From contig NZ_CAJYPS010000027.1 in NCBI RefSeq assembly GCF_913777145.1, positions 1 through 64,000 on the forward strand: a DNA stretch of 64,000 nt, read 5' to 3'. The notes under the pieces were generated by a model, which saw nothing but the letters and a program-made list of their open reading frames with translations, was not told the DNA's origin and searched no databases. Position 1 is the stretch's first letter. The number at the start of each line of letters is the position of its first letter. A program made the translations under genes and the position numbers. Positions 1 to 64,000 of the stretch are shown piece by piece. The DNA comes from an uncultured Roseateles sp. (GTDB taxonomy: Bacteria > Pseudomonadota > Gammaproteobacteria > Burkholderiales > Burkholderiaceae_C).

Positions 1-41
1 GCGGGCCAGAAAGTAGGTCGCCCGCCGGGACTGAGCCCGGA

Positions 42-72
42 CACAAGGCAGCCCACTGCGGGCTGCCTTGTG
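42..72. terminator. Hairpin, probable terminator of an upstream gene
   Basis: Perfect inverted repeat with 13-nt arms (42-54 and 60-72, reading CACAAGGCAGCCC and its complement) and a 5-nt loop. There is no clear T-run on either side, so it may be a weak or bidirectional terminator. An upstream gene could end at a TAG at 14-16, but too little of it is present to identify. Confidence 0.5.
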
Positions 73-82
73 CCTGGCGAAG

Positions 83-108
83 GGCTTGCCGCTTGCAAGC
101 GGCAAGCC
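83..108. repeat. 26-bp perfect palindrome
   Basis: Positions 83-108 form an uninterrupted palindrome (half-site GGCTTGCCGCTTG followed directly by its complement). It lies between the hairpin at 42-72 and the radical SAM gene. Its outer arms (GCTTGCCG / CGGCAAGC) recur in the hairpin at 11586-11614, so it may be a copy of a dispersed intergenic palindrome, an operator or part of a terminator. The rest of 1-190 shows nothing else. Confidence 0.6.
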
Positions 109-190
109 AGAACTCCCGGCATGGGCCGTCGCACACAGACCAAAACAGCGCAAACAACCAGAACAAACCCCGCCCGCGACAATCGCCCCC

Positions 191-2122
191 ATGTCGCCCG
201 CTTCCCCCCGCGTCCTCGCCGTCATCCCCCCGATGACGCAGCTGAACACGCCCTACCCCTCCACCGCCTACCTCACCGGCTTCCTGCGCACCCAGCAGAT
301 CGATGCCCGCCAGGTGGACCTGGCGCTGGCGCTGGTGCTGGAGCTGTTCTCCCCCGCGGGGCTGAGGCAACTGCGGGCCGTCGTGCAGGCGCTGCCAGCC
401 CCGCAGCGCACGCCGCAGACCGCGTGGTTTGACGAGGCCTTTGACACCATCCTCGCGGTCACGCCGCGCACGCTGGCCTTTCTGCAGGGGCGCGACCCGA
501 CGCTCGCGCACCGCATCAACACCCGCGCCTTCCTGCCCGAGGGCGCGCGCTTTGCGGTGCTGGACCATTACGTGGACGCCGAGGAAGGCGAAGACCCGCT
601 CGCCTGGGCCTTTGGCGCCCTGGGCCTGCAGGACCGCGCGCGCCACCTGGCCACGCTGTTCCTCAACGACCTGGCCGACGTGCTGCGCGACGCGGTGGAT
701 GAGCGCTTCGAGTTCGTGCGCTACGCCGAGAAGCTGGCCGCGGCGCAGGCGCATTTCGACCCGCTGGCCGAAGCGCTGGCAGCAAAGCCCCATCTGATCG
801 ACGCGACGCTGCAGCGGCTGACGCGGGACGCTCTGGCGCAGCACGAGCCGGACGTGGTGCTGCTGTCCGTGCCCTTCCCGGGCTCGGTGTACGCGGCGCT
901 GCGCATCGCACAGGCAATCAAGGCTGAGCGGCCCGGCGTGGTCATCGTGCTGGGCGGCGGCTATGTGAACACCGAGCTGCGCGAGCTGGCCGAGCCGCGG
1001 CTGTTCGACTTCGTGGACTACGTGACGCTGGACGCCGGCGAGCGCCCGCTGCTGGCGCTGCTGGAACATGTGGCGGGCAGGCGCTCCAAGACGCGCCTCG
1101 TGCGCACGTTCTGGCGCGATGGCACTGAGGTCCGGTATACCAACTTCGTCGAGCCCGACGTGCCCTTCGAGGCCGTGGGCACGCCCACCTGGGACGGGCT
1201 GCCGCTGAACCGGTATCTCTCGCTGCTGGACATGCTCAACCCCATGAACCGGCTGTGGAGCGACGGGCGCTGGAACAAGCTGACCGTGGCGCATGGCTGC
1301 TACTGGAAGAAGTGCAGCTTCTGCGACGTGAGCCTGGACTACATCTCGCGCTACGAGGCCGCGTCCGCCGAGGTGCTGGTGGACCGCATCGAGGCCATCG
1401 TGGCCGAGACCGGCCAGACCGGCTTTCACTTCGTGGACGAGGCCGCGCCGCCTAAGGTGCTGAAGGCCCTGGCCGAGGAGCTGTTGAGGCGCGGCGTGGC
1501 CATCAGCTGGTGGGGCAATATCCGCTTCGAGAAGACCTTCACGCCCGAGCTGTGTCAGTTGCTGGCCGACAGCGGCTGCATCGCGGTGTCGGGCGGGCTG
1601 GAAGTGGCGAGCGACCGGCTGCTGCAGCTGATGAAGAAGGGCGTGTCGGTGGACCAGGTGGCCCGCGTGACCAAGGCGTTTGCCGATGCCGGCGTGCTGG
1701 TCCATGCCTACCTGATGTACGGCTTCCCCACGCAGACGACGCAGGACACGGTGGACGCGCTGGAATACGTGCGCCAGCTGTTCGAGCATGGCTGCATACA
1801 CAGCGGCTTCTTCCACCGCTTTGCCTGCACCGTGCACTCGCCGGTGGGCATGAACCCGGCCGAGTACGGCGTCACGCTGCAGCCGCTGCCGCCAGGGCGC
1901 TTTGCGAAGAACGATGTTGCCTTCATCGACCCCACGCCCACCGACCACGAGGGCCTGGGCCAGGGACTGAAGAAGGGCCTCTACAACTTCATGCACGGCA
2001 TCGGCCTGGACAGCGACATCCGCAGCTGGTTCCCGGTGCGCGTGCCCAAGACCACGGTGCCGCGGCGCTTCGTGGAGCGGGCGCTGGCAAGCCCGGATCG
2101 CCAGGACCGCCGCCGCGCCTGA
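191..2122 (+). CDS. B12-binding domain radical SAM protein
   Basis: Predicted 643-residue radical SAM enzyme of the cobalamin-binding-domain class; substrate unknown. Residues about 1-300 look like a Rossmann-type B12-binding region: ALRIAQAIK, then LGGGYVNTEL and a DAGERPLLALLEH stretch. The usual DxHxxG cobalamin motif is not seen. The radical SAM core starts near residue 360 with Cys370, Cys375 and Cys378 (HGCYWKKCSFCD), a CX4CX2C spacing rather than the canonical CX3CX2C. SGGLEVASDRLL and YGFPTQT later in the core fit the family. I chose the ATG at 191 because homology-like sequence (PRVLAVIPPMTQLNTPYPS) begins there; the open frame extends 41 low-quality codons upstream. The next gene starts 11 bp after the stop. 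Oxygen-sensitive Fe-S chemistry in the cytoplasm is inferred. Confidence 0.85.
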   Translation: MSPASPRVLAVIPPMTQLNTPYPSTAYLTGFLRTQQIDARQVDLALALVLELFSPAGLRQLRAVVQALPAPQRTPQTAWFDEAFDTILAVTPRTLAFLQGRDPTLAHRINTRAFLPEGARFAVLDHYVDAEEGEDPLAWAFGALGLQDRARHLATLFLNDLADVLRDAVDERFEFVRYAEKLAAAQAHFDPLAEALAAKPHLIDATLQRLTRDALAQHEPDVVLLSVPFPGSVYAALRIAQAIKAERPGVVIVLGGGYVNTELRELAEPRLFDFVDYVTLDAGERPLLALLEHVAGRRSKTRLVRTFWRDGTEVRYTNFVEPDVPFEAVGTPTWDGLPLNRYLSLLDMLNPMNRLWSDGRWNKLTVAHGCYWKKCSFCDVSLDYISRYEAASAEVLVDRIEAIVAETGQTGFHFVDEAAPPKVLKALAEELLRRGVAISWWGNIRFEKTFTPELCQLLADSGCIAVSGGLEVASDRLLQLMKKGVSVDQVARVTKAFADAGVLVHAYLMYGFPTQTTQDTVDALEYVRQLFEHGCIHSGFFHRFACTVHSPVGMNPAEYGVTLQPLPPGRFAKNDVAFIDPTPTDHEGLGQGLKKGLYNFMHGIGLDSDIRSWFPVRVPKTTVPRRFVERALASPDRQDRRRA

Positions 2123-2133
2123 CACTGGCGGCG

Positions 2134-2466
2134 ATGTTCACCTCGACCTTCACCTTCGCCAAGGGCGACTACGACGCCGACTTCCACGCACTGGACGCGC
2201 GCATCGCCGAGCTGGCCCGCGCCATCCCGGGCTATTTGGGCGAGGAGGCCTGGGAGAACCCCGCCACCGGCCAGCTGTCCAACGTCTACTACTGGGACTC
2301 GATGGCGGCGCTGCAGCAGCTGATGCAGCACCCCGCCCACCGCGAGGCCAAGGCCGCCCAGGCGCGCTGGCTGCGGGGCTACCAGGTGGTCATCGCCCAG
2401 GTGCTGCGCAGCTATGGCGACGGGGGTATTGAGCACCCGCTGGCCGCACGACCCGACACCCCATAG
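2134..2466 (+). CDS. ABM-fold (antibiotic biosynthesis monooxygenase-like) protein
   Basis: Small 110-residue protein resembling the dimeric alpha+beta barrel ABM family. It begins MFTSTFTFAKGDYDADFHAL and carries the typical GYLGEEAWENP and YYWDSMAALQQLMQHPAHREAKA stretches of these cofactor-free or haem-binding small enzymes. It sits 11 bp after the radical SAM gene and 16 bp before the cyclophilin gene on the same strand, so co-transcription is likely. The substrate cannot be read from sequence; many members are of unknown function. It lies in the same frame as a long upstream shadow, and the ATG at 2134 is where family-like sequence starts. Confidence 0.75.
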   Translation: MFTSTFTFAKGDYDADFHALDARIAELARAIPGYLGEEAWENPATGQLSNVYYWDSMAALQQLMQHPAHREAKAAQARWLRGYQVVIAQVLRSYGDGGIEHPLAARPDTP

Positions 2467-2482
2467 CCCTGAACGCACCCTC

Positions 2483-3073
2483 ATGCAACGCCGCCACCTG
2501 CTCTCCCTCGCCGCCCTGCCGCTGGCAGCGCACGCCGCACCTGCCACGCCCGCCGTCGTGCGCACCCGCGTGGACACGCCGCTGGGCCCTTTCGTCATCG
2601 AGGTGAACCCGGCGGTCGCGCCCATCACCGTCGCCAACTACCTGGCCTATGTGGACCGCGGGCTGCTGAAGCACCCGTCGGTCTACCGCATCGTCACGCT
2701 GGCCAACCAGACGCCGGACACGGCGCACAAGATCGAGGTGGTGCAGTGGGGCCTGAACCTGCCGGACGAGGCCCCGCCGCTGCTGCCGGCGATTGCGCAC
2801 GAGACCACGCAGCAGACCGGGCTGCGCCACCGCGACGGCACGGTGTCCATGGCGCGCAACCAGCCCGGCACGGCCACGGCCGAGTTCTTCATCTGCGTGG
2901 GTGACCAACCGGCACTGGACTTCGGCGGCGGCCGCAACCCCGATGGCCAGGGCTTCGCCGCCTTCGGTCAGGTGGTGCAGGGCATGGACGTGGTGCGTGC
3001 GCTGCACCGCCTGGGCGGCGCGGAGCAGTGGCTCAAGGCGCCGATTGCGCTGGGTGGCGTGACGCGGGTCTGA
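2483..3073 (+). CDS. Peptidylprolyl isomerase, cyclophilin type, exported
   Basis: Cyclophilin-fold peptidyl-prolyl cis-trans isomerase of 196 residues. The ATG at 2483 gives MQRRHLLSLAALPLAAHAAP, an RR-containing signal peptide with an AHA cleavage site, so the enzyme probably acts in the periplasm; the frame is open further upstream but that part lacks family similarity. The core shows DTPLGPFVIEV, PITVANYLAYVD, then VSMARNQPGTATAEFFICVG, which matches the cyclophilin MAR...SAxSQFFI segment, followed by FAAFGQVVQGMDVV. The gene starts 16 bp after the ABM gene. Role inferred: folding of exported proteins. Confidence 0.9.
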   Translation: MQRRHLLSLAALPLAAHAAPATPAVVRTRVDTPLGPFVIEVNPAVAPITVANYLAYVDRGLLKHPSVYRIVTLANQTPDTAHKIEVVQWGLNLPDEAPPLLPAIAHETTQQTGLRHRDGTVSMARNQPGTATAEFFICVGDQPALDFGGGRNPDGQGFAAFGQVVQGMDVVRALHRLGGAEQWLKAPIALGGVTRV

Positions 3074-3098
3074 GCCCGCCGGGCGGCGACGACCGGAC

Positions 3099-4508
3099 TC
3101 AGGTGCCCGACGCGTCGGGCAGCGCCAAAGTTGGCGGCGGCGCCGGCGGCAGGCTGAGCCGCGCGCGCAGGCCCGGTCCCTCGCGGGCGTCCAGCAGTTC
3201 CAGCTTGCCGTTGTGGCGGGCCGCGATGTCGGCGGCGATCGCCAGGCCCAGGCCCGAGCCATTGCCCGAGGCCTGGTTGCCGCGCCGGAAGCGTTGCATC
3301 GCCGCCGCGCGCTCGGCCGGCGGGATGCCGGGGCCGTTGTCCTCCACCTCGATCCAGCTGCTGTGCTCGTCATGGCCGCAGCGCACCGTGATGCGGGCCT
3401 TGGGGCCGGCGTAGTTCACCGCGTTGTGGATCAGGTTCTCCAGCAGCTCGCGCAGCAGGAAGGCATGGCCCAGCGCCGGCGCGTCGGCCAGCTCGAAGCC
3501 CAGGTCCACGCCCTCGGGCAGCGCGCGATGCGCCCAGTCCTGGCCGCTCTCGGTCGCGATCTCGCGCAGGTCCACGCGCTGGCCCACCTCCACGCTGCGG
3601 TCTTCCGCGCGCGCCAGCGACAGCAGTTGCTGGGCCAGGCGCGCACTGCGCTGCACGCGCTGGCGCAGCCGCTCCAGCAGTGGGTCCATGCGGCCGTCGT
3701 GCGGCTCCAGCATGGCCAGCTCGATCTCGGTCTGCAGCGAGGTCAGCGGCGTGCGCAGCTGGTGGGCCGCATCGGCCAGGAACTCGCGCTGCGCCTCGGC
3801 CGCGCGGCCCAGGCGCTCGAACAAACGGTTGAACGCGGCCTGCAGCGGCACCAGCTCGCGCGGCAGCGGCGCGCTCAGCGGCGTGAGGCGGTGCAGATCG
3901 CGGTGCTCCAGCTCGGCGCTCATTTCGGTCAGCGGCGCCAGGCCGCGGCGTATCGCCCACCAGCCGGCCAGGCCCAGCAGCAGCGCCAGCATCAGGCCGT
4001 TGAGCGCCACCACGCTGCCGATCTCGCTTTGCAGCGCATCGCGCTTGTGTAGGGTTTCGGCCACCAGCACCTGGCAGGGGCTGAGGCCGCAGTCCACGCC
4101 CAGCTGCACCAGACGCAGCTCGCGCTCGCGCAGCCGCGCGTCGGAATAACGCGTGGCGCCGGCGGCCTGCGGCAGCGGGCGCGGCTGCAGCTCGGCCAGG
4201 CCGGCATCACCCTGCAAGACCTGACCCTGTGTACCCAGCACCAGGTAGAACACGTCGTCCTGGCGGTCGAAGCGCAGCGCGCGGTCCATGGTGGCGCTGA
4301 TCTCGATGCGGGGCTGCTCGCCGCGCGTGTCGATCTGGCCGGCCAGCGTCAGCGCGGTGTCTTCCAGGCCCTCGTCCAGCCAGCTCTGCGCGCTGCGCTG
4401 CACCTGGCCGTACAGGCCCACGCCCAGCAGCGGCAACGCCACCAGCAGCGGCAGCGACAGCCAGAAGAACAGCCGCCGCTGCAGGCTGGAGCGCGGCCCC
4501 TCAGCCAT
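3099..4508 (-). CDS. Sensor histidine kinase (TctE/QseC-like)
   Basis: Membrane histidine kinase of 469 residues. One membrane segment lies at about 12-33, a periplasmic sensor domain at about 34-165 resembling the 2CSK_N domain of TctE-type kinases, and a second segment at about 168-187. HAMP-like linker follows, then the H box with phospho-acceptor His249 (FLADAAHQLRTPLTSL), N box (NLIHNAVNYAG), and G boxes (VEDNGPGIP, GNGSGLGLAIA). The ATG at 4508 gives an 8-nt overlap with the response regulator stop, a sign of translational coupling. It should phosphorylate the partner regulator. The signal is unknown; QseC and TctE kinases respond to quite different cues. Confidence 0.9.
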   Translation of the reverse strand: MAEGPRSSLQRRLFFWLSLPLLVALPLLGVGLYGQVQRSAQSWLDEGLEDTALTLAGQIDTRGEQPRIEISATMDRALRFDRQDDVFYLVLGTQGQVLQGDAGLAELQPRPLPQAAGATRYSDARLRERELRLVQLGVDCGLSPCQVLVAETLHKRDALQSEIGSVVALNGLMLALLLGLAGWWAIRRGLAPLTEMSAELEHRDLHRLTPLSAPLPRELVPLQAAFNRLFERLGRAAEAQREFLADAAHQLRTPLTSLQTEIELAMLEPHDGRMDPLLERLRQRVQRSARLAQQLLSLARAEDRSVEVGQRVDLREIATESGQDWAHRALPEGVDLGFELADAPALGHAFLLRELLENLIHNAVNYAGPKARITVRCGHDEHSSWIEVEDNGPGIPPAERAAAMQRFRRGNQASGNGSGLGLAIAADIAARHNGKLELLDAREGPGLRARLSLPPAPPPTLALPDASGT

Positions 4509-5181
4509 GCGACAGCGGCGTTTCCTCGAGCAGGTAACCCAGGCCGCGCACGGTGCGCAGCTGCACGCCACCGGGCTCGATCTTGGCGCGCAGACGCGAG
4601 AGGCAGACCTCGATCGCGTTGTCGCTGACGCCCTGGTCCCAGGCATTGCTGGCCAGCGCGATATGTTCCTTGGGCACGACCTTGCCGGCGCGCGCCATCA
4701 GAAAGCCCAGCACGTCCCACTCGCGGGCGGACAGCGCCAGAGGCTCTTCATCGATGTAGGCACGGCGCGCCTCCTGGTCGATGCGCACGCGCGCCAGCTG
4801 CAGCTGGTTGCTGGTGCGCGCCTGGCTGCGCCGCACCAGCGCACGGGCGCGCGCCACCAGCTCGGTCAACGCGAAGGGCTTCACCAGATAGTCGTCGGCG
4901 CCGCCCTCCAGGCCGCGCACGCGGTCTTCCACCGCGTCACGGGCGGTGAGTATGAGCACCGGCACCGCCAGGCCCTCGCCGCGCACGCGGCGCAGCGTCT
5001 CGAAGCCGTCGATGCCGGCCAGGCCGATGTCGAGGATCAGCAGGTCGTAGGCATCCTCACGCAGCGAGCGCGGCACCGGCTCGCCGCGCGCGCTGCAGTC
5101 GACCACCCAGCCCTGTGAGCGCAAGGCCCGGGCGGTGGTTTCGACCAGTTGTTCATCGTCTTCGACGAGCAGGATTCGCAT
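4501..5181 (-). CDS. OmpR-family response regulator (TctD/QseB-like)
   Basis: DNA-binding response regulator of 226 residues, first gene of a regulator-kinase operon. The receiver domain has acidic residues Asp8/Asp9 (LVEDDE), phospho-acceptor Asp51 (LLILDIGLAGIDG) and Lys101 (DDYLVKPF). A winged-helix C-terminal domain ends in LSRLRAKIEPGGVQLRTVRGLGYLLEE, shown here in part only as a family hallmark (RTVRGLGYLL). Start at 5181 is the ATG directly before the receiver domain (MRILLVEDDEQ). It is divergent from the hydrolase-ACP-KS operon across 118 bp, so that operon is a reasonable candidate target, but this is inference. Confidence 0.92.
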   Translation of the reverse strand: MRILLVEDDEQLVETTARALRSQGWVVDCSARGEPVPRSLREDAYDLLILDIGLAGIDGFETLRRVRGEGLAVPVLILTARDAVEDRVRGLEGGADDYLVKPFALTELVARARALVRRSQARTSNQLQLARVRIDQEARRAYIDEEPLALSAREWDVLGFLMARAGKVVPKEHIALASNAWDQGVSDNAIEVCLSRLRAKIEPGGVQLRTVRGLGYLLEETPLSHG

Positions 5182-5261
5182 GGCAGCAAAAGTATGGCGC
5201 GAACATCGCGATAGGGCTGACAAAGGGCTGTCACCGACCGACAGGTGCCGGCAAGCCTGAA

Positions 5262-5304
5262 GTCATGCCGATGACGGCGCCGGTTTCGACACTGTCGGCA
5301 TGAC
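5262..5304 (+). promoter_or_regulatory. Inverted repeat overlapping the start codon of the hydrolase gene
   Basis: Ten-nt arms GTCATGCCGA (5262-5271) and TCGGCATGAC (5295-5304), 23 nt apart, perfectly complementary. The downstream arm contains the ATG at 5300-5302. It could be an operator or an mRNA hairpin that hides the start codon. A shorter repeat CTGTC/GACAG lies just upstream near 5229-5245. Confidence 0.45.
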
Positions 5305-6142
5305 GATATCTCAAGGTGATCGCCCCGCGGTACTGCTGCTGCACGGGCTGTGCGCCAACCCGCTGGAACTTGCGCCGGTCGCCAAGGCGCTGCGCGAGGT
5401 GGGCTATGTGGTGGAAGTGCCGGAGCTGCCCGGCTACGGCGTCAGCGCCCGCGCCGGCGGCGAGGCCACGCCGGTGCGCCCCTTCGAGGAGTGGATTGCC
5501 GAGGTGGAGGCCATCCATGACCGGCTCGCCGCCGAACATGGCCGCGTGGCCGTGGGCGGCCTGTGCATGGGCGCGGTGCTGTCGATGGCGCTGGCCGCGC
5601 GCCGCCCGGCCAGTGCGCTGGTGCTGATCTCCACCACACTGCATTTCGACGGCTGGAACGTGTCGCCCTGGCGCCGCCTGCTGCCACTGGCCTACCTGCC
5701 GCCGCTGCGCCGCCGCATGAGCTTCCGCGAGACCCAGCCCTTCGGCCTGAAGAACGAGCGCCTGCGCGCCTGGGTGGAGCAGGCCATGGCCTCGCACCAG
5801 GTGTCGGCCGTGGGCGCGGCGCGGCTGTCGGCCGCGGCACTGTTCGAGGCCAGCCGGCTGATACGCCATGTGCGCGCCCGCCTGAGCCGCCTGACCATGC
5901 CCTCGGTCGTGCTGCACGCCACCGAGGACGACGTGGCCGGCCCGCGCAGCGTGCACGAACTCGAAGCGCGCCTGGGCCACCAGCCCGAGGTGCACTGGTT
6001 CCACGACAGCTATCACATGCTGACGCTGGACAACGAACGCCAGGCGGTCGCGCGCACCGTGCGCGACTTCCTGCTGCGCCGCCATCCGCTGGCGGCCCTG
6101 CCCCCCACCCCTCACGGAGCCCTTGATGAGCAACACGCTTGA
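5300..6142 (+). CDS. Alpha/beta hydrolase with Cys at the nucleophile position
   Basis: Soluble alpha/beta hydrolase-fold protein of 280 residues, similar in layout to small carboxylesterases (LLLHGLCANPLEL oxyanion region; ELPGYG). The nucleophile elbow reads VGGLCMGAV, so Cys89 replaces the usual Ser. Candidate acid is Asp210 or Asp211 (HATEDDVAGP) and the His is His239 (DSYHMLTLD). GxCxG is known from polyhydroxyalkanoate synthases and dienelactone hydrolases, where Cys forms a covalent intermediate. The gene overlaps the ACP gene by 17 nt and heads a hydrolase-ACP-ketosynthase operon. This suggests action on an acyl thioester: thioesterase or acyltransferase is more likely than a general esterase. 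That role is inferred. Confidence 0.85.
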   Translation: MTISQGDRPAVLLLHGLCANPLELAPVAKALREVGYVVEVPELPGYGVSARAGGEATPVRPFEEWIAEVEAIHDRLAAEHGRVAVGGLCMGAVLSMALAARRPASALVLISTTLHFDGWNVSPWRRLLPLAYLPPLRRRMSFRETQPFGLKNERLRAWVEQAMASHQVSAVGAARLSAAALFEASRLIRHVRARLSRLTMPSVVLHATEDDVAGPRSVHELEARLGHQPEVHWFHDSYHMLTLDNERQAVARTVRDFLLRRHPLAALPPTPHGALDEQHA

Positions 6143-6389
6143 ACAACTCTGCCAGATCGCCCAACGCGAGCTGGGCGTCGAAACCCTGACCGCCCAGGTC
6201 GACACGCCCTTCGCCGAGCTGGGGCTGGACTCGCTGGGCCTGGTGGACTTCATGTTCACGGTGGAAGACCACTTCCACATCAACATCGAGCATGACCGCG
6301 CGCTGCAGAACCCCACGCTGAGCGGCCTGGCCACGCTGGTGGACGAGCTGCTGGCGGCCAAGACCGCGGCCACGCCGGTCGCGGCCTGA
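6126..6389 (+). CDS. Acyl carrier protein
   Basis: Acyl carrier protein of 87 residues. Ser36 in LGLDSLGLVDF is the expected phosphopantetheine attachment site. The acidic helix II region and the small size are typical, though it is clearly not the housekeeping AcpP. The ATG at 6126 has a GGAG ribosome site six nt upstream (inside the hydrolase gene); a TTG just before it is a less likely start. It overlaps the hydrolase by 17 nt and is followed two nt after its stop by the ketosynthase, so all three are probably made together. It presumably presents acyl chains to the KS and to the Cys-hydrolase. Confidence 0.92.
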   Translation: MSNTLEQLCQIAQRELGVETLTAQVDTPFAELGLDSLGLVDFMFTVEDHFHINIEHDRALQNPTLSGLATLVDELLAAKTAATPVAA

Positions 6390-6391
6390 GC

Positions 6392-7609
6392 ATGCGCATC
6401 GTCATCACCGGCCTGGGCGCGGTCAGCGCGCTGGGCGCCGGCGCCGAAGCACTGGCCGACGCGCTGCTTGAGGGCCGCTCGGGTATCACCCCCCAGCCGG
6501 GCAGCCCGGCCCACGGCCTGAACCCGCATGCGGCGGCGGTGGTGTCGCACGCGCTGGGCGCGGCCATGCCGCCGGCCCAGCGCAATCTGCACGACCGCCA
6601 CGGCCTGCTGGCGCTGGAGGCCGCGGCCGAGGCCTGGGCCCAGGCCGGCCTGCCCGCCACCGCGCCCGAGCCCACGCGCGCCGGCATCGCCTGGGGCACG
6701 GGCCTGGGCGGCTCTGGCTCGCTGGAGGCCTCCTATGCCCAGGTCTTCACCGGCCAGCCGCCGCGCGTCCACCCCTACACGGTGGTGCGTGTGATGGCCA
6801 ATGCCGCGTCCTCCCACCTGGCCATGCGCTACCAGCTGCAGGCCGCGCAGCTGGCGGTCAGCAATGCCTGCGCGTCCTCGGCCCAGGCCATGGGCGAGGC
6901 GCTGTGGCTGCTGCGCAATGGCCGCGCCGACGTGATGCTGGTGGGCGGCTCGGAGTCCATGCTCAACCTGGGCAGCGTGATCGGCTGGCAGGCCATGGGT
7001 GTGATGGCGCCGCTGGATGCGGAGCATCCCGAGCAGAGCTGCCGCCCCTTTGACGACGCCCGCCGCGGCCTGGTGCTGGGCGAAGGCGCGGCCGCGCTGG
7101 TGCTGGAGACCGAGGCCCATGCGCTGGCGCGCGGCGCCACGCCGCTGGCGGTGCTGGCCGGCTACGGCCACAGCGTGGACGCAGTGCACCTGTCCCGCCC
7201 CGATGCGGGCGGCCAGCGGCGCGCGATGCGCGCGGCGCTGGACGACGCCGGCATGACGCCGGGCGACATCGGCTATGTGAACGCCCACGGCACGGCCACC
7301 GAGGTGGGTGACGCGGTGGAGGCGGAGTCGGTGGCGGCGGTGTTCGGCACCCGCGGCGTGCCGCTGTCGGCCACCAAGGCGCTGCACGGCCACCTGATCG
7401 GGGCCGGCGGCGCGCTGGAGCTGGTGGCCACGGTGCAGTCGCTGCGCCGCGGCCTGCTGCCGGCCAGCGCCCATGTGCGCAGCAGCGCGCTGGACGCGCA
7501 GGTGGACCTGATCACCGGCGGCCCGCGCGAGACCCGCGCGCGCGCGGCCATGTCCAACTCCTTCGCGTTCGGCGGCAGCAATGTCGCGCTGATCGTCACG
7601 ACGCCTTGA
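6392..7609 (+). CDS. Beta-ketoacyl-ACP synthase (FabF/KAS II-like)
   Basis: Condensing enzyme of 405 residues. The Cys-His-His triad is complete: Cys160 (SNACASSAQAMG), His299 (VNAHGTATEVGD) and His334 (KALHGHLIGAGG). The N terminus MRIVITGLGAVSALG and C terminus NSFAFGGSNVALI are standard for KAS I/II. It would extend an acyl chain on the adjacent ACP by Claisen condensation. It is the last gene of the hydrolase-ACP-KS operon; no ketoreductase, dehydratase or malonyl transferase lies nearby, so it must borrow those from fatty-acid synthesis or make a single condensation. Convergent with the M61 peptidase gene 37 bp downstream. Confidence 0.92.
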   Translation: MRIVITGLGAVSALGAGAEALADALLEGRSGITPQPGSPAHGLNPHAAAVVSHALGAAMPPAQRNLHDRHGLLALEAAAEAWAQAGLPATAPEPTRAGIAWGTGLGGSGSLEASYAQVFTGQPPRVHPYTVVRVMANAASSHLAMRYQLQAAQLAVSNACASSAQAMGEALWLLRNGRADVMLVGGSESMLNLGSVIGWQAMGVMAPLDAEHPEQSCRPFDDARRGLVLGEGAAALVLETEAHALARGATPLAVLAGYGHSVDAVHLSRPDAGGQRRAMRAALDDAGMTPGDIGYVNAHGTATEVGDAVEAESVAAVFGTRGVPLSATKALHGHLIGAGGALELVATVQSLRRGLLPASAHVRSSALDAQVDLITGGPRETRARAAMSNSFAFGGSNVALIVTTP

Positions 7610-7646
7610 GGCCATCAAGGCGGTCGCGCCGCCCGGCCGCGGCGGC

Positions 7647-9581
7647 TCAGCGCCGCGGCGTGTAGATCTGGCCCAGGCGGTCGGGCACGCCGGTCAGGCG
7701 CTCCAGGCGCGGGTAGCGCGGGCCGTCGCGGTAGTCGATGGCCACGTTGCGGAAGCGCTCGCCGTCGCGCAGCAGCAGCGTCAGCGGCTCGCGCGCCTTC
7801 AGCGCGCTCAGCAGGCGCTCGGGCGCGTAGGCCAGCTGGTTCACCGCCACCACACGCAGCTGCGGCGCCAGGCCGGCGCGGAAGGCCGGGCTGTCCCACA
7901 GCACTTCCTCGATGACACCCTCCTTGCCCAGCACCAGGCCCAGCGAGAAGCTGTGGTCGGTGATCTCGCGGCCGGCCTCTGCATCGTCCGCCAGCTCGAA
8001 ATCGCTGGGCGTGTCGCTCCAGCCCAGCTGCCAGCCGCCGCGCAGCAGACCGTTCAGCGGCGCACCGGGGCCGTGGTTGTCCAGGTGGCCGCGCAGCCAG
8101 GCCGCCCAGCCATGGGGCTGGACCGCCTGCAGCGTGGCCACCACCTCGTCGAAGTCATAGGGCTTGGGCCGCGGCAGGCCGCCCGGGCCGGCAAAGAAGC
8201 GGTGGGCAAAGTCCTCCAGCGAGCGGTGGCCGCCACTGCGCTCGCGGATCAGCGTGTCCGCATCCAGCCACAGCAGCGAGCCCTCGGGGTAGTAGTCGGC
8301 GCTGCGCTGCCAGCTGGGCCAGTCCAGATGCGGGCGCACCTCCACCACCGGCGCGTTGGTCGTGTCCTGCAGGTCCCGCCACAGCCGGCCGCGCCGCGCC
8401 TCCAGCACCGCGGCCTCGCGCGCCAGGCGGTCGCGCGCCTGGGCCGGTGTGGCCAGGCCGCTGCGCACGGTCAGCACATCGCCCCAGTAGTTGGTCATGC
8501 CCTCGTAGACCCACAGCAGCGTGTCCTGCATGGGGAGGTCGAAGTTGGCCGTCAGCAGGTCGGCCGGGCGACGGTACTTGCCGCACCAGGAGTGCACATA
8601 CTCGTGCGGCAGCAGGCCGCGGTGCGACAGGTGCTTGTCCCAGTCCTTGAAATAGCCCAGGCCCACGCTGTTCTCGCTGGACTCGTGGTGCTCCAGCCCA
8701 TGCGTGCTGTAGCGCCGGCTGATCATCAGCAGGAAGTCGTAGTGGTCGAAGTGGCGCACGCCGAACAGCTTGTCGGCCTGCTGCACCAGGCCCGCATGGG
8801 CCAGCACCTGCTCGCGCGTGGCGGCCAGTTCCTCGGGCTCCTCCGCGAACACATGCAGGGCCACGGGCCGCGCGGCGCCGGGGCGGTCCAGCGCAAAGCG
8901 CTTGTAGTGGCGGCCGGCGAACAACGGGGAGTCCACCAGCTTCTCCAGCGTCAGCGGCGCATAGCGGCGCCAGCCCTGGGCATCCGGCTCGGGCTCGCCG
9001 CCGGTCACGTCGCGCAGCGCGCCCGCCACGGCCCAGCCCTCGGGCAGCTTCACGCGCGGCTCGCAGACGATGGCGTCGGAGGCGCGCCCGCCCGGGTAGA
9101 GCACCAGGGTCTCCCAGTGCACCGCCAGCAGCTCGGGCGTGATGGTCACGCGGCCGGCCTCGGGGCTGTGCGCGCCCAGGAACTGGAACTGCAGCTGCAA
9201 CTCATCCACGCCCTCGGGCACCTGCACGTCGAAGGCCAGCGTGTCCAGCGGCTGGCGGCGCCAGCGCAGGCGCTGGCCGGCGGCGGTCTGCACGAACAGG
9301 CCGGCCAGCCGCGCGGCATCGCCCTCGGGCCAGTGGTAGCCCGGCAGCCAGCGCGGCAGACGCAGCGTCAGCAGGCCCGGCGTCACCGACAGGCGCTGGC
9401 TCACGTTGAACACGCGGCGCGCCACGTCGGTGGCGTCCACCGCCACCTCCAGGCGCCCGGGCCAGGGGACGCTGCTGAGCGCCGCGGCCGGGGCCGGGTC
9501 TTGCGCATGGACTTGGGCTTGGGCGGGCAGTGCGGGGCTCAGGGCGAGCAGCAGGGCATGGCGGCGTGACAGCAGGGTCAT
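7647..9581 (-). CDS. M61-family metallopeptidase (glycyl aminopeptidase-like)
   Basis: Exported zinc peptidase of 644 residues. MTLLSRRHALLLALSPALPAQA is a signal peptide with an RR pair, and an ATG at 9581 preceded by AAGAG is the best start. The zinc site is HEYVH at 326-330 (LLPHEYVHSWCGKYRRP), with the third ligand probably the Glu of VYEGMTNYWGD, both characteristic of family M61. The C-terminal part (VLGKEGVIEEVLWDSPAFRAG) looks like the PDZ domain common in this family. Expected location is the periplasm, with preference for small N-terminal residues known for characterised members. It lies alone between a convergent KS gene and a co-directional methyltransferase. Confidence 0.9.
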   Translation of the reverse strand: MTLLSRRHALLLALSPALPAQAQVHAQDPAPAAALSSVPWPGRLEVAVDATDVARRVFNVSQRLSVTPGLLTLRLPRWLPGYHWPEGDAARLAGLFVQTAAGQRLRWRRQPLDTLAFDVQVPEGVDELQLQFQFLGAHSPEAGRVTITPELLAVHWETLVLYPGGRASDAIVCEPRVKLPEGWAVAGALRDVTGGEPEPDAQGWRRYAPLTLEKLVDSPLFAGRHYKRFALDRPGAARPVALHVFAEEPEELAATREQVLAHAGLVQQADKLFGVRHFDHYDFLLMISRRYSTHGLEHHESSENSVGLGYFKDWDKHLSHRGLLPHEYVHSWCGKYRRPADLLTANFDLPMQDTLLWVYEGMTNYWGDVLTVRSGLATPAQARDRLAREAAVLEARRGRLWRDLQDTTNAPVVEVRPHLDWPSWQRSADYYPEGSLLWLDADTLIRERSGGHRSLEDFAHRFFAGPGGLPRPKPYDFDEVVATLQAVQPHGWAAWLRGHLDNHGPGAPLNGLLRGGWQLGWSDTPSDFELADDAEAGREITDHSFSLGLVLGKEGVIEEVLWDSPAFRAGLAPQLRVVAVNQLAYAPERLLSALKAREPLTLLLRDGERFRNVAIDYRDGPRYPRLERLTGVPDRLGQIYTPRR

Positions 9582-9629
9582 GGCATCTCTTGGCGGAAAC
9601 ACAGGCCGCACGATAGCGGCGTCAGAGGC

Positions 9630-10574
9630 TCAGGCCGTGTCGCTGTCGCGTCGACGGCACACCACCACCTTGAGCGCGCGGTCGGGCGAGATGTCGTCGA
9701 ACACCGCGGGGTTGGGCAGGCGCTCCAGCCAGTCCAGGCCCGGCGCCTCGGTGGCCACGACCTCGCGCAGAAAGGCCAGGTCCAGCTTGGGCGTGGTCAG
9801 GCACAGCAGCGCGTGGCCGCCGGGCGCCAGCAGGGCCGGCAGGCGGCGCACCACGCGGGCGTAGTCCTTGGTCGCGATGAAGCTGCCCTTCTGGTGGCCG
9901 GGCGGGTCCAGCACGATGAGGTCGTAGGGGCCGCCGCGCGTGAGCTTGCCCCAGGAGTTGAAGAGGTCATGGGCCAGGAATTTGGCGCCCGGCTTCACGC
10001 CGTTGAGCTCGTGATTCAGCCGGCCGGTGGCCAGCGCGCCCGAGGCCATGTCCAGGTTGACCACCTCGGCCGCACCGGCCTGCAGCGCGGCCACCGAGAA
10101 GGAGCAGGTGTAGGCGAACAGATTGAGCACCTTGGCGCCCGGCCGGGTCGCCAGATGGCGGCGCACCCAGCGCCGACCCTCCACCATGTCCAGGAAGAAA
10201 CCATGGTTCTGGCCGCGCAGCAGCTGCACGCGGTAGCGCGCACCGTCCTCGGTGATCTCGTGCGACTCGGGCACGGCGCCGGCCAGCACCCGGGTCTCGG
10301 CATGGCCGCCACCGTCATCGATATGGCGGCTCTGGAACACCAGGTTCAGCGGCTCACCCGGGGCCAGGTCTTGCCAGCGCCGCGCGAGTGCGGCCTGCAC
10401 CTGGGCCAGCTCGGCCTCGTCCACCGGCTGGAAACTGGTCAGCAGCCACACCGGCGGATAGGCATCCAGCGTCCAATGCTCGCAGCCCGGGTACAGGCCG
10501 CCTCGGCCATGGAAGATGCGCTGCGCATCCGTGGGGCGCGGCATCGCCGCGATCGCATTCAACAGGGCTTGCAT
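9630..10574 (-). CDS. Class I SAM methyltransferase (RlmI/RlmK C-terminal-like)
   Basis: SAM-dependent methyltransferase of about 314 residues. Motif I is VLNLFAYTCSFSVAALQAGA, followed by VVNLDMASGAL and the catalytic-type motif YDLIVLDPPGHQKG, the arrangement seen in COG1092 rRNA methyltransferases such as RlmI. The N-terminal PUA domain of RlmI is missing, so the substrate may differ; rRNA is likely but unproven. Two ATGs are possible, 10574 (used) and 10583. The start lies only 24 bp from the divergent glutaminase start, so their promoters must overlap. Confidence 0.82.
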   Translation of the reverse strand: MQALLNAIAAMPRPTDAQRIFHGRGGLYPGCEHWTLDAYPPVWLLTSFQPVDEAELAQVQAALARRWQDLAPGEPLNLVFQSRHIDDGGGHAETRVLAGAVPESHEITEDGARYRVQLLRGQNHGFFLDMVEGRRWVRRHLATRPGAKVLNLFAYTCSFSVAALQAGAAEVVNLDMASGALATGRLNHELNGVKPGAKFLAHDLFNSWGKLTRGGPYDLIVLDPPGHQKGSFIATKDYARVVRRLPALLAPGGHALLCLTTPKLDLAFLREVVATEAPGLDWLERLPNPAVFDDISPDRALKVVVCRRRDSDTA

Positions 10575-10598
10575 GGGCGGCATTGTCCCGGGGACAGA

Positions 10599-11522
10599 AT
10601 GGCCGCCATGGACTTCCAGCTCATACTCGACGAGATCAACGACGAGCTGCGCCCGCAGCTGGCGCACACCGAGGGCCAGGTGGCGCGCTACATCCCGGCG
10701 CTGGCGCGCGTGTCACCGCAGCAGTTCGGCATCGCGCTGCGCACCTGCGCGGGCGAGACCGCCGCGGCCGGCGATGCGGCCGTGCCCTTCTCCATCCAGA
10801 GCATGTCCAAGGTGTTCTCGCTGACGCTGGCGATACGCTCGCTGGACGAAGCGCTGTGGGTGCGCATAGGCCGCGAGCCCTCGGGCACGCCGTTCAACTC
10901 GCTGGTGCAGTTGGAGTCGGAGCGCGGCATCCCGCGCAACCCCTTCATCAATGCCGGCGCGATCGCGGTGGCGGACCGCCTGGTGTCGCTGGGTGATGCC
11001 AAGGCCGAGCTGCTGGCGCTGCTGGGCCGGCTGTGCGGGGAGCCGGTGCACATAGACGCCGAGGTCGCGCGCTCCGAGGCCGAGAGCGGCTTTCGCAACA
11101 CCGCGCTGGCCAATTTCATGAAGGCCTTCGGCACGCTGGACAACGACGTGGATGAGGTGCTGGACGTCTACTTCAACCAGTGTGCCATCCGCATGAGCTG
11201 CGAGCAGATGGCCTGCGCCGCCGGCTACCTGTGCCGTGACGGCCGCCACCCGCTGGCCGGTACGCCGGTGCTGAGCCCCGGCCAGGCGCGGCGCGTGAAC
11301 GCGCTGATGCTGACCTGCGGCACCTACGACGCGGCCGGCGAGTTCGCGTTCCGCATCGGCCTGCCCTGCAAAAGCGGCGTGGGCGGCGGCATCGTCGCGG
11401 TGGTGCCGGAGCGCCTCACGCTGTGCGTGTGGTCGCCCGCGCTGGACGCCACCGGCAACTCGCTGCTGGGGCGCCGCGCGCTGGAGCTGTTCGTCGCCAA
11501 GACCGGGTTGTCGGTGTTTTAG
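10599..11522 (+). CDS. glsA: Glutaminase
   Basis: Glutaminase of 307 residues in the serine beta-lactamase-like superfamily, converting glutamine to glutamate and ammonia. The catalytic SxxK is SIQSMSK, and ERGIPRNPFINAGAI, NTALANFMKAFG and CKSGVGGGIVAVVP match known bacterial glutaminases along the whole length. The start at 10599 (MAAMDFQ) resembles the MAVAMD start of E. coli GlsB and has GGGGA upstream; an ATG nine bases later is also possible. Cytoplasmic; probably provides glutamate or helps acid resistance as in other bacteria. Confidence 0.95.
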   Translation: MAAMDFQLILDEINDELRPQLAHTEGQVARYIPALARVSPQQFGIALRTCAGETAAAGDAAVPFSIQSMSKVFSLTLAIRSLDEALWVRIGREPSGTPFNSLVQLESERGIPRNPFINAGAIAVADRLVSLGDAKAELLALLGRLCGEPVHIDAEVARSEAESGFRNTALANFMKAFGTLDNDVDEVLDVYFNQCAIRMSCEQMACAAGYLCRDGRHPLAGTPVLSPGQARRVNALMLTCGTYDAAGEFAFRIGLPCKSGVGGGIVAVVPERLTLCVWSPALDATGNSLLGRRALELFVAKTGLSVF

Positions 11523-11585
11523 CCCCTCGCCCAGTCTCGCGCCGCTGGACGCGCGCAAGCCTGGGCGGTCCCCCGAGGGGACGGC

Positions 11586-11614
11586 GATGCTTGCCGGTTC
11601 GACCGGCAAGCATC
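11586..11614. terminator. Strong hairpin in the glsA-redoxin intergenic region
   Basis: Perfect 13-nt arms GATGCTTGCCGGT (11586-11598) and its complement (11602-11614) with loop TCG. No T-run follows on the plus strand. The 142-bp gap between glsA and the convergent redoxin gene also contains a second symmetry, CCCCTCG near 11523 against CGAGGGG near 11574. It may serve both convergent genes. The arm core GCTTGCCG is shared with the palindrome at 83-108. Confidence 0.55.
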
Positions 11615-11664
11615 ATCACCGCGGGCCGGCTCGGGGCGGCCCAGCGCTCGGCCCTCAAAGGCCC

Positions 11665-12273
11665 TTAACTAGCGTACTTGACGCTGCAGCCGTAGGGCCG
11701 CGTGCTGGCCTTCTCGACCTTGCGACCGGCGGCCACGTCGGCCAGGGCCAGCTTCAGATAGGGCTCAGCCTTGGCGATGTCGTCCTTGCTGGCGCTGGCG
11801 ATGCTGTCTATGCCGCCCTTGTAGGCCAGTTGGCCATCCGGGCGGATCACGAACAGATGCGGCGTGGTCTGCGCGCCGTAGAGGCGGCCCAGCTCGCCCT
11901 TGGGGTCCAGCAGCGTGGCGCTGGCGGCGGCGCCGCGGTCGGCATTGAGCTTGAGCGCGGTCGCGCCATCCACAAAGCCCTGCTGGCCGGGCGCGGACGA
12001 GATCACCTGCACCCACACCACGCCCTGGGCCGCAGCCGCCTTCTGCTGCGCCTGCATATTGCCGCTCTCGTAGTGCTTGCGCACATAGGGGCAGTCATGA
12101 TTCGTCCACTCCAGCACCACGGTCTTGCCCTTGAGCTCGGCCAGCGACAGCGTCTTGCCGTCGGCCGTGGTGGCGCTGAAGGCAGGGGCCGGGGCATCGA
12201 CCGCCGGTGCGGCCGAGGCCAGCAGCGGGGTCACCAAGGTGGCAGCGATCAGGGTGCGGCGAAGCAGACTCAT
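11665..12273 (-). CDS. Exported thioredoxin-fold (redoxin) protein
   Basis: AhpC/TSA-type thioredoxin-fold protein of 202 residues. MSLLRRTLIAATLVTPLLASA is a signal peptide, so it acts in the periplasm. The active region is LEWTNHDCPYVRKHY with a single Cys61, not a CxxC pair; another Cys, Cys196, sits near the C terminus (RPYGCSVKY). This suggests a peroxiredoxin-like or 1/2-Cys redoxin that may need an external reductant. It follows the DsbD-like gene by two nt and is surely co-transcribed with it, so DsbD probably reduces it. That link is inferred from operon structure. Confidence 0.85.
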   Translation of the reverse strand: MSLLRRTLIAATLVTPLLASAAPAVDAPAPAFSATTADGKTLSLAELKGKTVVLEWTNHDCPYVRKHYESGNMQAQQKAAAAQGVVWVQVISSAPGQQGFVDGATALKLNADRGAAASATLLDPKGELGRLYGAQTTPHLFVIRPDGQLAYKGGIDSIASASKDDIAKAEPYLKLALADVAAGRKVEKASTRPYGCSVKYAS

Positions 12274-12275
12274 GG

Positions 12276-14384
12276 CTAACTCCTGGGAGCGGGGTTGGAG
12301 GAAACCGCCTCGATGACGAGGCCGGGGGTGAGCAACTGCGGCAGCACCTGGGGCTCGGTGGCGCCGGGTGCGTAGTACAGGTAGAGCGGCACGCCCGAGC
12401 GGCCATGGGCCTTGAGCACCGCGGTGATCTTGGGGTCCTCGCGGGTCCAGTCGCCCTTGAGATAGGCCACGCCCGATTTGGCGAAGGCCTCCTGCACCTC
12501 GGGACGCGACAGCGCGACCCGCTCGTTCACCAGGCAGGAGATGCACCAAGCGGCCGTGAGATTCACGAACACCGGCTTGCCCTCGGCGCGCAGCGCATCC
12601 AGACGCTCCTGGCTGAAGGCCTCGACGCTGGCTTCACCGCCGGCCGTGCGGGCCTCCACCGTCACCGGCTTGACCCAGGCGGCCGCGCCCAGCGCCAGCG
12701 CGATGCTCAGCGCGGCGGCCGAGCTGCCGATGCGGCTGGCACCGCTGGCACGGCGCCACCACAGGCCGAAGCCGATCAGCACCAGGCCGCCCAGCGCCAG
12801 CGCGACGCCGTCCGGGCCGGCCTGCTGGGCCAGCACCCACAGCAGCCACACGACCGCGGCGTACATGGGGAAGGCCAGCGCTTGCTTGAAGGTGTCCATC
12901 CAGGCGCCCGGGCGCGGCAGCCAGCGCTGCGCGGCCGGCCAGAAGGCCAGCACCAGGAAGGGCAGTGCCAGGCCCAGGCCCAGCGCCAGAAACACCGCCA
13001 GCATCACCAGCGCCGGCTGCGACAGCGCGAACGCCATCGCCGCACCCATGAAGGGGGCGGTGCAGGGCGTGGCGACGATGGCCGCCAGCACGCCGGTGAA
13101 GAAGCTGCCCGCCAGGCCCTGCTTGGACGCCAGGCCCGAGCCCAGGCCGGCAATGCTGCTGCCCACTTCCACAAAGCCCGACAGGCTCAGGCCCACCAGG
13201 AACAGCACATAGGCCACCACCAGCACGAACACCGGCGAATGGAACTGGAAGCCCCAGCCCACCTGCTGGCCGCCGGCCCGCAGCGCGATCAGCACGCCCG
13301 CCAGCAGCGCGAAGCTGGCCAGCACGCCGGCCGTGTAGGCCAGACCCTCGGACTTGTGATTGCCCTTGTTCACCAGCGCCAGCGCCTTGATGGACAGCAC
13401 CGGGAACACGCAGGGCATCAGGTTCAGGATCAGCCCGCCCACCAGCGCCAGCGCCAGAGCAGGCAGCAGTCCCAGCTCGGACACCTCGGCCTGCTCGGGG
13501 CTGGCAGTGGCAGCGGCGGCAGCTGGTGCATTCAGGTCCACCGGGCCCGGGCCCTTGCCGGCGCCCTCGGGCATGGGGGCGGACACCTCCCAGGCCTGCT
13601 CGCCGGCCGAAGTCGTCAGCACCAGCACGCCGGACAGGGCCTTGCCGGCCGCCAGTGGCTCGTCGCCGGCCGGCAGCTCCAGGCTCCAGGTGCCGCCCTG
13701 CTGCTGCAGCGGCTGCGGCGCGCTGTGGGCGACCGCGCCCCAGGTGTCGGCAAAGAAATAGGCCTTGGTGACGCCCTCGGCCGGGCCGCTGAGCTTCACG
13801 CCCTGCGGCGAGGGCTGGAGCTTGACCGCGAAGGTCGCCGGCTTGGGCAGCGCGGCGCGCCACTCTTCGATCTGGGCGGCATCCGCGCCGGGCTCGGCGG
13901 CCGCGGCCACCGGCAGGTCCAGGCCCACGCTGGCCTGCTCGGGGATGCAGACGTCCTTGCAGACCAGCCACTTCACCTCGGCACTGGGCTGGAAGCGCGC
14001 GCCCGGCTTGGCGTCGGCCGGCACGGTCAGCTCCACCAGCAGCGGTGCCCGGCCCTCGTAGCCGTAGTTCACGAGGGGGCCTATGGCCTGGATGCTGGGT
14101 ACCGGCCACTGGATGGCCCCGGCCTCGGCGCCCTTCCATTCGATGGACGTGGCCTGGCCGGAATCGCCCGGGTTCTTCCAGTAGGTGTGCCAGTGCGGCT
14201 GGATCTGCTGCTCCACCACCACCAACAGGCGCTGGCCGGGCGCGACCTTGGCCTGGCTGGACAGCAGGCGCAGTTGCACATGCTCGGTGGTGGCCTGGGC
14301 CGGCAGGGCGGGCGCGGCCTGTGTGGCAACGGCGGTCAGCAGCAGGCCGGCGGCGGCAAGGGGGCGGACAAGAGACGCAAACAT
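12276..14384 (-). CDS. dsbD: Thiol:disulfide interchange protein, DsbD/ScsB type
   Basis: Membrane electron carrier of 702 residues that passes reducing power from cytoplasmic thioredoxin to the periplasm. After the signal peptide (ending near ATQAAP) is a long N-terminal periplasmic domain with VCKDVC, then an eight-helix membrane domain with the paired Cys in MPCVFPVLSIK and ATPCTAPFMGAA, and a C-terminal thioredoxin domain with CISC (TAAWCISCLVNER). All three redox Cys pairs are present. The length exceeds classical DsbD (about 565) and fits the ScsB-like branch with an enlarged N domain. The redoxin gene follows two nt after its stop and is the likely client. Confidence 0.9.
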   Translation of the reverse strand: MFASLVRPLAAAGLLLTAVATQAAPALPAQATTEHVQLRLLSSQAKVAPGQRLLVVVEQQIQPHWHTYWKNPGDSGQATSIEWKGAEAGAIQWPVPSIQAIGPLVNYGYEGRAPLLVELTVPADAKPGARFQPSAEVKWLVCKDVCIPEQASVGLDLPVAAAAEPGADAAQIEEWRAALPKPATFAVKLQPSPQGVKLSGPAEGVTKAYFFADTWGAVAHSAPQPLQQQGGTWSLELPAGDEPLAAGKALSGVLVLTTSAGEQAWEVSAPMPEGAGKGPGPVDLNAPAAAAATASPEQAEVSELGLLPALALALVGGLILNLMPCVFPVLSIKALALVNKGNHKSEGLAYTAGVLASFALLAGVLIALRAGGQQVGWGFQFHSPVFVLVVAYVLFLVGLSLSGFVEVGSSIAGLGSGLASKQGLAGSFFTGVLAAIVATPCTAPFMGAAMAFALSQPALVMLAVFLALGLGLALPFLVLAFWPAAQRWLPRPGAWMDTFKQALAFPMYAAVVWLLWVLAQQAGPDGVALALGGLVLIGFGLWWRRASGASRIGSSAAALSIALALGAAAWVKPVTVEARTAGGEASVEAFSQERLDALRAEGKPVFVNLTAAWCISCLVNERVALSRPEVQEAFAKSGVAYLKGDWTREDPKITAVLKAHGRSGVPLYLYYAPGATEPQVLPQLLTPGLVIEAVSSNPAPRS

Positions 14385-14429
14385 CCCGTCATGCTAGGCG
14401 ACCTTGGGCAGCCGGTCGCATCCCGGCAG

Positions 14430-15023
14430 TCATGGCACCACCGGAACACCGGGTAAGCCCGGGGCGGGGCACCGGCCGGCACGCCGCAGGCCAGCCGCGA
14501 CAAAGGCATCGAACGCCTGCCAAAGCGGCCGGAATCTGGCCTCATCGCCTTCCATCTGCTGCAGGGCGAGCAGCCCGGCCTCCAGCGTGGACAGCTGGCC
14601 CGGCCGGTGCGCGCGCCGCAGCGCATAGCGCCCGCCCGGGCCCGGCGGCAGCGCCAGCCGCGGCAGGGCCGCCAGCGCCGGGTTGAGATGCAGCAGGCGG
14701 CGCGACTGGCGCCAGCTGCCGTCCAGCAGGATCAACAGGCGCTCGGCCGTCGCAGGGGCGGAGGGCTCGGTTGCCGCCCCGGGATAGAGCAGCCAGGCCT
14801 GGCGCGGCCCGGTCCAGGCCGCAGGGTCGAAATGCTCGCCGCGCAGCAGCCGGCATCGGCTCAGGCCCAGCCGCAGCAGCGTCGCGGTGTTCTTCGCATG
14901 GCCGGCCTCGGCCGGGTGCTGCAGGATCAGCAACTCGGTGGCGGTGGCCACCGGCGCCGGCAGGCTGGCGCAGAGGCAGATGCTGAGCGGGCGCTCACAA
15001 CGCGTGCAGACCGCGCGGGCCAT
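14430..15023 (-). CDS. DTW-domain protein, probable tRNA-uridine aminocarboxypropyltransferase
   Basis: DTW-domain protein of 197 residues. An N-terminal zinc-type Cys cluster (Cys6, Cys9, Cys16, Cys18 in CTRCERPLSICLC), LQHPAEAGHAKNTA and the signature LLDGSWRQSRRLL are all present; the DTW motif here reads DGSW. E. coli members TapT/TuaA add the acp group of SAM to uridine in tRNA (acp3U). That activity is the best guess. Its ATG shares one base with the stop of the preceding membrane-protein gene (TGATG), so the two are translationally coupled. Confidence 0.85.
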   Translation of the reverse strand: MARAVCTRCERPLSICLCASLPAPVATATELLILQHPAEAGHAKNTATLLRLGLSRCRLLRGEHFDPAAWTGPRQAWLLYPGAATEPSAPATAERLLILLDGSWRQSRRLLHLNPALAALPRLALPPGPGGRYALRRAHRPGQLSTLEAGLLALQQMEGDEARFRPLWQAFDAFVAAGLRRAGRCPAPGLPGVPVVP

Positions 15024-15568
15024 CAGCCCAGCGGCACGGTGCCCGTGTCCGGCGGGTTCTGCGCCTGATCGCCCGGCGCCGAGCGCTTGACCCGGGAACT
15101 GGGCAGGTTCTGCTGGCGGCGCTTGGCGAGGCGCCCGGCCAGCGCGGCGCCGGCCAGCACACCCAGGATGTTCAGGCCGCCGTACAGCGGCGCGGCCGAG
15201 GAGGACAGCAGCATGGTCTGCAGCGGCGCGGAATAGGCCCGCGGCTTGAGCGCGAAATTGAACGCGCCGAACACCAGCAGCCCGGCCCAGGCCAGGCCTA
15301 TGCCCGCCATCAGCCAGCCCACGTAGGGTCTGTGGCGGCGGCGCGCCGGCCGCAGCGTGAAATAGGCCCAGGGCAGCGTCAGCAGCAGCAGCAGCAGCGC
15401 GATCACCGCCGCCTCGCTCAACATCACCTGCAGGGAATTGCGTCCCCCCATGGCCGCATACCAGGCCCGCGGCAGGCCCACGCCCGACAGACCAGCCGCC
15501 AGCCCGGCGGCAAAGGCATACAGCAGCAGTCCGGAGAAAAACGCGACAGTCTTGCGGGCGGCTCTCAT
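15023..15568 (-). CDS. Hypothetical membrane protein
   Basis: Unrecognised integral membrane protein of 181 residues. Four hydrophobic segments are visible: about 8-28, 45-65 (LSEAAVIALLLLLLTLPWAY), 82-102 and 118-142. The C terminus is hydrophilic and basic (LAKRRQQNLPSS), ending GTVPLG. The start at 15568 (MRAARKTVAFFSG) is the ATG just before the first membrane segment; the frame is open a further 18 codons. It is coupled to the DTW gene by a one-base overlap. No function can be assigned from sequence. Confidence 0.7.
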   Translation of the reverse strand: MRAARKTVAFFSGLLLYAFAAGLAAGLSGVGLPRAWYAAMGGRNSLQVMLSEAAVIALLLLLLTLPWAYFTLRPARRRHRPYVGWLMAGIGLAWAGLLVFGAFNFALKPRAYSAPLQTMLLSSSAAPLYGGLNILGVLAGAALAGRLAKRRQQNLPSSRVKRSAPGDQAQNPPDTGTVPLG

Positions 15569-15629
15569 GGCGGGATTCTCGGCGCTGGCGCGGCTCGGGC
15601 CAGCGTGAATTCCCCACGCCACAAAGCAA

Positions 15630-15658
15630 AGCCCGCCGTCCTGGCGGAACGGCGGGCT
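15630..15658 (-). terminator. Rho-independent terminator of the 60-residue gene
   Basis: Arms AGCCCGCCGT (15630-15639) and ACGGCGGGCT (15649-15658) with a 9-nt loop. On the minus strand the stem is followed by TTTGCTTTG, so it should end transcription of the small gene at 15683-15865. Confidence 0.75.
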
Positions 15659-15682
15659 CGCGGCGGGCGGGGCCGGTGGGGC

Positions 15683-15865
15683 TCAGCGCTTGCGGTCGAA
15701 GCGCAGCGCGCGCGCCAGGCTGCGGCGGTCGCCGCTGTAGAAAGCGGTGTCGAAGGCCTCGTGCTTGCGGCCCTTTTCCACCGTGTCGTCTGCGCTCCAG
15801 CCCAGGCCCTCGGACAGAGGGAGGCGGCGCGTCTGGGAATCTTGACGGGGTTGGATCTTGATCAT
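15683..15865 (-). CDS. Small hypothetical protein (60 aa)
   Basis: Short hydrophilic protein of 60 residues, beginning MIKIQPRQDSQTRRLPLSEG and ending SLARALRFDRKR. It is charged, without membrane segments, and was not matched to a known family. The ATG at 15865 is preferred over the longer frame to 15961, whose N-terminal part is unlike protein. A clear terminator follows 25 bp after the stop, which supports a real transcription unit. It is divergent from the leucyl aminopeptidase gene. Confidence 0.55.
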   Translation of the reverse strand: MIKIQPRQDSQTRRLPLSEGLGWSADDTVEKGRKHEAFDTAFYSGDRRSLARALRFDRKR

Positions 15866-15933
15866 GGCTCTTGCCTGTCTCGCGACCGGGAAGCGGCGCG
15901 ATTGCAGGGACAACGCCCCGCCGGCGCACGCGG

Positions 15934-15962
15934 TTGACAGCCCGAACACACTTCTTTGCATC
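15934..15962 (+). promoter_or_regulatory. Candidate sigma-70 promoter for the aminopeptidase gene
   Basis: A consensus TTGACA lies at 15934-15939, about 70 bp before the chosen start of the aminopeptidase. A good -10 is not evident; TGCATC at 15957-15962 has the right 17-bp spacing but matches poorly. Confidence 0.35.
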
Positions 15963-16006
15963 TTTCTTTACGGACAATGCCGGCTTTGCCACTCGCCCCA
16001 CCCGCC

Positions 16007-17389
16007 ATGAGCGTCCAGCTGAAGAAATCCCTGCCGGCCAAGGCCGTCCCCATCACCGTCGTCGACCGCGCCGCCTTCCAGGCCCTGGTGAGCGGCCTGC
16101 AGGACAGCGAGCGCCAGTGGCTGGCCACGCTGGGCTTCGTGGGCGCCGCCGACAGCTTCGCACTGCTGCCCGGCGCCGACGGCCAGTTGGCCCGGGTGTT
16201 CGCCGGCGTGGCCCATGCCGCCCACCCGTTCGCGCTCAGCCACCTGCCGCTGGCGCTGCCGGAAGGCGTCTACAAGCTGGACGAAGCCGGCCTGGCGCTG
16301 CAGCCCGAGGCCGCGGCGCTGTCCTGGGAGCTGGGGGGCTACCGCTTCGACCTCTACAAGCCGGCCAAGCGCGCGCCGGCCACGCTGGTGCTGAAGCAAG
16401 GCTCGGACGCCGAGCGCGGCCTGGCCCAGGCCGCCGCGATGAGCGCGACCCGCGACCTGGTCAACACGCCCGCCGAGCACATGGGCCCGGCCGAGCTGGC
16501 CGCCGCCGCCAAGGCGCTGGCCAAGCAATACGGCGCCCGCTTCTCGGAGGTCGTGGGTGACGCGCTGCTGAAGAAGAACTTCCCCAGCATCCATGCGGTG
16601 GGCCGCGCCAGCACGCGCGCGCCGCGCCTGATCGAGCTGAACTGGGGCAACCCCAAGCACCCGCGCCTGGCGGTGGTCGGCAAGGGCGTGTGCTTCGACT
16701 CCGGCGGCCTGGACCTTAAGTCCGCCGACGGCATGCGCCAGATGAAGAAGGACATGGGCGGCGCGGCCAATGCGCTGGGCCTGGCCACGCTGATCATGGC
16801 CTTCAAGCTGCCGGTGCACCTGCAACTGCTGATCCCGGCGGTGGAGAACATGGTGTCGGGCAATGCCTACCGCCCGGGCGACGTGATCAAGACCCGCAAG
16901 GGCCTGCACATCGAGATCGGCAACACCGACGCCGAGGGCCGGGTGGTGCTGAGCGACGCGCTGGCCTATGCGGCCGAGTCCGACCCCGATCTGGTGATCG
17001 ACCTGGCCACGCTGACCGGCGCGGCCCGCGTGGCGCTAGGCCCGCAGCTGCCGGCGCTGTTCGCCAAGCACATGGACACCGCGCGCGACCTGGTGGACCT
17101 GGGCCTGAAGCTGGACGACCCGCTGTGGCACATGCCGCTGTGGGCGCCGTATCACGCCGGCATCGAGAGCTCGATAGGCGACATCGTGAACACCGGTCGC
17201 AACCCCATGGCCGGCGCGATCAACGCGGCGCTGTTCCTGGAGGACTTCCTGCCGCCCGACCAGGACTGGCTGCACCTGGACCTGTTCGCCTGGAACGACA
17301 TCGCCCGCCCCGGCCGCCCGGTGGGCGGCGAGGCGCAGACGATACGCACGCTGCTGAACTATCTGGAGCAGCGTTACTCGGCGGACTGA
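16007..17389 (+). CDS. Leucyl aminopeptidase family protein (M17)
   Basis: Cytosolic M17 metallo-aminopeptidase of about 460 residues. The C-terminal catalytic domain contains VVGKGVCFDSGGLDLKSADG with the metal-binding Lys and Asp, and the family signature NTDAEGRVVLSDAL with metal-binding Asp and Glu and the catalytic Arg. The N-terminal domain is less conserved, as is usual. Two starts are possible: ATG 16007 (MSVQLKKSL, used) and ATG 15977 (MPALPLAPPA); neither has a good ribosome site. Its last 16 nt overlap the 3' end of the convergent proQ gene. Expected job: release of N-terminal residues from peptides during protein turnover. Confidence 0.92.
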   Translation: MSVQLKKSLPAKAVPITVVDRAAFQALVSGLQDSERQWLATLGFVGAADSFALLPGADGQLARVFAGVAHAAHPFALSHLPLALPEGVYKLDEAGLALQPEAAALSWELGGYRFDLYKPAKRAPATLVLKQGSDAERGLAQAAAMSATRDLVNTPAEHMGPAELAAAAKALAKQYGARFSEVVGDALLKKNFPSIHAVGRASTRAPRLIELNWGNPKHPRLAVVGKGVCFDSGGLDLKSADGMRQMKKDMGGAANALGLATLIMAFKLPVHLQLLIPAVENMVSGNAYRPGDVIKTRKGLHIEIGNTDAEGRVVLSDALAYAAESDPDLVIDLATLTGAARVALGPQLPALFAKHMDTARDLVDLGLKLDDPLWHMPLWAPYHAGIESSIGDIVNTGRNPMAGAINAALFLEDFLPPDQDWLHLDLFAWNDIARPGRPVGGEAQTIRTLLNYLEQRYSAD

Positions 17390-18270
17390 GCGTCGTCGGC
17401 CGCCGGTGCGGCCGGCGCATCGGCGGGCTGAGCCGCCGCCGGCCGCGGGCCGCGCGGCGCGTCCGGGCGGCGACCGCCCTGCGGCTTGCCGCCACGGCCG
17501 TCGGGGCGGCCTGGGCCGCGGCCATCGCCACGCCCTTCCCCGCGCCCACCGGCGCGCGGACCCGGCCTGCCGCCGTCGCGGCGGCCTTCGCCCCGCACAT
17601 CACGGCGGCCGTCGCGCGGGCCGCGGGCGTCTTCCCGCGGCGGCGCCTCGGCGCGCTCCTTGCGGGCGATCTCCAGCAGGCCCGGCAGCTCTTCCGGCTT
17701 CACGCCCTTGAGCGCGCAGAAGTTGGCCTCGGTCAGCTTGGTGTGTTCGAAGTCCCACAGCAGTTGCACGCGGTTGCGGCGCTGCTGCTCCTGCTCACGC
17801 TGCTGCTGGTGCACAGCCTGCTCGCGCTCGCGCTGCAGGCCGCGGCGGCGGGTCAGCTCTTCCTGGGCCACGGCCAGGTGCTCGGCACTGATCTCGCCGG
17901 CCGGATTGCCGTCCAGGTCGAAGCGGGTCTTGGCCTGGGTCAGCGCGATCAGGTAGCCGGTGCCGCCGGTGTGGCGGCGCAGGAAGGCGCTCAGCTGGGC
18001 CTTGGAGAACTGGCCCGGCGCGCGCTCCTGGATGTCGGCCTGTATGCGCAGTTTGACCGGCTTGGGCCGGCCTGCGAACAGCGCGGGGAACAGGCGCTTG
18101 AGCTCGGCCGCCACATCGACGGACGTGGTCGGTTCGGCCGACGGTTCGACCGATTGCTCAGCCGGTTCGGCCGTCGCCACGTCGGCCTGCACTGCCTCGG
18201 CGGGCGTCGCCACGGGTTCGGACGCCGGGACGGCAGGCGGATTCACAGAGTCAGGAAGATCGGAATTCAT
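17374..18270 (-). CDS. proQ: ProQ/FinO-domain RNA chaperone with RG-rich tail
   Basis: RNA-binding protein of 298 residues. An acidic Pro/Ala/Glu-rich leader (1-55) with short SVEPSAEPT-like repeats precedes the ProQ/FinO domain at about 58-165 (LKRLFPALFAGRPKPVKLRI, LSAFLRRHTGGTGYL). A coiled Q/R-rich linker follows (VHQQQREQEQQRRNR), then a tail from about residue 220 made almost wholly of Arg, Gly, Asp and Pro (GRGEGRGDGRGPGRPDGRGG). ProQ proteins bind structured sRNAs and mRNA 3' ends. The RG-rich tail is unlike E. coli ProQ, which ends in a Tudor-like domain. Start MNSDLPDSV at 18270 is preferred over an ATG 21 nt upstream. Confidence 0.88.
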   Translation of the reverse strand: MNSDLPDSVNPPAVPASEPVATPAEAVQADVATAEPAEQSVEPSAEPTTSVDVAAELKRLFPALFAGRPKPVKLRIQADIQERAPGQFSKAQLSAFLRRHTGGTGYLIALTQAKTRFDLDGNPAGEISAEHLAVAQEELTRRRGLQREREQAVHQQQREQEQQRRNRVQLLWDFEHTKLTEANFCALKGVKPEELPGLLEIARKERAEAPPREDARGPRDGRRDVRGEGRRDGGRPGPRAGGRGEGRGDGRGPGRPDGRGGKPQGGRRPDAPRGPRPAAAQPADAPAAPAADDAQSAE

Positions 18271-18338
18271 GGCGAAGCGGCCAACAAGCAAGGGCGTGGA
18301 TTGTCGTTCAGGTCGGCCGCCAGCGCCGCGGGGCGGGC

Positions 18339-19010
18339 TCAGAGCGCGCCGAACACCTTTTTCAGCAGCGCGCTGCCGCTGCCCACGGGGTCACGGCGAA
18401 TCTTCTTTTCCTCCTCGCCTATCAGCAGGTAGAGCCCGTCCAGCGCGCGCTGCGTCACGTAGTGCTGGGCATTGGCGTCCTCGCTCTTCATCAGCCCCAC
18501 GTTGGCGGCCTTGCGGGCCACCGCGTTGTATTTGTCGGCCAGCGACACCTTGCGCGTGGCCTCGGTGACGATGGGCAGGAACTGCTGGAACAGCGGCTCG
18601 CGGGTCTTGGTCTCGAAGAAACGGGTGGCCGCATCGTCGCCACCGCGCAGGATGCGCACGCCGTCCTCCACGCTCATGTCGCGCACCGCCTTTACCAGCA
18701 GCGGCTTGGCCACCGGCACGGCGGCCTCGGCGGCGCGGTTCATCGCCAGCACCAGTTCGTCGACGCGGCCGCCCTGGCCGGTCATGCGCAGCAGCTTGGC
18801 CGCACTGTTGAGTCCGCTGGGCAGCTCGATCTTGACCAGCGGGTTGCCGAAGAAGCCGTCGGTGCGCCCCAGCGAGGCCACCGCAGCCGCCGCGCCGCGC
18901 TCCAGCGCCGCGCGTATGCCGGCATTGGCATCGCCCTCGCTGAGCGCTGCGGCCCAGGCCGGGCGCAGCAGCATCAGGGGGGCACAGGCGAGCAGGTGGC
19001 GGCGTTGCAT
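18339..19010 (-). CDS. DUF4197 family exported protein
   Basis: Protein of 223 residues with signal peptide MQRRHLLACAPLMLLRPAWA and a DUF4197 body: SEGDANAGIRAALERGAAAAV, DGFFGNPLVKIELP, MNRAAEAAVPVAKPLL and VTQRALDGLYLLIGEEEKKIR. The family is common in periplasms of proteobacteria and has no established function. The stretch AVRDMSVEDGVRILRGGDDAATRFF is the central conserved block, cited here in part. It lies between the GGDEF gene and proQ on the same strand with gaps of 53 and 68 bp. Confidence 0.85.
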   Translation of the reverse strand: MQRRHLLACAPLMLLRPAWAAALSEGDANAGIRAALERGAAAAVASLGRTDGFFGNPLVKIELPSGLNSAAKLLRMTGQGGRVDELVLAMNRAAEAAVPVAKPLLVKAVRDMSVEDGVRILRGGDDAATRFFETKTREPLFQQFLPIVTEATRKVSLADKYNAVARKAANVGLMKSEDANAQHYVTQRALDGLYLLIGEEEKKIRRDPVGSGSALLKKVFGAL

Positions 19011-19063
19011 GGCGGGACTCCTCAAGGACAGGCCCGCCATCTTGCCCCCAAACCGGCTGCGCC

Positions 19064-20176
19064 TCAGGCCGGCAGGCCGCGCGCCAGACAGCGGGCGCGC
19101 TTGTCCTCGTACATGCGCTGGTCGGCCCGCTCCAGCAGGTCCAGCGGGTCCAGGCCGTCATCCGGGAAGCGCGCCAGCCCCAGGCTGGCCGACACCGGCA
19201 GCTCCAGGCCCTGGTGGCTGAAGCGGCCATTGACGCAGTCGCCCAGGCGCTGCAGCACGCCCTGCTCGTCGCCGGCCCCGGGATGCAGCAGCAGCGCGAA
19301 CTCGTCGCCGCCCAGGCGCGCCGCGGTGTCGGCCTGGCGCACGCAGGCCGCCAGGCGCAGCGCGAACTCGCGCAGCGCCGCATCGCCGACGCGATGGCCG
19401 AAGCGGTCGTTGATGGCCTTGAGCCCGTTCATGTCCAGCATCACCACGGCCAGCGAGCGCCGCTCCCGGGTCGCCACCGCCAGCGCGGCGCGCAGCCGGT
19501 CCAGGAACAGCCCGCGGTTGGGCAGCTCGGTCAGGCCGTCGTGCGTGGCCTTGTGAAAGAGCTCGCTGGGCGCGTAGCGGGTCGCGTGGTACATCACCGC
19601 GCCCACCAGCTCGGACAGCAGCTCCAGCAGCTTCACATGATGGGTATTGAAGTTCATGCGCCGCGAGGACATGGCCTTGAGCACGCCCACGGTCTCGTCA
19701 TGGTGGCGCAGCGGCACGACGATCATGGAACGCAGGCCCACATCCCGACAGGCGGCCTGGTCGGTGCGGCCATCCGTCAGCGCATCGTCACAGCATTGCG
19801 CGCCGCCCAGCGTCACGCACATGCCCGAGAGGCTGCGGTCCCGATGCAGGCGCAGGCCCAGGCTGCCGTCGGCAATGCCGGCGGTGGCACGGTAGACCAT
19901 GTCCTCGCCCTCGGCCATCTCGATGGCGGCGCCATCGGCCGCCACCAGGCCCAGCGTGCGCTGCACGACCAGGTCCATCACGCCGCCGAGATCCAGGCCC
20001 AGACGGGCGACCTCGGCCTGTATCGCGATGACCTCCAACAGCTTCTCTCGGCTCGGCACCTCGTCACTCCAGCTTTCGCCCCAAGGCCCTGCCCCACGAT
20101 ACCGCCGAGGCAGCAGCGGCGGAATCAGTGTCTCATGGGGGGCAGGGGGTGTCGATGCGAGGGGATTGCGCTGCAT
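19064..20176 (-). CDS. GAF-GGDEF diguanylate cyclase
   Basis: Soluble c-di-GMP synthase of about 370 residues. A GAF domain (about 50-200; LGLVAADGAAIEMAEGEDM, MIVVPLRHHDETVGVLKAMS) is followed by a GGDEF domain with an intact active site GGDEF at 289-293 and an allosteric I-site RQAD at 280-283, exactly five residues ahead, so product inhibition is expected. The GAF signal is unknown. Three ATGs lie in frame: 20206, 20188 and 20176 (used). The deacetylase gene starts divergently at 20227, so the longest version would leave only 20 bp for two promoters. Confidence 0.88.
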   Translation of the reverse strand: MQRNPLASTPPAPHETLIPPLLPRRYRGAGPWGESWSDEVPSREKLLEVIAIQAEVARLGLDLGGVMDLVVQRTLGLVAADGAAIEMAEGEDMVYRATAGIADGSLGLRLHRDRSLSGMCVTLGGAQCCDDALTDGRTDQAACRDVGLRSMIVVPLRHHDETVGVLKAMSSRRMNFNTHHVKLLELLSELVGAVMYHATRYAPSELFHKATHDGLTELPNRGLFLDRLRAALAVATRERRSLAVVMLDMNGLKAINDRFGHRVGDAALREFALRLAACVRQADTAARLGGDEFALLLHPGAGDEQGVLQRLGDCVNGRFSHQGLELPVSASLGLARFPDDGLDPLDLLERADQRMYEDKRARCLARGLPA

Positions 20177-20226
20177 CAAGGCCACCATGCCGCTGAGGCC
20201 TAGCATGGGCCGCAGGAGACAAGCCC

Positions 20227-21165
20227 ATGCTGCCGGTCTATATCACCCATGCCGACTGCGCCCGCCACGAGATGGGCGAAGGCCACCCCGAGTGCCCCCA
20301 GCGGCTGGCCGCCATCGCCGACCAACTGCTGATCCACGGCCTGCTGGACTACATGCTGCCGGTGGACGCCCCGCTGGCCAGCGCGGAGCAGCTGGAGCGC
20401 GCGCACTCCGCCCTGCATGTGCGACGGCTGCAGGACATCGCGCCCGCCAGCGGCTATGCCCAGGTGGACCCCGACACCCGCATGGGCCCGCACACGCTGC
20501 GCGCCGCGCTGCGGGCGGCCGGCGCGGTGGTCAAGGCCACGGACCTGGTGCTGGGCGGCGAGGCGCCGTCGGCCTTCTGCGCGGTGCGCCCGCCCGGCCA
20601 CCACGCGGAGCGCGACGCGGCCATGGGCTTTTGCTTCTTCAACAACGCCGCCGTGGGCGTGCGCCACGCGCTGGACGTGCACGGCCTGAGCCGTGTCGCG
20701 CTGGTGGATTTCGACGTGCACCACGGCAATGGCAGCGAGGACATCCTGGCCGGCGATGAGCGCGTGCTGATGTGCGGCATCTTCGAGACCGGCCTCTACC
20801 CCTTCAACGGCGAGGACGCCCGCACGCTGAAGGACGCGCCCAACCTGGTCAACGTGGGCCTGCCACCGCGCAGCGGCAGCGAGGCCTTCCGCAGCGCCGT
20901 CACGCAGCACTGGCTGCCGGCGCTGGAGGCCTTCCGGCCCGAGCTGCTGTTCATCAGCGCCGGCTTCGATGCCCACCGCGAGGACGACATGGGCAACCTG
21001 GGCCTGGTGGAGGCCGACTACGAATGGGTCACGCGCCAGCTGATGGACCTGGCCTGGCGCCATGGCCGCGGCCGCGTGATTTCCTGCCTGGAAGGCGGCT
21101 ACGTGCTGAGCCCGCTGGCGCGCAGCGCGGCTGCCCACGTCAAGGTGCTGATCGGCGCCGACTAG
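20227..21165 (+). CDS. Histone deacetylase family (AcuC/class II-like) protein
   Basis: Zinc-dependent deacetylase of 312 residues. The charge-relay and metal motifs are complete: RPPGHHAERD, VDFDVHHGNG (Asp and His ligands) and SAGFDAHREDD (Asp ligand), and the C-terminal CLEGGYVLS loop. Bacterial members remove acetyl groups from lysines or from small amides such as acetylpolyamines. The gene is followed 10 bp later by a Pat-like protein acetyltransferase, an arrangement like the Bacillus acuABC operon, so reversal of protein lysine acetylation is the favoured role. Confidence 0.93.
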   Translation: MLPVYITHADCARHEMGEGHPECPQRLAAIADQLLIHGLLDYMLPVDAPLASAEQLERAHSALHVRRLQDIAPASGYAQVDPDTRMGPHTLRAALRAAGAVVKATDLVLGGEAPSAFCAVRPPGHHAERDAAMGFCFFNNAAVGVRHALDVHGLSRVALVDFDVHHGNGSEDILAGDERVLMCGIFETGLYPFNGEDARTLKDAPNLVNVGLPPRSGSEAFRSAVTQHWLPALEAFRPELLFISAGFDAHREDDMGNLGLVEADYEWVTRQLMDLAWRHGRGRVISCLEGGYVLSPLARSAAAHVKVLIGAD

Positions 21166-21175
21166 AGTTCACCCC

Positions 21176-23872
21176 ATGGACACCCATTTCCTCGCCTCGC
21201 TGTTCACGCCGCGCTCCATCGTCGTCTTCGCCGGGCCGCGCGACGACCCCGCGCGCCAGACCGTACAGGCGCGCGCCCTGTGCGCCGCGCTGGACGCCGC
21301 GCCGGGCCCGCATCCGCCGCAATACCTGGACGTGGACACCCAGGGCACGCTGGGCGAGCTGGCGCGTGCGCGCGCCGACCTGGCCATCATCGCGCTGCCC
21401 AACGACGAGATCCCCGCTGCGCTGGAGCTGGCCGGGCGCATCGCCTGCCGCAGCGCCCTCATCATCAACAGCGGCCTGGGCGCCGAGGAGGCGGCCCAGC
21501 TCAAGCGCATCGCGCGCCGTGAGGGCATCCATCTGCTGGGCCCCAACTGCATGGGCTTCCAGCGTCCCTCGCTGAAGCTCAACGCCAGCGCCGCCGGCCC
21601 GCTGGCCAGCGAAGGCCCGCTGGCGCTGGTGTCGCAGTCCGGCGCGCTGACCACCGCGATGCTGGACTGGGCACGGCTGCACGGCGTGGGCTTCAGCCAG
21701 GTCGTGGCACTGGGCCCCAATGCCGCGGTGGACCTGGCCCAGGTGCTGGACTTCCTGGCCACCGATGCGCGCACCCAGAGCATCGTGGTCTACCTGGAGG
21801 GCATCTCCAACGCGCGCCGCTTCATGAGCGCGCTGCGCTCGGCGGCCAATGCCAAGCCGGTGGTGGTGCTCAAGGCCGGCCGGCGCAGCGCCGGCAACGA
21901 GGCCGCACTGACGCACAGCCGCGCCATCGTCGGCAGCGACGATGTGTTCGACGCCGCGCTGCGCCGCGCTGGCGCGGTGCGGGTGCGCAGCTTCGTGGAG
22001 CTGTTCTCGGCCGCCAAATGCCTGGCCGCGCGCTACCGGCCGGTGGGCAAGCGCCTGGCCATCATCGCCAATGGCGGCGGCCCCGGCGTGCTGGCGGCCG
22101 ACTGGGTCAGCGAGATCGGCCTGCAGCTGGGCCGGCTCACGCCCGAGGGCGTGGCGCGGCTGTCGCCACAGCTGGGCCCGCTGGCCTCGCTGGCCGACCT
22201 GGTGGACCTGTCCGCCGATGCCACGCCCGAGCAGTTCGCCACGGCGGTGGCCGCGGGCGCCAACGACCCCGGCGTGGACGGCATGCTGGCCATCTACACC
22301 CCGCAGATCGGCACCGACCCGGTCGCCACCGCCCAGGCCGTGGCCGCCGCGCGCGCGCAGCAGACCAAGCCGCTGCTGGCCTGCTGGATGGGCGACGCCA
22401 CCGTGTCCGAGGGCCGACGCCTGCTGCACGAGGCCGGCATCCCCAGCTTTCGCACGCCCGAGGCGGCGGTGGGCGCCTTCGGCAACATCGCATCCTTCTA
22501 CGAGAACCAGCAGCTGCTGCAGCAGACGCCCTCGCCCATGTCCGAGCTGGCCCAGCCCGACATCGAGGCCGCGCGCCTGCTGATAGAGAGCGTGCTGGCC
22601 GAGCGCCGCCGCACGCTCACCGAGATGGAGAGCAAGGCGCTGCTGGCGGCCTTCCACATCCCGGTCACGCAGACCGTGCTGGCACGCAGCGCCAACGAGG
22701 CCATGATGCTGGCCACGCAGATGGGCTTCCCGGTGGCGCTGAAGATCGACTCGCCGGATGTGTCGCACAAGAGCGACTGCCAGGGCGTGGCGCTCAACAT
22801 CCAGAGCGGCGCCGCCGCGCGCGACACCTACAACGAGATGCTGCAGCGCGTGAAGCGGCTGCAGCCCCAGGCCCGCATCAACGGCGTGACCGTGCAGCGC
22901 ATGGTGTCCAGCCGCGGCGGTCGTGAGGTCTGTGTGGGTGTGGTCACCGACGAGGCCTTCGGCCCGGTGGTGATGTTCGGCGCGGGCGGTCGCATGATCG
23001 AGCTGATCGCCGACCGCGCGATGGAGCTGCCGCCGCTGAACCAGTTCCTGGCCCGCCGCCTGACCGAGCGCGCCCGCGTGGCCGAGACGCTGGGCGAATG
23101 GCAGGGCGCACCGCCGGCCGACCACGAGGCGCTGGAGCGCGTGCTGCTGCGGGTCAGCGAAATGGTGTGCGAGTTCCCGCAGTTGCGCGAGATGGACATC
23201 AACCCGCTGATCGTCGATGAACACGGCGCGATCGCGGTGGACGCGCGCATCGTGCTGCATCCGGTGCCGCAGACCGGCACCAGCCGCTCACCCGACTACG
23301 CCCACCTGGCCATCCTGCCCTACCCCGCGCGCTACGAGCAGATCTGGCCGCTGGCCGGCGGCGGCGAGGTGCTGGTGCGCCCGGTGCGGCCGGACGACGC
23401 GCAGATGCTGCAGGACATGGTGCGACGCCTCAAGCCCGAGAGCCGCTACTTCCGCTTCGCCAGCGCGATCACCGAGCTGCCGCCGGGCCTGCTGGCGCGG
23501 CTCACGCTGATCGACTACGACCGCGAGATGGCGCTGGTGGCCGTGTGGCGCGAACGCACCGCGCGCGATGACGGCGAGTTCGACGAGACCGAGCGCATCG
23601 TGGGCGTGTCCCGCATCATCACCAACCCCGACCAGACCAGCTGCGAATTCAGCCTGCTGGTGGCCGACGACTTCGGCGGCAAGGGCCTGGGCTCGCGGCT
23701 GATGGAGGGCATCATGGACGCCGCCCACGAGAAGGGCCTGGCCGATGTGGAAGGCCTGGTGCTGAGCAACAACGCCGACATGCTCAAGCTGATGCGGGGT
23801 CTCGGGTTCACGGTGAAGCCCTTCCCGGAGGACCCGGACTTCCGGCTCGTGAGCAAAAGCCTGCAGGGCTGA
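21176..23872 (+). CDS. Acyl-CoA synthetase (NDP-forming)/GNAT fusion, Pat-like protein acetyltransferase
   Basis: Large fusion of 898 residues. Residues about 1-240 are a CoA-binding Rossmann domain (MDTHFLASLFTPRSIVVFAG, LLGPNCMGF), about 245-460 the ligase-CoA domain, about 480-700 the ATP-grasp domain (ALKIDSPDVSHKSD, EMDINPLIVDE), and about 725-898 a GNAT domain with the acetyl-CoA loop DDFGGKGLGSRLM. This is the layout of Salmonella Pat/E. coli PatZ, which acetylates acetyl-CoA synthetase. The position of the phospho-His of NDP-forming ligases appears retained as His247 (ALTHSRAIVGSDD); in Salmonella Pat that His is reported lost. So ligase activity cannot be excluded. The deacetylase gene is 10 bp upstream. 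Its TGA abuts the TGA of the convergent nucleoside hydrolase gene. Confidence 0.9.
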   Translation: MDTHFLASLFTPRSIVVFAGPRDDPARQTVQARALCAALDAAPGPHPPQYLDVDTQGTLGELARARADLAIIALPNDEIPAALELAGRIACRSALIINSGLGAEEAAQLKRIARREGIHLLGPNCMGFQRPSLKLNASAAGPLASEGPLALVSQSGALTTAMLDWARLHGVGFSQVVALGPNAAVDLAQVLDFLATDARTQSIVVYLEGISNARRFMSALRSAANAKPVVVLKAGRRSAGNEAALTHSRAIVGSDDVFDAALRRAGAVRVRSFVELFSAAKCLAARYRPVGKRLAIIANGGGPGVLAADWVSEIGLQLGRLTPEGVARLSPQLGPLASLADLVDLSADATPEQFATAVAAGANDPGVDGMLAIYTPQIGTDPVATAQAVAAARAQQTKPLLACWMGDATVSEGRRLLHEAGIPSFRTPEAAVGAFGNIASFYENQQLLQQTPSPMSELAQPDIEAARLLIESVLAERRRTLTEMESKALLAAFHIPVTQTVLARSANEAMMLATQMGFPVALKIDSPDVSHKSDCQGVALNIQSGAAARDTYNEMLQRVKRLQPQARINGVTVQRMVSSRGGREVCVGVVTDEAFGPVVMFGAGGRMIELIADRAMELPPLNQFLARRLTERARVAETLGEWQGAPPADHEALERVLLRVSEMVCEFPQLREMDINPLIVDEHGAIAVDARIVLHPVPQTGTSRSPDYAHLAILPYPARYEQIWPLAGGGEVLVRPVRPDDAQMLQDMVRRLKPESRYFRFASAITELPPGLLARLTLIDYDREMALVAVWRERTARDDGEFDETERIVGVSRIITNPDQTSCEFSLLVADDFGGKGLGSRLMEGIMDAAHEKGLADVEGLVLSNNADMLKLMRGLGFTVKPFPEDPDFRLVSKSLQG

Positions 23873-24817
23873 TCAGGCCAGCCGCGCGAGCCGCTCGGTC
23901 AGCAACGCGAAGAAGCCGTCGGCGTCCGCGTGGCGCAGCACCTGGGCGTTGGCGGCCAACCCAGTCACGCCCCACCAGTCGATCACGCTCATGCCGCGGG
24001 TCAGCGGGCTGGCCACCTCGATCTGCACATTGCAGTCACGGCCGCTGAAGAGCTCAGGCGCCAGCAGCCAGGCGATCACGCAGGGATCGTGCAGCGGGCC
24101 GCCGTCCTGGCCGTATTTCTCTTCGTCGTAGCGCTCGAAGAATTCCATCCACGCGGCCACCACCGCGCCCACACGGTTGGGCAACGCGCGGATCGCGTCT
24201 ATGCGCGCGGCCGTGGTCAGCACCTGGTGGGTCACGTCCAGCGGCGCCATCGTCAGCGGCACACCGCTGGTGAAGACTTCATGCGCGGCCTGCGGGTCCA
24301 CATAGAAGTTGAACTCGGCGGCCGGCGTCACATTGCCGCCCTCGAAGAAGCCGCCGCCCATCAGCACGATGCGCCGTATGCGCCCGGCGATGTCGGGCGC
24401 GCGGCGCAGCGCCAGCGCGATATTGGTCAGCGGGCCCAGCGGGCACAGCGTCACGGTGCCGGGCTCGCGCTCACGCAGCGTCTGGATGATGAAGTCCACC
24501 GCATGGCGCGGATCCACCGGCAGCGTGGGCTCGGGCAGGTCCACGCCGTTGAGGCCGGTGTCGCCATGCACATGCTCGGCGGTGACCAGGGCCACATCCA
24601 GCGGCCGGTCCGCGCCGGCGCACACCGGTACATCGCGGCGGCCGGCCAGCTCCAGCACCTTGCGGGCGTTCAGCGTGGTCAGCGCCAGCGGCACATTGCC
24701 GGCCACGGTGGTCACGCCCAGCAGTTCCAGCTCGGGGCTGGCGGCAGCCAGCAGCAGCGCGACCGCGTCGTCCTGGCCGGGGTCGGTGTCGATGATGAGG
24801 GGCAGGCGCGGGCTCAT
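23873..24817 (-). CDS. Nucleoside hydrolase (IunH/Rih family)
   Basis: Ribonucleoside N-glycosidase of 314 residues. The calcium-binding Asp cluster is at the N terminus (LIIDTDPGQDDAVALLL, Asp10, Asp12, Asp16, Asp17), and CPLGPLTNIALALRR, MGGGFFEGGNVTPAAEFNFY and the active-site-region GPLHDPCVIAWLL are all present. Purine versus pyrimidine preference cannot be decided. Its ATG overlaps the stop of the preceding FAH-like gene by four nt (ATGA). The ATG at 24817 is chosen because the family motif begins eight residues later. Confidence 0.92.
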   Translation of the reverse strand: MSPRLPLIIDTDPGQDDAVALLLAAASPELELLGVTTVAGNVPLALTTLNARKVLELAGRRDVPVCAGADRPLDVALVTAEHVHGDTGLNGVDLPEPTLPVDPRHAVDFIIQTLREREPGTVTLCPLGPLTNIALALRRAPDIAGRIRRIVLMGGGFFEGGNVTPAAEFNFYVDPQAAHEVFTSGVPLTMAPLDVTHQVLTTAARIDAIRALPNRVGAVVAAWMEFFERYDEEKYGQDGGPLHDPCVIAWLLAPELFSGRDCNVQIEVASPLTRGMSVIDWWGVTGLAANAQVLRHADADGFFALLTERLARLA

Positions 24818-25587
24818 GCGTCGGAGCTTCCAAGGTCGAGGTCGATGGCACCGAACAGGCTTTGACCGTCGGCACCCTTGAGGTCCAGGTGCAGGCTGTC
24901 GCCCGCGGCCAGCGCCAGCTCGGGCAGCGGCAGCGACTGGCCCACCAACTGGCCGGCGCGCAGGCGGCGCAACCGCGCGGCGCGCGCCAGCGCCTGGGCG
25001 AGCGTGAGCGTCAGCTCGGCGGGCTCCTGGCGGGCGCCGTTGTGCAGGCATTGCAGCCGCGCCTGCAGGCGGCCGGCTTGCCAGGCCGGGCCCAGCTCGT
25101 CCGGCGTGACCGCCAGCGGCGCGGCCTGGCTGGCCAGCAGCTCACCGTCCAGCCGCCAGTCCAGCACCAGGGTCAGGAGACGCAGGCCGTCCAGCGCGGC
25201 GCCGGCCTCGCTGGCGGCGGGCAGGTCGCCGGTGATCAGGCCCAGCGCGGCCTCGGGCCGGGCCACGGCGCGCAGCGGCTGCTGCGGGGCCAGCAGGTCG
25301 CCGGCCTCGCGGCGCAACGTGCCATCGGGCTGCAGCACGCTCCAGCCCTGCGGCCGCGGCAGCGGCGCCAGGCATTTGGCGGGCTCGAACGCGAAGGCAT
25401 GGCGCAGCCGGCCATGGTTGAGCTGCACCGCCAGGTCTTCGAGCTGGGGCGCGAGAAAGCCCCAGTCGTCCAGCACCTGCTGGAGCCGGGTGGCGATGCC
25501 GTTGGCGTAATGGGCCTGGGTGAGGTCGCGCGACACGACGACCAGGTGGCCGTCACGCGAGCCGTCGGCGTAGCTGGCGAGTTTCAT
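24814..25587 (-). CDS. Degenerate fumarylacetoacetate hydrolase family protein
   Basis: Protein of 257 residues that starts exactly like the FAH subfamily common in Burkholderiales (MKLASYADGSRDGHLVVVSR, QVLDDWGFLAPQLEDL, APLPRP) and ends like it (AVTPDELGPAWQAGRLQ, LKGADGQSLFGAI). Compared with recalled full-length members (about 327 residues) a block of some 55-70 residues is missing after APLPRP, and the metal site is incomplete: the FEAEVAVVTGD equivalent reads PEAALGLITGD, so one of two Glu ligands is Ala. Probably catalytically dead. It is coupled to the nucleoside hydrolase by an ATGA overlap. The reading frame is intact, so it looks like a maintained pseudo-enzyme rather than decay. 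Confidence 0.75.
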   Translation of the reverse strand: MKLASYADGSRDGHLVVVSRDLTQAHYANGIATRLQQVLDDWGFLAPQLEDLAVQLNHGRLRHAFAFEPAKCLAPLPRPQGWSVLQPDGTLRREAGDLLAPQQPLRAVARPEAALGLITGDLPAASEAGAALDGLRLLTLVLDWRLDGELLASQAAPLAVTPDELGPAWQAGRLQARLQCLHNGARQEPAELTLTLAQALARAARLRRLRAGQLVGQSLPLPELALAAGDSLHLDLKGADGQSLFGAIDLDLGSSDA

Positions 25588-25620
25588 GGCGGGAGGCAGT
25601 TCCGATGGCAGCATTGTGCG

Positions 25621-26526
25621 ATGCCCGCCCGCCCCTTCTCCGCCGCCCTGCTTGCGCTGGCCCTGAGCCTGCTCGTGCACGCGGCGCTGCTGGGCGGCGC
25701 CTCGCCGCGCGACCGGGCACGGCCGACGCGCAGCATCCAGCTGGCCGCGCCCCCGCCTCAACCGCTGCCACTGCCGGAACCCGCCGACCCTCAACCTGTC
25801 GCGCCGCCGGCCGCACCCAAGGCTCCGCCGGCCGATTTCCCCAGGCCGCCGGCGCCAGCCACCCCGGCTGTCGACATCGCGCTGCCCACGGCCCCGGCGT
25901 TGCGCTTGGCCGGGCCGGCCGCCTGGGTCTACCAGCTGCGCCAGGGCGGTCAGGACGGCGAGGCCCGGCTGGAATGGCAGCCCCAGGCCGATGGCCGCTA
26001 CAGCCTGCGCCTGAGCCGCCGCATCGGCGAGCGCGCCCTGCCGGGCTGGCAGAGTCTGGGCCGGCTGGACGGCAGCGGCCTGGTGCCGCAGCGCTTCGCG
26101 CAGCAGCGCGACGGCCAGGACCGCCAGGCCACCAATTTCGACCTGGAGGGCGGGCTGATCAGCTTTTCCGCCAGCCCGGCCCGGCACGAGCGCCCCGAGG
26201 GCGCGCAGGACCGGCTCAGCTGGTGGCTGCAGCTGGCCGCGCTGGTGCAGGCCCAGCCTCAGCCGGGCGGCCGCTGGCGGCTGTGGGTCGCGGGGCTGAG
26301 GGGCGAGCTGCGCGAATGGGTGTTCGAGGCCGGCCCGGCCGAGCCCGGCGCCGAGGCGGCGCTGCTGCACCTGCGCCGCCTGCCGCTGGGGCCGCAGGAC
26401 CCGGGGCTGGAGCTGTGGCTGGACCCGCAGCGCGGCTACTGGCCGGTGCGGCTGCGCCAGGGCGACCCCGAGGGCCGCGGCTTCGAGATCCGGCTGGGCA
26501 ACGCGCTGGATGACGTGAACTCCTGA
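25621..26526 (+). CDS. DUF3108 domain exported/anchored protein
   Basis: Protein of 301 residues with an N-terminal hydrophobic segment (FSAALLALALSLLVHAALLGG) followed by a Pro/Ala-rich linker (about 35-80) and a DUF3108-like beta-rich domain: AAWVYQLRQGGQDGEARLEW, RLDGSGLVPQRFAQQRDG, NFDLEGGLISFS. The single helix and Pro-rich linker resemble TonB-type anchors. Function is unknown for the family. It is divergent from the FAH-like gene with only 33 bp between starts. The 124 bp to the next gene hold a weak stem AAGCCG/CGGCTT at 26554-26576 and the next ribosome site. Confidence 0.78.
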   Translation: MPARPFSAALLALALSLLVHAALLGGASPRDRARPTRSIQLAAPPPQPLPLPEPADPQPVAPPAAPKAPPADFPRPPAPATPAVDIALPTAPALRLAGPAAWVYQLRQGGQDGEARLEWQPQADGRYSLRLSRRIGERALPGWQSLGRLDGSGLVPQRFAQQRDGQDRQATNFDLEGGLISFSASPARHERPEGAQDRLSWWLQLAALVQAQPQPGGRWRLWVAGLRGELREWVFEAGPAEPGAEAALLHLRRLPLGPQDPGLELWLDPQRGYWPVRLRQGDPEGRGFEIRLGNALDDVNS

Positions 26527-26650
26527 CGCTTACGCCTGCTTGAGGGGGGCGCCAAGCCGCGGAACTGGGCCGGCTTCTGCCAGTATCTCCACGGACCAGG
26601 GCTTGAAACGGCCCTAGCCACCCGCAGCTGAGTCCCCCAAGGAGAACTCC

Positions 26651-26923
26651 ATGCAAATGCTCTACCAGTCCGACAGCTTCATCGTCGTGCAATTCGACGT
26701 GCCGGCCGGCGAGCCCCAGGCCGGCCCCCAGCTGAACCGCGGCGGTTTCGAGATCGTCGACAAGTTCGCGCGCAAGGAAATCTTCATCGAAGGCGCGCTG
26801 GCCGAATCCTTCCAGCAGGGCGTGCAGGCACTGATCGACGAGGGCGAGCCCTCGGAGGACGAACTCGACGCCTTCATCGAGGGCTATGCCCAGATGGGCC
26901 TGCAACCGGTCGTGATGCACTGA
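26651..26923 (+). CDS. DUF3567 family protein
   Basis: Protein of 90 residues matching the DUF3567 family, which I know mainly from Burkholderiales: MQMLYQSDSFIVVQFDVP, LNRGGFEIVDKFARKEIFIEG and a C-terminal helix ending LQPVVMH. No function is established. The ribosome site AAGGAGA lies seven nt before the ATG, one of the clearest in the window, suggesting good expression. It stands as a single gene with its own upstream region. Confidence 0.88.
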   Translation: MQMLYQSDSFIVVQFDVPAGEPQAGPQLNRGGFEIVDKFARKEIFIEGALAESFQQGVQALIDEGEPSEDELDAFIEGYAQMGLQPVVMH

Positions 26924-26982
26924 ACATTTCCGCGCACAACGTCGATTGATCTGCCGGCCCGCCTGATACAAGATGGGTCGGC

Positions 26983-27003
26983 CGCCACCCGGTGACGGTG
27001 GCG
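26983..27003 (+). promoter_or_regulatory. Leader hairpin before the tandem AAA gene
   Basis: Arms CGCCACC (26983-26989) and GGTGGCG (26997-27003) flank a 7-nt loop, just upstream of the ribosome site GAGAGGAG. Upstream, TTGATC (26946) and TACAAG (26967) could form a poorly spaced promoter. Confidence 0.3.
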
Positions 27004-27019
27004 CGAGAGGAGTCCATCG

Positions 27020-29326
27020 ATGGTCAAGCGAGTCGCAGAAACGGTCCGGCAGGCAGCCCGCACGCTGCCCTCGCCCGGTCTGGACAGCGCCCCGGTGCTG
27101 GACAGGATGTGCTCGCAATTCGTGCTGACACTGACCGTCAAGCACGCCGGCCGCTTCAACCTGCGGCGCGATTTCAACGGCCTGCTGTCCTTCACGGGCC
27201 GCCACCTGGTGTGGCCGGTGCGCGTGCTGCAGCGGCTGCGCAGCTACCTGGCGCTGCGCTGCAAGGGCAACGAGCTGTGGCGCGGCCACGAGGCGCTGGC
27301 CGACGAGGCCTTTCTGGAGCGCTTCGGCCAGTGGAGCGGCCCCTTTTCCGAGGGCACGCTGTTCTTCTACCTGGACGAATACGCCAAGGACGCGCCCAAG
27401 GACATGATGGCGCTGCTGGCCGCCACCTGCGAGCACCTGGACCGCCAGCTCAAGCGCGAATCCACGCTGGTGGAGAAGAACATCGCCGCTTTGGGCAACC
27501 TGCTGCAGCTCAACCCCGCCGAGCGCGCCATCCTGCTGTACGGCACGCTGGCCCGCTACCAGCGCGAGCTGCGCGGCGCGCTGGTGGAGTTCAAGGTCAA
27601 CACCGCGCAGGAGGCCTTCGCGGCGATCGCGGCCGTGGCCGAGGTGGACGAGCGCGAGGTGGCCGAGGCGCTGCGCGCCGGCTCCCGGCTGGAACGCATA
27701 GGCATGGTGGAGAACCTGATCTCCGAGCACAACATCACCGACCTGGCCGACCTGATGAAGGTCAGCGACCAGCTGCCGCCGGTGCTGATGCGCGAATACC
27801 AGGGCCCGCACGACCTGATGGCGGTGTTCACCCGCCCGGCCACGCGCAGCGCGCTGGCCGAGGGCGACTTCCAGTTCGTCACCGATGACCTGGCCCTGCT
27901 GCGCGGCCTGCTCAAGCAGGCGGTGGCCACCAAGGCCTGCGGTGTCAACGTGCTGCTCTACGGCCCCCCCGGCACCGGCAAGACCGAGCTGGCCAAGGTG
28001 GCCGCGGCCGCCGCCGGGCTGGATCTCTATGAGGTGGAGTACGCCGACCGCGACGGCAACTCGCTGTCGGGCCGCGACCGCTACCGCTCACTGCAGATCA
28101 GCCAGGTCTTTCTGAAGGCCAGCGAGAACGTGGCCCTGCTGTTCGACGAGGTGGAGGATGTGTTCCCGCCGCTGTCCAGTGACACCGCCTCGCTGCTCAA
28201 CCGCATGGACGCGTCGGCCGAGGGCGGCAGCGGCAACTCGGTCAGCGGCAAGGCCTGGGTCAACCAGATCCTGGAAACCAACCCTGTGCCGGTGATCTGG
28301 GTCACCAACCGCATCGAGCAGATCGACCCGGCCTTCCGCCGCCGCTTTCAGTACCACCTGGAACTCAAGTCACCGCCGCCCGGCGCGCGCCAGGGTCTGG
28401 TGGCCCGGGCGCTGGGCGAGGTCGCGGTGTCGGAGGCCTTCGTGGCCAAGCTGGCCGAGCGCCCCGGGCTCACGCCCGCGCAGATCCGCACCGCCGCGCG
28501 CTTCGCGCAACTGGCTGGCGGCGCCGACGACGCCGAACGGCTGATCGAGCGCCAGCTGCTGAATGCCGACAAGGCGCTGGGCCGCGGCGACGGCGCCACG
28601 CTGACGCGCCCCAGCGTCACGCAGTACACGCTGGAGCTGCTGAACTGCGAGAGCCGCTTCGAGATCCCGCGCATCGTCGAGGCGCTGCGCCGCCAGGGCC
28701 GGGGCCAGCTGTGCTTCTACGGCCCGCCCGGCACCGGCAAGACCGCGCTGGCCGAGCACATCGCGCAGCACCTGGGCCGCCCGCTGATGGTCAAGCGGGC
28801 CAGCGACATCGCCAGCAAGTTCGTCGGCGAGACCGAGCAGAACATGGCCCGCATGTTCGAGACCGCGCAGACCGAAGGCGCGGTGCTGCTGCTGGACGAG
28901 GCCGACAGCTTTCTGCGCAGCCGCCGGCACGCGGAACGCAACTACGAAGTGTCCGAGGTCAATGAGATGCTGGCCGGCATGGAGCGCTTCAACGGCCTGT
29001 TCATCTGCACCACCAATCTCTTCGACGAACTCGATGAGGCCGCGCTGCGGCGCTTCGCGTTCAAGATCCGCTTCAAGCCGCTGCGCCCGGAGCAGCGCAT
29101 GGCCATGTTCGAGCGCGAGGCGGGCGCCGCGCCCGACGACGAGCAGCGCTCACGGCTGGCCGCGCTGGACTGCCTGGCCCATGGCGACTTCGCGGCCGTG
29201 CGGCATCAGGTCGAGATCCTCGGCGAGGCCTTCACGCCGGACGAATTCCTGGCGCAGCTGGAGGCCGAGCATCGCGCCAAGCCGGAGGTGAGAGAGCGGC
29301 GGGGCATAGGCTTCAGAGCGTCTTGA
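27020..29326 (+). CDS. Tandem AAA ATPase (Cdc48/ARC-like)
   Basis: Protein of 768 residues with two AAA modules behind a roughly 290-residue mostly helical N domain I do not recognise. Module 1: Walker A GPPGTGKT at 315-322, Walker B LLFDEVED with Asp376/Glu377, and a sensor/Arg-finger stretch AFRRRFQYH. Module 2: Walker A at 568-575, Walker B LLLDEADSF (Asp626/Glu627) and a pore-loop-like SKFVGETEQNMAR. Module 1 has no obvious aromatic pore loop. Both ATP sites look competent. Likely a remodelling or unfolding machine; the client is unknown. It ends overlapping the convergent GNAT gene by 14 nt. GAGAGGAG before the ATG supports the start. Confidence 0.87.
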   Translation: MVKRVAETVRQAARTLPSPGLDSAPVLDRMCSQFVLTLTVKHAGRFNLRRDFNGLLSFTGRHLVWPVRVLQRLRSYLALRCKGNELWRGHEALADEAFLERFGQWSGPFSEGTLFFYLDEYAKDAPKDMMALLAATCEHLDRQLKRESTLVEKNIAALGNLLQLNPAERAILLYGTLARYQRELRGALVEFKVNTAQEAFAAIAAVAEVDEREVAEALRAGSRLERIGMVENLISEHNITDLADLMKVSDQLPPVLMREYQGPHDLMAVFTRPATRSALAEGDFQFVTDDLALLRGLLKQAVATKACGVNVLLYGPPGTGKTELAKVAAAAAGLDLYEVEYADRDGNSLSGRDRYRSLQISQVFLKASENVALLFDEVEDVFPPLSSDTASLLNRMDASAEGGSGNSVSGKAWVNQILETNPVPVIWVTNRIEQIDPAFRRRFQYHLELKSPPPGARQGLVARALGEVAVSEAFVAKLAERPGLTPAQIRTAARFAQLAGGADDAERLIERQLLNADKALGRGDGATLTRPSVTQYTLELLNCESRFEIPRIVEALRRQGRGQLCFYGPPGTGKTALAEHIAQHLGRPLMVKRASDIASKFVGETEQNMARMFETAQTEGAVLLLDEADSFLRSRRHAERNYEVSEVNEMLAGMERFNGLFICTTNLFDELDEAALRRFAFKIRFKPLRPEQRMAMFEREAGAAPDDEQRSRLAALDCLAHGDFAAVRHQVEILGEAFTPDEFLAQLEAEHRAKPEVRERRGIGFRAS

Positions 29327-29831
29327 AGTAGTAGCTGGTCGAACAAGGCACGCCGTCCGGCATCAGCGCGTAGGCTGGGATGTCACCGGCGCGCTGCCAG
29401 CCCAGGCGCTCATAGAGCCGCGACGCGTCGCTGCCGGTGACGGTGTCCAGCACCAGCGTCGTCCTGCCCAGTTCACGCGCCCGGGCCTCCAGCGTCCGCA
29501 GCAGGCGTTCGGCCAGGCCCTGACGGCGGGCGCGGCGGTGCACCAGCATCTTGGACACATCGGCCCGGTGAGGCTGGTTGTCCGGCAGGTCGACCACCAG
29601 GGACAAGCTGCCGCAGATGCGGCCCGCATCGTCCTCGGCCACGAACAGCAGCCGCTCGCCAGCCGCCACGCCCTGAGCCACGCGCCGCCAGAAGGCCTGC
29701 GCCCGCTCGGGCGCCAGCGGCGCCATGAAGCCCACCGACGCACCGCCGTCCACACAGTCGATCAGCACCTCGGCCAGTTCGCCCACGCGGGCCGCGGCCT
29801 GGGCGCCGTCCAGTTCCAGAATCCTGCTCAT
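29313..29831 (-). CDS. GNAT family N-acetyltransferase (distal of a pair)
   Basis: Acetyltransferase of 172 residues. The acetyl-CoA loop is VHRRARRQGLAERLLRTLEA (Q/R-x-x-G-x-A), followed by DTVTGSDASRLYERLGWQRA, the usual GNAT C-terminal motif. The body begins MSRILELDGAQAAARVGELA. It overlaps the preceding GNAT gene by four nt (ATGA) and is the last gene of an XRE-GNAT-GNAT operon. The substrate is unknown; small-molecule amine acetylation is typical for this subgroup. Confidence 0.87.
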   Translation of the reverse strand: MSRILELDGAQAAARVGELAEVLIDCVDGGASVGFMAPLAPERAQAFWRRVAQGVAAGERLLFVAEDDAGRICGSLSLVVDLPDNQPHRADVSKMLVHRRARRQGLAERLLRTLEARARELGRTTLVLDTVTGSDASRLYERLGWQRAGDIPAYALMPDGVPCSTSYYFKTL

Positions 29832-30286
29832 GCCAGCTCCTTGCCCAGGCACACCGCCTCGGGGCGGCCCACATAGCGGCCGTAGTTCGCCATGCGCCGA
29901 TAGCCCTGGCGCTCGTAGAAGGCCAGCGCCCGGACGTTCACCGCCCGGGTCTCCAGCCACAGGGCCTGGTAGCCCAGAGCTCGCGCCTGGGCCTCCAGGT
30001 GATGCAGCAGCGCCGCTCCGACGCCGCGGCCGCCGGGTCGCGCATACATGCGCTTGAGCTCGGCGACCCCGTCCTGCAGTGGCCGCAGCGCGCCGCAGCC
30101 CAGCGCCTGCCCGGTCGCGCCATCGCGCGCCAGCACGAAGCAGCTGCGCGGCCCGCGCACATCGTCGGCCGAGAAGCTGCTGCGTCCGCTGTCGCCGGTG
30201 ATGGCCTGCAGTGCGGCAGACAGCTCGTCCAGCAAGGCCTGCGCGTCAGGATCGTCGGGGGCCGCGGCGTGCAGGGTCAGCGCCAT
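29828..30286 (-). CDS. GNAT family N-acetyltransferase (proximal of a pair)
   Basis: Acetyltransferase of 152 residues: GCGALRPLQDGVAELKRMYA, then the acetyl-CoA loop RPGGRGVGAALLHHLEAQA and ETRAVNVRALAFYERQGYRR. This is the core pattern of small stand-alone GNATs. The ATG at 30286 lies ten nt inside the end of the XRE-cupin gene and its stop overlaps the next GNAT start, so the three genes are tightly coupled. The regulator upstream presumably controls both acetyltransferases. Substrate unknown. Confidence 0.88.
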   Translation of the reverse strand: MALTLHAAAPDDPDAQALLDELSAALQAITGDSGRSSFSADDVRGPRSCFVLARDGATGQALGCGALRPLQDGVAELKRMYARPGGRGVGAALLHHLEAQARALGYQALWLETRAVNVRALAFYERQGYRRMANYGRYVGRPEAVCLGKELA

Positions 30287-30870
30287 GTCGAGGCGCCGGT
30301 GAGCGCGACGAGGTAACGGGCCGCTTGGTCGCCCGGGTTGTGAAACTGGACCGGTGCATCGAGCCGGAAGGCCAGACAGTCGCCCGCCTCCAGCCGCCAG
30401 CGTGACTCGCCATGCGCGATCTCCATGACGCCGTCGATCATCCACAGCTGCTGGTGAATGTCCGCATCGCGCGCCGCCGTCTCGAACTGCACCTTTTGAC
30501 CAGCAGGAAAGATGACATCCACCAACTGGATAGGCGACACGCCCGGCGGGGAGACATTGCGCCGGCGATAGCCGGAAGCCGGGTCTTGCCAGACCGGCTG
30601 CTCGGCCACGCGGGCCAGCGGCGACGAAGGCCGATGTGTGCCGCCCGCCTCGAACAGCGACGCTACGCTAACACCCAAGGCCGACGAGAGCTTGTCCAGC
30701 ACCACTGCCGTCGGACTGCTTTCCCCCCTCTCAACCAATGAGATGTTGGATCGGCTGACCCCGCTCTTCAGGGCCAAGGCCTCCAATGACAGGCCAGCGC
30801 GGCTGCGCAGCTCGCGCAATCGCGTCGCCAAACGCTCGTGGGTGTTGTTCGAAACGGGCTCAATGCTCAT
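30277..30870 (-). CDS. XRE-cupin transcriptional regulator
   Basis: Regulator of 197 residues with an N-terminal XRE helix-turn-helix (about 12-67; LRELRSRAGLSLEALALKSG, VSRSNISLVERGESSPT) and a C-terminal cupin sensor domain (about 110-190; FPAGQKVQFETAARDADIHQ, AGDCLAFRLDAPVQFHNPG). XRE-cupin proteins such as SutR or PuuR sense small ligands. It heads an operon with two GNATs. A 34-bp near-perfect palindrome lies three bp before its start codon and is the obvious autoregulatory operator. Local GC is lower than in surrounding genes. Confidence 0.9.
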   Translation of the reverse strand: MSIEPVSNNTHERLATRLRELRSRAGLSLEALALKSGVSRSNISLVERGESSPTAVVLDKLSSALGVSVASLFEAGGTHRPSSPLARVAEQPVWQDPASGYRRRNVSPPGVSPIQLVDVIFPAGQKVQFETAARDADIHQQLWMIDGVMEIAHGESRWRLEAGDCLAFRLDAPVQFHNPGDQAARYLVALTGASTWR

Positions 30871-30873
30871 TCG

Positions 30874-30907
30874 TCCATCTTAATGGAATTAACTCCATTA
30901 AGATGGA
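30874..30907 (-). promoter_or_regulatory. 34-bp near-perfect palindromic operator of the XRE-cupin operon
   Basis: Arms TCCATCTTAATGGA (30874-30887) and TCCATTAAGATGGA (30894-30907) are exact reverse complements around the spacer ATTAAC; only one pair in the whole 34 bp (30888/30893) breaks the symmetry. Each arm is itself of the form TCCAT-N4-ATGGA, so the site may bind two dimers. It lies three bp upstream of the regulator start codon, over the expected promoter and ribosome site. Confidence 0.75.
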
Positions 30908-31033
30908 AAATATGGGAATGCGCACCACAGGCATCACCCGACGTCCGCTCCACTACCCCCTGGGCACAATCGTGATCACTGATTGACCGGGGTCATTTCG
31001 TGCCCCGCTTGAAATGGAAGATAGGGAGAGCAG

Positions 31034-33019
31034 ATGAAACGATGGACACAGGGAGTCTGGTTCGCCTGGGCAGCGCTCACGGCGCTCAACGTCGTGGCAC
31101 AACCAACTGCGAGCCGCCCCAAAGAACCTGTCCCGGTGGAAGCCTTCTTCAAGCCGACGGAGTTGACCAACGCACAACTGTCGCCGTCCGGGCGCTACTT
31201 GGCAGCACTACGTGGCGGCGTGGCCGAGCGTATCGGTTTCCTGATCGTGGATCTGGAAGGCAAGGAGGGCAGCCACTTTGTCAGCGCCAGCCCGCGGGAT
31301 GACGTCGCCTGGTTCCGCTGGGTCACAGATGACTGGCTGGTCTTCGGCGTCAACGACCCCAACTTCAAGGGAGGAGGCTGGGTGGCTGACGGCCTCATGT
31401 CCATGAGCCGAGACGGCAAGACTTCCCGGCAGTTGATCGCCCGGGACTGGGGCAAGAAGGCCGATGACGTGCAACGCCGTGCCGTGTTGCCCCCGTCCTA
31501 CCGCTTCCTCAGCCTCTCGGCAGAAGGGAGTCTGGAAGTCATGGTCTCCCAACGCCATTGGGATGGCGCCTATGAGTACGACTACTCCTCACTGCATGCA
31601 CTGAACATCACCAACGGCCAGGTGCGCTCTGTCGAAACACCCAAGGCCGATTCCTGGCTGCTGGACAGCAACGGCATTCCACGCGTGGTCAGTCGGGAAC
31701 GCGAGGGCAAGGTGACCGTGAGCTGGTATGACCCGGACAGCAAGACCTGGGTCGAGCGTTTCACCGCGCCCTATGACGAAATGCCCTGGGTCCCGGTCGC
31801 CGCACGCGACCCACGCAAGCTGCTCGTGCGTACGTCCGATCACAACGGCTACTACCAACTGCGCGAGTACGACGCCGCTCAGAACAAGCTGGCTGACAGG
31901 CCGATGCTGACGACGCCGGGCTTCTCCAGTGGTATCGAACCGATCTACGAACGCAGCACCAATCACCTGCTGGGCCTGTTCGTCACGGTGGACGCCGTCA
32001 CGACCACCTGGCTGGATCCCACCCTGAGCCAACTGCAGGCCAAGGCCGATGCCAAGCTGCCCGGTCGCGTTAATCTGCTGGGCTGCGCGCCCTGCAGCAA
32101 TCCCAAACGGCTGCTGGTCTATTCCTTCACCGACAACGACCCCGGCATGACCTTGCTTTACATGCCGGAGACCGATCAGTGGCAATTGGTGGGCCGGACT
32201 CGACCGGACATCGCGCCCGAACGCATGGCGCGCCTGGAGCTGTTCCGACCTAAGGCCCGCGATGGCGAGGACCTGCCGGTCTGGATCACCCGTCCTGCCG
32301 GTGTTCCGAGTAACCAGGCAACGCCGGCCGTGGTGCTGGTGCATGGCGGGCCCTGGGTACGAGGCACTTTCTGGCGATGGAATGCCGAGGCGCAGTTCCT
32401 GGCCTCGCGCGGCTACCTGGTGATTGAGCCGGAGTTCCGCGGCAGCAAGGGCTACGGCTGGAACCACTACCGCAAGGGCTTCAAGCAGTGGGGCCTGAGC
32501 ATGCAGGACGACGTCTCGGATGCACTCAAGTTCGCAGTGGACAAGGGCTGGGTCGATTCCAAGCGAGTGTGCATCATGGGCGCTAGCTACGGCGGCTACG
32601 CCACGCTGATGGGGCTGGTCAAGGATCCCGACCAGTACCGCTGCGGGGTTGCCTTCGCAGCGGTGTCGGACCAGCGCTACATGTTCGACTTCCACTGGAA
32701 CGACTTTTCCGACGAGACTCGCGCGGTCTATCTGCCCGACCTGCTGGGTGATCGCAAAAAGGACGAGGCCCGCTTTATCGCCACATCACCGGTGGAGCAG
32801 GCTGCCCGCATCAAGGCACCGCTACTGCTGGTGCACGGCGGGGAAGACCGCCGAGTTCCCATCCAGAACGGCGAGCGCATGCGCGACGCGCTGCTCAAGG
32901 CGGGGCGGCCGGTCCAATGGGTCTACTACCCGCGTGCCGAGCACGGTTTCCCGCTGCTGGAAGACGAACTGGACTACTACCGTCGCATCGAGCACTTCCT
33001 GGCCGAGCAGTTGCGCTGA
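31034..33019 (+). CDS. S9 family peptidase (acylaminoacyl-peptidase-like), exported
   Basis: Serine peptidase of 661 residues. MKRWTQGVWFAWAALTALNVVAQ is a signal peptide (cleavage near VVAQ), so the enzyme is periplasmic or released. The middle is a divergent beta-propeller (about 45-390). The C-terminal alpha/beta hydrolase domain holds VLVHGGPWVRG, nucleophile Ser518 (MGASYGGYATLMG), the Asp of HGGEDRRVPIQNG and His637 (RAEHGFPLLED). Family members cleave short peptides. Its third positions are visibly less GC-rich than neighbours and it sits beside the AT-rich XRE operator region, which may mean later arrival. ATG 31034 follows AGGGAGAG. Confidence 0.9.
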   Translation: MKRWTQGVWFAWAALTALNVVAQPTASRPKEPVPVEAFFKPTELTNAQLSPSGRYLAALRGGVAERIGFLIVDLEGKEGSHFVSASPRDDVAWFRWVTDDWLVFGVNDPNFKGGGWVADGLMSMSRDGKTSRQLIARDWGKKADDVQRRAVLPPSYRFLSLSAEGSLEVMVSQRHWDGAYEYDYSSLHALNITNGQVRSVETPKADSWLLDSNGIPRVVSREREGKVTVSWYDPDSKTWVERFTAPYDEMPWVPVAARDPRKLLVRTSDHNGYYQLREYDAAQNKLADRPMLTTPGFSSGIEPIYERSTNHLLGLFVTVDAVTTTWLDPTLSQLQAKADAKLPGRVNLLGCAPCSNPKRLLVYSFTDNDPGMTLLYMPETDQWQLVGRTRPDIAPERMARLELFRPKARDGEDLPVWITRPAGVPSNQATPAVVLVHGGPWVRGTFWRWNAEAQFLASRGYLVIEPEFRGSKGYGWNHYRKGFKQWGLSMQDDVSDALKFAVDKGWVDSKRVCIMGASYGGYATLMGLVKDPDQYRCGVAFAAVSDQRYMFDFHWNDFSDETRAVYLPDLLGDRKKDEARFIATSPVEQAARIKAPLLLVHGGEDRRVPIQNGERMRDALLKAGRPVQWVYYPRAEHGFPLLEDELDYYRRIEHFLAEQLR

Positions 33020-33022
33020 GTT

Positions 33023-34024
33023 TCAGTGGCCGGCCCAAGCCCGTTGCGCAGCAAAGCGCCAGGCCGGATCAGGCCAGCGCTGATCCAGTTGCCAGGCGGC
33101 GTGCGTGAGCTTGATGACATGGGCATCGTCCTGTGCACAGGCCGCCTCGATCAACACGGGCCACGGCCGCACAGGCGCAGATGCCAGCGTCCAGACCGGC
33201 TCGGCACCGCTGGCCAGCAGGCCGGCCGCGGCGGCCGCCACAAAGCCCGGGGGCAGTTCGGGCGTGGGCCACCAGGGCTGCAGCACCGCCATCGCATGGC
33301 TGGCCGTCAACAGGTGCAGCACCGTGAAGTTGGCGCTCGCCGCATAGCTGCGCGCGGCCAGCAAGGCCAGCTCACGAAGCGCCTCGGGGCCGCGCTGCAG
33401 CCGGCCGGCGACGCTCGAAAAACCCGGCACGGCGCTCCAGGCCCACATGCGGTCCGCGATGAGGCCGGCCGGCGGCGTCGAGGGCACGGGCAGCGCACGC
33501 AAGGTCTGCACCCAGTCCGGCAGTTCTAGGGCCGGCCCCTGGCCCTGGAGTGGCTGCGGCATGAAGTGCGCCGCCCAATGCGCCAGGCCCGCGGCCAGCT
33601 CGCCCTCGTGCCCGGCCTGCACCGCGTGGGCACTGCGGATCAGGCCGTGGAAGGCGATGGCGCCTGCGCCCGGCAGCAGCAGCAGCAGCGCCTCGCGCAA
33701 GGCCTCAGCCGCACCCAGCTCGGCAATGCGGGTCGCGAAATGGGCGCGCCAGGCGGCGTCGCGCTCCGGCCGCCCCAGGTCCTGCGGGCCAGCGGGCGGG
33801 GTGTCCAGCGCGGGCGTCTGCGGCGGCAGCACCGCGCGCTGCGCGTCGGTGAATTGCTGCAGCCGCTGGGCCGAGGCACCCAGCGCCAGCAGCGCCTGCT
33901 GGGCCATGGGCAGGTGGTTGCTCAAGCGCCCCCGGTAGGTGGACGACAGCGCCATCCCGGCGTCCAGCAGCTGATGCAGCTGGGCCAGGCTGGCCGGGGT
34001 GGCGGCGGGGGACTGGATGGACAT
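33023..34024 (-). CDS. Questin oxidase-like protein (DUF4243)
   Basis: Protein of 333 residues resembling the questin-oxidase-like family (DUF4243), whose fungal member opens an anthraquinone ring by Baeyer-Villiger-type oxidation. Signs are STYRGRLSNHLPMAQQALLALGA at the N terminus (shown by its core TYRGRLSNHLPMA), AIAFHGLIRSAHAVQAGHEG, and ANFTVLHLLTASHAM. No flavin-binding motif is visible, as in the rest of the family. Three ATGs are possible: 34039, 34036 and 34024 (used, with GAGAAAG just upstream). It is divergent from soxR and preceded by a SoxR-type promoter, so it is probably induced by redox-cycling compounds. Stops three bp from the convergent S9 peptidase gene. Confidence 0.78.
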   Translation of the reverse strand: MSIQSPAATPASLAQLHQLLDAGMALSSTYRGRLSNHLPMAQQALLALGASAQRLQQFTDAQRAVLPPQTPALDTPPAGPQDLGRPERDAAWRAHFATRIAELGAAEALREALLLLLPGAGAIAFHGLIRSAHAVQAGHEGELAAGLAHWAAHFMPQPLQGQGPALELPDWVQTLRALPVPSTPPAGLIADRMWAWSAVPGFSSVAGRLQRGPEALRELALLAARSYAASANFTVLHLLTASHAMAVLQPWWPTPELPPGFVAAAAAGLLASGAEPVWTLASAPVRPWPVLIEAACAQDDAHVIKLTHAAWQLDQRWPDPAWRFAAQRAWAGH

Positions 34025-34053
34025 GGGCTTTCTCATCATGGGAACATGCCGCC

Positions 34054-34084
34054 ATGCTGAAAGCTCAAGTGAACTTGAAGTCAA
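34054..34084 (-). promoter_or_regulatory. SoxR box inside a MerR-type promoter for the questin oxidase-like gene
   Basis: The 18-bp site GCTCAAGTGAACTTGAAG (34063-34080) matches the E. coli soxS SoxR box CCTCAAGTTAACTTGAGG at 15 of 18 positions. On the minus strand it is bracketed by TTGACT (34084-34079) and CAGCAT (34059-34054), separated by 19 bp, the over-long spacer typical of MerR-family activated promoters. The predicted start of transcription is near 34047, just ahead of the minus-strand gene. The -10 overlaps the annotated soxR ATG. Confidence 0.7.
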
Positions 34085-34527
34085 GCACCGCCACACCGCT
34101 GTCCATCGGCGAGCTGGCAAGGCGCGCCGGCGTGGCGGCCAGCGCGCTGCGCTTCTACGAGGCCGAGGGCCTGATCGCAAGCTGCGGCCGCAGCGGCGGC
34201 GGACATCGCCAGTACGCGCGCCACGCGCTGCGACGGGTGGCCTTCATACGCGCGGCGCAGGCGGTGGGCCTGAGCCTGCCGGAGATCAAGGCGGCGCTGG
34301 CCAGCCTGCCCGAGGGGCGCACGCCCACCAAGGCGGACTGGACCCGGCTGTCTGCCAGCTGGGCACCGCGGCTGGACGAGCGCATCGCGGCGCTGCAGCG
34401 CCTGCGCGACCGGCTCACCGGCTGCATAGGCTGCGGTTGCCTGTCGCTGAAGGCCTGTGCGCTCTACAACCCCGAGGATGCGCAGGGGCTGTCGGGCCAG
34501 GGGGCCCGACGCCTGCTGCAGGACTGA
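34054..34527 (+). CDS. soxR: Redox-sensitive MerR-family activator SoxR
   Basis: SoxR of 157 residues. The MerR helix-turn-helix is PLSIGELARRAGVAASALRF, with YEAEGLI and RSGGGHRQYARHALRRVAFI, followed by the dimerisation helix. The [2Fe-2S] ligands are all present with SoxR spacing: Cys124, Cys127, Cys129, Cys135 (CIGCGCLSLKAC). Oxidation of the cluster by redox-cycling drugs turns it into an activator. The SoxR box overlaps codons 4-9, so an alternative GTG (34069) or TTG (34075) start, or autoregulation from within the gene, should be kept in mind. Partners: questin oxidase-like gene (divergent) and sodC (convergent). Confidence 0.93.
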   Translation: MLKAQVNLKSSTATPLSIGELARRAGVAASALRFYEAEGLIASCGRSGGGHRQYARHALRRVAFIRAAQAVGLSLPEIKAALASLPEGRTPTKADWTRLSASWAPRLDERIAALQRLRDRLTGCIGCGCLSLKACALYNPEDAQGLSGQGARRLLQD

Positions 34528-34533
34528 CGCGAC

Positions 34534-35058
34534 TCAGCCGATCACGCCGCAGACGATGCGGGCGCCGCCGCCGCCCAGCGGCGCCGGGTGGTCTGCATGG
34601 TTGTCGCCACCGGCATGCACCATCAGCGAGTGGCCGGCCAGGTCGGCGAGCTTGAGGCGTGGCGCCAGCACCGGCTGCGTCGCCCGGCCGTCGGCGGCCA
34701 CGTACAGCGGCGGCAGGTCGCCCAGGTGGCCATCGCCCCAGGGCGTGCCGTGGCGGCCGGTCTTCTGCGGGTCGAGGTGGCCTCCGGCAGCCGCTGCCGG
34801 CACGGCCTTGCCGTCGACCTCACGCGGACCGCAGCTGGGGTTCTCGTGCAGATGGAAGCCGTGCAGGCCCGGCGGCAGGCCGCTGAGCTCCGGCGTGAAC
34901 ACCAGACCATAGGGGCTCTCGGTGACGACGACCTGACCGGCCGGAGCGCCGACGCCGTTCTGGTCCACGACGTTGAGGCGGATCTGTACCGGGTCGGCGG
35001 CCTGGGCATGAGCGGCGGCGGCCAGTAGCAGGGCGGCCACGCAGGGGCTGAGCTTCAT
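34534..35058 (-). CDS. sodC: Cu/Zn superoxide dismutase, periplasmic
   Basis: Superoxide dismutase of 174 residues. A signal peptide ([20 protein letters not shown]) sends it to the periplasm. Copper and zinc ligands are seen in [36 protein letters not shown] and [14 protein letters not shown], and the conserved disulfide uses NPSC and RIVCGVIG. Its 3' end faces soxR at a distance of six bp. The upstream 94 bp contain a small stem CAGCTT/AAGCTG but no SoxR box that I can see, so direct control by SoxR is not indicated. Confidence 0.95.
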
Positions 35059-35152
35059 GGGGGATGTCCGAGAGTTGGAGAGCCCCGCAGCTTCGCAAAG
35101 CTGAGGGCGGCTGTCGCTCCCGCGTTTAAAACCCGGGCCGCCCCGCAGGGAT

Positions 35153-36010
35153 TTACATGCCCTTGAAGAGATGCGTGTAGCTGCGGCTGACTTCCAGCTT
35201 CTCGCTCAGCCCCTTGATGCCCACCAGCTGGCGGCCGCGGAAATCACGCGTGATGCCGTCAATCGCGCGCGCATTGACCAGCGTGGAGCGGTGGATCTGC
35301 CAGAACAGCTGCGGGTCCAGCTCGTCCACCAGCTCCTTGATGGGCTTGCGGATCAGCGCCTCGACCTTGGCGGTCTGCACGCGGGTGTATTTCTCGTCGC
35401 TGATGAAGAACAGCACGTCCTCCACCGGGATCATCTGTATGGCCTGGCCCACCGTGGCCTGTATCCACTGCAGGTACTGCGGCTTGGCGGCGGCCGGGTT
35501 CATCTGCGAGGACAGCTGGTGCAGCAGCTGCTGCAGCGGTGCGGGCGCGCTGTCGCTGAAATCCGGCGTGGGTGCGCTGCGCTGGGCCAGGCGCTTCTTG
35601 ATGCGGGCCACGGTGAGCTGCAGGCGCTCGCGCTCGGCGGGCTTGAGCACGTAGTCGGCCACGCCCTGCTCGAAGGCCTCGACCGCGTACTGGTCGTAGG
35701 CGGTGATGAACACGATCTCGGGCACCAGCCAGCTGTCGTCCTCGGGCAGCTGCGCGATCTGGCGTGCCGCGTCCACGCCGGTCAGGCCGGGCATGCGGAT
35801 GTCCAGGAACACCAGGTCAGGCTTGTGCTCGCGGGTCAGTTCCACCGCCTCCAGCCCGTTCTTGGCCTCGGCGACGATGTCCAGCTCGGGCCAGACCTCG
35901 GTGAGCCGGCTGCGCAGCTGTTCGCGCATCAGGCGTTCGTCGTCAGCCAGGACGGCTCGGATGGGGCTGGAACTCATGTCGTCGGCAAGCGGTGGCAAAG
36001 GGTGCTGCAT
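35153..36010 (-). CDS. LytTR-family response regulator
   Basis: Response regulator of about 285 residues. The receiver domain has [14 protein letters not shown] and phospho-acceptor Asp70 ([16 protein letters not shown]), and [12 protein letters not shown] carries the conserved Lys. A LytTR DNA-binding domain follows (about 185-285; [34 protein letters not shown]). It is last in an operon with a LytS-like kinase and a small membrane protein. Starts at 36037, 36010 and 35977 are in frame; 36010 is used because GGAG lies upstream. Targets are unknown. Confidence 0.9.
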
Positions 36011-36061
36011 GATGCCGCGCTCCGGCGCTTCAGGCATCAGGGTGTGCGCTCAGAGAAGCGC

Positions 36062-36478
36062 TCAGAGACGAGGCTCGGGCGAAGGCGGCGGCGTGATCTT
36101 CTGGCGGCGCTTGTTGCGCAGCACCAGGAACAGGATCAGGCCCAGCAGGATCAGCGGCGAACCCAGCACCGCCCCCACGCTCAGCACCGCCACGACACCG
36201 GCCGCCACCAAGCCGCCCACGATCAGCAGCGGCAGGGCCAGACCCAGCAGCAGCGCCAGCGGCACGACCACGCACAGCACCACGCCGGCGATCGCGAGGC
36301 CGACACCGGCGCCTATCAGGTCGCCCAGGTCGCTGTCCCAGAACATCTCGTGGCCGTTCATCACCACATGCACGTCGGACGCATCACGCAGGCCATGCAG
36401 CAGCGTGAAGCCGCCGGCCACGGCCAGCACGGCGAACAGTGCGGCCATCACGAACAGGGCCTTGAACAGGGTCTTCAT
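36062..36478 (-). CDS. Hypothetical membrane protein between kinase and regulator
   Basis: Membrane protein of 138 residues. Hydrophobic segments at about 5-27, 56-90 (two closely spaced) and 98-120; the tail RNKRRQKITPPPSPEPRL is basic and cytoplasmic. A short extracytoplasmic stretch HVVMNGHEMFWDSDLGD lies between the first two. It overlaps the kinase stop by four nt (ATGA), so it is part of the two-component operon and may be an accessory sensor or its regulated output. Not matched to a named family. Confidence 0.75.
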   Translation of the reverse strand: MKTLFKALFVMAALFAVLAVAGGFTLLHGLRDASDVHVVMNGHEMFWDSDLGDLIGAGVGLAIAGVVLCVVVPLALLLGLALPLLIVGGLVAAGVVAVLSVGAVLGSPLILLGLILFLVLRNKRRQKITPPPSPEPRL

Positions 36479-37902
36479 GTCGTCGCTCCTTCATCAGCGC
36501 GGCTGCGATACGGGACCGTGATGGTCACGACCGTGCCACTGGGTTGGTTCTCGGTGACGGTGACTGCGGCCTTGGGGCCGTAGAGCAGTTGCAGGCGTTC
36601 GCGGATGTTGGCCAGGCCCACGCCGGTGCCGCTGGTGGCGGCGCGGCCGAAGCCCAGGCCGGTGTCGGCGACGGTGACGGCCAGCTTGCCGTGCTGGATC
36701 TCCGCCTTGACCTTGAGCAGGCCGCCTTCTGCCTTGGGCTCCAGGCCGTGCTTGATCGCGTTCTCGACCAGACCCTGGATCATCATGGGCGGGAACTCGG
36801 CCGACAGCAGGCCCTCGGGCACATCGATCTCGGTCTGCAGCCGCTCCTCCATGCGCACCTTGAGGATCTCCAAGTAGGGCCGGATCACCGCCAGCTCACG
36901 GCCCAGATCGCGGGTACCGCTGGCATTGGCCTCGCGCATCGTGGGCATGGAGGCCCGCAGCAGCGCGATCAGGTTCTTCTGCATCTGACTGGCGCGCGGC
37001 GGGTCGGTCTCGATCAGGTGATCGATGCTGGCCAGCGTGTTGAACAGGAAGTGCGGCTCCACCTGGGCCTGCATCGCGGCCATGCGGGCCTCCACCACCT
37101 GGCGCTTGAGCGCCTCGCTCTCGGCGGTCTCGGCGGCCTGCGCGGCCTTGACCTCGGCCTGGATGCGGCCCTTGTACATGGCCTTGATCACGGCCGAGGC
37201 CAGGATCCACAGCACACACAGGTCCACCAGCGAGTCACCCAGGCGCACCGTGGTGATATGGCGGCGGGTGGGCAGGTCGGCCATCTCGGCACGGGCCTCC
37301 TCCAGCGCGCGCTGGGCGTCGGCGGCCGCGGCCTGGGCCTGTTCCAGTTCGCGGGCCTGCTCCTTCAGCTCGCCGAGCTGGTCGCGGGCCCGCTCTATGG
37401 CGTCCTGGATGTCCTCGGGGCGGGCGCTCTTGGGGAAATCGATGGAGATCACCGGCGGCTGAGCGGCTTCACCCTCGCCGTCCACGCCGCTGGCGGCGGA
37501 CGCCGCCGATGCGGCCGAAGCCGCCGAGCGCACCGGTTGGATGCGCAGGCCGCGCTCGTCCACCTTGATCTCGTAGTGGATGTCCTTCAGCGCCTTGCTG
37601 GCCTTCTCGGCGGCGCGCTCCGCGGTCTTGCGGGCATCGGCCTCCAGGCGCGCCTGGCGGCGCGCCTCGCCGCGGTCCACCTCTTCGACCTGCTGGGTGA
37701 TCTTCCAGGTGAAGGGCGGCAGGTTCTGCAGGATGTTGGCCGCGATCACCAGCGCCAGCGACAGCAGCGCGAAGCGCTTCCAGCTGATGCCCACCAGCCA
37801 GTTCGCGTACACATGGAAGGCACGCACGGCGGCGGCGGAAAAGCGCTTCCAGCGAGCAATCCAGAGCTGCTGCTGGGGGCTGGGCGTGAAGGAGTTGCTC
37901 AT
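36475..37902 (-). CDS. LytS-type membrane histidine kinase with coiled coil
   Basis: Kinase of 475 residues. Membrane segments at about 42-60 and 222-242 enclose a periplasmic part with two charged coiled-coil stretches (about 72-107 and 165-208) and an SAA-repeat linker at about 126-138. After the second segment another helix leads to the His_kinase domain with His284 (AQVEPHFLFNTLASIDHL) and an ATPase domain (MIQGLVENAIKHGLEP, GTGVGLANIRERLQLLYG). The partner LytTR regulator is two genes downstream. Start at 37902 (MSNSFTPSPQ) is preferred; the long upstream frame is not protein-like. Confidence 0.88.
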   Translation of the reverse strand: MSNSFTPSPQQQLWIARWKRFSAAAVRAFHVYANWLVGISWKRFALLSLALVIAANILQNLPPFTWKITQQVEEVDRGEARRQARLEADARKTAERAAEKASKALKDIHYEIKVDERGLRIQPVRSAASAASAASAASGVDGEGEAAQPPVISIDFPKSARPEDIQDAIERARDQLGELKEQARELEQAQAAAADAQRALEEARAEMADLPTRRHITTVRLGDSLVDLCVLWILASAVIKAMYKGRIQAEVKAAQAAETAESEALKRQVVEARMAAMQAQVEPHFLFNTLASIDHLIETDPPRASQMQKNLIALLRASMPTMREANASGTRDLGRELAVIRPYLEILKVRMEERLQTEIDVPEGLLSAEFPPMMIQGLVENAIKHGLEPKAEGGLLKVKAEIQHGKLAVTVADTGLGFGRAATSGTGVGLANIRERLQLLYGPKAAVTVTENQPSGTVVTITVPYRSRADEGATT

Positions 37903-38027
37903 GGACGGGGTCTGTCGTTGAGGCCCACTGTACGCAAGCCGCGCAACACCCGCCCCCGACGGGCGATGCACCGGAGCGAGGGACGGACGAACTGCAGCCG
38001 GGCGCGACAGCCCGTGACGGCTCCATG

Positions 38028-38054
38028 AAAAAAGCCCGCCGGGCGGCGGGCTTT
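38028..38054 (-). terminator. Rho-independent terminator of the cytochrome b561-YceI operon
   Basis: Arms AAAGCCCGCC (38031-38040) and GGCGGGCTTT (38045-38054), loop GGGC. On the minus strand the stem is followed by a run of T, giving a textbook terminator 19 bp after the YceI stop. Confidence 0.85.
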
Positions 38055-38072
38055 GGGCGGGGGCGTCAGTGC

Positions 38073-38639
38073 TTATTGCTTGACGGCTTCGACCTGGATC
38101 ACGATGCGGACGCTGTCGGGGATGCCCGGCACGCCGTAGTTCACGCCCCACTGGGTGCGCTGGATGGTGGTCTCGAAGTCACCGCCGCAGACCTCACGCT
38201 TGAGCATGGGGTTGTCATAGCAGTTGAAGTTGTTGGCCGTCAGCGTGACCGGGTTGGTCTTGCCGCGCAGCGTCAGCTGGCCGCCCACGCTCACCAGCTT
38301 CTCGCCGTTGAAGGTGAACTTGTCGCCCACGAACTTGGCGGTCGGGAACTCAGCGGCGTCGAAGAAGTCCTTGCTCTTCAGGTGGCCGTCAAAGGGCGCG
38401 ACACCGGTGTTGATGGTGTTCATGTCCAGCGTGACCTCGACCTTGCCGGTCTTGGCGGCCTTGTCGAACACGATGGTGCCTTCCTTCTTGTCCCAGCGGC
38501 CGCGGTTGGTGCTGGTGCCGAAGTGCTTGGCCTCGAAGAACACCGTGGTGTGGGTCGGGTCCAGCGCGTAGGTGGCGCTTTGGGCGTGGGCACCGACGGC
38601 AGCGGCGAACAGGCCGGCGAGCAGGATGGCGTGCTTCAT
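38073..38639 (-). CDS. YceI family periplasmic protein (distal)
   Basis: YceI-fold lipocalin-like protein of 188 residues with signal peptide MKHAILLAGLFAAAVGAHAQ. The family pattern is clear: SATYALDPTHTTVFFEAKHFG, GTIVFDKAAKTGKVEVTLDM, FDGHLKSKDFFDAAEFPTAKF. Such proteins bind polyprenyl-type ligands (ubiquinone or related) in a beta-barrel. It is the last gene of a b561-YceI-YceI operon and is followed by a strong terminator. It has two Cys (NCYDN and REVCGG) that could form a disulfide, unlike its upstream paralogue. Confidence 0.92.
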   Translation of the reverse strand: MKHAILLAGLFAAAVGAHAQSATYALDPTHTTVFFEAKHFGTSTNRGRWDKKEGTIVFDKAAKTGKVEVTLDMNTINTGVAPFDGHLKSKDFFDAAEFPTAKFVGDKFTFNGEKLVSVGGQLTLRGKTNPVTLTANNFNCYDNPMLKREVCGGDFETTIQRTQWGVNYGVPGIPDSVRIVIQVEAVKQ

Positions 38640-38677
38640 TGAGAGGTTCTCCAGGGGTTGAGGGTCAGGAAAAGGGG

Positions 38678-39226
38678 TCACAGGCCGCTGAACGCCAGCT
38701 TGAACTTGACCGTGACGTCGTTGGCAACGATGGAGGTGTCGGCCCAGTCGCCTTCACCGATCTTGTAGTCCAGGCGCTTGATGCCCACGGCACCGGCCGC
38801 GGTGCTGACGCCGCCCGCGGGGGTCAGCGTGATGGGCACGACGATGTCGCGCACCGCACCCTTGATGGTCAGCTTGCCGGCCACGTCGTACTTGCCCGGG
38901 CCGGTGGCCTTGATGGCGGTGCTGACGAAGCTGGCCTTGCCGTTGCGCTTGGTGTCGAACCAGGGCGCGCCGGCGAGTTCCTTGTCATAGCTCGGGTCGC
39001 CCAGCGACACGCTGCCCAGGTCCACGGTGAACGCGATCTTGCCGGTCTCGGGCTTCTTGGGGTCGAAGTCCAGCTGGGCGTCGAACTTCTTGAAGCGGCC
39101 TTCCAGCGGCACGCCCATCTGCTTGAAGCCGAAGGCGAGTTCGCTCTTGTCGGCCACCAGCGTGGCGGCATGGGCGGCGGGTGCCAGCGCGGCAGCCAGC
39201 AGCAGGGCGGAGAACAGCTTGGTCAT
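38678..39226 (-). CDS. YceI family periplasmic protein (proximal)
   Basis: Second YceI-fold protein, 182 residues, signal peptide MTKLFSALLLAAALAPAAHA. LVADKSELAFGFKQMGVPLE, IAFTVDLGSVSLGDPSYDKE and FDTKRNGKASFVSTAI mark the fold; sequence similarity to the neighbour is low, so the duplication is old or the two were recruited separately. It probably binds an isoprenoid quinone. It lies between the cytochrome b561 gene (25 bp) and the other YceI gene (38 bp) on one transcript. Confidence 0.9.
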   Translation of the reverse strand: MTKLFSALLLAAALAPAAHAATLVADKSELAFGFKQMGVPLEGRFKKFDAQLDFDPKKPETGKIAFTVDLGSVSLGDPSYDKELAGAPWFDTKRNGKASFVSTAIKATGPGKYDVAGKLTIKGAVRDIVVPITLTPAGGVSTAAGAVGIKRLDYKIGEGDWADTSIVANDVTVKFKLAFSGL

Positions 39227-39251
39227 GGCAAGTCCTTTCTGACAGCGTAAT

Positions 39252-39791
39252 TCAACGGCGGCCACCAAAGCTCATGCGCTTGAGCAGGCCGTCCCGGTCG
39301 ATGAAATGGTGCTTGAGTGCGGCGCCGATGTGAGCGAGCACCAGCAGCGCCAGGCCCCAGGCCAGCAGCTCGTGCACTTCCTCCAGCACCTCGCCCAGTT
39401 CGGGGTTCTTGGGCAGCAGATCAGGCAGCGGCAGCACGCCGAACCACACGATGGGGTAGCCCAGCGCAGAGCTCATCGCCCAGCCGCTCAGCGGCACCGC
39501 GAAGAAGGCGACGTAGAGCAGCGCATGGGTCGCATGGGCGGCACGCGCCTGCCAGGCGGGCATGGGCGGATCGGCCGGCGGGCGGTGCGTGAGACGCCAC
39601 AGCAGGCGCAGCGCGGACAGCGCCAGGATGGTGACGCCGGCCCACTTGTGCCAGTTGTAGAGCTTGAGTCGCAGCGGTGAGAACGGCAGATCGGCCATGT
39701 ACAGACCGACGCCGAAGGCGCCAACGATGGCCAGCGCCAGCAGCCAGTGCAGCAGGATGGCCAGAGGGGTGTAGCGATCGGCGGTGTTCAT
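39252..39791 (-). CDS. Cytochrome b561 (CybB-like)
   Basis: Four-helix membrane cytochrome of 179 residues. Haem-ligand histidines lie in LAILLHWLLALAIVG, YNWHKWAGVTILAL and VLAHIGAALKHHFIDRDG, as in bacterial cytochrome b561, which oxidises membrane quinol and reduces superoxide in E. coli CybB. It heads the operon with two YceI proteins, the same partnership as E. coli yceJ-yceI. Together they suggest quinone-linked electron transfer at the periplasmic face. Confidence 0.93.
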   Translation of the reverse strand: MNTADRYTPLAILLHWLLALAIVGAFGVGLYMADLPFSPLRLKLYNWHKWAGVTILALSALRLLWRLTHRPPADPPMPAWQARAAHATHALLYVAFFAVPLSGWAMSSALGYPIVWFGVLPLPDLLPKNPELGEVLEEVHELLAWGLALLVLAHIGAALKHHFIDRDGLLKRMSFGGRR

Positions 39792-39903
39792 GATGGGCTG
39801 AAGTGTGGTGGGCTGAGGAAGGGCTGCGGTTCACACCGCTTGTTGCCATTGTTCAGCGATTTTGAATGGCTATGGCGCCCATGGGCAGGGCCTAAGGGAC
39901 GAG

Positions 39904-40818
39904 TCAGCGCCCTGCCCGCTTGCCACCGCCGACCAGGAAGACCCCTGCCAGCACCAGCCCGGTACCGATCAGGATCCAGGCGGTCAGCGGCTCGTCCAGC
40001 AGCAGCGCCCCCATCAGCAGCGTGCTCATGGGGCCGACCATGCCGACCTGGGCCGACAGCGGCGCACCGATGCGGGCGATGGCCAGCATCAGCATCAGCA
40101 CCGGCGCCACCGTACAGGCCGTGGCGTTGAGCACCGACAGCCAGAAGACCGGCTCCGGCACCCAGGCGGCCGACAGCGGGCGCAGCAGCAGGAACTGACC
40201 CAGGCAGAACGCACAGGCCACGCTGCTGGCCAGCCCGGTCAGCCGCAGCGCGCCGAAGCGCTGCACCACCCGGCCGCTGAGCGCCAGATAGACCGCATAG
40301 CTGACCGCGCTGCCGAACACCAGCGCGCCCCCTATCAGCGTGGCCCGGCCCTCGAAATGCAGCTCGTGCGCGAACACCGCCACCACGCCCAGGTAGCTCA
40401 GCGCCAGCGCCGCCACCTGCCGGCGCTGGATGCGGTGGTGAAAGCACAGCACCGAGATCAGCAGCACCAGCGTGGGGTTGAGGTAGAGGATGAGCCGCTC
40501 CAGGCTGGCCGAGATGTAGGCCAGGCCGGCGAAATCCAGGAAGCTGGCCAGGTAGTAGCCGGTGAAGCCCAGCACCAGCACGTCCAGCCAGTCCCGCGCG
40601 CTCAGCCTTGGCCGGCCGCGCCCGGCCCACCAGGCCAGCAGCAGGAACAGCGGCAGCGCCAGCAGCATGCGCCACATCAGCAGCGTGACCGCGTCCACGC
40701 CATGGCGGTAGGCCAGCTTCACGATGATGGCCTTGCCCGAGAAGCCGATGGCCCCCAGCGCGGCCAGCAGCAGACCGGGCCAGCGCGAGGCGGGCCGGGG
40801 TGGCGCCGCGTCAGTCAT
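39904..40818 (-). CDS. EamA-domain (DMT superfamily) transporter
   Basis: Ten-helix drug/metabolite transporter of 304 residues with two EamA repeats: GLLLAALGAIGFSGKAIIVK and FGSAVSYAVYLALSGRV opening the halves. The conserved end GLVLAGVFLVGGGKRAGR fits. Substrate not predictable. It is divergent from the exosortase-associated acyltransferase across 160 bp that hold no other clear signal. Confidence 0.9.
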   Translation of the reverse strand: MTDAAPPRPASRWPGLLLAALGAIGFSGKAIIVKLAYRHGVDAVTLLMWRMLLALPLFLLLAWWAGRGRPRLSARDWLDVLVLGFTGYYLASFLDFAGLAYISASLERLILYLNPTLVLLISVLCFHHRIQRRQVAALALSYLGVVAVFAHELHFEGRATLIGGALVFGSAVSYAVYLALSGRVVQRFGALRLTGLASSVACAFCLGQFLLLRPLSAAWVPEPVFWLSVLNATACTVAPVLMLMLAIARIGAPLSAQVGMVGPMSTLLMGALLLDEPLTAWILIGTGLVLAGVFLVGGGKRAGR

Positions 40819-40978
40819 CCACAGCCTTCATGACCACCACAACTGCGGGGCTCGAAAAGCGCCTCAGCCACGATTCAAGCTCGGGCGCGGGACTTACGAT
40901 CACCGCATAAGCGAGCGCGCGTGTCGTGGACGGGTCGATCCCGGCGTGCAGCACCGCACCGCCATCGAGGAGAGCACC

Positions 40979-41734
40979 TTGTCTGAGCAAAGAAATAGCC
41001 GGGACCTGGGTGAGGGGTTCAGGCAGCATTTCGAGTTGCTGCCAGCGCTGGATGAGGCCAGCAGAAACGAGGTCTACCGGATTCGCCACGAAGTCTACTG
41101 CCGGGACCTGGGCTGGGAACCGCTGCAGCCTAACGGCCTGGAGAAGGACGGCTTCGACGACCAGTCGCTGCACATCCTGCTGCGCCACCAGGCCACGGGC
41201 GAGCCGGTGGGCTGCATACGCCTGATCCTGGCCCGCGACGACGCGCCGGCCGTGCTGCTGCCCTTCGAGAAGAGCTGCGCCGACGTGCTGGACCGCCAGT
41301 ACATCGATCCCGCCGCCCTGCCCCGCGGCAGCATGGCCGAGGTGTCCCGGCTGGCCGTGATGCGCAATTTCCGTCAGCGCAAGGGCGAGAGCAGCAGCGC
41401 CGCCTCCATCTCCGACCCCGACTTCCAGCAGCGCGGCCCGCAGACCCGCTTCCCCTTCATTCCCGTGGGGCTCTACCTGGGTGTGGCCGCGATCGCCAAG
41501 CGCCTGGGGCGCGAGTACGTGTTCGTGCTGACCGAGCCCCGGCTGGCCGAGCACTTCGCCCGCATAGGCTTCAACATCGAGAAGGTCGGCGGCGTCATCG
41601 AGCACCGCGGTGAGCGCCTGCCGTCCATGTTCCGCATCAGCCAGTTCGTGCCCAGCCTGCGGCCCATGATCCGGCCGCTGTACGACGTCATCGAATCCAG
41701 CGTGAACCAGGCCTTCGATGCCGCCGGGCGCTGA
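40979..41734 (+). CDS. PEP-CTERM/exosortase system-associated acyltransferase, TTG start
   Basis: GNAT-like acyltransferase of 251 residues resembling the family annotated as PEP-CTERM/exosortase system-associated acyltransferase: FELLPALDEASRNEVYRIRH, EVYCRDLGWEP, RGSMAEVSRLAVMRNFRQRK, FPFIPVGLYLGVAAIAKRLG. It is distantly like LuxI-type synthases. No ATG is available at the right place; TTG at 40979 is preceded by GAGGAGAG seven nt upstream and is the likely start. No exosortase, PEP-CTERM substrate or EPS gene is seen in the window, so here it is apart from the usual cluster. The downstream lipoprotein gene overlaps it by 17 nt. Confidence 0.82.
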   Translation: MSEQRNSRDLGEGFRQHFELLPALDEASRNEVYRIRHEVYCRDLGWEPLQPNGLEKDGFDDQSLHILLRHQATGEPVGCIRLILARDDAPAVLLPFEKSCADVLDRQYIDPAALPRGSMAEVSRLAVMRNFRQRKGESSSAASISDPDFQQRGPQTRFPFIPVGLYLGVAAIAKRLGREYVFVLTEPRLAEHFARIGFNIEKVGGVIEHRGERLPSMFRISQFVPSLRPMIRPLYDVIESSVNQAFDAAGR

Positions 41735-42221
41735 GACGCCGGCATCCCTGCGGGGGACGGCGGCCGGCCTGCTCGCGCTGGCCCTGCTGGGCGGCTGCGC
41801 CAGCAGGCCACCGGCGGCTCCCACCGGCTGCGAGGTTGCCGGCAACCGCTGCATGGACGCACTGATGCAGGCGCTGGACGACTGGCAACAGGCCTACAAC
41901 GACCGCGATCCGCGCCGGCTGCAGGCGCTGTATGCGCCCGGCGCGGTCATCACCGATGACGAGTACTGGGCCGTGCCACTGTCGGGCCCCGGCCTGCCCA
42001 GCTTCTTTGACGAGATGGTGCAGAGGCCCAGCGCCCGCATGCGCTGGAAGATAGGCCATCTGCAGCTCTTCGGGGATACCGCGGTGCGCTCGGGTGAATG
42101 CGAGTTCGATGAGCAGGTGGAGGGCCGCGTGCTCACCCGCCAGGCCCGCTACAGCCTGGCCTACCAGCACCTAGGCGGCCGCTGGCTGATCGTGCTGCAA
42201 CACCTGACCCTGCACCCCTGA
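41718..42221 (+). CDS. Lipoprotein with SnoaL/NTF2-like domain
   Basis: Protein of 167 residues. LLALALLGGCASRPPAAP is a lipoprotein signal with lipobox Cys. The mature part looks like an NTF2/SnoaL-type cone: LDDWQQAYNDRDPRRLQALY, APGAVITDDEYW, VEGRVLTRQARYSLAYQHLG, WLIVLQHLTLHP. Such domains bind small ligands or support calcium-type sensors; no catalytic residue is obvious. It overlaps the acyltransferase gene by 17 nt and should be co-translated with it. Confidence 0.78.
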   Translation: MPPGAETPASLRGTAAGLLALALLGGCASRPPAAPTGCEVAGNRCMDALMQALDDWQQAYNDRDPRRLQALYAPGAVITDDEYWAVPLSGPGLPSFFDEMVQRPSARMRWKIGHLQLFGDTAVRSGECEFDEQVEGRVLTRQARYSLAYQHLGGRWLIVLQHLTLHP

Positions 42222-42241
42222 GGCCTGCCTGGGCGGCCTCG

Positions 42242-43018
42242 CTAGCTCAGCCCATGGAAGGCCCGCAGGCGGGCCGCCGTGCCGTCGGACTCCAGTGCCA
42301 TCATCGCGGCCGTGAGCCGCGCCACCCGGGCCACCTCCAGCGTCGGCGACACGGCCACCAGCAGCGGCTCGGCCGCGAACACCGCGGGCAGCATGCGCAC
42401 CTCGTCCTGCAGGTGCTCGGCCTGTATCAGTTGCCGGATCATGCCCTCGGACTGATAGAAGAACCGACCGCGGCCGCGCAGCAGCTTGCGCAGGTTCTGC
42501 AGGTGGTCGCTGGCGCCATCGTCCACCCGCAGCCCCGGCTGACGCAGCAGATAGGCCGTGTAGGCCGTGCCCCGCGTGGCCAGCACGACGCCCTGCTCGC
42601 CCAGCGCGCGGATGTCGTCGAAGTCGCGCACCGCATCGACCTCGCGGTCCCCGGCGCGCACGGCCACGCGGTGGCGGGACAGGTAGAGCGCCGGCTGCTC
42701 GATGAAGCGAAAACGCTCCAGCCGGGCGGGGGTCTTGAGCAGCCCGAAAAACAGGTCCAGTGTGCCGGCCGCCAGTTCACGCTCCAAGCGCAGCACCGGC
42801 AGGTATTGATCCAGGCCCTCGAACTGCAGGTCCGGGTCACGCAGCGTCAGTGCGTGCAGGTAGTCCATGCAGAAGCCGGATCGCGGCTCGCCGGGCCGCC
42901 CGAACTTGTGCGGCGCCCCGGCCTCGGCCGCGGTCCGCCAGGCGGCCGCGGGCGATGCGCGGGGCAGTCCCGCCCCCAGCGCGAGCAGGGCGGCAACCAG
43001 GGCGCGGCGTTCACTCAT
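42242..43018 (-). CDS. Periplasmic solute-binding protein-like (SBP_bac_3 type)
   Basis: Protein of 258 residues with signal peptide MSERRALVAALLALGAGLPRA. The body resembles family 3 solute-binding proteins: SGFCMDYLHALTLRDPDLQF, ELAAGTLDLFFGLLKTPARL, FIEQPALYLSRHRVAVRAGD, then LGEQGVVLATRGTAYTAYLL. There is no ABC permease or ATPase nearby, so it may be an orphan binding protein or a sensor-type member rather than part of a transporter. Ligand unknown. Confidence 0.75.
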   Translation of the reverse strand: MSERRALVAALLALGAGLPRASPAAAWRTAAEAGAPHKFGRPGEPRSGFCMDYLHALTLRDPDLQFEGLDQYLPVLRLERELAAGTLDLFFGLLKTPARLERFRFIEQPALYLSRHRVAVRAGDREVDAVRDFDDIRALGEQGVVLATRGTAYTAYLLRQPGLRVDDGASDHLQNLRKLLRGRGRFFYQSEGMIRQLIQAEHLQDEVRMLPAVFAAEPLLVAVSPTLEVARVARLTAAMMALESDGTAARLRAFHGLS

Positions 43019-43069
43019 GACGCGATTATTGAACCCGCCGCGCCCCGGCGGCAGCGGGCCCGGCGGGCC

Positions 43070-46000
43070 TCAGAAGCTGGCCAGCAGCGCGTCCCACTTG
43101 GCCTTGGCCGCCTGCTCGTGGCGGGCCTTCACATGGCCGTAGCCACGGATCTCCTCCGGCACCCGGGCCAGCGCCACCGCGTCGGCCAGCGTGTCGGCAC
43201 TCAGGCGGGCCAGCGCCTTGTCCAGGCCGGCGCGGTAGTCGGCGATCCAGCGGCGCTCCATCTTGCGCTCCTCGGTATGCCCGAACACATCGAAGGCGGT
43301 GCCGCGCAGGCCCTTCAGCCGGGCCAGCAGCGCAAACGCCGGGCGCACCCAGGCACCGAAGGGCCGCTTCAGCAGTTCGCCCTGCGCGTTCTTCTTCGCG
43401 AACAGCGGCGGGGCCAGGTGGTGCACGATCTTGTAGTCGCCCTCGAACTGCGAGGAGATCTTGGCCAGGAAGGCGGGGTCGGTGTGCAGGCGCGCCACCT
43501 CGTACTCGTCCTTGTAGGCCATCAGCTTGAACAGGTAGCGGGCCACGGCCTCTGTCAGCTGGGTGGTGGCGCCCAGCCGCCCTTCAGCGGCGCGCACCTT
43601 GTCGACGAAGGCTCGGTACTCGGCCGCGTAGGCAGCGTTCTGATAGCCGGTCAGGAAGTCCACGCGCTTGGCGATGACCTCATCCAGGCTGGGGCGCTTG
43701 ACCAGCTGGATCACGGCCTGGGCCGCGTACAGCGACTGCACCGCCTTCAGGTCGTGCGCGCAGCGGCGGCCCCACTCGAAGGCGGCCTTGTTGTTGTCGA
43801 TCTGCACGCCATTGAGCTCGATGGCGCGCATCAGCGCGTCGTAGCTCAGCGGCACGCGACCCTGCTGCCACGCGAAGCCCAGCATCAGCGGGTTGGTGTA
43901 GAGCGAGTCGCCCAGCAGCTTGACCGCCACCTCTTCCGCGTCGAACGCGCCCAGGTGGCCCTGGCCCACGGCCTTGCCCAACGCCTGCTCGCAGGCGGTG
44001 CCGGGGAAGCTCCAGTCGGGGTTGTTGACCAGCGTCGCGGTGGGCGAGCCGTGGGTGTTCAGCGCCACGAAGGTGCGGCCCTCGCGCATCACGGCCAGCG
44101 TGGTCTTGTTGGCCGCGACGATGGCGTCGCAGGCAATCACCAGATCGGCCTCGGCCGTGCCGACCTTGGTGCAGTGGATGGCCTCGGGCGTGTTGGCGAT
44201 CTGGATGTGGCTCCAGGTCGCGCCGCCCTTCTGCGCCAGGCCCGCGGCGTCCTGCGTGATGACGCCCTTGCCCTCCAGGTGGGCGGCCATGCCCAGCAGC
44301 TGGCCTATGGTGATGACGCCGGTGCCGCCCACGCCCGCGACGACGATGCCCCAGGCGCTTTCGGCGTTCGGGATCACCGGCCGCGGCAGCGCGCCCAGCG
44401 CGGCGTCGAAGGGGCTCTTGCGGCCGTCCTTCTTGGGCTTCTTCAGCTCACCGCCCTCGATGGTGACGAAGCTGGGGCAGAAGCCCTTCACGCAGGAGAA
44501 GTCCTTGTTGCAGGTGTTCTGGTTGACCTGGCGCTTGCGGCCGAACTCGGTCTCCAGCGGCTCGATGGACAGGCAGTTGGACTGGATGGAACAGTCGCCG
44601 CAGCCCTCGCAGACCGCCTCGTTGATGACGGTGCGCTTGGCCGGGTCCACCAGCTTGCCGCGCTTGCGGCGGCGGCGCTTCTCGGTCGCACAGGTCTGGT
44701 CGTAGATGATGGCCGTGGTGCCGGCGATCTCGCGGAACTGGCGCTGGAGGTCGTCCAGCTCGTCGCGGTGGTGCACGGTCACGCCCGGCGCCAGCGCCAC
44801 GCCCTCGTACTTGGGCGGCTCGTCGGTGACGATGACCAGCTTCTTCACGCCCTCCGAGATCACGCTGTTCATGATCTGGATGACGCTGTGGCCCTCGGGG
44901 CGCTCGCCGACCGTCTGGCCGCCGGTCATCGCGACCGCGTCGTTGTAGAGGATCTTGTAGGTGATGTTCACGCCCGCGGCGATGCTCTGGCGTATCGCCA
45001 GGATGCCGCTGTGGAAGTAGGTGCCGTCGCCCAGGTTGGAGAAGATGTGCTTCTCGTTGGTGAACGGCGCCTGGCCCACCCAGGGCACGCCCTCGCCGCC
45101 CATCTGCGTGAAGGTGGCGGTGTTGCGGCCCGGCATCCAGGTCACCATGTAGTGGCAGCCTATGCCGCCCACCGCACGCGAGCCCTCGGGCACGCGGGTG
45201 GAGGTGTTGTGCGGGCAGCCCGAGCAGAACCAGGGCGTGCGGTCGGCGCCACCGGCGGTCTGCTCCTCGGCCTTCAGCGAGGCCTCCTTGGCATCGATGA
45301 CCGCCAGGCGCGCGTCCAGGCGGGCGCGGATGTCGGCGTCCACGCCCAGCTTCTTCAAGCGCTTGGCGATGGCCCGCGCGATCAGCGCCGGCGTCAGGTC
45401 GGCCTGCGGGCGCAGCAGCCAGTGGTCGCTGGGGTTGGGCACGCTCCATTCGCCGCCCTCACCGTCGCCGGCGTCGAACTTGCCCAGCACATTGGGGCGC
45501 ACATCGGGGCGCCAGTTGTAGAGTTCTTCCTTGACCTGGTATTCGATGATCTGGCGCTTTTCCTCGACGACCAGGATCTCCTGCAGGCCCTTGGCGAACT
45601 CGCGCGCCACCTGGGCTTCGAGCGGCCACACCACGTTGACCTTGTGCAGGCGTATGCCGATGCGGCGGCAGGTGTCGTCGTCCAGGCCCAGGTCGTGCAG
45701 CGCCTGACGGGTGTCGTTGTAGGCCTTGCCGCTGGTGATGATGCCGAAGCGGTCGTTCGGCCCCTCGATCACGTTGTAGTTCAGGCGGTTGGCGCGGATA
45801 TAGGCCAGCGCGGCATACCACTTGAAGTTCATCATCCGCGACTCCTGCTCCAGCGGCGGGTCGGGCCAGCGGATGTGCAGGCCGCCCGGCGGCATCTGGA
45901 AGTCCTCGGGCAGGATGATGTTCACGCGGTCCGGGTCCACGCTGACCGAGGCCGAGCTCTCGACGATCTCCTGGATGGTCTTCATGCCGGCCCACAGGCC

Positions 46001-46612
46001 GGAGAAGCGGCTCATCGCGAACGCGTGCAGGCCCATGTCCAGGATGTCCTGCACGCTGCTGGGGAAGAAGGTGGGGAAGCCCACCGCCTTGAACACGTGG
46101 TCGCTCTGGTGCGCCGCGGTGGAGCTCTTGGCGATGTGGTCGTCGCCGGCAATCGCGATGACGCCGCCATGCTTGCTCGTGCCCGCCATGTTGGCGTGCT
46201 TGAACACGTCGATGCAGCGGTCCACCCCCGGCCCCTTCCCGTACCAGAGACCGAACACGCCGTCGAAACGGGCCTTCTCGGGGAACAGGTCCAGCTGCTG
46301 CGTGCCCCATACCGCGGTCGCGCCCAGTTCCTCGTTGACGCCGGGCTGGAACACGATGTTCTGCTTGGCCAGATGCTTCTTGGCCGCCCACAGCGCCTGG
46401 TCATAGCCGCCCAGCGGCGAGCCGCGGTAGCCGCTGATGAAGCCGGCGGTGTTCAGCCCGGCCATCGCGTCGCGCGTGCGCTGCAGCATGGGCAGGCGCA
46501 CCAGCGCCTGCACGCCGCTCATGAAGGCGCGGCCCGCGTCCAGCGCGTATTTGTCGTCCAGCGTGACGGTCTGCAGGGACTTCAGCACGTGATCGGGCAG
46601 AGGGGCATTCAT
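43070..46612 (-). CDS. Indolepyruvate ferredoxin oxidoreductase, fused type
   Basis: Single-chain IOR of 1180 residues that oxidatively decarboxylates aryl-2-oxo acids (from Trp, Phe, Tyr) to acyl-CoA using thiamine diphosphate and Fe-S clusters. The N-terminal part (GFISGYRGSPLGGYDQALW, VNEELGATAVWGTQQ) and the TPP-binding part (FCSGCPHNTSTRVPEGSRAV, GGEGVPWVGQAPF) are joined to a 4Fe-4S region (VCEGCGDCSIQSNCLSIEP, CNKDFSCVKGFCPSF) and the gamma domain (GVGGTGVITIGQLLGMAAHL). It lacks a separate alpha/beta arrangement, as in other proteobacteria. An Lrp-family regulator is divergent 220 bp away and probably controls it. Confidence 0.93.
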   Translation of the reverse strand: MNAPLPDHVLKSLQTVTLDDKYALDAGRAFMSGVQALVRLPMLQRTRDAMAGLNTAGFISGYRGSPLGGYDQALWAAKKHLAKQNIVFQPGVNEELGATAVWGTQQLDLFPEKARFDGVFGLWYGKGPGVDRCIDVFKHANMAGTSKHGGVIAIAGDDHIAKSSTAAHQSDHVFKAVGFPTFFPSSVQDILDMGLHAFAMSRFSGLWAGMKTIQEIVESSASVSVDPDRVNIILPEDFQMPPGGLHIRWPDPPLEQESRMMNFKWYAALAYIRANRLNYNVIEGPNDRFGIITSGKAYNDTRQALHDLGLDDDTCRRIGIRLHKVNVVWPLEAQVAREFAKGLQEILVVEEKRQIIEYQVKEELYNWRPDVRPNVLGKFDAGDGEGGEWSVPNPSDHWLLRPQADLTPALIARAIAKRLKKLGVDADIRARLDARLAVIDAKEASLKAEEQTAGGADRTPWFCSGCPHNTSTRVPEGSRAVGGIGCHYMVTWMPGRNTATFTQMGGEGVPWVGQAPFTNEKHIFSNLGDGTYFHSGILAIRQSIAAGVNITYKILYNDAVAMTGGQTVGERPEGHSVIQIMNSVISEGVKKLVIVTDEPPKYEGVALAPGVTVHHRDELDDLQRQFREIAGTTAIIYDQTCATEKRRRRKRGKLVDPAKRTVINEAVCEGCGDCSIQSNCLSIEPLETEFGRKRQVNQNTCNKDFSCVKGFCPSFVTIEGGELKKPKKDGRKSPFDAALGALPRPVIPNAESAWGIVVAGVGGTGVITIGQLLGMAAHLEGKGVITQDAAGLAQKGGATWSHIQIANTPEAIHCTKVGTAEADLVIACDAIVAANKTTLAVMREGRTFVALNTHGSPTATLVNNPDWSFPGTACEQALGKAVGQGHLGAFDAEEVAVKLLGDSLYTNPLMLGFAWQQGRVPLSYDALMRAIELNGVQIDNNKAAFEWGRRCAHDLKAVQSLYAAQAVIQLVKRPSLDEVIAKRVDFLTGYQNAAYAAEYRAFVDKVRAAEGRLGATTQLTEAVARYLFKLMAYKDEYEVARLHTDPAFLAKISSQFEGDYKIVHHLAPPLFAKKNAQGELLKRPFGAWVRPAFALLARLKGLRGTAFDVFGHTEERKMERRWIADYRAGLDKALARLSADTLADAVALARVPEEIRGYGHVKARHEQAAKAKWDALLASF

Positions 46613-46768
46613 GGGCTTGTACTCCTGGGTGACCCAGCGTCACGCCCTCTTGAGGCCCGCGCCGGTCTTGTGATGGATCCCGCCCCGTGGGGCCGGACAG
46701 ATCAGTGTAGGGAAAGGCCCGCGCGCGATGCTTTCTCCTTTGCTCGCCAAGCGGTGCTTTACGGCAAT

Positions 46769-46785
46769 ATCCTTTCCCAAAGGAT
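46769..46785 (+). promoter_or_regulatory. Inverted repeat in the IOR-Lrp intergenic region
   Basis: ATCCTTT (46769-46775) and AAAGGAT (46779-46785) around CCC, in the AT-rich part of the 220-bp divergent region. It is a candidate operator for the Lrp-type regulator. The AT-rich sequence GAGAAAATATTCGTTTC follows at about 46791-46807. Confidence 0.4.
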
Positions 46786-46832
46786 CAGATGAGAAAATAT
46801 TCGTTTCAATAAGCCGGAACCCAGGGCAAACC

Positions 46833-47330
46833 ATGAGCACCCCCGAGGCGACACCGCAGGCGCTGGACCGCTACCACATTGCGTTGCTGGCCGAGTTGCA
46901 GCGCGACGCGCGCCAGTCCAACGCGGAGCTGGCCCAGCGCATAGGCCTGTCGGCCGCGCCCACCTGGCGGCGCGTGAAGTGGCTGGAGGAGCAGGGCTAC
47001 ATCACCGGCTACCGCGCGGAGCTGGACCGCCGCAAGATAGGCCTGGGCGTGCTGGCCTTCGTGCGGGTGGACACCGAGCGCAGCGCCGCCACCGCCACCA
47101 AGGCGCTGGAGGACGAAATCCGCCGCCTGCCCGAGGTCATTGCCTGCCACTACATCTCGGGCGCCGGCACCTTCGAGCTGCAGGTGATGGCCACCGACCT
47201 GGACGCCTTCTCGCGCTTCTCCATCAACACCCTGCTCAAGCTGCCCAATGTGAAGGACATCCACACCAGCTTCTCGCTGGGCGAGATCAAGGCCGGCGGC
47301 GCGCTGCCGCTGGGGCATCTGAGCGACTGA
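46833..47330 (+). CDS. Lrp/AsnC family transcriptional regulator
   Basis: Regulator of 165 residues. The N-terminal helix-turn-helix is LQRDARQSNAELAQRIGLSA with PTWRRVKWLEEQGYITGY, and the C-terminal RAM (amino-acid-binding) domain runs from about residue 70 (IGLGVLAFVRVDTER, VIACHYISGAGTFELQVMA, LPNVKDIHTSFSLGEIK). It is divergent from the IOR gene; control of aromatic 2-oxo acid oxidation in response to an amino acid is the simplest reading. The ATG at 46833 is used; upstream codons in frame cross the AT-rich regulatory region. Confidence 0.93.
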   Translation: MSTPEATPQALDRYHIALLAELQRDARQSNAELAQRIGLSAAPTWRRVKWLEEQGYITGYRAELDRRKIGLGVLAFVRVDTERSAATATKALEDEIRRLPEVIACHYISGAGTFELQVMATDLDAFSRFSINTLLKLPNVKDIHTSFSLGEIKAGGALPLGHLSD

Positions 47331-47397
47331 CGTGAATAGCCACGAGCGTCGGCACCGCGGTGCCTGCACACAATGGTCACTCACGACAGGAGTCGCG

Positions 47398-47673
47398 ATG
47401 GACTACACCTTGGCAATCCTGGCACTGCTGGGCGTCGGCATCGTCGCATCACTGCAAGGCATTTCTCGCCGGCTGGCCGTGATGCAGGCCCGGCAGGAAG
47501 CGCTGCTGCGCCACCTCGGGTTGCTCGGTGGCGAACCCAGCGACGCGGTGCGTGAACTCGCGCGCGACCCCAAGCGGCGCATCGACGCCATACGCCTCTA
47601 CCGCCAGGAAACCGGCAAGGAGCTGAAGGAAGCCGTCGACACCATCGACCAGCTCTCCGAGACTCGGCGCTAG
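47398..47673 (+). CDS. Small membrane-anchored protein with L7/L12 C-terminal-like domain
   Basis: Protein of 91 residues. The N terminus is one membrane helix (MDYTLAILALLGVGIVASLQ), followed by a short linker and a region resembling the C-terminal domain of ribosomal protein L7/L12: DPKRRIDAIRLYRQETGKEL and KEAVDTIDQL. The same fold turns up in several unrelated small proteins. AGGAG lies seven nt before the ATG. It sits between lrp (67 bp) and a metallophosphoesterase gene (4 bp), so it is probably co-transcribed with the latter. Function unknown. Confidence 0.75.
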   Translation: MDYTLAILALLGVGIVASLQGISRRLAVMQARQEALLRHLGLLGGEPSDAVRELARDPKRRIDAIRLYRQETGKELKEAVDTIDQLSETRR

Positions 47674-47677
47674 GAAC

Positions 47678-48424
47678 ATGCGATTCGCCCTCCTCTCCGA
47701 CATCCACGGCAACCTGCCCGCGCTGGAGGCGGTGGTCGCCGATATGGCGCGGCGCCCTGTGGACCAGGTGCCGTGCCTGGGCGACCACCTCTCCGGCCCG
47801 CTGCTGCCGCTGCAGACCGCGCACTACCTGAGGCAGAAACAGGCCGAAGGCTGGCTGCTGCTGGCGGGCAACCACGAGCGCCAGATCCTCGAATGGACGC
47901 CCGCGCGCGGCGGCGCATCCGACGGCTTTGCCCGTGCGCAGCTGGGCCAGCCCGAGCTGGACTGGCTGCGTACGCTGCGCCCGGTGCACGAGTTCTCGCC
48001 CGAGCTGCTGCTGTGCCATGGCACACCGCGCCACGACAACGAGTTCTTCCTGGAGAGCGTGCGCCACGGCGAGCTGCTGCTGGCGCGGCCCGAGGAAATC
48101 GCCGAGCGCCGCGCGGGCCGGACCCACGCGGTGATCGCCGGCGGCCACAGCCATGTGCCGCGCTGCCTGCGCCAGCCCGACGGCCAGTTGCTGGTCAACC
48201 CCGGCAGCGTGGGCCTGCAGGCCTACATCGACCACGAGCCCGAGTTCTGCACCATGCAGCTGGGCACGGTGGACGCGCAGTACGCGGTGCTGGAGCGCAC
48301 GCCCACGGGCTGGCGCTGCGAACACCACCATGTGGGCTACGACTTCGAGGCCATGGCCCGGTTGGCCGAGCGCAACGGCCAGCCGGCCTGGGCGCCGTGG
48401 CTGCGCCGCGGCCATGTCGCCTGA
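47678..48424 (+). CDS. Metallophosphoesterase (YfcE/MJ0936-like)
   Basis: Calcineurin-like phosphoesterase of 248 residues with the complete two-metal site: MRFALLSDIHGNLPALEAV (DIH), VPCLGDHLSG (GD), LLAGNHERQI (GNHE), AGGHSHVPRC (GHSH). NPGSVGLQAYIDHEPEF is the usual C-terminal motif. This group contains phosphodiesterases and diadenosine tetraphosphate-like hydrolases; the substrate is unknown. Starts four bp after the L7/L12-like gene. Confidence 0.9.
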   Translation: MRFALLSDIHGNLPALEAVVADMARRPVDQVPCLGDHLSGPLLPLQTAHYLRQKQAEGWLLLAGNHERQILEWTPARGGASDGFARAQLGQPELDWLRTLRPVHEFSPELLLCHGTPRHDNEFFLESVRHGELLLARPEEIAERRAGRTHAVIAGGHSHVPRCLRQPDGQLLVNPGSVGLQAYIDHEPEFCTMQLGTVDAQYAVLERTPTGWRCEHHHVGYDFEAMARLAERNGQPAWAPWLRRGHVA

Positions 48425-48464
48425 GCTGCAGCGCCGGCCCCGGGCCATCGGTTAGCCTCGGCCG

Positions 48465-49361
48465 ATGTCCACCGCGCTGCCCACCCGCCACCTGCTGCTG
48501 GCACTCGCCGTCGTCACGATCTGGGGCAGCAACTTCGTCGTCATCAAGATCGCGCTGCACGTGATGCCGCCCATGCTGCTGGCAGCGCTGCGCTTCACGC
48601 TGGCCTTCCTGCCCGCCTGCCTGCTGCTGCCGCGCCCCGCGGTGCGCTGGCGCAATCTGGCGGCCTACGGGCTGTTCACCGGCACCGCGCAGTTCAGCCT
48701 GCTCTATCTGGCGATGCGCAGCCAGATCTCGCCGGGCCTGGCCTCGCTGGTGATCCAGACCCAGGTGTTCTTCACGCTGGGCCTGGCCGTGTGGCTGGCC
48801 AGGGAGCGGGTGCGCGGCCTGCAGTGGCTGGGTCTGGCGCTGGCCGCCGCCGGCCTGGGCGTGATCGCCGCCCACACCGACGGCAGCACCACGCCGCTGG
48901 GCCTGCTGATGGTCATGGGGGCGGCCTTCTGCTGGGCCTGCGGCAATCTGGTGGGCAAGCGCGCCGGTGCGGTCAACATGCTGGCCTATGTGGTGTGGAG
49001 CAGCGCGTTCGCGGTGCCGCCGCTGCTGGTGCTGGCGGTGCTGGTGGACGGGCCCGCGCAGATCGCCCACGCACTGGCCACGGCCGACGCGCTGACCTGG
49101 GGCGCGGTGGCCTGGCAGGCCGTGGCCAACACGCTGTTCGGCTACGGCCTGTGGAGCTGGCTGCTGTCGCGCCACCCGGCCGGCCACATCGTGCCGCTGG
49201 CACTGCTGGTGCCGGTGGTGGGCATGGCCACCTCGGCGCTGTGGCTGGCCGAGCCCCTGCCCGTCTGGAAGCTGGGCGCCACCGCGCTGGTGCTGGGCGG
49301 CCTGGCCATCAACCTGTTCGGCCCGCGGCTGCTGTCGGGGTGGCGGGCACGCCAGGGCTGA
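48465..49361 (+). CDS. eamA: EamA-like amino-acid metabolite exporter
   Basis: DMT-superfamily transporter of 298 residues, ten predicted helices in two repeats. Similarity to E. coli EamA, an exporter of O-acetylserine and cysteine, is visible throughout: VVTIWGSNFVVIKIALHVMP, PGLASLVIQTQVFFTLGL, AFCWACGNLVGKRAG and VPLALLVPVVGMATSALWLA. The start MSTALPTRHLL at 48465 is the only good ATG. Co-directional with the flanking genes (gaps 40 and 18 bp). Confidence 0.9.
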   Translation: MSTALPTRHLLLALAVVTIWGSNFVVIKIALHVMPPMLLAALRFTLAFLPACLLLPRPAVRWRNLAAYGLFTGTAQFSLLYLAMRSQISPGLASLVIQTQVFFTLGLAVWLARERVRGLQWLGLALAAAGLGVIAAHTDGSTTPLGLLMVMGAAFCWACGNLVGKRAGAVNMLAYVVWSSAFAVPPLLVLAVLVDGPAQIAHALATADALTWGAVAWQAVANTLFGYGLWSWLLSRHPAGHIVPLALLVPVVGMATSALWLAEPLPVWKLGATALVLGGLAINLFGPRLLSGWRARQG

Positions 49362-49379
49362 GCGCTCTATGCTGGCGCC

Positions 49380-50018
49380 ATGAAGCTGCTGCCCCTCATC
49401 CTGCTCGCCGCCTCCTGCCTGGTGGGCACCACCGCCAGCGCCGCGCCGCCCACGGTCAACCTGCAAGTGGAGTGGCGCTGGGTGGACAGCACGCTGTCGG
49501 CCGCCGCGCTGGCCGGCGTGCGCGACGGCGCCGCGGTGATCGGCACCGCCGGCTCGGTGTCGCCGCATGGCGCGCTGGTGACCAGCAGCGTGCCGCCGGC
49601 CCAGCCGCCGGTGCAGCGCCTCACGGTGCTCAACGGCCAGAGCACCCGGCTGCAGCTGGACAGCAGCGAGCCGCTGCAGTGGCAGCCCAGCAGCCTGGAC
49701 CTGGACCCCGGCGCGCCCAGCGCCAACGCCGCCCACCGCGTGCGCGTGAAGCCGCAGCCGGCCCAGCCGCGACAGGCCCAGAGCATCAGCCTCACGCCCA
49801 CCTGGGCCGGTGGCCGCGCGCCGGTGCGCGTGGAGTTCAGCCTGCGCCAGGACGGCACCGAGCTGGCGTCCACCGTGCTGCTGCCCATGGAGCGCTGGCA
49901 GACCGTGGCCCGCACCGGCACGCCGGCCGCGGCGCCGGAGCACGGCGTGGTCAGCAGCCGCTCGGCCGAGGGCCGCCCCGAGCGCGAGCTGCAGCTGCGC
50001 ATCGCGGTCCAGCCCTGA
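49380..50018 (+). CDS. Hypothetical exported protein
   Basis: Exported protein of 212 residues, signal peptide MKLLPLILLAASCLVGTTASA. The mature part is Ala/Gln/Arg/Ser-rich and beta-predicted: PTVNLQVEWRWVDSTLSAAA, QRLTVLNGQSTRLQLDSSEP, VRVEFSLRQDGTELAST, LLPMERWQTVART. The stretches recall the repeat-like beta domains of secretin-type or pilus-associated proteins, but I cannot assign a family. It starts 18 bp after the eamA-like gene. Confidence 0.65.
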   Translation: MKLLPLILLAASCLVGTTASAAPPTVNLQVEWRWVDSTLSAAALAGVRDGAAVIGTAGSVSPHGALVTSSVPPAQPPVQRLTVLNGQSTRLQLDSSEPLQWQPSSLDLDPGAPSANAAHRVRVKPQPAQPRQAQSISLTPTWAGGRAPVRVEFSLRQDGTELASTVLLPMERWQTVARTGTPAAAPEHGVVSSRSAEGRPERELQLRIAVQP

Positions 50019-50153
50019 GCCGGGCCGCCGCGGTTCGCTGCGAGCTCCGGGTCCACCCTGAGGAGCCGCCGCCACAGGCCGCGCAAAAGTGCCACGTCTT
50101 GCCCCGGGCGAGCGTGTAAGGTGTCGGCACTAGAAAAACAGGGAAGTACACGA

Positions 50154-50537
50154 ATGAAGCTCGCGCTGATCGCTCACGACGGCAAGAAGGATGCGATGGT
50201 CGCGCTGGCCGCCCAATTCCTGCCGCTGCTGCGGCACTGCCAGATCGTCGCCACCGGCACCACCGGCTCGCGTCTGGCGGCCGAACACGGTCTGGTGGTC
50301 GAACGCATGCTCAGCGGCCCGCTGGGCGGCGACCTGCAGATAGGCGCACGCCTGGCCGGCGGCGAGCTGGACGGCGTGATCTTTTTGCGCGACCCCATGA
50401 CCCCGCAGCCGCACGAGCCCGACATCAATGCGCTGGTGCGCGCCTGCGATGTGCATGACGTGCCCTGTGCCACCAATGTCGCCACCGCCCGCGTGCTGCT
50501 GAGCCGCTGGAGCGAGGCGCTGCCCCCCAGCGCCTGA
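50154..50537 (+). CDS. mgsA: Methylglyoxal synthase
   Basis: Methylglyoxal synthase of 127 residues, converting dihydroxyacetone phosphate to methylglyoxal and phosphate. Identity to the family is high: [43 protein letters not shown] with catalytic Asp60, [18 protein letters not shown] and [11 protein letters not shown]. It provides a phosphate-saving bypass of lower glycolysis. Upstream 136 bp include the AT-rich CACTAGAAAAACAGGGAAG before the ATG. Confidence 0.96.
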
Positions 50538-50558
50538 TCCCGCGCCCGACGACCGCTC

Positions 50559-52703
50559 ATGCAGTCCGGCCGTTTCGGCGCGTTCTCTCAACGCCTGCAC
50601 ATCCGCACACGGCTGGGCCTGGCCTTTGCCGTGCTGCTGGGCCTGATGCTCGCGCTGGCCGCGCTGTCGGTGCACCGGCTCAGCAATCTGTCGGACGCGC
50701 TGAACACCGTGGTCGACGACCAGTCGGTGATACGCGATGCGGTCAACGAGATCAGTCGCAGCGCCGAGGCCGCCGCCCGCAAGCTGCTGGTGCTGATGAG
50801 CCCGGACGCCGAGCTGCGCGCGTCCGCCGACCCCGAGATTGCCGCGGCCAACGGCCGGCTGGACGACGCGATGAAGCGCCTGTCCCTGGTGCTGCCGCCG
50901 GGGCCGCGCAGCGAGCGCCTGTCCGAGGTCAAGCTGCGCCTGGCCGACTACCGCGCCCACTACATGGAGACGCACCGCCTCATCGAGCGGGACGACATCG
51001 AGGGCGCGCGTGCGCAGCTGGGCAGCGAGACCGAGGCCTCGCTGTCGCTGTTCGTGACCTCCATCCACCAGCTGGCCGCCAGCGAGGAGCGCGCCGGCAT
51101 GGCCCAGGCCCGCGAGCTGCGCGAGCGCATCGAGGCCGACCGCACCCATGTGCTGCTGCTGTGCGCGGCGGCGCTGCTGGTGGGTCTGCTGCTGGCGCTG
51201 GGGGTCACGCGCTCCATCGTGCGGCCGCTCAAGCGCGCCGAGGCCGGTGCCGAGCACATCGCACGCGGCCATTACAGCCACCGCATCGCGGTGATGGCGA
51301 CCGACGAGATCGGCCACATGGTGCAGGCCATGAACACCATGGCCGCCGCGGTCGGCGAGCGCGAAGCCCAGCTGCGCCGCCTCGCCGACCTGGACCTGCT
51401 GACCGGCCTGCCGCAGCGCGCGCGCTTCGTGTCGGACGGCGACAAGCTGCTGCTGAGCCTGCCCGCGCGCGATCAGCAGGCGGTGCTGATCTGCATGGAC
51501 GTGGACCGGCTCAAGGCGGTCAACGGCGTGCTGGGCTTCGACGCCGGCGATGCGCTGCTGCGCGGCGCGGCCGCCAAGCTGTCGGCGCTGTTCGAAGGCC
51601 TGGCCGCCTATGGCCGGCTGGCCGGCGGCACCTTCGCGGTGCTGGCGCCGGTGCAGCGGCTGGATCAGGCCCACCAGCTCGCCGCCCGGCTGCGCGACGA
51701 GGTGGAGCACAAGCTCAGCTGGCAGGGCCAGTCGCTGGACCTGTCCATCTCGCTGGGCGTGGCCCACTGGCCCGAGCATGCGGACAACACCGAGGGCCTG
51801 CTGCGCCGTGCCGAGCAGGCCATGTTCGATGCCAAACGGCTGCGCCAGCCGGTGGCGGTCTACAACCCCAGCGCCGAGGTCGCGCGGGCGCTGCACCTGA
51901 GCCTGCTGTCCGATCTCTCGCAGGCGGTGCAGCAGGGCCAGCTGCGCCAGTTCCTGCAGCCCAAGTGCGACCTGCGCAGCGGCCGCGTCATCGGCGCCGA
52001 GGCGCTGGTGCGCTGGCTGCATCCGCAGCGCGGCTGGGTGCCGCCGGGCGAGTTCATCCCGTTCGCGGAGCGCAGCGGCCGCATACGCCAGATCACTGAC
52101 TGGATGCTGGCGCGCGCGGTGCGCACGCTGGCGCGCTGGCAGGCCGAGGGCCGGCCGCCGCTGACGCTGGCGGTCAACATCTCCACGCTGGACCTGCAGG
52201 ACGCCGGCCTGCCCGCGCGCCTGGCCGCGCTGCTGGCCGAGCACCGTGTGGACCCGGCGCGGCTGCAGCTGGAGGTGACCGAAACCGGCCTGATGGCCAG
52301 CGGCGCCGACCCGATCGCGGTGCTGCACGCGCTCAAGGCCTGGGGCGTGAAGCTGGCGATCGATGACTTCGGCACCGGCCAGTCCTCGCTGGCCTACTTG
52401 CAGCACCTGCCGGTGGACGAACTCAAGATAGACCGCAGCTTCGTGCAGGACGTGGACCACGACGAGCGCCGCCGCGCGTTGCTGCGCTCCATCGTGGGCC
52501 TGGGCCGGGGCCTGGGGCTGACCGTGACCGCCGAGGGCACGGAGCGCGAGTCCGAACTGGCCGTGGTGCGCGCCAGCGGCTGCGACCTGGTGCAGGGCTT
52601 CCTGATCGCCCGCCCCATGGACGAGCCCGACTTCCTCGCCTGGCTGGCCCAGCAGGAAGCCGAGCCGCCCTGCGTCAGCGCGCCGCTGGATCCGCAGCCA
52701 TGA
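50559..52703 (+). CDS. Membrane c-di-GMP phosphodiesterase (degenerate GGDEF-EAL)
   Basis: Protein of 714 residues. Two membrane segments (about 20-38 and 198-217) bound a periplasmic four-helix sensor region; HAMP follows (about 220-270), then a GGDEF domain whose active site reads AGGTF at 355-359, so it cannot make c-di-GMP, and an EAL domain with EAL at 481-483 (GAEALVRW), LEVTETGLM, IDDFGTGQSSLAYL and ELKIDRSFV all intact. Expected activity is c-di-GMP hydrolysis, with the GGDEF part as a regulatory GTP site. Its 3' end overlaps the convergent patatin gene by 29 nt. Confidence 0.9.
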   Translation: MQSGRFGAFSQRLHIRTRLGLAFAVLLGLMLALAALSVHRLSNLSDALNTVVDDQSVIRDAVNEISRSAEAAARKLLVLMSPDAELRASADPEIAAANGRLDDAMKRLSLVLPPGPRSERLSEVKLRLADYRAHYMETHRLIERDDIEGARAQLGSETEASLSLFVTSIHQLAASEERAGMAQARELRERIEADRTHVLLLCAAALLVGLLLALGVTRSIVRPLKRAEAGAEHIARGHYSHRIAVMATDEIGHMVQAMNTMAAAVGEREAQLRRLADLDLLTGLPQRARFVSDGDKLLLSLPARDQQAVLICMDVDRLKAVNGVLGFDAGDALLRGAAAKLSALFEGLAAYGRLAGGTFAVLAPVQRLDQAHQLAARLRDEVEHKLSWQGQSLDLSISLGVAHWPEHADNTEGLLRRAEQAMFDAKRLRQPVAVYNPSAEVARALHLSLLSDLSQAVQQGQLRQFLQPKCDLRSGRVIGAEALVRWLHPQRGWVPPGEFIPFAERSGRIRQITDWMLARAVRTLARWQAEGRPPLTLAVNISTLDLQDAGLPARLAALLAEHRVDPARLQLEVTETGLMASGADPIAVLHALKAWGVKLAIDDFGTGQSSLAYLQHLPVDELKIDRSFVQDVDHDERRRALLRSIVGLGRGLGLTVTAEGTERESELAVVRASGCDLVQGFLIARPMDEPDFLAWLAQQEAEPPCVSAPLDPQP

Positions 52704-55326
52704 AGGCCTGCAGCGCCGCCCAGGTCTCGCGGTTCAGCAGCCGCCGCGCCGTGTGCTGGCCCAGGCTGCGGTAGCTCTCCCACTGCGCCTCGTCGAAGAA
52801 CTGGTCCACGGTGGGCTCCTGCGGGAAGCTGGCGTGCGTGGCCGCGTACTGGCGCACATCCGCCGGCACGCCGGCCTGGCGCGCCGGCTTGAGCAGCACG
52901 ATCCAGCAGGGCGGCGGCGCGGCCTCGCCCGCGTCCACCAGACGCTGGGCGCGCAGCAGCAGCGCGGCGGGGTTGTCCGCCCGGGTGGCGCTGAAGTCGG
53001 TGGTCGCCCCGAACACGCCGCGCAGCGTCGGCCAGCCGCCGAAGTCCTCCATCACGCGGATCTCGGTGCGCAGGTCGATGCGGGCCAGTCGTATCAGGTT
53101 GGCCAGGTCGTCGAAGCGGTAGTCGGGGTCGGCGCCGTTGTCGCTCGCGAACACGAAACCCACGCGGCGCTGCGGCCGCAGCAGCTCGTACAGCGCGGTG
53201 TTCTCGAAATGCCCGCCGTCGGACAGGTATTGCCAGTGCCGGTTCAGGCCCATGAAGCGGGCGGTGAACTCGTAGACCAGATAGGTCTGGGTGCGGAACA
53301 GCATGCCCAGCCCGCGGCCCAACCAGATCCAGGGCCGAAAGCCCGCGGCCGGCCGGTCGCGGTGCAACCCCGAGGCCCACCACACGCCCAGCCGCACATT
53401 GGCCGCGCCCATCAGCAGCGACATGCCCAGCGTGGTCTCGCGGCCTATGCCGGTGGAGAAGGCCGCGCCCGAGGCGCCCACCCATTCGCCCAGGTGCATG
53501 GGCGCGTGCAGCAGCCGGCTGGCGCTATCGCTGGGAAAGGCGCCGCGGCGCCGGTCTATGCTGAAGCCGTAGGGCAGCACCGCCATGGGCTGGCCCTTGC
53601 GGTCGCGCTGCACCAGCTGTTCGGCCGGATCCACGGTCTTGTTGACCGTGAGGTTCACCACATGCAGCGGCGCCCAAGTGCGCAGGCCCTCGGCAGCGCT
53701 CCAGAAGCGCTCCAGCGGCAGGTTGTCGCGCGGCAGCGGCTCGGCGGCGGTCAGGCCCTGGGCGTTGTCCGGCTGGAAGCGCTCGCCATTGCTGGCCCCC
53801 AGGTAGCTGCGTATCAGCCGCGCCGAGTAAAAGCCCTGCAGGCTGGACAGATTGATGAAGGCCGGGAACTGGCCCATGGCCACCGCGATCAGCAGCAGGC
53901 CGCCGGCCATGCAGCCCAGGCGCCAGGACGGCAACAGCTGCGGCGACAGCGCCTGGTCGGACCAGATCAGGAACTGCGCCACCAGCGCCCACAGCGAGGC
54001 CACCAGCACCAGGATGGCCAGGCCGGCGAGGCCGCCCAGCGTGGTCAGCGGCAGCTTCTGCAGCCAGGACGGCAGCGGGCTGCTCTTGTCCCGCCCGCTG
54101 ATCTTCTTGCCCACCCAGGCCAGCGCGGCCGCCAGCGCGGCCGGCAGGCCCGGCAGCCAGCGCTGCTCGTGCGTGACCAGCAGGTACAGGGTCTGGCCCA
54201 GCGTCTCCACCAGCGCGAGCAGCAGCAGCGCGCCACCGGCGCTGAGGCAGAAGGCCAGCGCGCGGGTCAGCCACACGCCCTGGTCGCTGGCGCGCGGGTG
54301 CGCCAGCGCCACGCCCATGTAGAGCAGCAGCGCGGCGACGGTCAGGCCCGCAAGGCCCCAGCCGGCCTGGGCCAGCGGCCCCGGCGGCAGCGCCCGCGCC
54401 ATGCCCGCCAGCACCAGGGCCGTGAACACCATGCCCAGCAGGTTGAGGTTGACCGGCAGGCTGCGGCCGTCGGGGCGGCGCCTGACCATCCAGAACGCCA
54501 GCCCGGCCAGCACGGCCGCCAGCAGCGGCAGCAGTACCAGCGGCAGCAACGAGCTCCACCAGATCGCGCCGCTCCAGTCCGGCCCCGACAGGCCGCGCAG
54601 CGCGTCGCCGAGGCGGGCCGCCTCCCAGTCGCGCAAGGCCTGGCCCCAGGGCTGGGCCAGCAGCCAGCCGCGCAGCAGAGCCAGCCACAGCAGCGCCGTC
54701 AGCAGCGCAACGCCTATCACCCCGTGCAGCGACACCCAGTTGCGCAGGCCCAGCGCCGCCGCATAGACCATGTCGCCCGAGCCGGTGGGGCTGAGGTAGC
54801 GGCCGTTCTCGCGCAGCCAGGCCAGCGGCGCCTTGAGCCGGAAGGCCGCATCGCCCGCCGACGCGCTGCGTATGCGCTCGGGCGGCCCGCTGGCCAGCAC
54901 CGCCTGCGCATCGTCGGCCGCGGCCGCCGGCGTCTGGCTGTGCGGACGCAGGCGCTCGGGCACGAACAGCCCCACCAGGAAGGCGCCGATGAAGCCGCCG
55001 CCGCTGACCGTGGAGAGGTAGTCGAAGCGCGCCAGCATGGACGCCCGGAAGCCGTTCACCGCCGCGCCCGGCTCGGCCGCCGGGTCACGCCTCGCCTCGG
55101 CCAGCGCCTGCAGCACGCCGAGCGAGAAGGTGGCGCTGCGTATGCCGCCGCCCGACAGCGCCAGCGCCTCGTGGCGCTCGGCCGCCGGCTCACCCATGCG
55201 CTGGCGGCGCTGGGCCAGCAGCGCCGCCTCATCGGGCAGCCCGTGGGCTTCGGCGGCGGCGAACATGCCCGTCATGCGGGCCCAGAGCCCGGGCCGGGAA
55301 GCGCCCGCCTCACTGGATTGCGTCAT
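52675..55326 (-). CDS. Patatin-like phospholipase with large membrane insertion
   Basis: Protein of 883 residues. A patatin-type start (ALSGGGIRSATFSLGVLQAL at about 56-75) is followed by the nucleophile region FDYLSTVSGGGFIGAFLVG with Ser108, then by a stretch of about ten hydrophobic helices (about 200-520) inserted before the second catalytic half, where DGG of WQYLSDGGHFENTALYELL supplies the Asp. The nucleophile reads TVSGGG instead of the usual GxSxG, but this variant is known to me from large bacterial patatins. Probably a membrane-integral lipid acyl hydrolase. Ends by overlapping the convergent EAL gene. Confidence 0.83.
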   Translation of the reverse strand: MTQSSEAGASRPGLWARMTGMFAAAEAHGLPDEAALLAQRRQRMGEPAAERHEALALSGGGIRSATFSLGVLQALAEARRDPAAEPGAAVNGFRASMLARFDYLSTVSGGGFIGAFLVGLFVPERLRPHSQTPAAAADDAQAVLASGPPERIRSASAGDAAFRLKAPLAWLRENGRYLSPTGSGDMVYAAALGLRNWVSLHGVIGVALLTALLWLALLRGWLLAQPWGQALRDWEAARLGDALRGLSGPDWSGAIWWSSLLPLVLLPLLAAVLAGLAFWMVRRRPDGRSLPVNLNLLGMVFTALVLAGMARALPPGPLAQAGWGLAGLTVAALLLYMGVALAHPRASDQGVWLTRALAFCLSAGGALLLLALVETLGQTLYLLVTHEQRWLPGLPAALAAALAWVGKKISGRDKSSPLPSWLQKLPLTTLGGLAGLAILVLVASLWALVAQFLIWSDQALSPQLLPSWRLGCMAGGLLLIAVAMGQFPAFINLSSLQGFYSARLIRSYLGASNGERFQPDNAQGLTAAEPLPRDNLPLERFWSAAEGLRTWAPLHVVNLTVNKTVDPAEQLVQRDRKGQPMAVLPYGFSIDRRRGAFPSDSASRLLHAPMHLGEWVGASGAAFSTGIGRETTLGMSLLMGAANVRLGVWWASGLHRDRPAAGFRPWIWLGRGLGMLFRTQTYLVYEFTARFMGLNRHWQYLSDGGHFENTALYELLRPQRRVGFVFASDNGADPDYRFDDLANLIRLARIDLRTEIRVMEDFGGWPTLRGVFGATTDFSATRADNPAALLLRAQRLVDAGEAAPPPCWIVLLKPARQAGVPADVRQYAATHASFPQEPTVDQFFDEAQWESYRSLGQHTARRLLNRETWAALQAFMAADPAAR

Positions 55327-55434
55327 GCCGCTCCTTCTGCGAGACCTGACCCCGCGAGGCCTCCACTGTTGCGCAGCGCAGGGCCGAAAACATCCCCAGT
55401 TTCAGTGACCTCCGCCCGAGGCGCCGACAAACGC

Positions 55435-55440
55435 TAAAAT
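55435..55440 (+). promoter_or_regulatory. Candidate -10 element of the 54-residue gene
   Basis: TAAAAT at 55435-55440, in the context ACGCTAAAATCCG, is 55 bp before the small gene and matches the -10 consensus at five of six bases. No good -35 is present at 17 bp. Confidence 0.45.
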
Positions 55441-55495
55441 CCGCCTTTCAACCTCGAATTGCCCCTGCAGCGGGCTTTGTTTCACTGGAGCCATC

Positions 55496-55660
55496 ATGGG
55501 CATCAAGATCGTCACCGAAGCGGATCGCCGCGCCACCCCCCGTCCCGCCGCCCCCAAGGGCGTGACCTTCACGACCGGCAAGGGTCAGAAGCGCAGCCTG
55601 GAGCGTGGTTCGCACACCCGTTCCAAGAAGAACCCCGGCAAGCGCCCGCACTCGGGTTGA
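55496..55660 (+). CDS. Small basic conserved-looking protein (54 aa)
   Basis: A 54-residue highly basic protein: MGIKIVTEADRRATPRPA at the N terminus, then GVTFTTGKGQKRSLERGSH and a Lys/Arg-rich end SKKNPGKRPHSG. GGAG lies eight nt before the ATG, a -10-like TAAAAT 55 bp upstream and a strong terminator 49 bp downstream, so it forms a complete one-gene transcript. It uses CGT and GGT codons more than its neighbours, as highly expressed genes do. Not matched to a family; nucleic-acid or ribosome binding is plausible from charge alone. Confidence 0.75.
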   Translation: MGIKIVTEADRRATPRPAAPKGVTFTTGKGQKRSLERGSHTRSKKNPGKRPHSG

Positions 55661-55708
55661 TCTCCCGCCGGAGAACCCAGCCAGCGCCCGACCGGGCCTG
55701 CTGAACAC

Positions 55709-55740
55709 AACAGGCCCTGCACCGGGGCCTGTTTGCTTTT
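55709..55740 (+). terminator. Rho-independent terminator after the 54-residue gene
   Basis: Arms AACAGGCCC (55709-55717) and GGGCCTGTT (55725-55733), loop TGCACCG, followed by TGCTTTT. It ends the small-gene transcript; the FAD dehydrogenase gene begins 10 bp later with its own GGAG site, so read-through must supply it or its promoter lies inside this region. Confidence 0.85.
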
Positions 55741-55750
55741 GGAGCCGCCG

Positions 55751-57496
55751 ATGATCCGCATCACCGAACTGCGCCTGCCGCTGCGCCCTGCCGACCAGGC
55801 GGGTGCAGACCAGGACGACCTGCCCGCCCTGCGAGCCGCCGTGCGGGCCCGCCTGGGCCTGCAGGACGCCCAGCTGGCCCAGGTGTCGGTGGCGCGGCGC
55901 GGCTACGACGCCCGCCGCAAGCGCGACATCCAGCTGGTCTACACCGTGGACTGCGCGCTGGCCGCCGGCGTCGACGAGGCCGCGCTGCTGGCGCGCCTCG
56001 CGGGCGATGCCCACATCCGGCCCACGCCGGACACCGGCTACCACTTCCTGGCCCAGGTGGGCGAACCCGCCGGCCCGCGGCCGGTGGTGATCGGCTTCGG
56101 CCCCTGCGGCATCTTCGCGGCGCTGATCCTCGCGCAGATGGGCCTGCGCCCCATCGTGCTGGAGCGCGGCAAGCAGGTGCGCGAGCGCACGCAGGACACC
56201 TGGGGCCTGTGGCGCGAGCAAAAGCTCCACCCGGAGAGCAATGTGCAGTTCGGCGAAGGCGGCGCCGGCACCTTCTCGGACGGCAAACTCTACTCGCAGA
56301 TCTCCGACCCGCGTCACCTCACGCGCAAGGTTCTCCAAGAGTTCGTGAAGGCCGGAGCGCCGGAGGAAATCCTCTACGTCTCCAAGCCTCACATCGGCAC
56401 CTTCCGCCTGGTGTCCATGGTCATCAAGATACGCGCCGAGATCGAGGCGCTGGGCGGCGAGATCCGCTTCCAGCAGAAGGTCTCCGATCTGCTGATCGAG
56501 GACGGCGCCGACGGCCAGCGCCATGTGCGCGGCGTGCAACTGGACTCCGGCGAGCAGATCCGCACCGACCACGTGGTGCTGGCGCTGGGCCACAGCGCGC
56601 GCGACACCTTCAAGATGCTGCACGAGCGCGGCGTCTACATGGAGGCCAAGCCCTTCTCCATCGGCTTTCGCATCGAGCACCCGCAAAGCCTCATCGACGC
56701 GGCCCGCTTCGGCCCCAATGCCAAGCATCCGCTGCTGGGCGCGGCGGACTACAAGCTGGTGCACCACGCGTCCAACGGCCGCTCGGTCTACAGCTTCTGC
56801 ATGTGCCCCGGCGGCACCGTGGTGGCGGCCACCAGCGAGCCCGAGCGCGTGGTCACCAACGGCATGAGCCAGTATTCGCGCAACGAGCGCAATGCCAATG
56901 CCGGTATCGTCGTGGGCATCTCGCCGCAGGACTACCGCCAGGACGGCAAGACCGACGGCAGCCTGGTGAACCCGCTGGACGGCATGGCCTTCCAGCGCAT
57001 CTGGGAAAGCCAGGCCTATGTGTTCGGCGGCGGCGGCTATCTGGCGCCGGGCAGCCTGATCGGCGACTTCATCAAGCGCCAGACCAGCAGCGCCTTCGGC
57101 GAGGTGCAGCCCAGCTACAAGCCCGGCGTCACGCTGACCGACCTGCACCCGGCCCCGGGCCGCGGCGTGCTGCCCGACTATGTGCTGGACGCGATCCGCG
57201 AGGCGCTGCCCGCGTTCGGCCAGCAGATCCGCGGCTTCGACCGGCCGGATGCGGTGCTCACCGGTGTCGAGACCCGCACCTCCAGCCCGCTGCGCATCAC
57301 GCGCGGCCGCGACTACCAAAGCCTGAACGTGCGCGGCCTGTTCCCGGCCGGCGAGGGCGCGGGCTATGCGGGCGGCATCATGAGCGCGGGCGTGGACGGC
57401 ATCGAGGTGGCCGAGGCGCTGGCCGCCGACCTGCTGGGCCTGCCGGACGCGCCGGTGCTCAAGACCAAGGGCGCCAAGGCCGGCGGCCAGGGCTGA
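55751..57496 (+). CDS. FAD-dependent dehydrogenase (COG2509-like)
   Basis: Flavoprotein of 581 residues. A dinucleotide-binding motif VVIGFGPCGIFAALILAQMG near residue 113-132 is followed by LERGKQVRERTQDTWGLWR, NVQFGEGGAGTFSDGKLYSQ and, near the end, LRITRGRDYQSLNVRGLFPA and GEGAGYAGGIMSAGVDGIE. The layout is that of COG2509 uncharacterised FAD dehydrogenases. The N-terminal 100 residues form a small domain (MIRITELRLPLRP) found in the same proteins. Substrate unknown. Its TGA abuts the TGA of the convergent cytochrome c gene. Confidence 0.9.
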   Translation: MIRITELRLPLRPADQAGADQDDLPALRAAVRARLGLQDAQLAQVSVARRGYDARRKRDIQLVYTVDCALAAGVDEAALLARLAGDAHIRPTPDTGYHFLAQVGEPAGPRPVVIGFGPCGIFAALILAQMGLRPIVLERGKQVRERTQDTWGLWREQKLHPESNVQFGEGGAGTFSDGKLYSQISDPRHLTRKVLQEFVKAGAPEEILYVSKPHIGTFRLVSMVIKIRAEIEALGGEIRFQQKVSDLLIEDGADGQRHVRGVQLDSGEQIRTDHVVLALGHSARDTFKMLHERGVYMEAKPFSIGFRIEHPQSLIDAARFGPNAKHPLLGAADYKLVHHASNGRSVYSFCMCPGGTVVAATSEPERVVTNGMSQYSRNERNANAGIVVGISPQDYRQDGKTDGSLVNPLDGMAFQRIWESQAYVFGGGGYLAPGSLIGDFIKRQTSSAFGEVQPSYKPGVTLTDLHPAPGRGVLPDYVLDAIREALPAFGQQIRGFDRPDAVLTGVETRTSSPLRITRGRDYQSLNVRGLFPAGEGAGYAGGIMSAGVDGIEVAEALAADLLGLPDAPVLKTKGAKAGGQG

Positions 57497-57904
57497 TCAG
57501 CGCTCGGCCGGGAAACTGGCCAGATAGGCCACCAGGTTGGCAATCTTCTGGTCGTCATAGCCCCAGCTCGCGAACCGCATGCGGTTGCCGGGCACGACCT
57601 GGTCGGGGTTCTTGATGAAGGCGGCCAGGCGCTCGCGGGTCCAGACCAGCTGCGACTGTTTCAGCGCCGGCGAGTAGTTGAAGTCACTCAGCGAGCCGGC
57701 GCGGCGGCCCACGATGCCGTTGAGCTGCGGCCCGAAGCCGCTGCGCGCGCCCGGCCCGACCCGGTGGCAGCGCGTGCAGGTGGCGAATTGCGCCTGACCG
57801 GCCGCCGCATCGCCCGCCAGGGGCGCGGCCTGCGCAGCCAGCGCATGTGCGGCGATCACCAGCCCCGCACCGGCCCAAGCCATCGTCTGTCGCAGCCCGT
57901 TCAT
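57497..57904 (-). CDS. Class I c-type cytochrome
   Basis: Periplasmic monohaem cytochrome c of 135 residues. Signal peptide MNGLRQTMAWAGAGLVIAAH with cleavage near AQAAP; haem attachment CTRCH at 43-47; axial Met in VVPGNRMRFASWG. Conserved GFGPQLNGIVGRRAG is typical of cytochrome c2/c550-like soluble carriers. It likely ferries electrons in the periplasm; no oxidase gene is adjacent. Confidence 0.94.
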   Translation of the reverse strand: MNGLRQTMAWAGAGLVIAAHALAAQAAPLAGDAAAGQAQFATCTRCHRVGPGARSGFGPQLNGIVGRRAGSLSDFNYSPALKQSQLVWTRERLAAFIKNPDQVVPGNRMRFASWGYDDQKIANLVAYLASFPAER

Positions 57905-57928
57905 GGCTGCGCATTGTGAACGCGCGGC

Positions 57929-58549
57929 CTACACCCCCAGGTAGCGCCCGGGCTTGTGGTTGAGCGTCAGGATGGCGCCCACCACCACCGCGCCCAGCAC
58001 CGACTGCAGCACCCGCTCAGGCGGCACCAGGGTCAGCGCCAGCAGCACCACGCCCACGTCCACGCTCATCTGCACCCGCCCCGCGCTGATGCCGCGCGAC
58101 TGCTGCAGCCACTGGGCCAGGATGTTCACGCCGCCCACGCTGGCGCGGTGGCGCAGCAGCGCCAGCAGCCCGAAGCCCACCAGGCAGCCGCCCAGCACCG
58201 CGGCCAGCCAGGGGTTGAGCAGCTCGAAGCGCACCATGCGCGGCGCCAGCGACGTACTCAGCGCCACCAGCGACACCGCGCCGAAGCTCTTGAGCGTGAA
58301 CTCCGCACCAAGACGGGTCCAGGACAACCAAAAAAAGGGCAGGCTGAACAAGAAGAAGTACAGGCCCAGGCTGCCCTGGCTGGCATAGCTGGCCAGAAAG
58401 GCCAGGCCGGCCACGCCGCCGGTCAGCAGGCCGGCATGGGAAAACATCGTGAGGCCCAGCGCAATGAAGAGCGAGCCGGCAATCAGCGCATGGGCATCGT
58501 CCAGCCAGGTGTGCGCGGTGGGGAGAGGGATCTGAGTATTCACCCCCAT
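57929..58549 (-). CDS. YitT family membrane protein
   Basis: Membrane protein of 206 residues with five to six helices. Signs of the YitT family are GSLFIALGLTMFSHAGLLTG, GGVAGLAFL, and ASVGGVNILAQWLQQSRGIS followed by a C-terminal helix. It lacks the DUF2179 cytoplasmic domain of longer members, so it is the short form common in proteobacteria. Transport has been proposed but not shown. Start 58549 is the first in-frame ATG before TM1. Confidence 0.85.
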   Translation of the reverse strand: MGVNTQIPLPTAHTWLDDAHALIAGSLFIALGLTMFSHAGLLTGGVAGLAFLASYASQGSLGLYFFLFSLPFFWLSWTRLGAEFTLKSFGAVSLVALSTSLAPRMVRFELLNPWLAAVLGGCLVGFGLLALLRHRASVGGVNILAQWLQQSRGISAGRVQMSVDVGVVLLALTLVPPERVLQSVLGAVVVGAILTLNHKPGRYLGV

Positions 58550-58601
58550 TGACTAGCAGGTTTCGTGCCGGATCAAGCCCGGCTGCGTCCGCCGCGAGGG
58601 C

Positions 58602-59375
58602 TCAGCGCAGCAGCGTGGTGGTGGGGCCGGCGTCCGGCGAGCGCAGCCGCAGACGGTCGCCCACCGTGCCCGCCAGCGCGGCCAGCACGCCCACCGCATA
58701 GCGGGCCGCGCCCTGCCAGCGAGGCGTCGATGGCATCTCGGCAGCCCGCGCCGGCAGGCGCGCCGACTGCGCCAGGTCGTGCAGCACCGCCAGCTCACGC
58801 TGGCGCTCCTGCACCAGGAACAGCAGCCGGTCCGGGTCCGCGAAGCGGCGCGCCAGCGCCCGCACCGCGCGCAGCTCGCGCTGACGCACCCGCACATCCG
58901 CCTTCAGCGTGCAGCCCAGCGTGCGCGCACGCAGGAACAGCGCCTTGGCAGCCAGGCGGTCGGGCAGGCAGCCCACGCCGGCCTGCAGGCAGCAGGCCAG
59001 GTTGAACACCGCCTCCACATGGCCCAACGCGGCCGCCGACAGGTAGGCGGTGAGTCCGCGCCGCTCGTCCACCGGGCCGCCACGGCCGCTGATCAGCGCG
59101 CGGCCCAGCTGGAAGCGGGCGGTGCGCGAGCCGCGCGCCGCGGCGCGCTCCAGCAGCTCGCGGGCGCGCACCGGGTCGGCCGCCACACCCAGACCCTCCA
59201 GCAGGCACAGGCCCAGCATGGCCAGCGCCTCGTCGCCGCCGGCCTCGGCAGCCTCGCGAAAGCAGCGCACCGCGCCGGCATGGTCGGGCGGCCGGCCATA
59301 GAACAACGCCAGCCCCTGCTTCAGGACCGGGTCGAGCGGCGGGTTTTGCGTGGGACGGGCGGGGGACGCGGGCAT
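58602..59375 (-). CDS. Sel1-like repeat protein
   Basis: Protein of 257 residues with three or four Sel1-like helical repeats: AGGDEALAMLGLCLLEGLGV, GSRTARFQLGRALISGRGGP, GHVEAVFNLACCLQAGVGCL. These repeats usually mediate protein contacts. The C-terminal part (about 150-257) is Arg/Leu-rich and predicted helical (RQRELRAVRALARRFADPDR) with a weakly hydrophobic end. No signal peptide, so cytoplasmic. Function unknown. Confidence 0.83.
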   Translation of the reverse strand: MPASPARPTQNPPLDPVLKQGLALFYGRPPDHAGAVRCFREAAEAGGDEALAMLGLCLLEGLGVAADPVRARELLERAAARGSRTARFQLGRALISGRGGPVDERRGLTAYLSAAALGHVEAVFNLACCLQAGVGCLPDRLAAKALFLRARTLGCTLKADVRVRQRELRAVRALARRFADPDRLLFLVQERQRELAVLHDLAQSARLPARAAEMPSTPRWQGAARYAVGVLAALAGTVGDRLRLRSPDAGPTTTLLR

Positions 59376-59393
59376 GGCGCGCTCGTCGAGAGG

Positions 59394-59426
59394 ACGGGCC
59401 GCGATTATCCGGTTAGGCCCGTTTTT
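59394..59426 (+). terminator. Orphan terminator-like hairpin
   Basis: ACGGGCC (59394-59400) and GGCCCGT (59416-59422), 15-nt loop, followed on the plus strand by TTTTT. No plus-strand gene ends here; it precedes the remnant leader at 59472 and may be what is left of a lost plus-strand gene. On the minus strand ATTATC (59404-59409) could instead give a GATAAT -10 for the Sel1 gene. Confidence 0.45.
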
Positions 59427-59471
59427 GGGGGTCAGGTCTCGCGGCCGGTTCGCAGCAACGGCGCTCGTGCG

Positions 59472-59546
59472 ATGACTATTTCACGCCGCCACCTGCTCGC
59501 CGCCGGCGCGCTGTTGCCGCTGGGCTGCGCTGAGCCGGCCGGCTCA
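59472..59546 (+). pseudogene. Remnant Tat-lipoprotein leader of a lost gene
   Basis: ATG at 59472 opens MTISRRHLLAAGALLPLGC, a good twin-arginine (SRRHLL) signal with a lipobox (LPLGC) typical of exported proteins. After about 25 codons the frame runs straight into the antisense of the 5-FTHF cyclo-ligase gene, where it stays open but has no protein-like sequence. I read this as the 5' end of a deleted gene, cut at the cyclo-ligase 3' end. A short peptide product is not ruled out. Confidence 0.5.
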
Positions 59547-60134
59547 GGCGGCGGCCCAGCCGTCCTTGTCCCAGACCACGCCTTCCTCGGTCAGCATCGC
59601 GTCCAGCGCCATGTCGTGCGGACCGGGCTTGAGCAGCGGCTGGAAGCCCTGCGCATAGCCGATGCCGGCGGTGGCCGGGCGGGGCTGCATCTCGGCCAGC
59701 GTGCGGTCCATGAAGCCGCCGCCATAGCCCAGGCGCAGGCCGCAGGGGCCGAAGCCCAGGCAGGGCACCAGCATCAGCTCGGGCTGGAATTCCTCGGTGC
59801 CCTTGGGCTTGGGAATGTGGAAAGCGTCTTCCTCCATGGGGCAGCCCGGGTACCAGACATGAAAGCGCAGCGTGCCGTGCTGCTTGTCCACCACCGGCAG
59901 GCCGATCTGGCGCCTGCGCCCCTCGGGCGCGGCCTCACTCCACCGGTACAGCGAGGGCAGCGGATCGAATTCACCCTTGATCGGCCAGTAGGCGCCGATG
60001 CGGCTCTCGGGCCGGCTCACCAGCCACACCCGCAGCACCTCCTGCAGCTGCGCGGCGCGCGCCAGGCGGTCCGGCATCGCCAACCGGTCGGCGATCAGCT
60101 TGTGGCGCAGCGCGATGCGGTCGTTCGGGTCCAT
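59544..60134 (-). CDS. 5-formyltetrahydrofolate cyclo-ligase
   Basis: One-carbon metabolism enzyme of 196 residues, converting 5-formyl-THF to 5,10-methenyl-THF with ATP. The conserved region LMLVPCLGFGPCGLRLGYGG, GFMDRTLAEM and the N-terminal IGAYWPIKGEFDPLP match the family (E. coli YgfA/Fau). Start at 60134 (MDPNDRIALRHKL) is the first ATG. Its promoter region is the 63 bp shared with the glutathione peroxidase 3' end, in which a near-direct repeat CCAGGTCTTGCG... occurs at about 60154-60178. Confidence 0.92.
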   Translation of the reverse strand: MDPNDRIALRHKLIADRLAMPDRLARAAQLQEVLRVWLVSRPESRIGAYWPIKGEFDPLPSLYRWSEAAPEGRRRQIGLPVVDKQHGTLRFHVWYPGCPMEEDAFHIPKPKGTEEFQPELMLVPCLGFGPCGLRLGYGGGFMDRTLAEMQPRPATAGIGYAQGFQPLLKPGPHDMALDAMLTEEGVVWDKDGWAAA

Positions 60135-60197
60135 GGCTTCAGCTTAACCCGGGCCAGGTCTTGCGGGCCAGGTCTTGCGCAGCACGCCGACCGGCGC

Positions 60198-60686
60198 TCA
60201 GGCGCCCAGCGCCGCCTCGATGTCGGCGCGCAGCTTGTCGGGGGCGTCGTTGGGGGCAAAGCGCTTGAGCACCTGGCCGTCGCGACCGACCAGGAACTTG
60301 GTGAAGTTCCACTTGATCGCCTCGGTGCCCAGGATGCCGGGCTTCTCTCCCTTGAGCCATTTCCACAGCGGATGGGCCTCGGCGCCGTTGACGCGGGTCT
60401 TGGCCATCATGGGGAAGCTCACGCCGTAGTTCATCTCGCAGAACGACGCGATGTCCTCGTTGCTGCCCGGGTCCTGGCCGCCGAACTCGTTGCTGGGGAA
60501 GCCGATCACCACCAGACCGCGCGGGCCGTAGTCGCGCCACAGCTGCTCCAGGCCCTTGAACTGCGGCGTGAAGCCGCATTCGCTGGCCGTGTTGACGATC
60601 AGCAGCACCTTGCCGCGCTGCTGGGACAGGTCGATGGTGTCGCCCTGGATGGACTGTGCCTGGAAGGCGTAGATGCTTTGAGTCAT
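60198..60686 (-). CDS. Glutathione peroxidase family protein
   Basis: Thiol peroxidase of 162 residues. The peroxidatic Cys37 is in LIVNTASECGFTPQFKGLE, with Gln71 in GFPSNEFGGQDPG and the Trp of AIKWNFTKFLVG, giving the Cys-Gln-Trp set of the family. There is no selenocysteine. Bacterial members reduce hydroperoxides, often with thioredoxin. The ATG at 60686 gives MTQSIYAFQAQSI; the frame is open 23 codons upstream without family similarity. Divergent from the SGNH gene. Confidence 0.94.
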   Translation of the reverse strand: MTQSIYAFQAQSIQGDTIDLSQQRGKVLLIVNTASECGFTPQFKGLEQLWRDYGPRGLVVIGFPSNEFGGQDPGSNEDIASFCEMNYGVSFPMMAKTRVNGAEAHPLWKWLKGEKPGILGTEAIKWNFTKFLVGRDGQVLKRFAPNDAPDKLRADIEAALGA

Positions 60687-60816
60687 CACTGTCCTTACAA
60701 CCGTGGTAAACCCCGGGTTTGTAGCATGGCGCCCGACTTTGGGCAGGCCTTCCAATCGCGCGGATTTGCCGCAACGGCGTCACCAGCGGCGCCCGGGACA
60801 GACTTCGGAACCTTCT

Positions 60817-61773
60817 ATGGATCACCTGGCTTGCTTCACCCCTTCGGACCTCGCGGGCAGCGCGGCGCCCGACCCGAGCGCCTTCCGCTGGCGGCTGCTC
60901 GCGCAGGGGGACTCCTGGTTCTCCAACGCGCGCTCCAAGCTCAACGCCCACGCCAACCTGCTGCAGGAGCTGGTGTTCAAGTCGCCCGCCTTCGCAGTGA
61001 ACTGCGCCGGCACCGGCGACGCGCTGGCCCACATGGTGGACCTGGAATCCAGCCCCGATTTCGTGCGCCTGCTGGCCGGGCCCGAGGCGAGCGTGTGGGA
61101 CGGCATCCTGCTGTCCGTGGGCGGCAATGATCTGATCGCCGCGGCCCGCACGCCGCCGCTGGGTGCAGACGGCCAGCCCATCCCGCTGCATCTGCGCCTG
61201 CTGCGCCGCCAGACCGAATGGGGCCCGCCGTCGGCCGGCGTCGCGCGCTATTTCTCCGAACCCGGCTGGGCCACCTACGCCGACTACCTGCGCGCCAATG
61301 TGCGGCACCTGCTGTCGCTGCGCGACCAGGGCGTATCGGCCGGCAAGCCGGTGTTCATGCACTGCTACGCCGTGCCCATGCCGCGCCCGGCCGGCGCCGA
61401 GGGGCAGGACGACCTGGGCGCCAGCGGCCCCTGGCTCTACCCGGCGATGAAGGCCTATGGCGTGCCCAGCGCCGACTGGGCGGCCGTGAGCCGGCTGATG
61501 GTCTTCCACCTCGCGCAGCTGCTCAAGGGCATGGCGGCCGACAAGGAAGGCTTCCCTGGCCTCTTCGTGTTCGACTCCACCACGGTGCCGCTGGCACTGG
61601 CCGCGCCCGGCTCCACCGGCATCAGCGGTGACTGGCACAACGAGATCCACCTCAATCACAGCGGCTGCTTCAAGATCGCGCGCGCCTGGAGCGAGCACAT
61701 CGAGGCGGTGCTGGAGGGCAAGCACCTGATCCCGGTCACGACCGGCCGCAAGGGCCGCGGCGGCGGCGCCTGA
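60817..61773 (+). CDS. SGNH-fold hydrolase-like protein
   Basis: Protein of 318 residues with the blocks of SGNH hydrolases: GDSWFSNARSKLN near residues 31-43 (block I Ser33), LLSVGGNDLIAAA (block III Asn), and DWHNEIHLNHSGCFKIARAW (block V Asp and His). No signal peptide is seen, so it is probably cytoplasmic. Substrate may be an ester or a polysaccharide acetyl group. It ends 37 bp from the convergent lplT gene. The N-terminal residues MDHLACFTPSDLAG precede the fold. Confidence 0.82.
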   Translation: MDHLACFTPSDLAGSAAPDPSAFRWRLLAQGDSWFSNARSKLNAHANLLQELVFKSPAFAVNCAGTGDALAHMVDLESSPDFVRLLAGPEASVWDGILLSVGGNDLIAAARTPPLGADGQPIPLHLRLLRRQTEWGPPSAGVARYFSEPGWATYADYLRANVRHLLSLRDQGVSAGKPVFMHCYAVPMPRPAGAEGQDDLGASGPWLYPAMKAYGVPSADWAAVSRLMVFHLAQLLKGMAADKEGFPGLFVFDSTTVPLALAAPGSTGISGDWHNEIHLNHSGCFKIARAWSEHIEAVLEGKHLIPVTTGRKGRGGGA

Positions 61774-61810
61774 GACCGCGCGCGGCACACGGCCGCGCCG
61801 CCGTCAGGCG

Positions 61811-63097
61811 TCAGTGCGTGCCGACCTTGTCGCTGCGCGCGATCTCCAGCAGGTGCTCCACCTCGGCGCGATGCACCACCAGGTTGCGCTGGTGCCAGCG
61901 CCGGATCATCCACATCGTGCCCGCCACCAGCAGGCCGAAGATGGTGATGGCGCCAAAGGCCGACATGCCGAAGCGGGTCAGCGCCGTGTAGAAGGCGCCC
62001 AGGCCCAGGATGCAGGCCTGCTCGTTGAAGTTCTGCACCGCGATGCTGCGGCCCGCGCCCATCAGGTTGTGGCCGCGGTGCTGCAGCAGCGCGTTCATGG
62101 GCACGACCAGATAGCCGCCGATGGCGCCCAGCAGCACCAGGAAGGGCGCAGCCACCCAGACGTTGTGGATGGCGTTCATGCCTATGACCACCAGGCCCAT
62201 CGCGATGCCCAGCGGGATCACCGAGGTCGCCTTGTCCAGTCGGCAATACAGCGAGGCCACCACCGCACCGGCGGCCGTGCCTATCGCCACCACGCCCACC
62301 AGCGAGGACGCCTGCGTCGTGCCGTAGCCCAGCGCCGCGGCGGCCCAGGCCAGCACGATGTAGCGCAGATTGCCGCTCACGCCCCAGAACAGCGTGGTCG
62401 TGGCCAGCGAGATCTGGCCCAGCTTGTCCTGCCACAGGCGGGTGTTGCAGGAGGAGAAGTCGCGCACCAGATCCACCAGGCCATGGCCCAGCGGCTGCAG
62501 CGGTGCCGAGGTGCGCGGGATGCGCAGATTGAACAGCGCGGCCAGCACATACAGCGAGATCAGGCTGGCGATCGCGGCCTCGGGCGGCGTGTCGATGCCG
62601 GTGTCGACAAAGGGCAGGTCAAAGCCCAGCAGCATGTGAGAGATGCGGTCGCCCACCAGTTGACCGCCCAGCAGCACGCCCAGGATGATGGACGCGATGG
62701 TCAAGCCCTCGATCCAGCCATTGGCCTTGACCAGCTGCGACGGCGGCAGCAGCTCGGTGAGGATGCCGTACTTGGCCGGCGAGTAGGCCGCCGCGCCCAG
62801 GCCCACGATGGCGTAGGCCAGCAGCGGGTGGGCGCCGAACAGCATCATCAGGCAGCCGCCGACCTTGATGGTGTTCGAATAGAACATCACCTTGCCCTTG
62901 GGCACCGCGTCCGCAAAGGCGCCGACAAAGGGCGCCAGCACCACATAGAACAGCGCAAACATGGGCACCAGCGCGGCGCGCTGCCACTCGGCCGACCCGG
63001 AGGACCGCAGCAGCTCGACGGCGGCGACGAACAACGCGTTATCAGCCAGCGAGCTGAAGAACTGCGCCGACATGATGGTGTAGAAGCCTCGTCTCAT
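61811..63097 (-). CDS. lplT: Lysophospholipid transporter LplT
   Basis: MFS-type flippase of 428 residues, about twelve helices. Similarity to LplT is clear: MRRGFYTIMSAQFFSSLADN, ALFVAAVELL, APFVGAFADAVPKGKVMFYS, GAAAYSPAKYGILTELLPPS and IEGLTIASIILGVLLGGQLV. It returns lysophosphatidylethanolamine to the inner leaflet for reacylation; the partner acyltransferase Aas is not in view. Start MRRGFYT at 63097; a later ATG at 63073 would remove part of TM1. A TATAAA lies upstream at about 63155-63160 on the minus strand. Confidence 0.92.
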   Translation of the reverse strand: MRRGFYTIMSAQFFSSLADNALFVAAVELLRSSGSAEWQRAALVPMFALFYVVLAPFVGAFADAVPKGKVMFYSNTIKVGGCLMMLFGAHPLLAYAIVGLGAAAYSPAKYGILTELLPPSQLVKANGWIEGLTIASIILGVLLGGQLVGDRISHMLLGFDLPFVDTGIDTPPEAAIASLISLYVLAALFNLRIPRTSAPLQPLGHGLVDLVRDFSSCNTRLWQDKLGQISLATTTLFWGVSGNLRYIVLAWAAAALGYGTTQASSLVGVVAIGTAAGAVVASLYCRLDKATSVIPLGIAMGLVVIGMNAIHNVWVAAPFLVLLGAIGGYLVVPMNALLQHRGHNLMGAGRSIAVQNFNEQACILGLGAFYTALTRFGMSAFGAITIFGLLVAGTMWMIRRWHQRNLVVHRAEVEHLLEIARSDKVGTH

Positions 63098-63236
63098 CGA
63101 GCTGGCGCAATCCTGGACTGTCAGTACGGAAAGCCGTCCAAAGGGCGGCGCCGGTTTATAGCACGCCCCTAGTTTGCAAGCCCGGCCGGGGCGACGGGCG
63201 CAAAATCTCGCCCGGCCCCTCCGACACCCGCCCGAC

Positions 63237-64000
63237 ATGCCCCGTCCCATCGAAGCCCTGATCCACCCCCAAGCCCTTGCCCACAACCTGGCCCGCGCCC
63301 GCGCCCAGGCACCCAACGCCCGGGTCTGGGCCGTGGTGAAGGCGAATGCCTACGGTCACGGCATCGAGCGCTGCTTCGACGCGCTGCGGGCGGCCGACGG
63401 CTTCGCGCTGCTGGACCTGGACGAAGCCCAGCGCCTGCGCGCACTGGACTGGCGCGGCCCCATCCTGCTGCTGGAGGGCGTGTTCGAGCCGCGCGACCTG
63501 GAGCTGTGCTCGCGGCTCAAGCTCTGGCACGCAGTGCACTGCGAGCAGCAGATCGACTGGCTGGCCATGCACAAGACGCACGAGCCGCACCGTGTGTTCC
63601 TGAAGCTGAACTCCGGCATGAACCGCCTGGGCTTCACGCCCGCCGCCTTCCGCGCCGCCTATGCGCGGCTGGACGCCCTGCCCCAGGTGGACGAGATCTC
63701 GCTGATGACCCACTTCTCGGATGCCGACGCGCTGCGCTTGGGGCAGGACGGCATCGCTCATCAGCTGCGCGCCTTCACCGAAGCGGCCGACGGCATCGCC
63801 GGCGAACGCAGCATCGCCAACAGCGCGGCCACACTGCGCCACGCGGAGCGCACCGCCAATGACTGGGTGCGCGCCGGCATCATGCTGTACGGCGGCGTGC
63901 CCGACTTCCCCGAGCACTCGCCCGAGCACTGGGACCTGGCCCCGGCCATGACGCTGCGCTCGCGCATCATCGGCACCCAGCAGCTGCAGGCCGGTGACAC
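63237..64000 (+). CDS. alr: Alanine racemase, 5' part (runs off the window)
   Basis: First 254 codons of alanine racemase, which makes D-alanine for peptidoglycan. The PLP lysine is Lys35 in VWAVVKANAYGHG. HRVFLKLNSGMNRLGF, EISLMTHFSDAD, SIANSAATLRH and VRAGIMLYGGVPDFPEHSPE match the barrel domain; the C-terminal domain with the catalytic Tyr lies beyond 64000. It is divergent from lplT across 139 bp; CAAAAT at 63201-63206 may be part of its promoter. Confidence 0.95.
   Translation, partial: MPRPIEALIHPQALAHNLARARAQAPNARVWAVVKANAYGHGIERCFDALRAADGFALLDLDEAQRLRALDWRGPILLLEGVFEPRDLELCSRLKLWHAVHCEQQIDWLAMHKTHEPHRVFLKLNSGMNRLGFTPAAFRAAYARLDALPQVDEISLMTHFSDADALRLGQDGIAHQLRAFTEAADGIAGERSIANSAATLRHAERTANDWVRAGIMLYGGVPDFPEHSPEHWDLAPAMTLRSRIIGTQQLQAGD

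Follow-up and report, generated by a model that had tools for sequence, protein, structure and literature searches.

The soxR locus and its divergent promoter

The locus lies in an analysed stretch of 64,000 nucleotides (the window), which belongs to a 462,733-bp contig in a genome of 4.39 Mb; the closest named kin of this genome are Roseateles and Pelomonas. A gene for a questin oxidase-like protein of the DUF4243 family occupies positions 33023 to 34021 on the minus strand. Its product scores 61 bits against PF14027 (Pfam gathering cut-off 27) and matches fungal relatives in profile and in fold. Translation likely starts at ATG 34021, or else at ATG 34033, and the TTG of the longest frame is disfavoured. 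Divergently from this gene runs soxR (34054 to 34527, plus strand), whose product is above the cut-off of the SoxR equivalog TIGR01950 (203 bits, cut-off 117) and matches the SoxR structure 2zhg in the PDB with an E-value of 3e-39. The [2Fe-2S] motif of this SoxR, CX2CXCX5C, reads CIGCGCLSLKAC and is kept in 72 of the 72 SoxR rows of our tree alignment. The third gene, sodC (34534 to 35058, minus strand), reaches 198 bits against NF007628 (cut-off 165) and is convergent with soxR, the ends of the two genes being separated by 6 bp. A preliminary description of this DNA had named the same three genes and reported the SoxR cluster ligands as visible; both identifications hold.

The SoxR box that had been claimed for the locus is also real. 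It lies at 34061 to 34084 on the minus strand, includes the −35 element and reads TTGACTTCAAGTTCACTTGAGCTT, with 0 mismatches to the pattern used here; it is conserved in relatives. Specifically, the −35 hexamer TTGACT (34079 to 34084, minus strand) is followed by a 19-bp spacer starting TCAAGTTCACTTGA and by a −10-like element CAGCAT (34054 to 34059, minus strand), and the promoter is aimed at the DUF4243 gene. An overlong spacer of 19–20 bp with the operator inside it marks SoxR targets, and this is the layout found here. TTGAC is present in 31 of 31 linked boxes, and their −10-like element has A at the second place in 30 of 31 and T at the last place in all 31. Note that CAGCAT shares bases with the earliest codon at which soxR could start. 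Should this codon, ATG 34054, be the true start, soxR would carry the operator within its first codons, and the −10 element of the divergent promoter would coincide in part with the soxR start.

In the window sodC adjoins soxR, and the preliminary description had made it the third member of a module in which SoxR, the DUF4243 protein and SodC act jointly, SodC clearing superoxide. This part did not survive the comparison with relatives. sodC is near the pair in 0 of 16 loci of kin (about 13 kb), and it has no SoxR box upstream, the best match in the 300 bp before it having 7 mismatches. Moreover, we take SodC to act in the periplasm. On account of its absence near the pair and of the missing box, sodC was rejected as a module member and is regarded as a neighbour only; we give the three-gene module hardly any credence. 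Two other neighbours were rejected as well: the S9 peptidase gene and the XRE-cupin gene. Only 1 of the 16 kin loci has the peptidase gene close to the pair, and all 16 have the XRE-cupin gene there, but the scan of the window found no further box within 4 mismatches.

Conservation of the pair and of its promoter

The preliminary description had coupled soxR with the DUF4243 gene, and among relatives this pair turned out to be conserved, so that the first of the refuting results it had listed is not what is seen. DUF4243 is present in 19 of the 20 genomes of the genus, our own included, and soxR is divergent from it both in the window and at 18 of the 18 other DUF4243 genes. Within the genus, 16 of 16 loci have an XRE-cupin regulator beside the pair, and in 13 of 16 a two-component response regulator is found there as well. 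In the family sample of 399 genomes, 56 have DUF4243, a count that is a lower bound since the genome search passed over the diverged DUF4243 of G126, and 89 have SoxR above the cut-off (92 genes). Of the 56 family DUF4243 genes 32 are divergent from a soxR gene on the same contig, and these 32 pairs span 18 genera; G126 provides a 33rd. In 30 of the pairs the two genes face away from each other directly, with domain matches at most 342 bp apart, and in two (G361 and G342) one gene lies between them. Of the 399 genomes, 43 have both genes, 13 have just DUF4243, 46 have just SoxR and 297 have neither, which corresponds to an odds ratio of 21 (Fisher p 1e-21, with genomes treated as independent and relatedness uncorrected).

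Beyond the family, DUF4243 was matched in 14 other genomes of the order sample, in one of them below the cut-off, and 3 of 14 DUF4243 genes outside the family are paired with soxR and carry the box (one with TGGAC), while in G042 the DUF4243 gene has the box and soxR is located elsewhere; for most loci of this sample the flank was limited to 1.5 kb. DUF4243 is a rare gene in the phylum sample, where 5 of 398 genomes match (our own included, one below the cut-off).

For the promoter, each of the 56 family DUF4243 genes was scanned over a region that begins 400 bp upstream and extends 60 bp into the gene. It is important to note that the scan pattern was derived from sites viewed previously, which makes the counts for pairs partly dependent on it. 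A box with at most 1 mismatch stands immediately before DUF4243 in 31 of the 32 paired genes. In the 32nd pair (G342) the box precedes a VOC-type gene, which shares 4 bases with the DUF4243 gene and runs in the same direction. All 32 pairs thus have a SoxR-type promoter (TTGAC, 19-bp spacer) directed toward DUF4243 or its operon. In the 31 boxes the −35 element begins a median of 63 bp before the chosen start codon, start codons of homologues being picked by rule. In the background, 1 of 230,481 positions is as good (within 3 mismatches). The reversed pattern, used as a control, is matched in 5 of the 32 paired regions and in 0 of the 24 unpaired ones at the same threshold. We read these five matches as the near-palindromic box seen twice.

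The unpaired genes are informative about regulation in trans. Where the genome has SoxR, a site within 3 mismatches is found at 5 of 11 unpaired DUF4243 genes (G117, G119, G223, G298 and G191, the last being a poor site with a weak −35), and the remaining 6 are without a box. Where the genome has no SoxR, 0 of 13 unpaired DUF4243 genes have a site within 3 mismatches. Within a single genus synteny alone would keep the pair together, and an accident of gene order or descent, with no regulation behind it, would then account for what is seen. This is very improbable in view of the 18 genera that the pair spans, the paired proteins outside the genus that are 34–45% identical to the window protein (alignment A2), the 5 genomes that keep the operator although soxR lies elsewhere and its absence from the 13 SoxR-negative ones. 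Because the divergent pair is conserved, the promoter is of the activator type, the operator is kept where soxR lies elsewhere and none is seen where SoxR is absent, SoxR very probably regulates the DUF4243 gene, judging from these sequence comparisons; the regulatory link drawn in the preliminary description is thereby supported.

The second SoxR site and the gene beside soxR

The genome of the window has two sites within 3 mismatches of the box in all, one at DUF4243 and one other, and the reversed pattern has no match there at this threshold. The second site has 2 mismatches and lies just upstream of a gene for an MFS transporter. The same holds across the genus: each of the 20 genomes has one site at the place divergent from soxR and one before an MFS gene, even though DUF4243 itself is found in 19. 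Altogether the 20 genomes contain 44 sites within 3 mismatches (20 soxR-divergent, 20 MFS and 4 elsewhere), and the reversed pattern gives 7 sites in these 20 genomes. Sites before MFS genes match less well, with 1 to 3 mismatches, and the genes behind them are alike to the MFS gene of the window genome. The family genome G361 has soxR, an MFS gene and DUF4243 one after the other, each of the two targets being preceded by a box. As regards a reductase partner, the three downstream genes that were scanned encode two LysR-type regulators and an enzyme of Cys/Met metabolism. The second site was absent from the module of the preliminary description.

Sites before a transporter gene and before a gene for a small-molecule enzyme are what characterises a non-enteric SoxR regulon, and both are present here. 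In such regulons SoxR directly controls a few genes, for small-molecule enzymes and transporters, without SoxS, as laid out in the regulon passages of PMC4146615. According to these passages, the targets in Pseudomonas aeruginosa are the monooxygenase PA2274 and the transporters PA3718 and PA4205–PA4208, and Streptomyces coelicolor has a six-gene regulon. Our case differs in that the enzyme is a DUF4243 protein rather than a monooxygenase, reductase or epimerase, and the same passages do not name DUF4243 as a SoxR target. In Stenotrophomonas, MfsA is likewise an MFS efflux pump that is controlled by SoxR and acts against redox cyclers, but the opening of the abstract of PMC4411124 mentions no DUF4243 partner. 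Nor is DUF4243 mentioned in the SoxR passages of PMC2864759 and PMC12117332; according to the former, Cupriavidus metallidurans CH34 lacks a typical SoxR site. The word 'questin' does not occur in PMC8859910, the DUF4243 papers listed by our search are fungal or actinobacterial by their titles, and a search of the plasmid collection gave no match. Leaving aside Dietrich 2008, which is the principal survey of what SoxR controls, the literature searched contains no work joining SoxR with a questin oxidase. We regard the arrangement as a variant of the non-enteric SoxR regulon, the shape of which is known.

The place beside soxR is not reserved for DUF4243. In G011 (83% complete) the box-bearing slot holds a protein of the VOC superfamily, a search of this genome found no DUF4243, and the MFS site is kept. 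A VOC-type divergent gene is present in six further family loci (L222, L223, L226, L227, L231 and L224); the L224 protein is 60% identical to that of L222, and one VOC protein searched against the PDB had no match. A Pfam tally of 35 SoxR-divergent ORFs from 32 loci (29 of the family, two from outside it and G011) gave 11 of the RidA type, 6 MFS, 5 ABM monooxygenases, 2 SnoaL, 1 FMN reductase and 1 glyoxalase. The other 29 family loci yielded 31 ORFs, which included 5 glyoxalases, 4 HlyD, 3 of the RidA type, 2 MFS and 1 DUF4243, among others; in both tallies some ORFs may not be the true divergent gene.

The DUF4243 tree unites the proteins with a box in a single clade (99/97) of 44 rows, 41 of them with the box directly upstream, 1 with the box before the operon and 2 without it. 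The proteins of G042 and G1024 fall outside this clade and are paired together (100/99). Since they do so, the box would have joined DUF4243 at least twice, or one DUF4243 would have replaced another.

The SoxR trees are less clear-cut. The first one separated 39 DUF4243-linked SoxR proteins, that of G042 included, from 32 others by a branch with 100/99, but it was biased, as 30 of the 32 others were the best-scoring SoxR genes. When the 29 remaining family SoxR genes were added, the branch stood at 90/87, two DUF4243-linked rows left it and 15 of the added rows joined it. In six of the joiners the slot is taken by a VOC-type or DUF4243 gene (L222, L223, L225, L227, L231 and L224), and the slot genes of the other nine include HlyD, PCuAC and genes with no hit. 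A clean split of SoxR by target was consequently rejected, the branch being partly an effect of sampling with exceptions both ways; as a SoxR lineage, the DUF4243-linked proteins are loosely supported by the trees. Their operators are unlike those of the 28 loci in the initial comparison: the sixth base is T or A in 30 of 31 linked operators vs C in 25 of 28, and a later AC is found in 25 of 31 vs GG in 22 of 28. Of the 29 SoxR loci added later, 14 have a linked-type box beginning TTGACT; this operator type is not special to DUF4243.

Enzyme class and proposed role of the DUF4243 protein

To our knowledge, almost no function has been assigned to bacterial DUF4243 proteins. A phmmer search of the PDB with the single window protein returned nothing related. 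A profile built from 35 DUF4243 proteins matched, up to an E-value of 1, only BTG13 (4e-15), PaD (4e-11) and AflY (2e-7), that is, a questin oxidase (7y3w/x/y), a hydroquinone dioxygenase (8z4q/r/s) and 8yxs, respectively. The predicted structure of the window protein has a pLDDT of 83. Searched with Foldseek, it gave only PaD and BTG13 below an E-value of 0.001 (4e-6 to 3e-5; TM 0.65–0.68 by query length; 18% identity; rmsd 6–7 Å), and the next match was at 0.64. Five residues, H36, H125, H236, H301 and K304 (numbered from ATG 34021), are candidates for an iron site. They are found in 71–73 of 73 homologues, the rest being gaps, i.e. they are kept wherever the position is covered, and they align with H55, H158, H296, H374 and K377 of BTG13, the numbering of which was anchored by the mutants H58F and T299V. 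The iron of BTG13 is, we presume, held by four histidines and the carboxylated K377. In contrast to the three PDB chains, the protein described here is bacterial, about 110–140 residues shorter and placed under SoxR, and it has M39 where BTG13 has H58.

The relation to the fungal (hydro)quinone dioxygenases that the preliminary description had assumed is supported by profile, fold and five aligned residues. Going by homology and the structural model, the protein is very probably a nonheme-iron oxygenase of the BTG13/PaD type. Whether it would also cleave the ring of a redox-active aromatic, as analogy with these enzymes suggests, we put at even odds. The conserved SoxR promoter indicates that the enzyme is needed when redox-active compounds are present. 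The fold tells what chemistry to try (Fe, O2 and hydroquinones). An orphan family thereby becomes directly testable, and an oxygenase class is added to the SoxR targets.

Our main reading is that of a small SoxR regulon in which a ring-cleaving DUF4243 oxygenase and an MFS pump act against redox-cycling aromatics, and we assign it a probability of roughly 0.55. We infer the following course. A redox-cycling aromatic, most likely of the quinone type, would oxidise the [2Fe-2S] cluster of SoxR. SoxR bound in the overlong 19-bp spacer would then remodel the promoter and switch on DUF4243, and from the second genomic site it would switch on the MFS pump. The DUF4243 protein would use O2 to break the ring, probably that of the reduced hydroquinone, by analogy with BTG13 and PaD. 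O2 that is otherwise turned into superoxide would in this way be spent on destroying the redox-cycler, the pump would export the compound or its product, and the cell would be protected. If this is true, bacteria destroy redox-cyclers and do not just pump them out or mop up the superoxide.

A nearby possibility is that the SoxR-controlled DUF4243 oxygenase modifies the redox-active compound without opening the ring, by hydroxylation, deamination or rearrangement. The genes divergent from SoxR in the family are of diverse kinds, which favours such a view, but of the three solved relatives one bears the name questin oxidase and another the name hydroquinone dioxygenase. MinC bears on this question: it is also a bacterial DUF4243 protein with an oxidative ring reaction, and section 6 of PMC8724604 describes it as acting on a C-nucleoside precursor in minimycin synthesis, in an oxidative deamination-recombination and not in quinone cleavage. 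It differs from our protein in being joined to a HAD phosphatase within a biosynthetic cluster, and that section does not mention SoxR. Because MinC works on a C-nucleoside precursor, the DUF4243 family is not confined to quinones. On balance, we consider modification without ring opening unlikely, although it deserves some weight.

The enzyme might instead tailor a redox-active metabolite of the cell's own, with SoxR inducing it when this metabolite appears, as in S. coelicolor and P. aeruginosa. The fungal DUF4243 relatives are biosynthetic. MinC is biosynthetic too (PMC8724604, section 6), and according to the regulon passages of PMC4146615 a part of the SoxR targets of those two producers look like tailoring enzymes. 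The neighbours that accompany the pair in the genus, namely the two kinds of regulators given above, argue against such a role, and it seems to us distinctly unlikely.

The regulon of oxygenase and pump may also be one instance of a broader arrangement, which we put forward tentatively and hold to be possible rather than probable. A branch of SoxR with mostly its own operator (TTGACTTCAAGT-N2-ACTTGAACTT vs TTGACCTCAA-N6-TTGAGGTT) would often command an interchangeable DUF4243/VOC slot and an exporter; together they would form an inducible defence that cleaves reduced quinones with O2 that would otherwise become superoxide. Four of the 16 named records of kin are Root isolates. At a guess, their presence among the relatives would fit quinones of plant or fungal origin.

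SoxR operator and residues of SoxR

In the window (34054-34084), soxR seems to carry the SoxR operator within its own opening codons. The -10 element of the divergent promoter, in the same interval, overlaps the first possible soxR start codon. Residues 18, 33, 50 and 138 of the window SoxR, the last of them three residues past the cluster motif, are I, R, G and Y in 37-40 of 40 SoxR proteins on the DUF4243-linked side and V, H, N and R in 29-32 of 32 other SoxR proteins, both counts coming from a biased sample.

VOC-superfamily genes in the soxR-divergent slot

Genome G011 of the genus retains the SoxR box and the divergent slot beside soxR despite replacement of DUF4243, the questin oxidase-like gene, by a gene for a 155-aa VOC-superfamily protein (L187:376-872). 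The weaker SoxR site before the MFS transporter gene is also retained there. An additional SoxR-like site in this genome (L191:1763-1786), with one mismatch to the box pattern used for scanning, lies near a gene of MerR type whose score falls short of the SoxR cut-off. In G342, from the family sample, a VOC gene comes next after the SoxR box and overlaps DUF4243 by 4 bases (L093:2917-4388); a single operon carries both slot enzymes.

Other genes beside DUF4243 and soxR

The XRE-cupin gene closely follows DUF4243 in 15 of the 16 genus loci compared around the DUF4243-soxR pair. In the window an S9 peptidase gene (31034-33019) stands between the two, and the peptidase is likewise present at L038. 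A diverged DUF4243 gene adjoining soxR in family genome G126 (L225:633-1529) was not reported by the whole-genome family search.

The most frequent gene divergent from the family's best-scoring SoxR genes is of RidA type (Ribonuc_L-PSP; 11 of 35 ORFs), and to our knowledge no role has been described for it. These loci, assigned by identity (L114, L116, L118, L121-L125, L130, L131 and L133), have a SoxR box of the TTGACC type.
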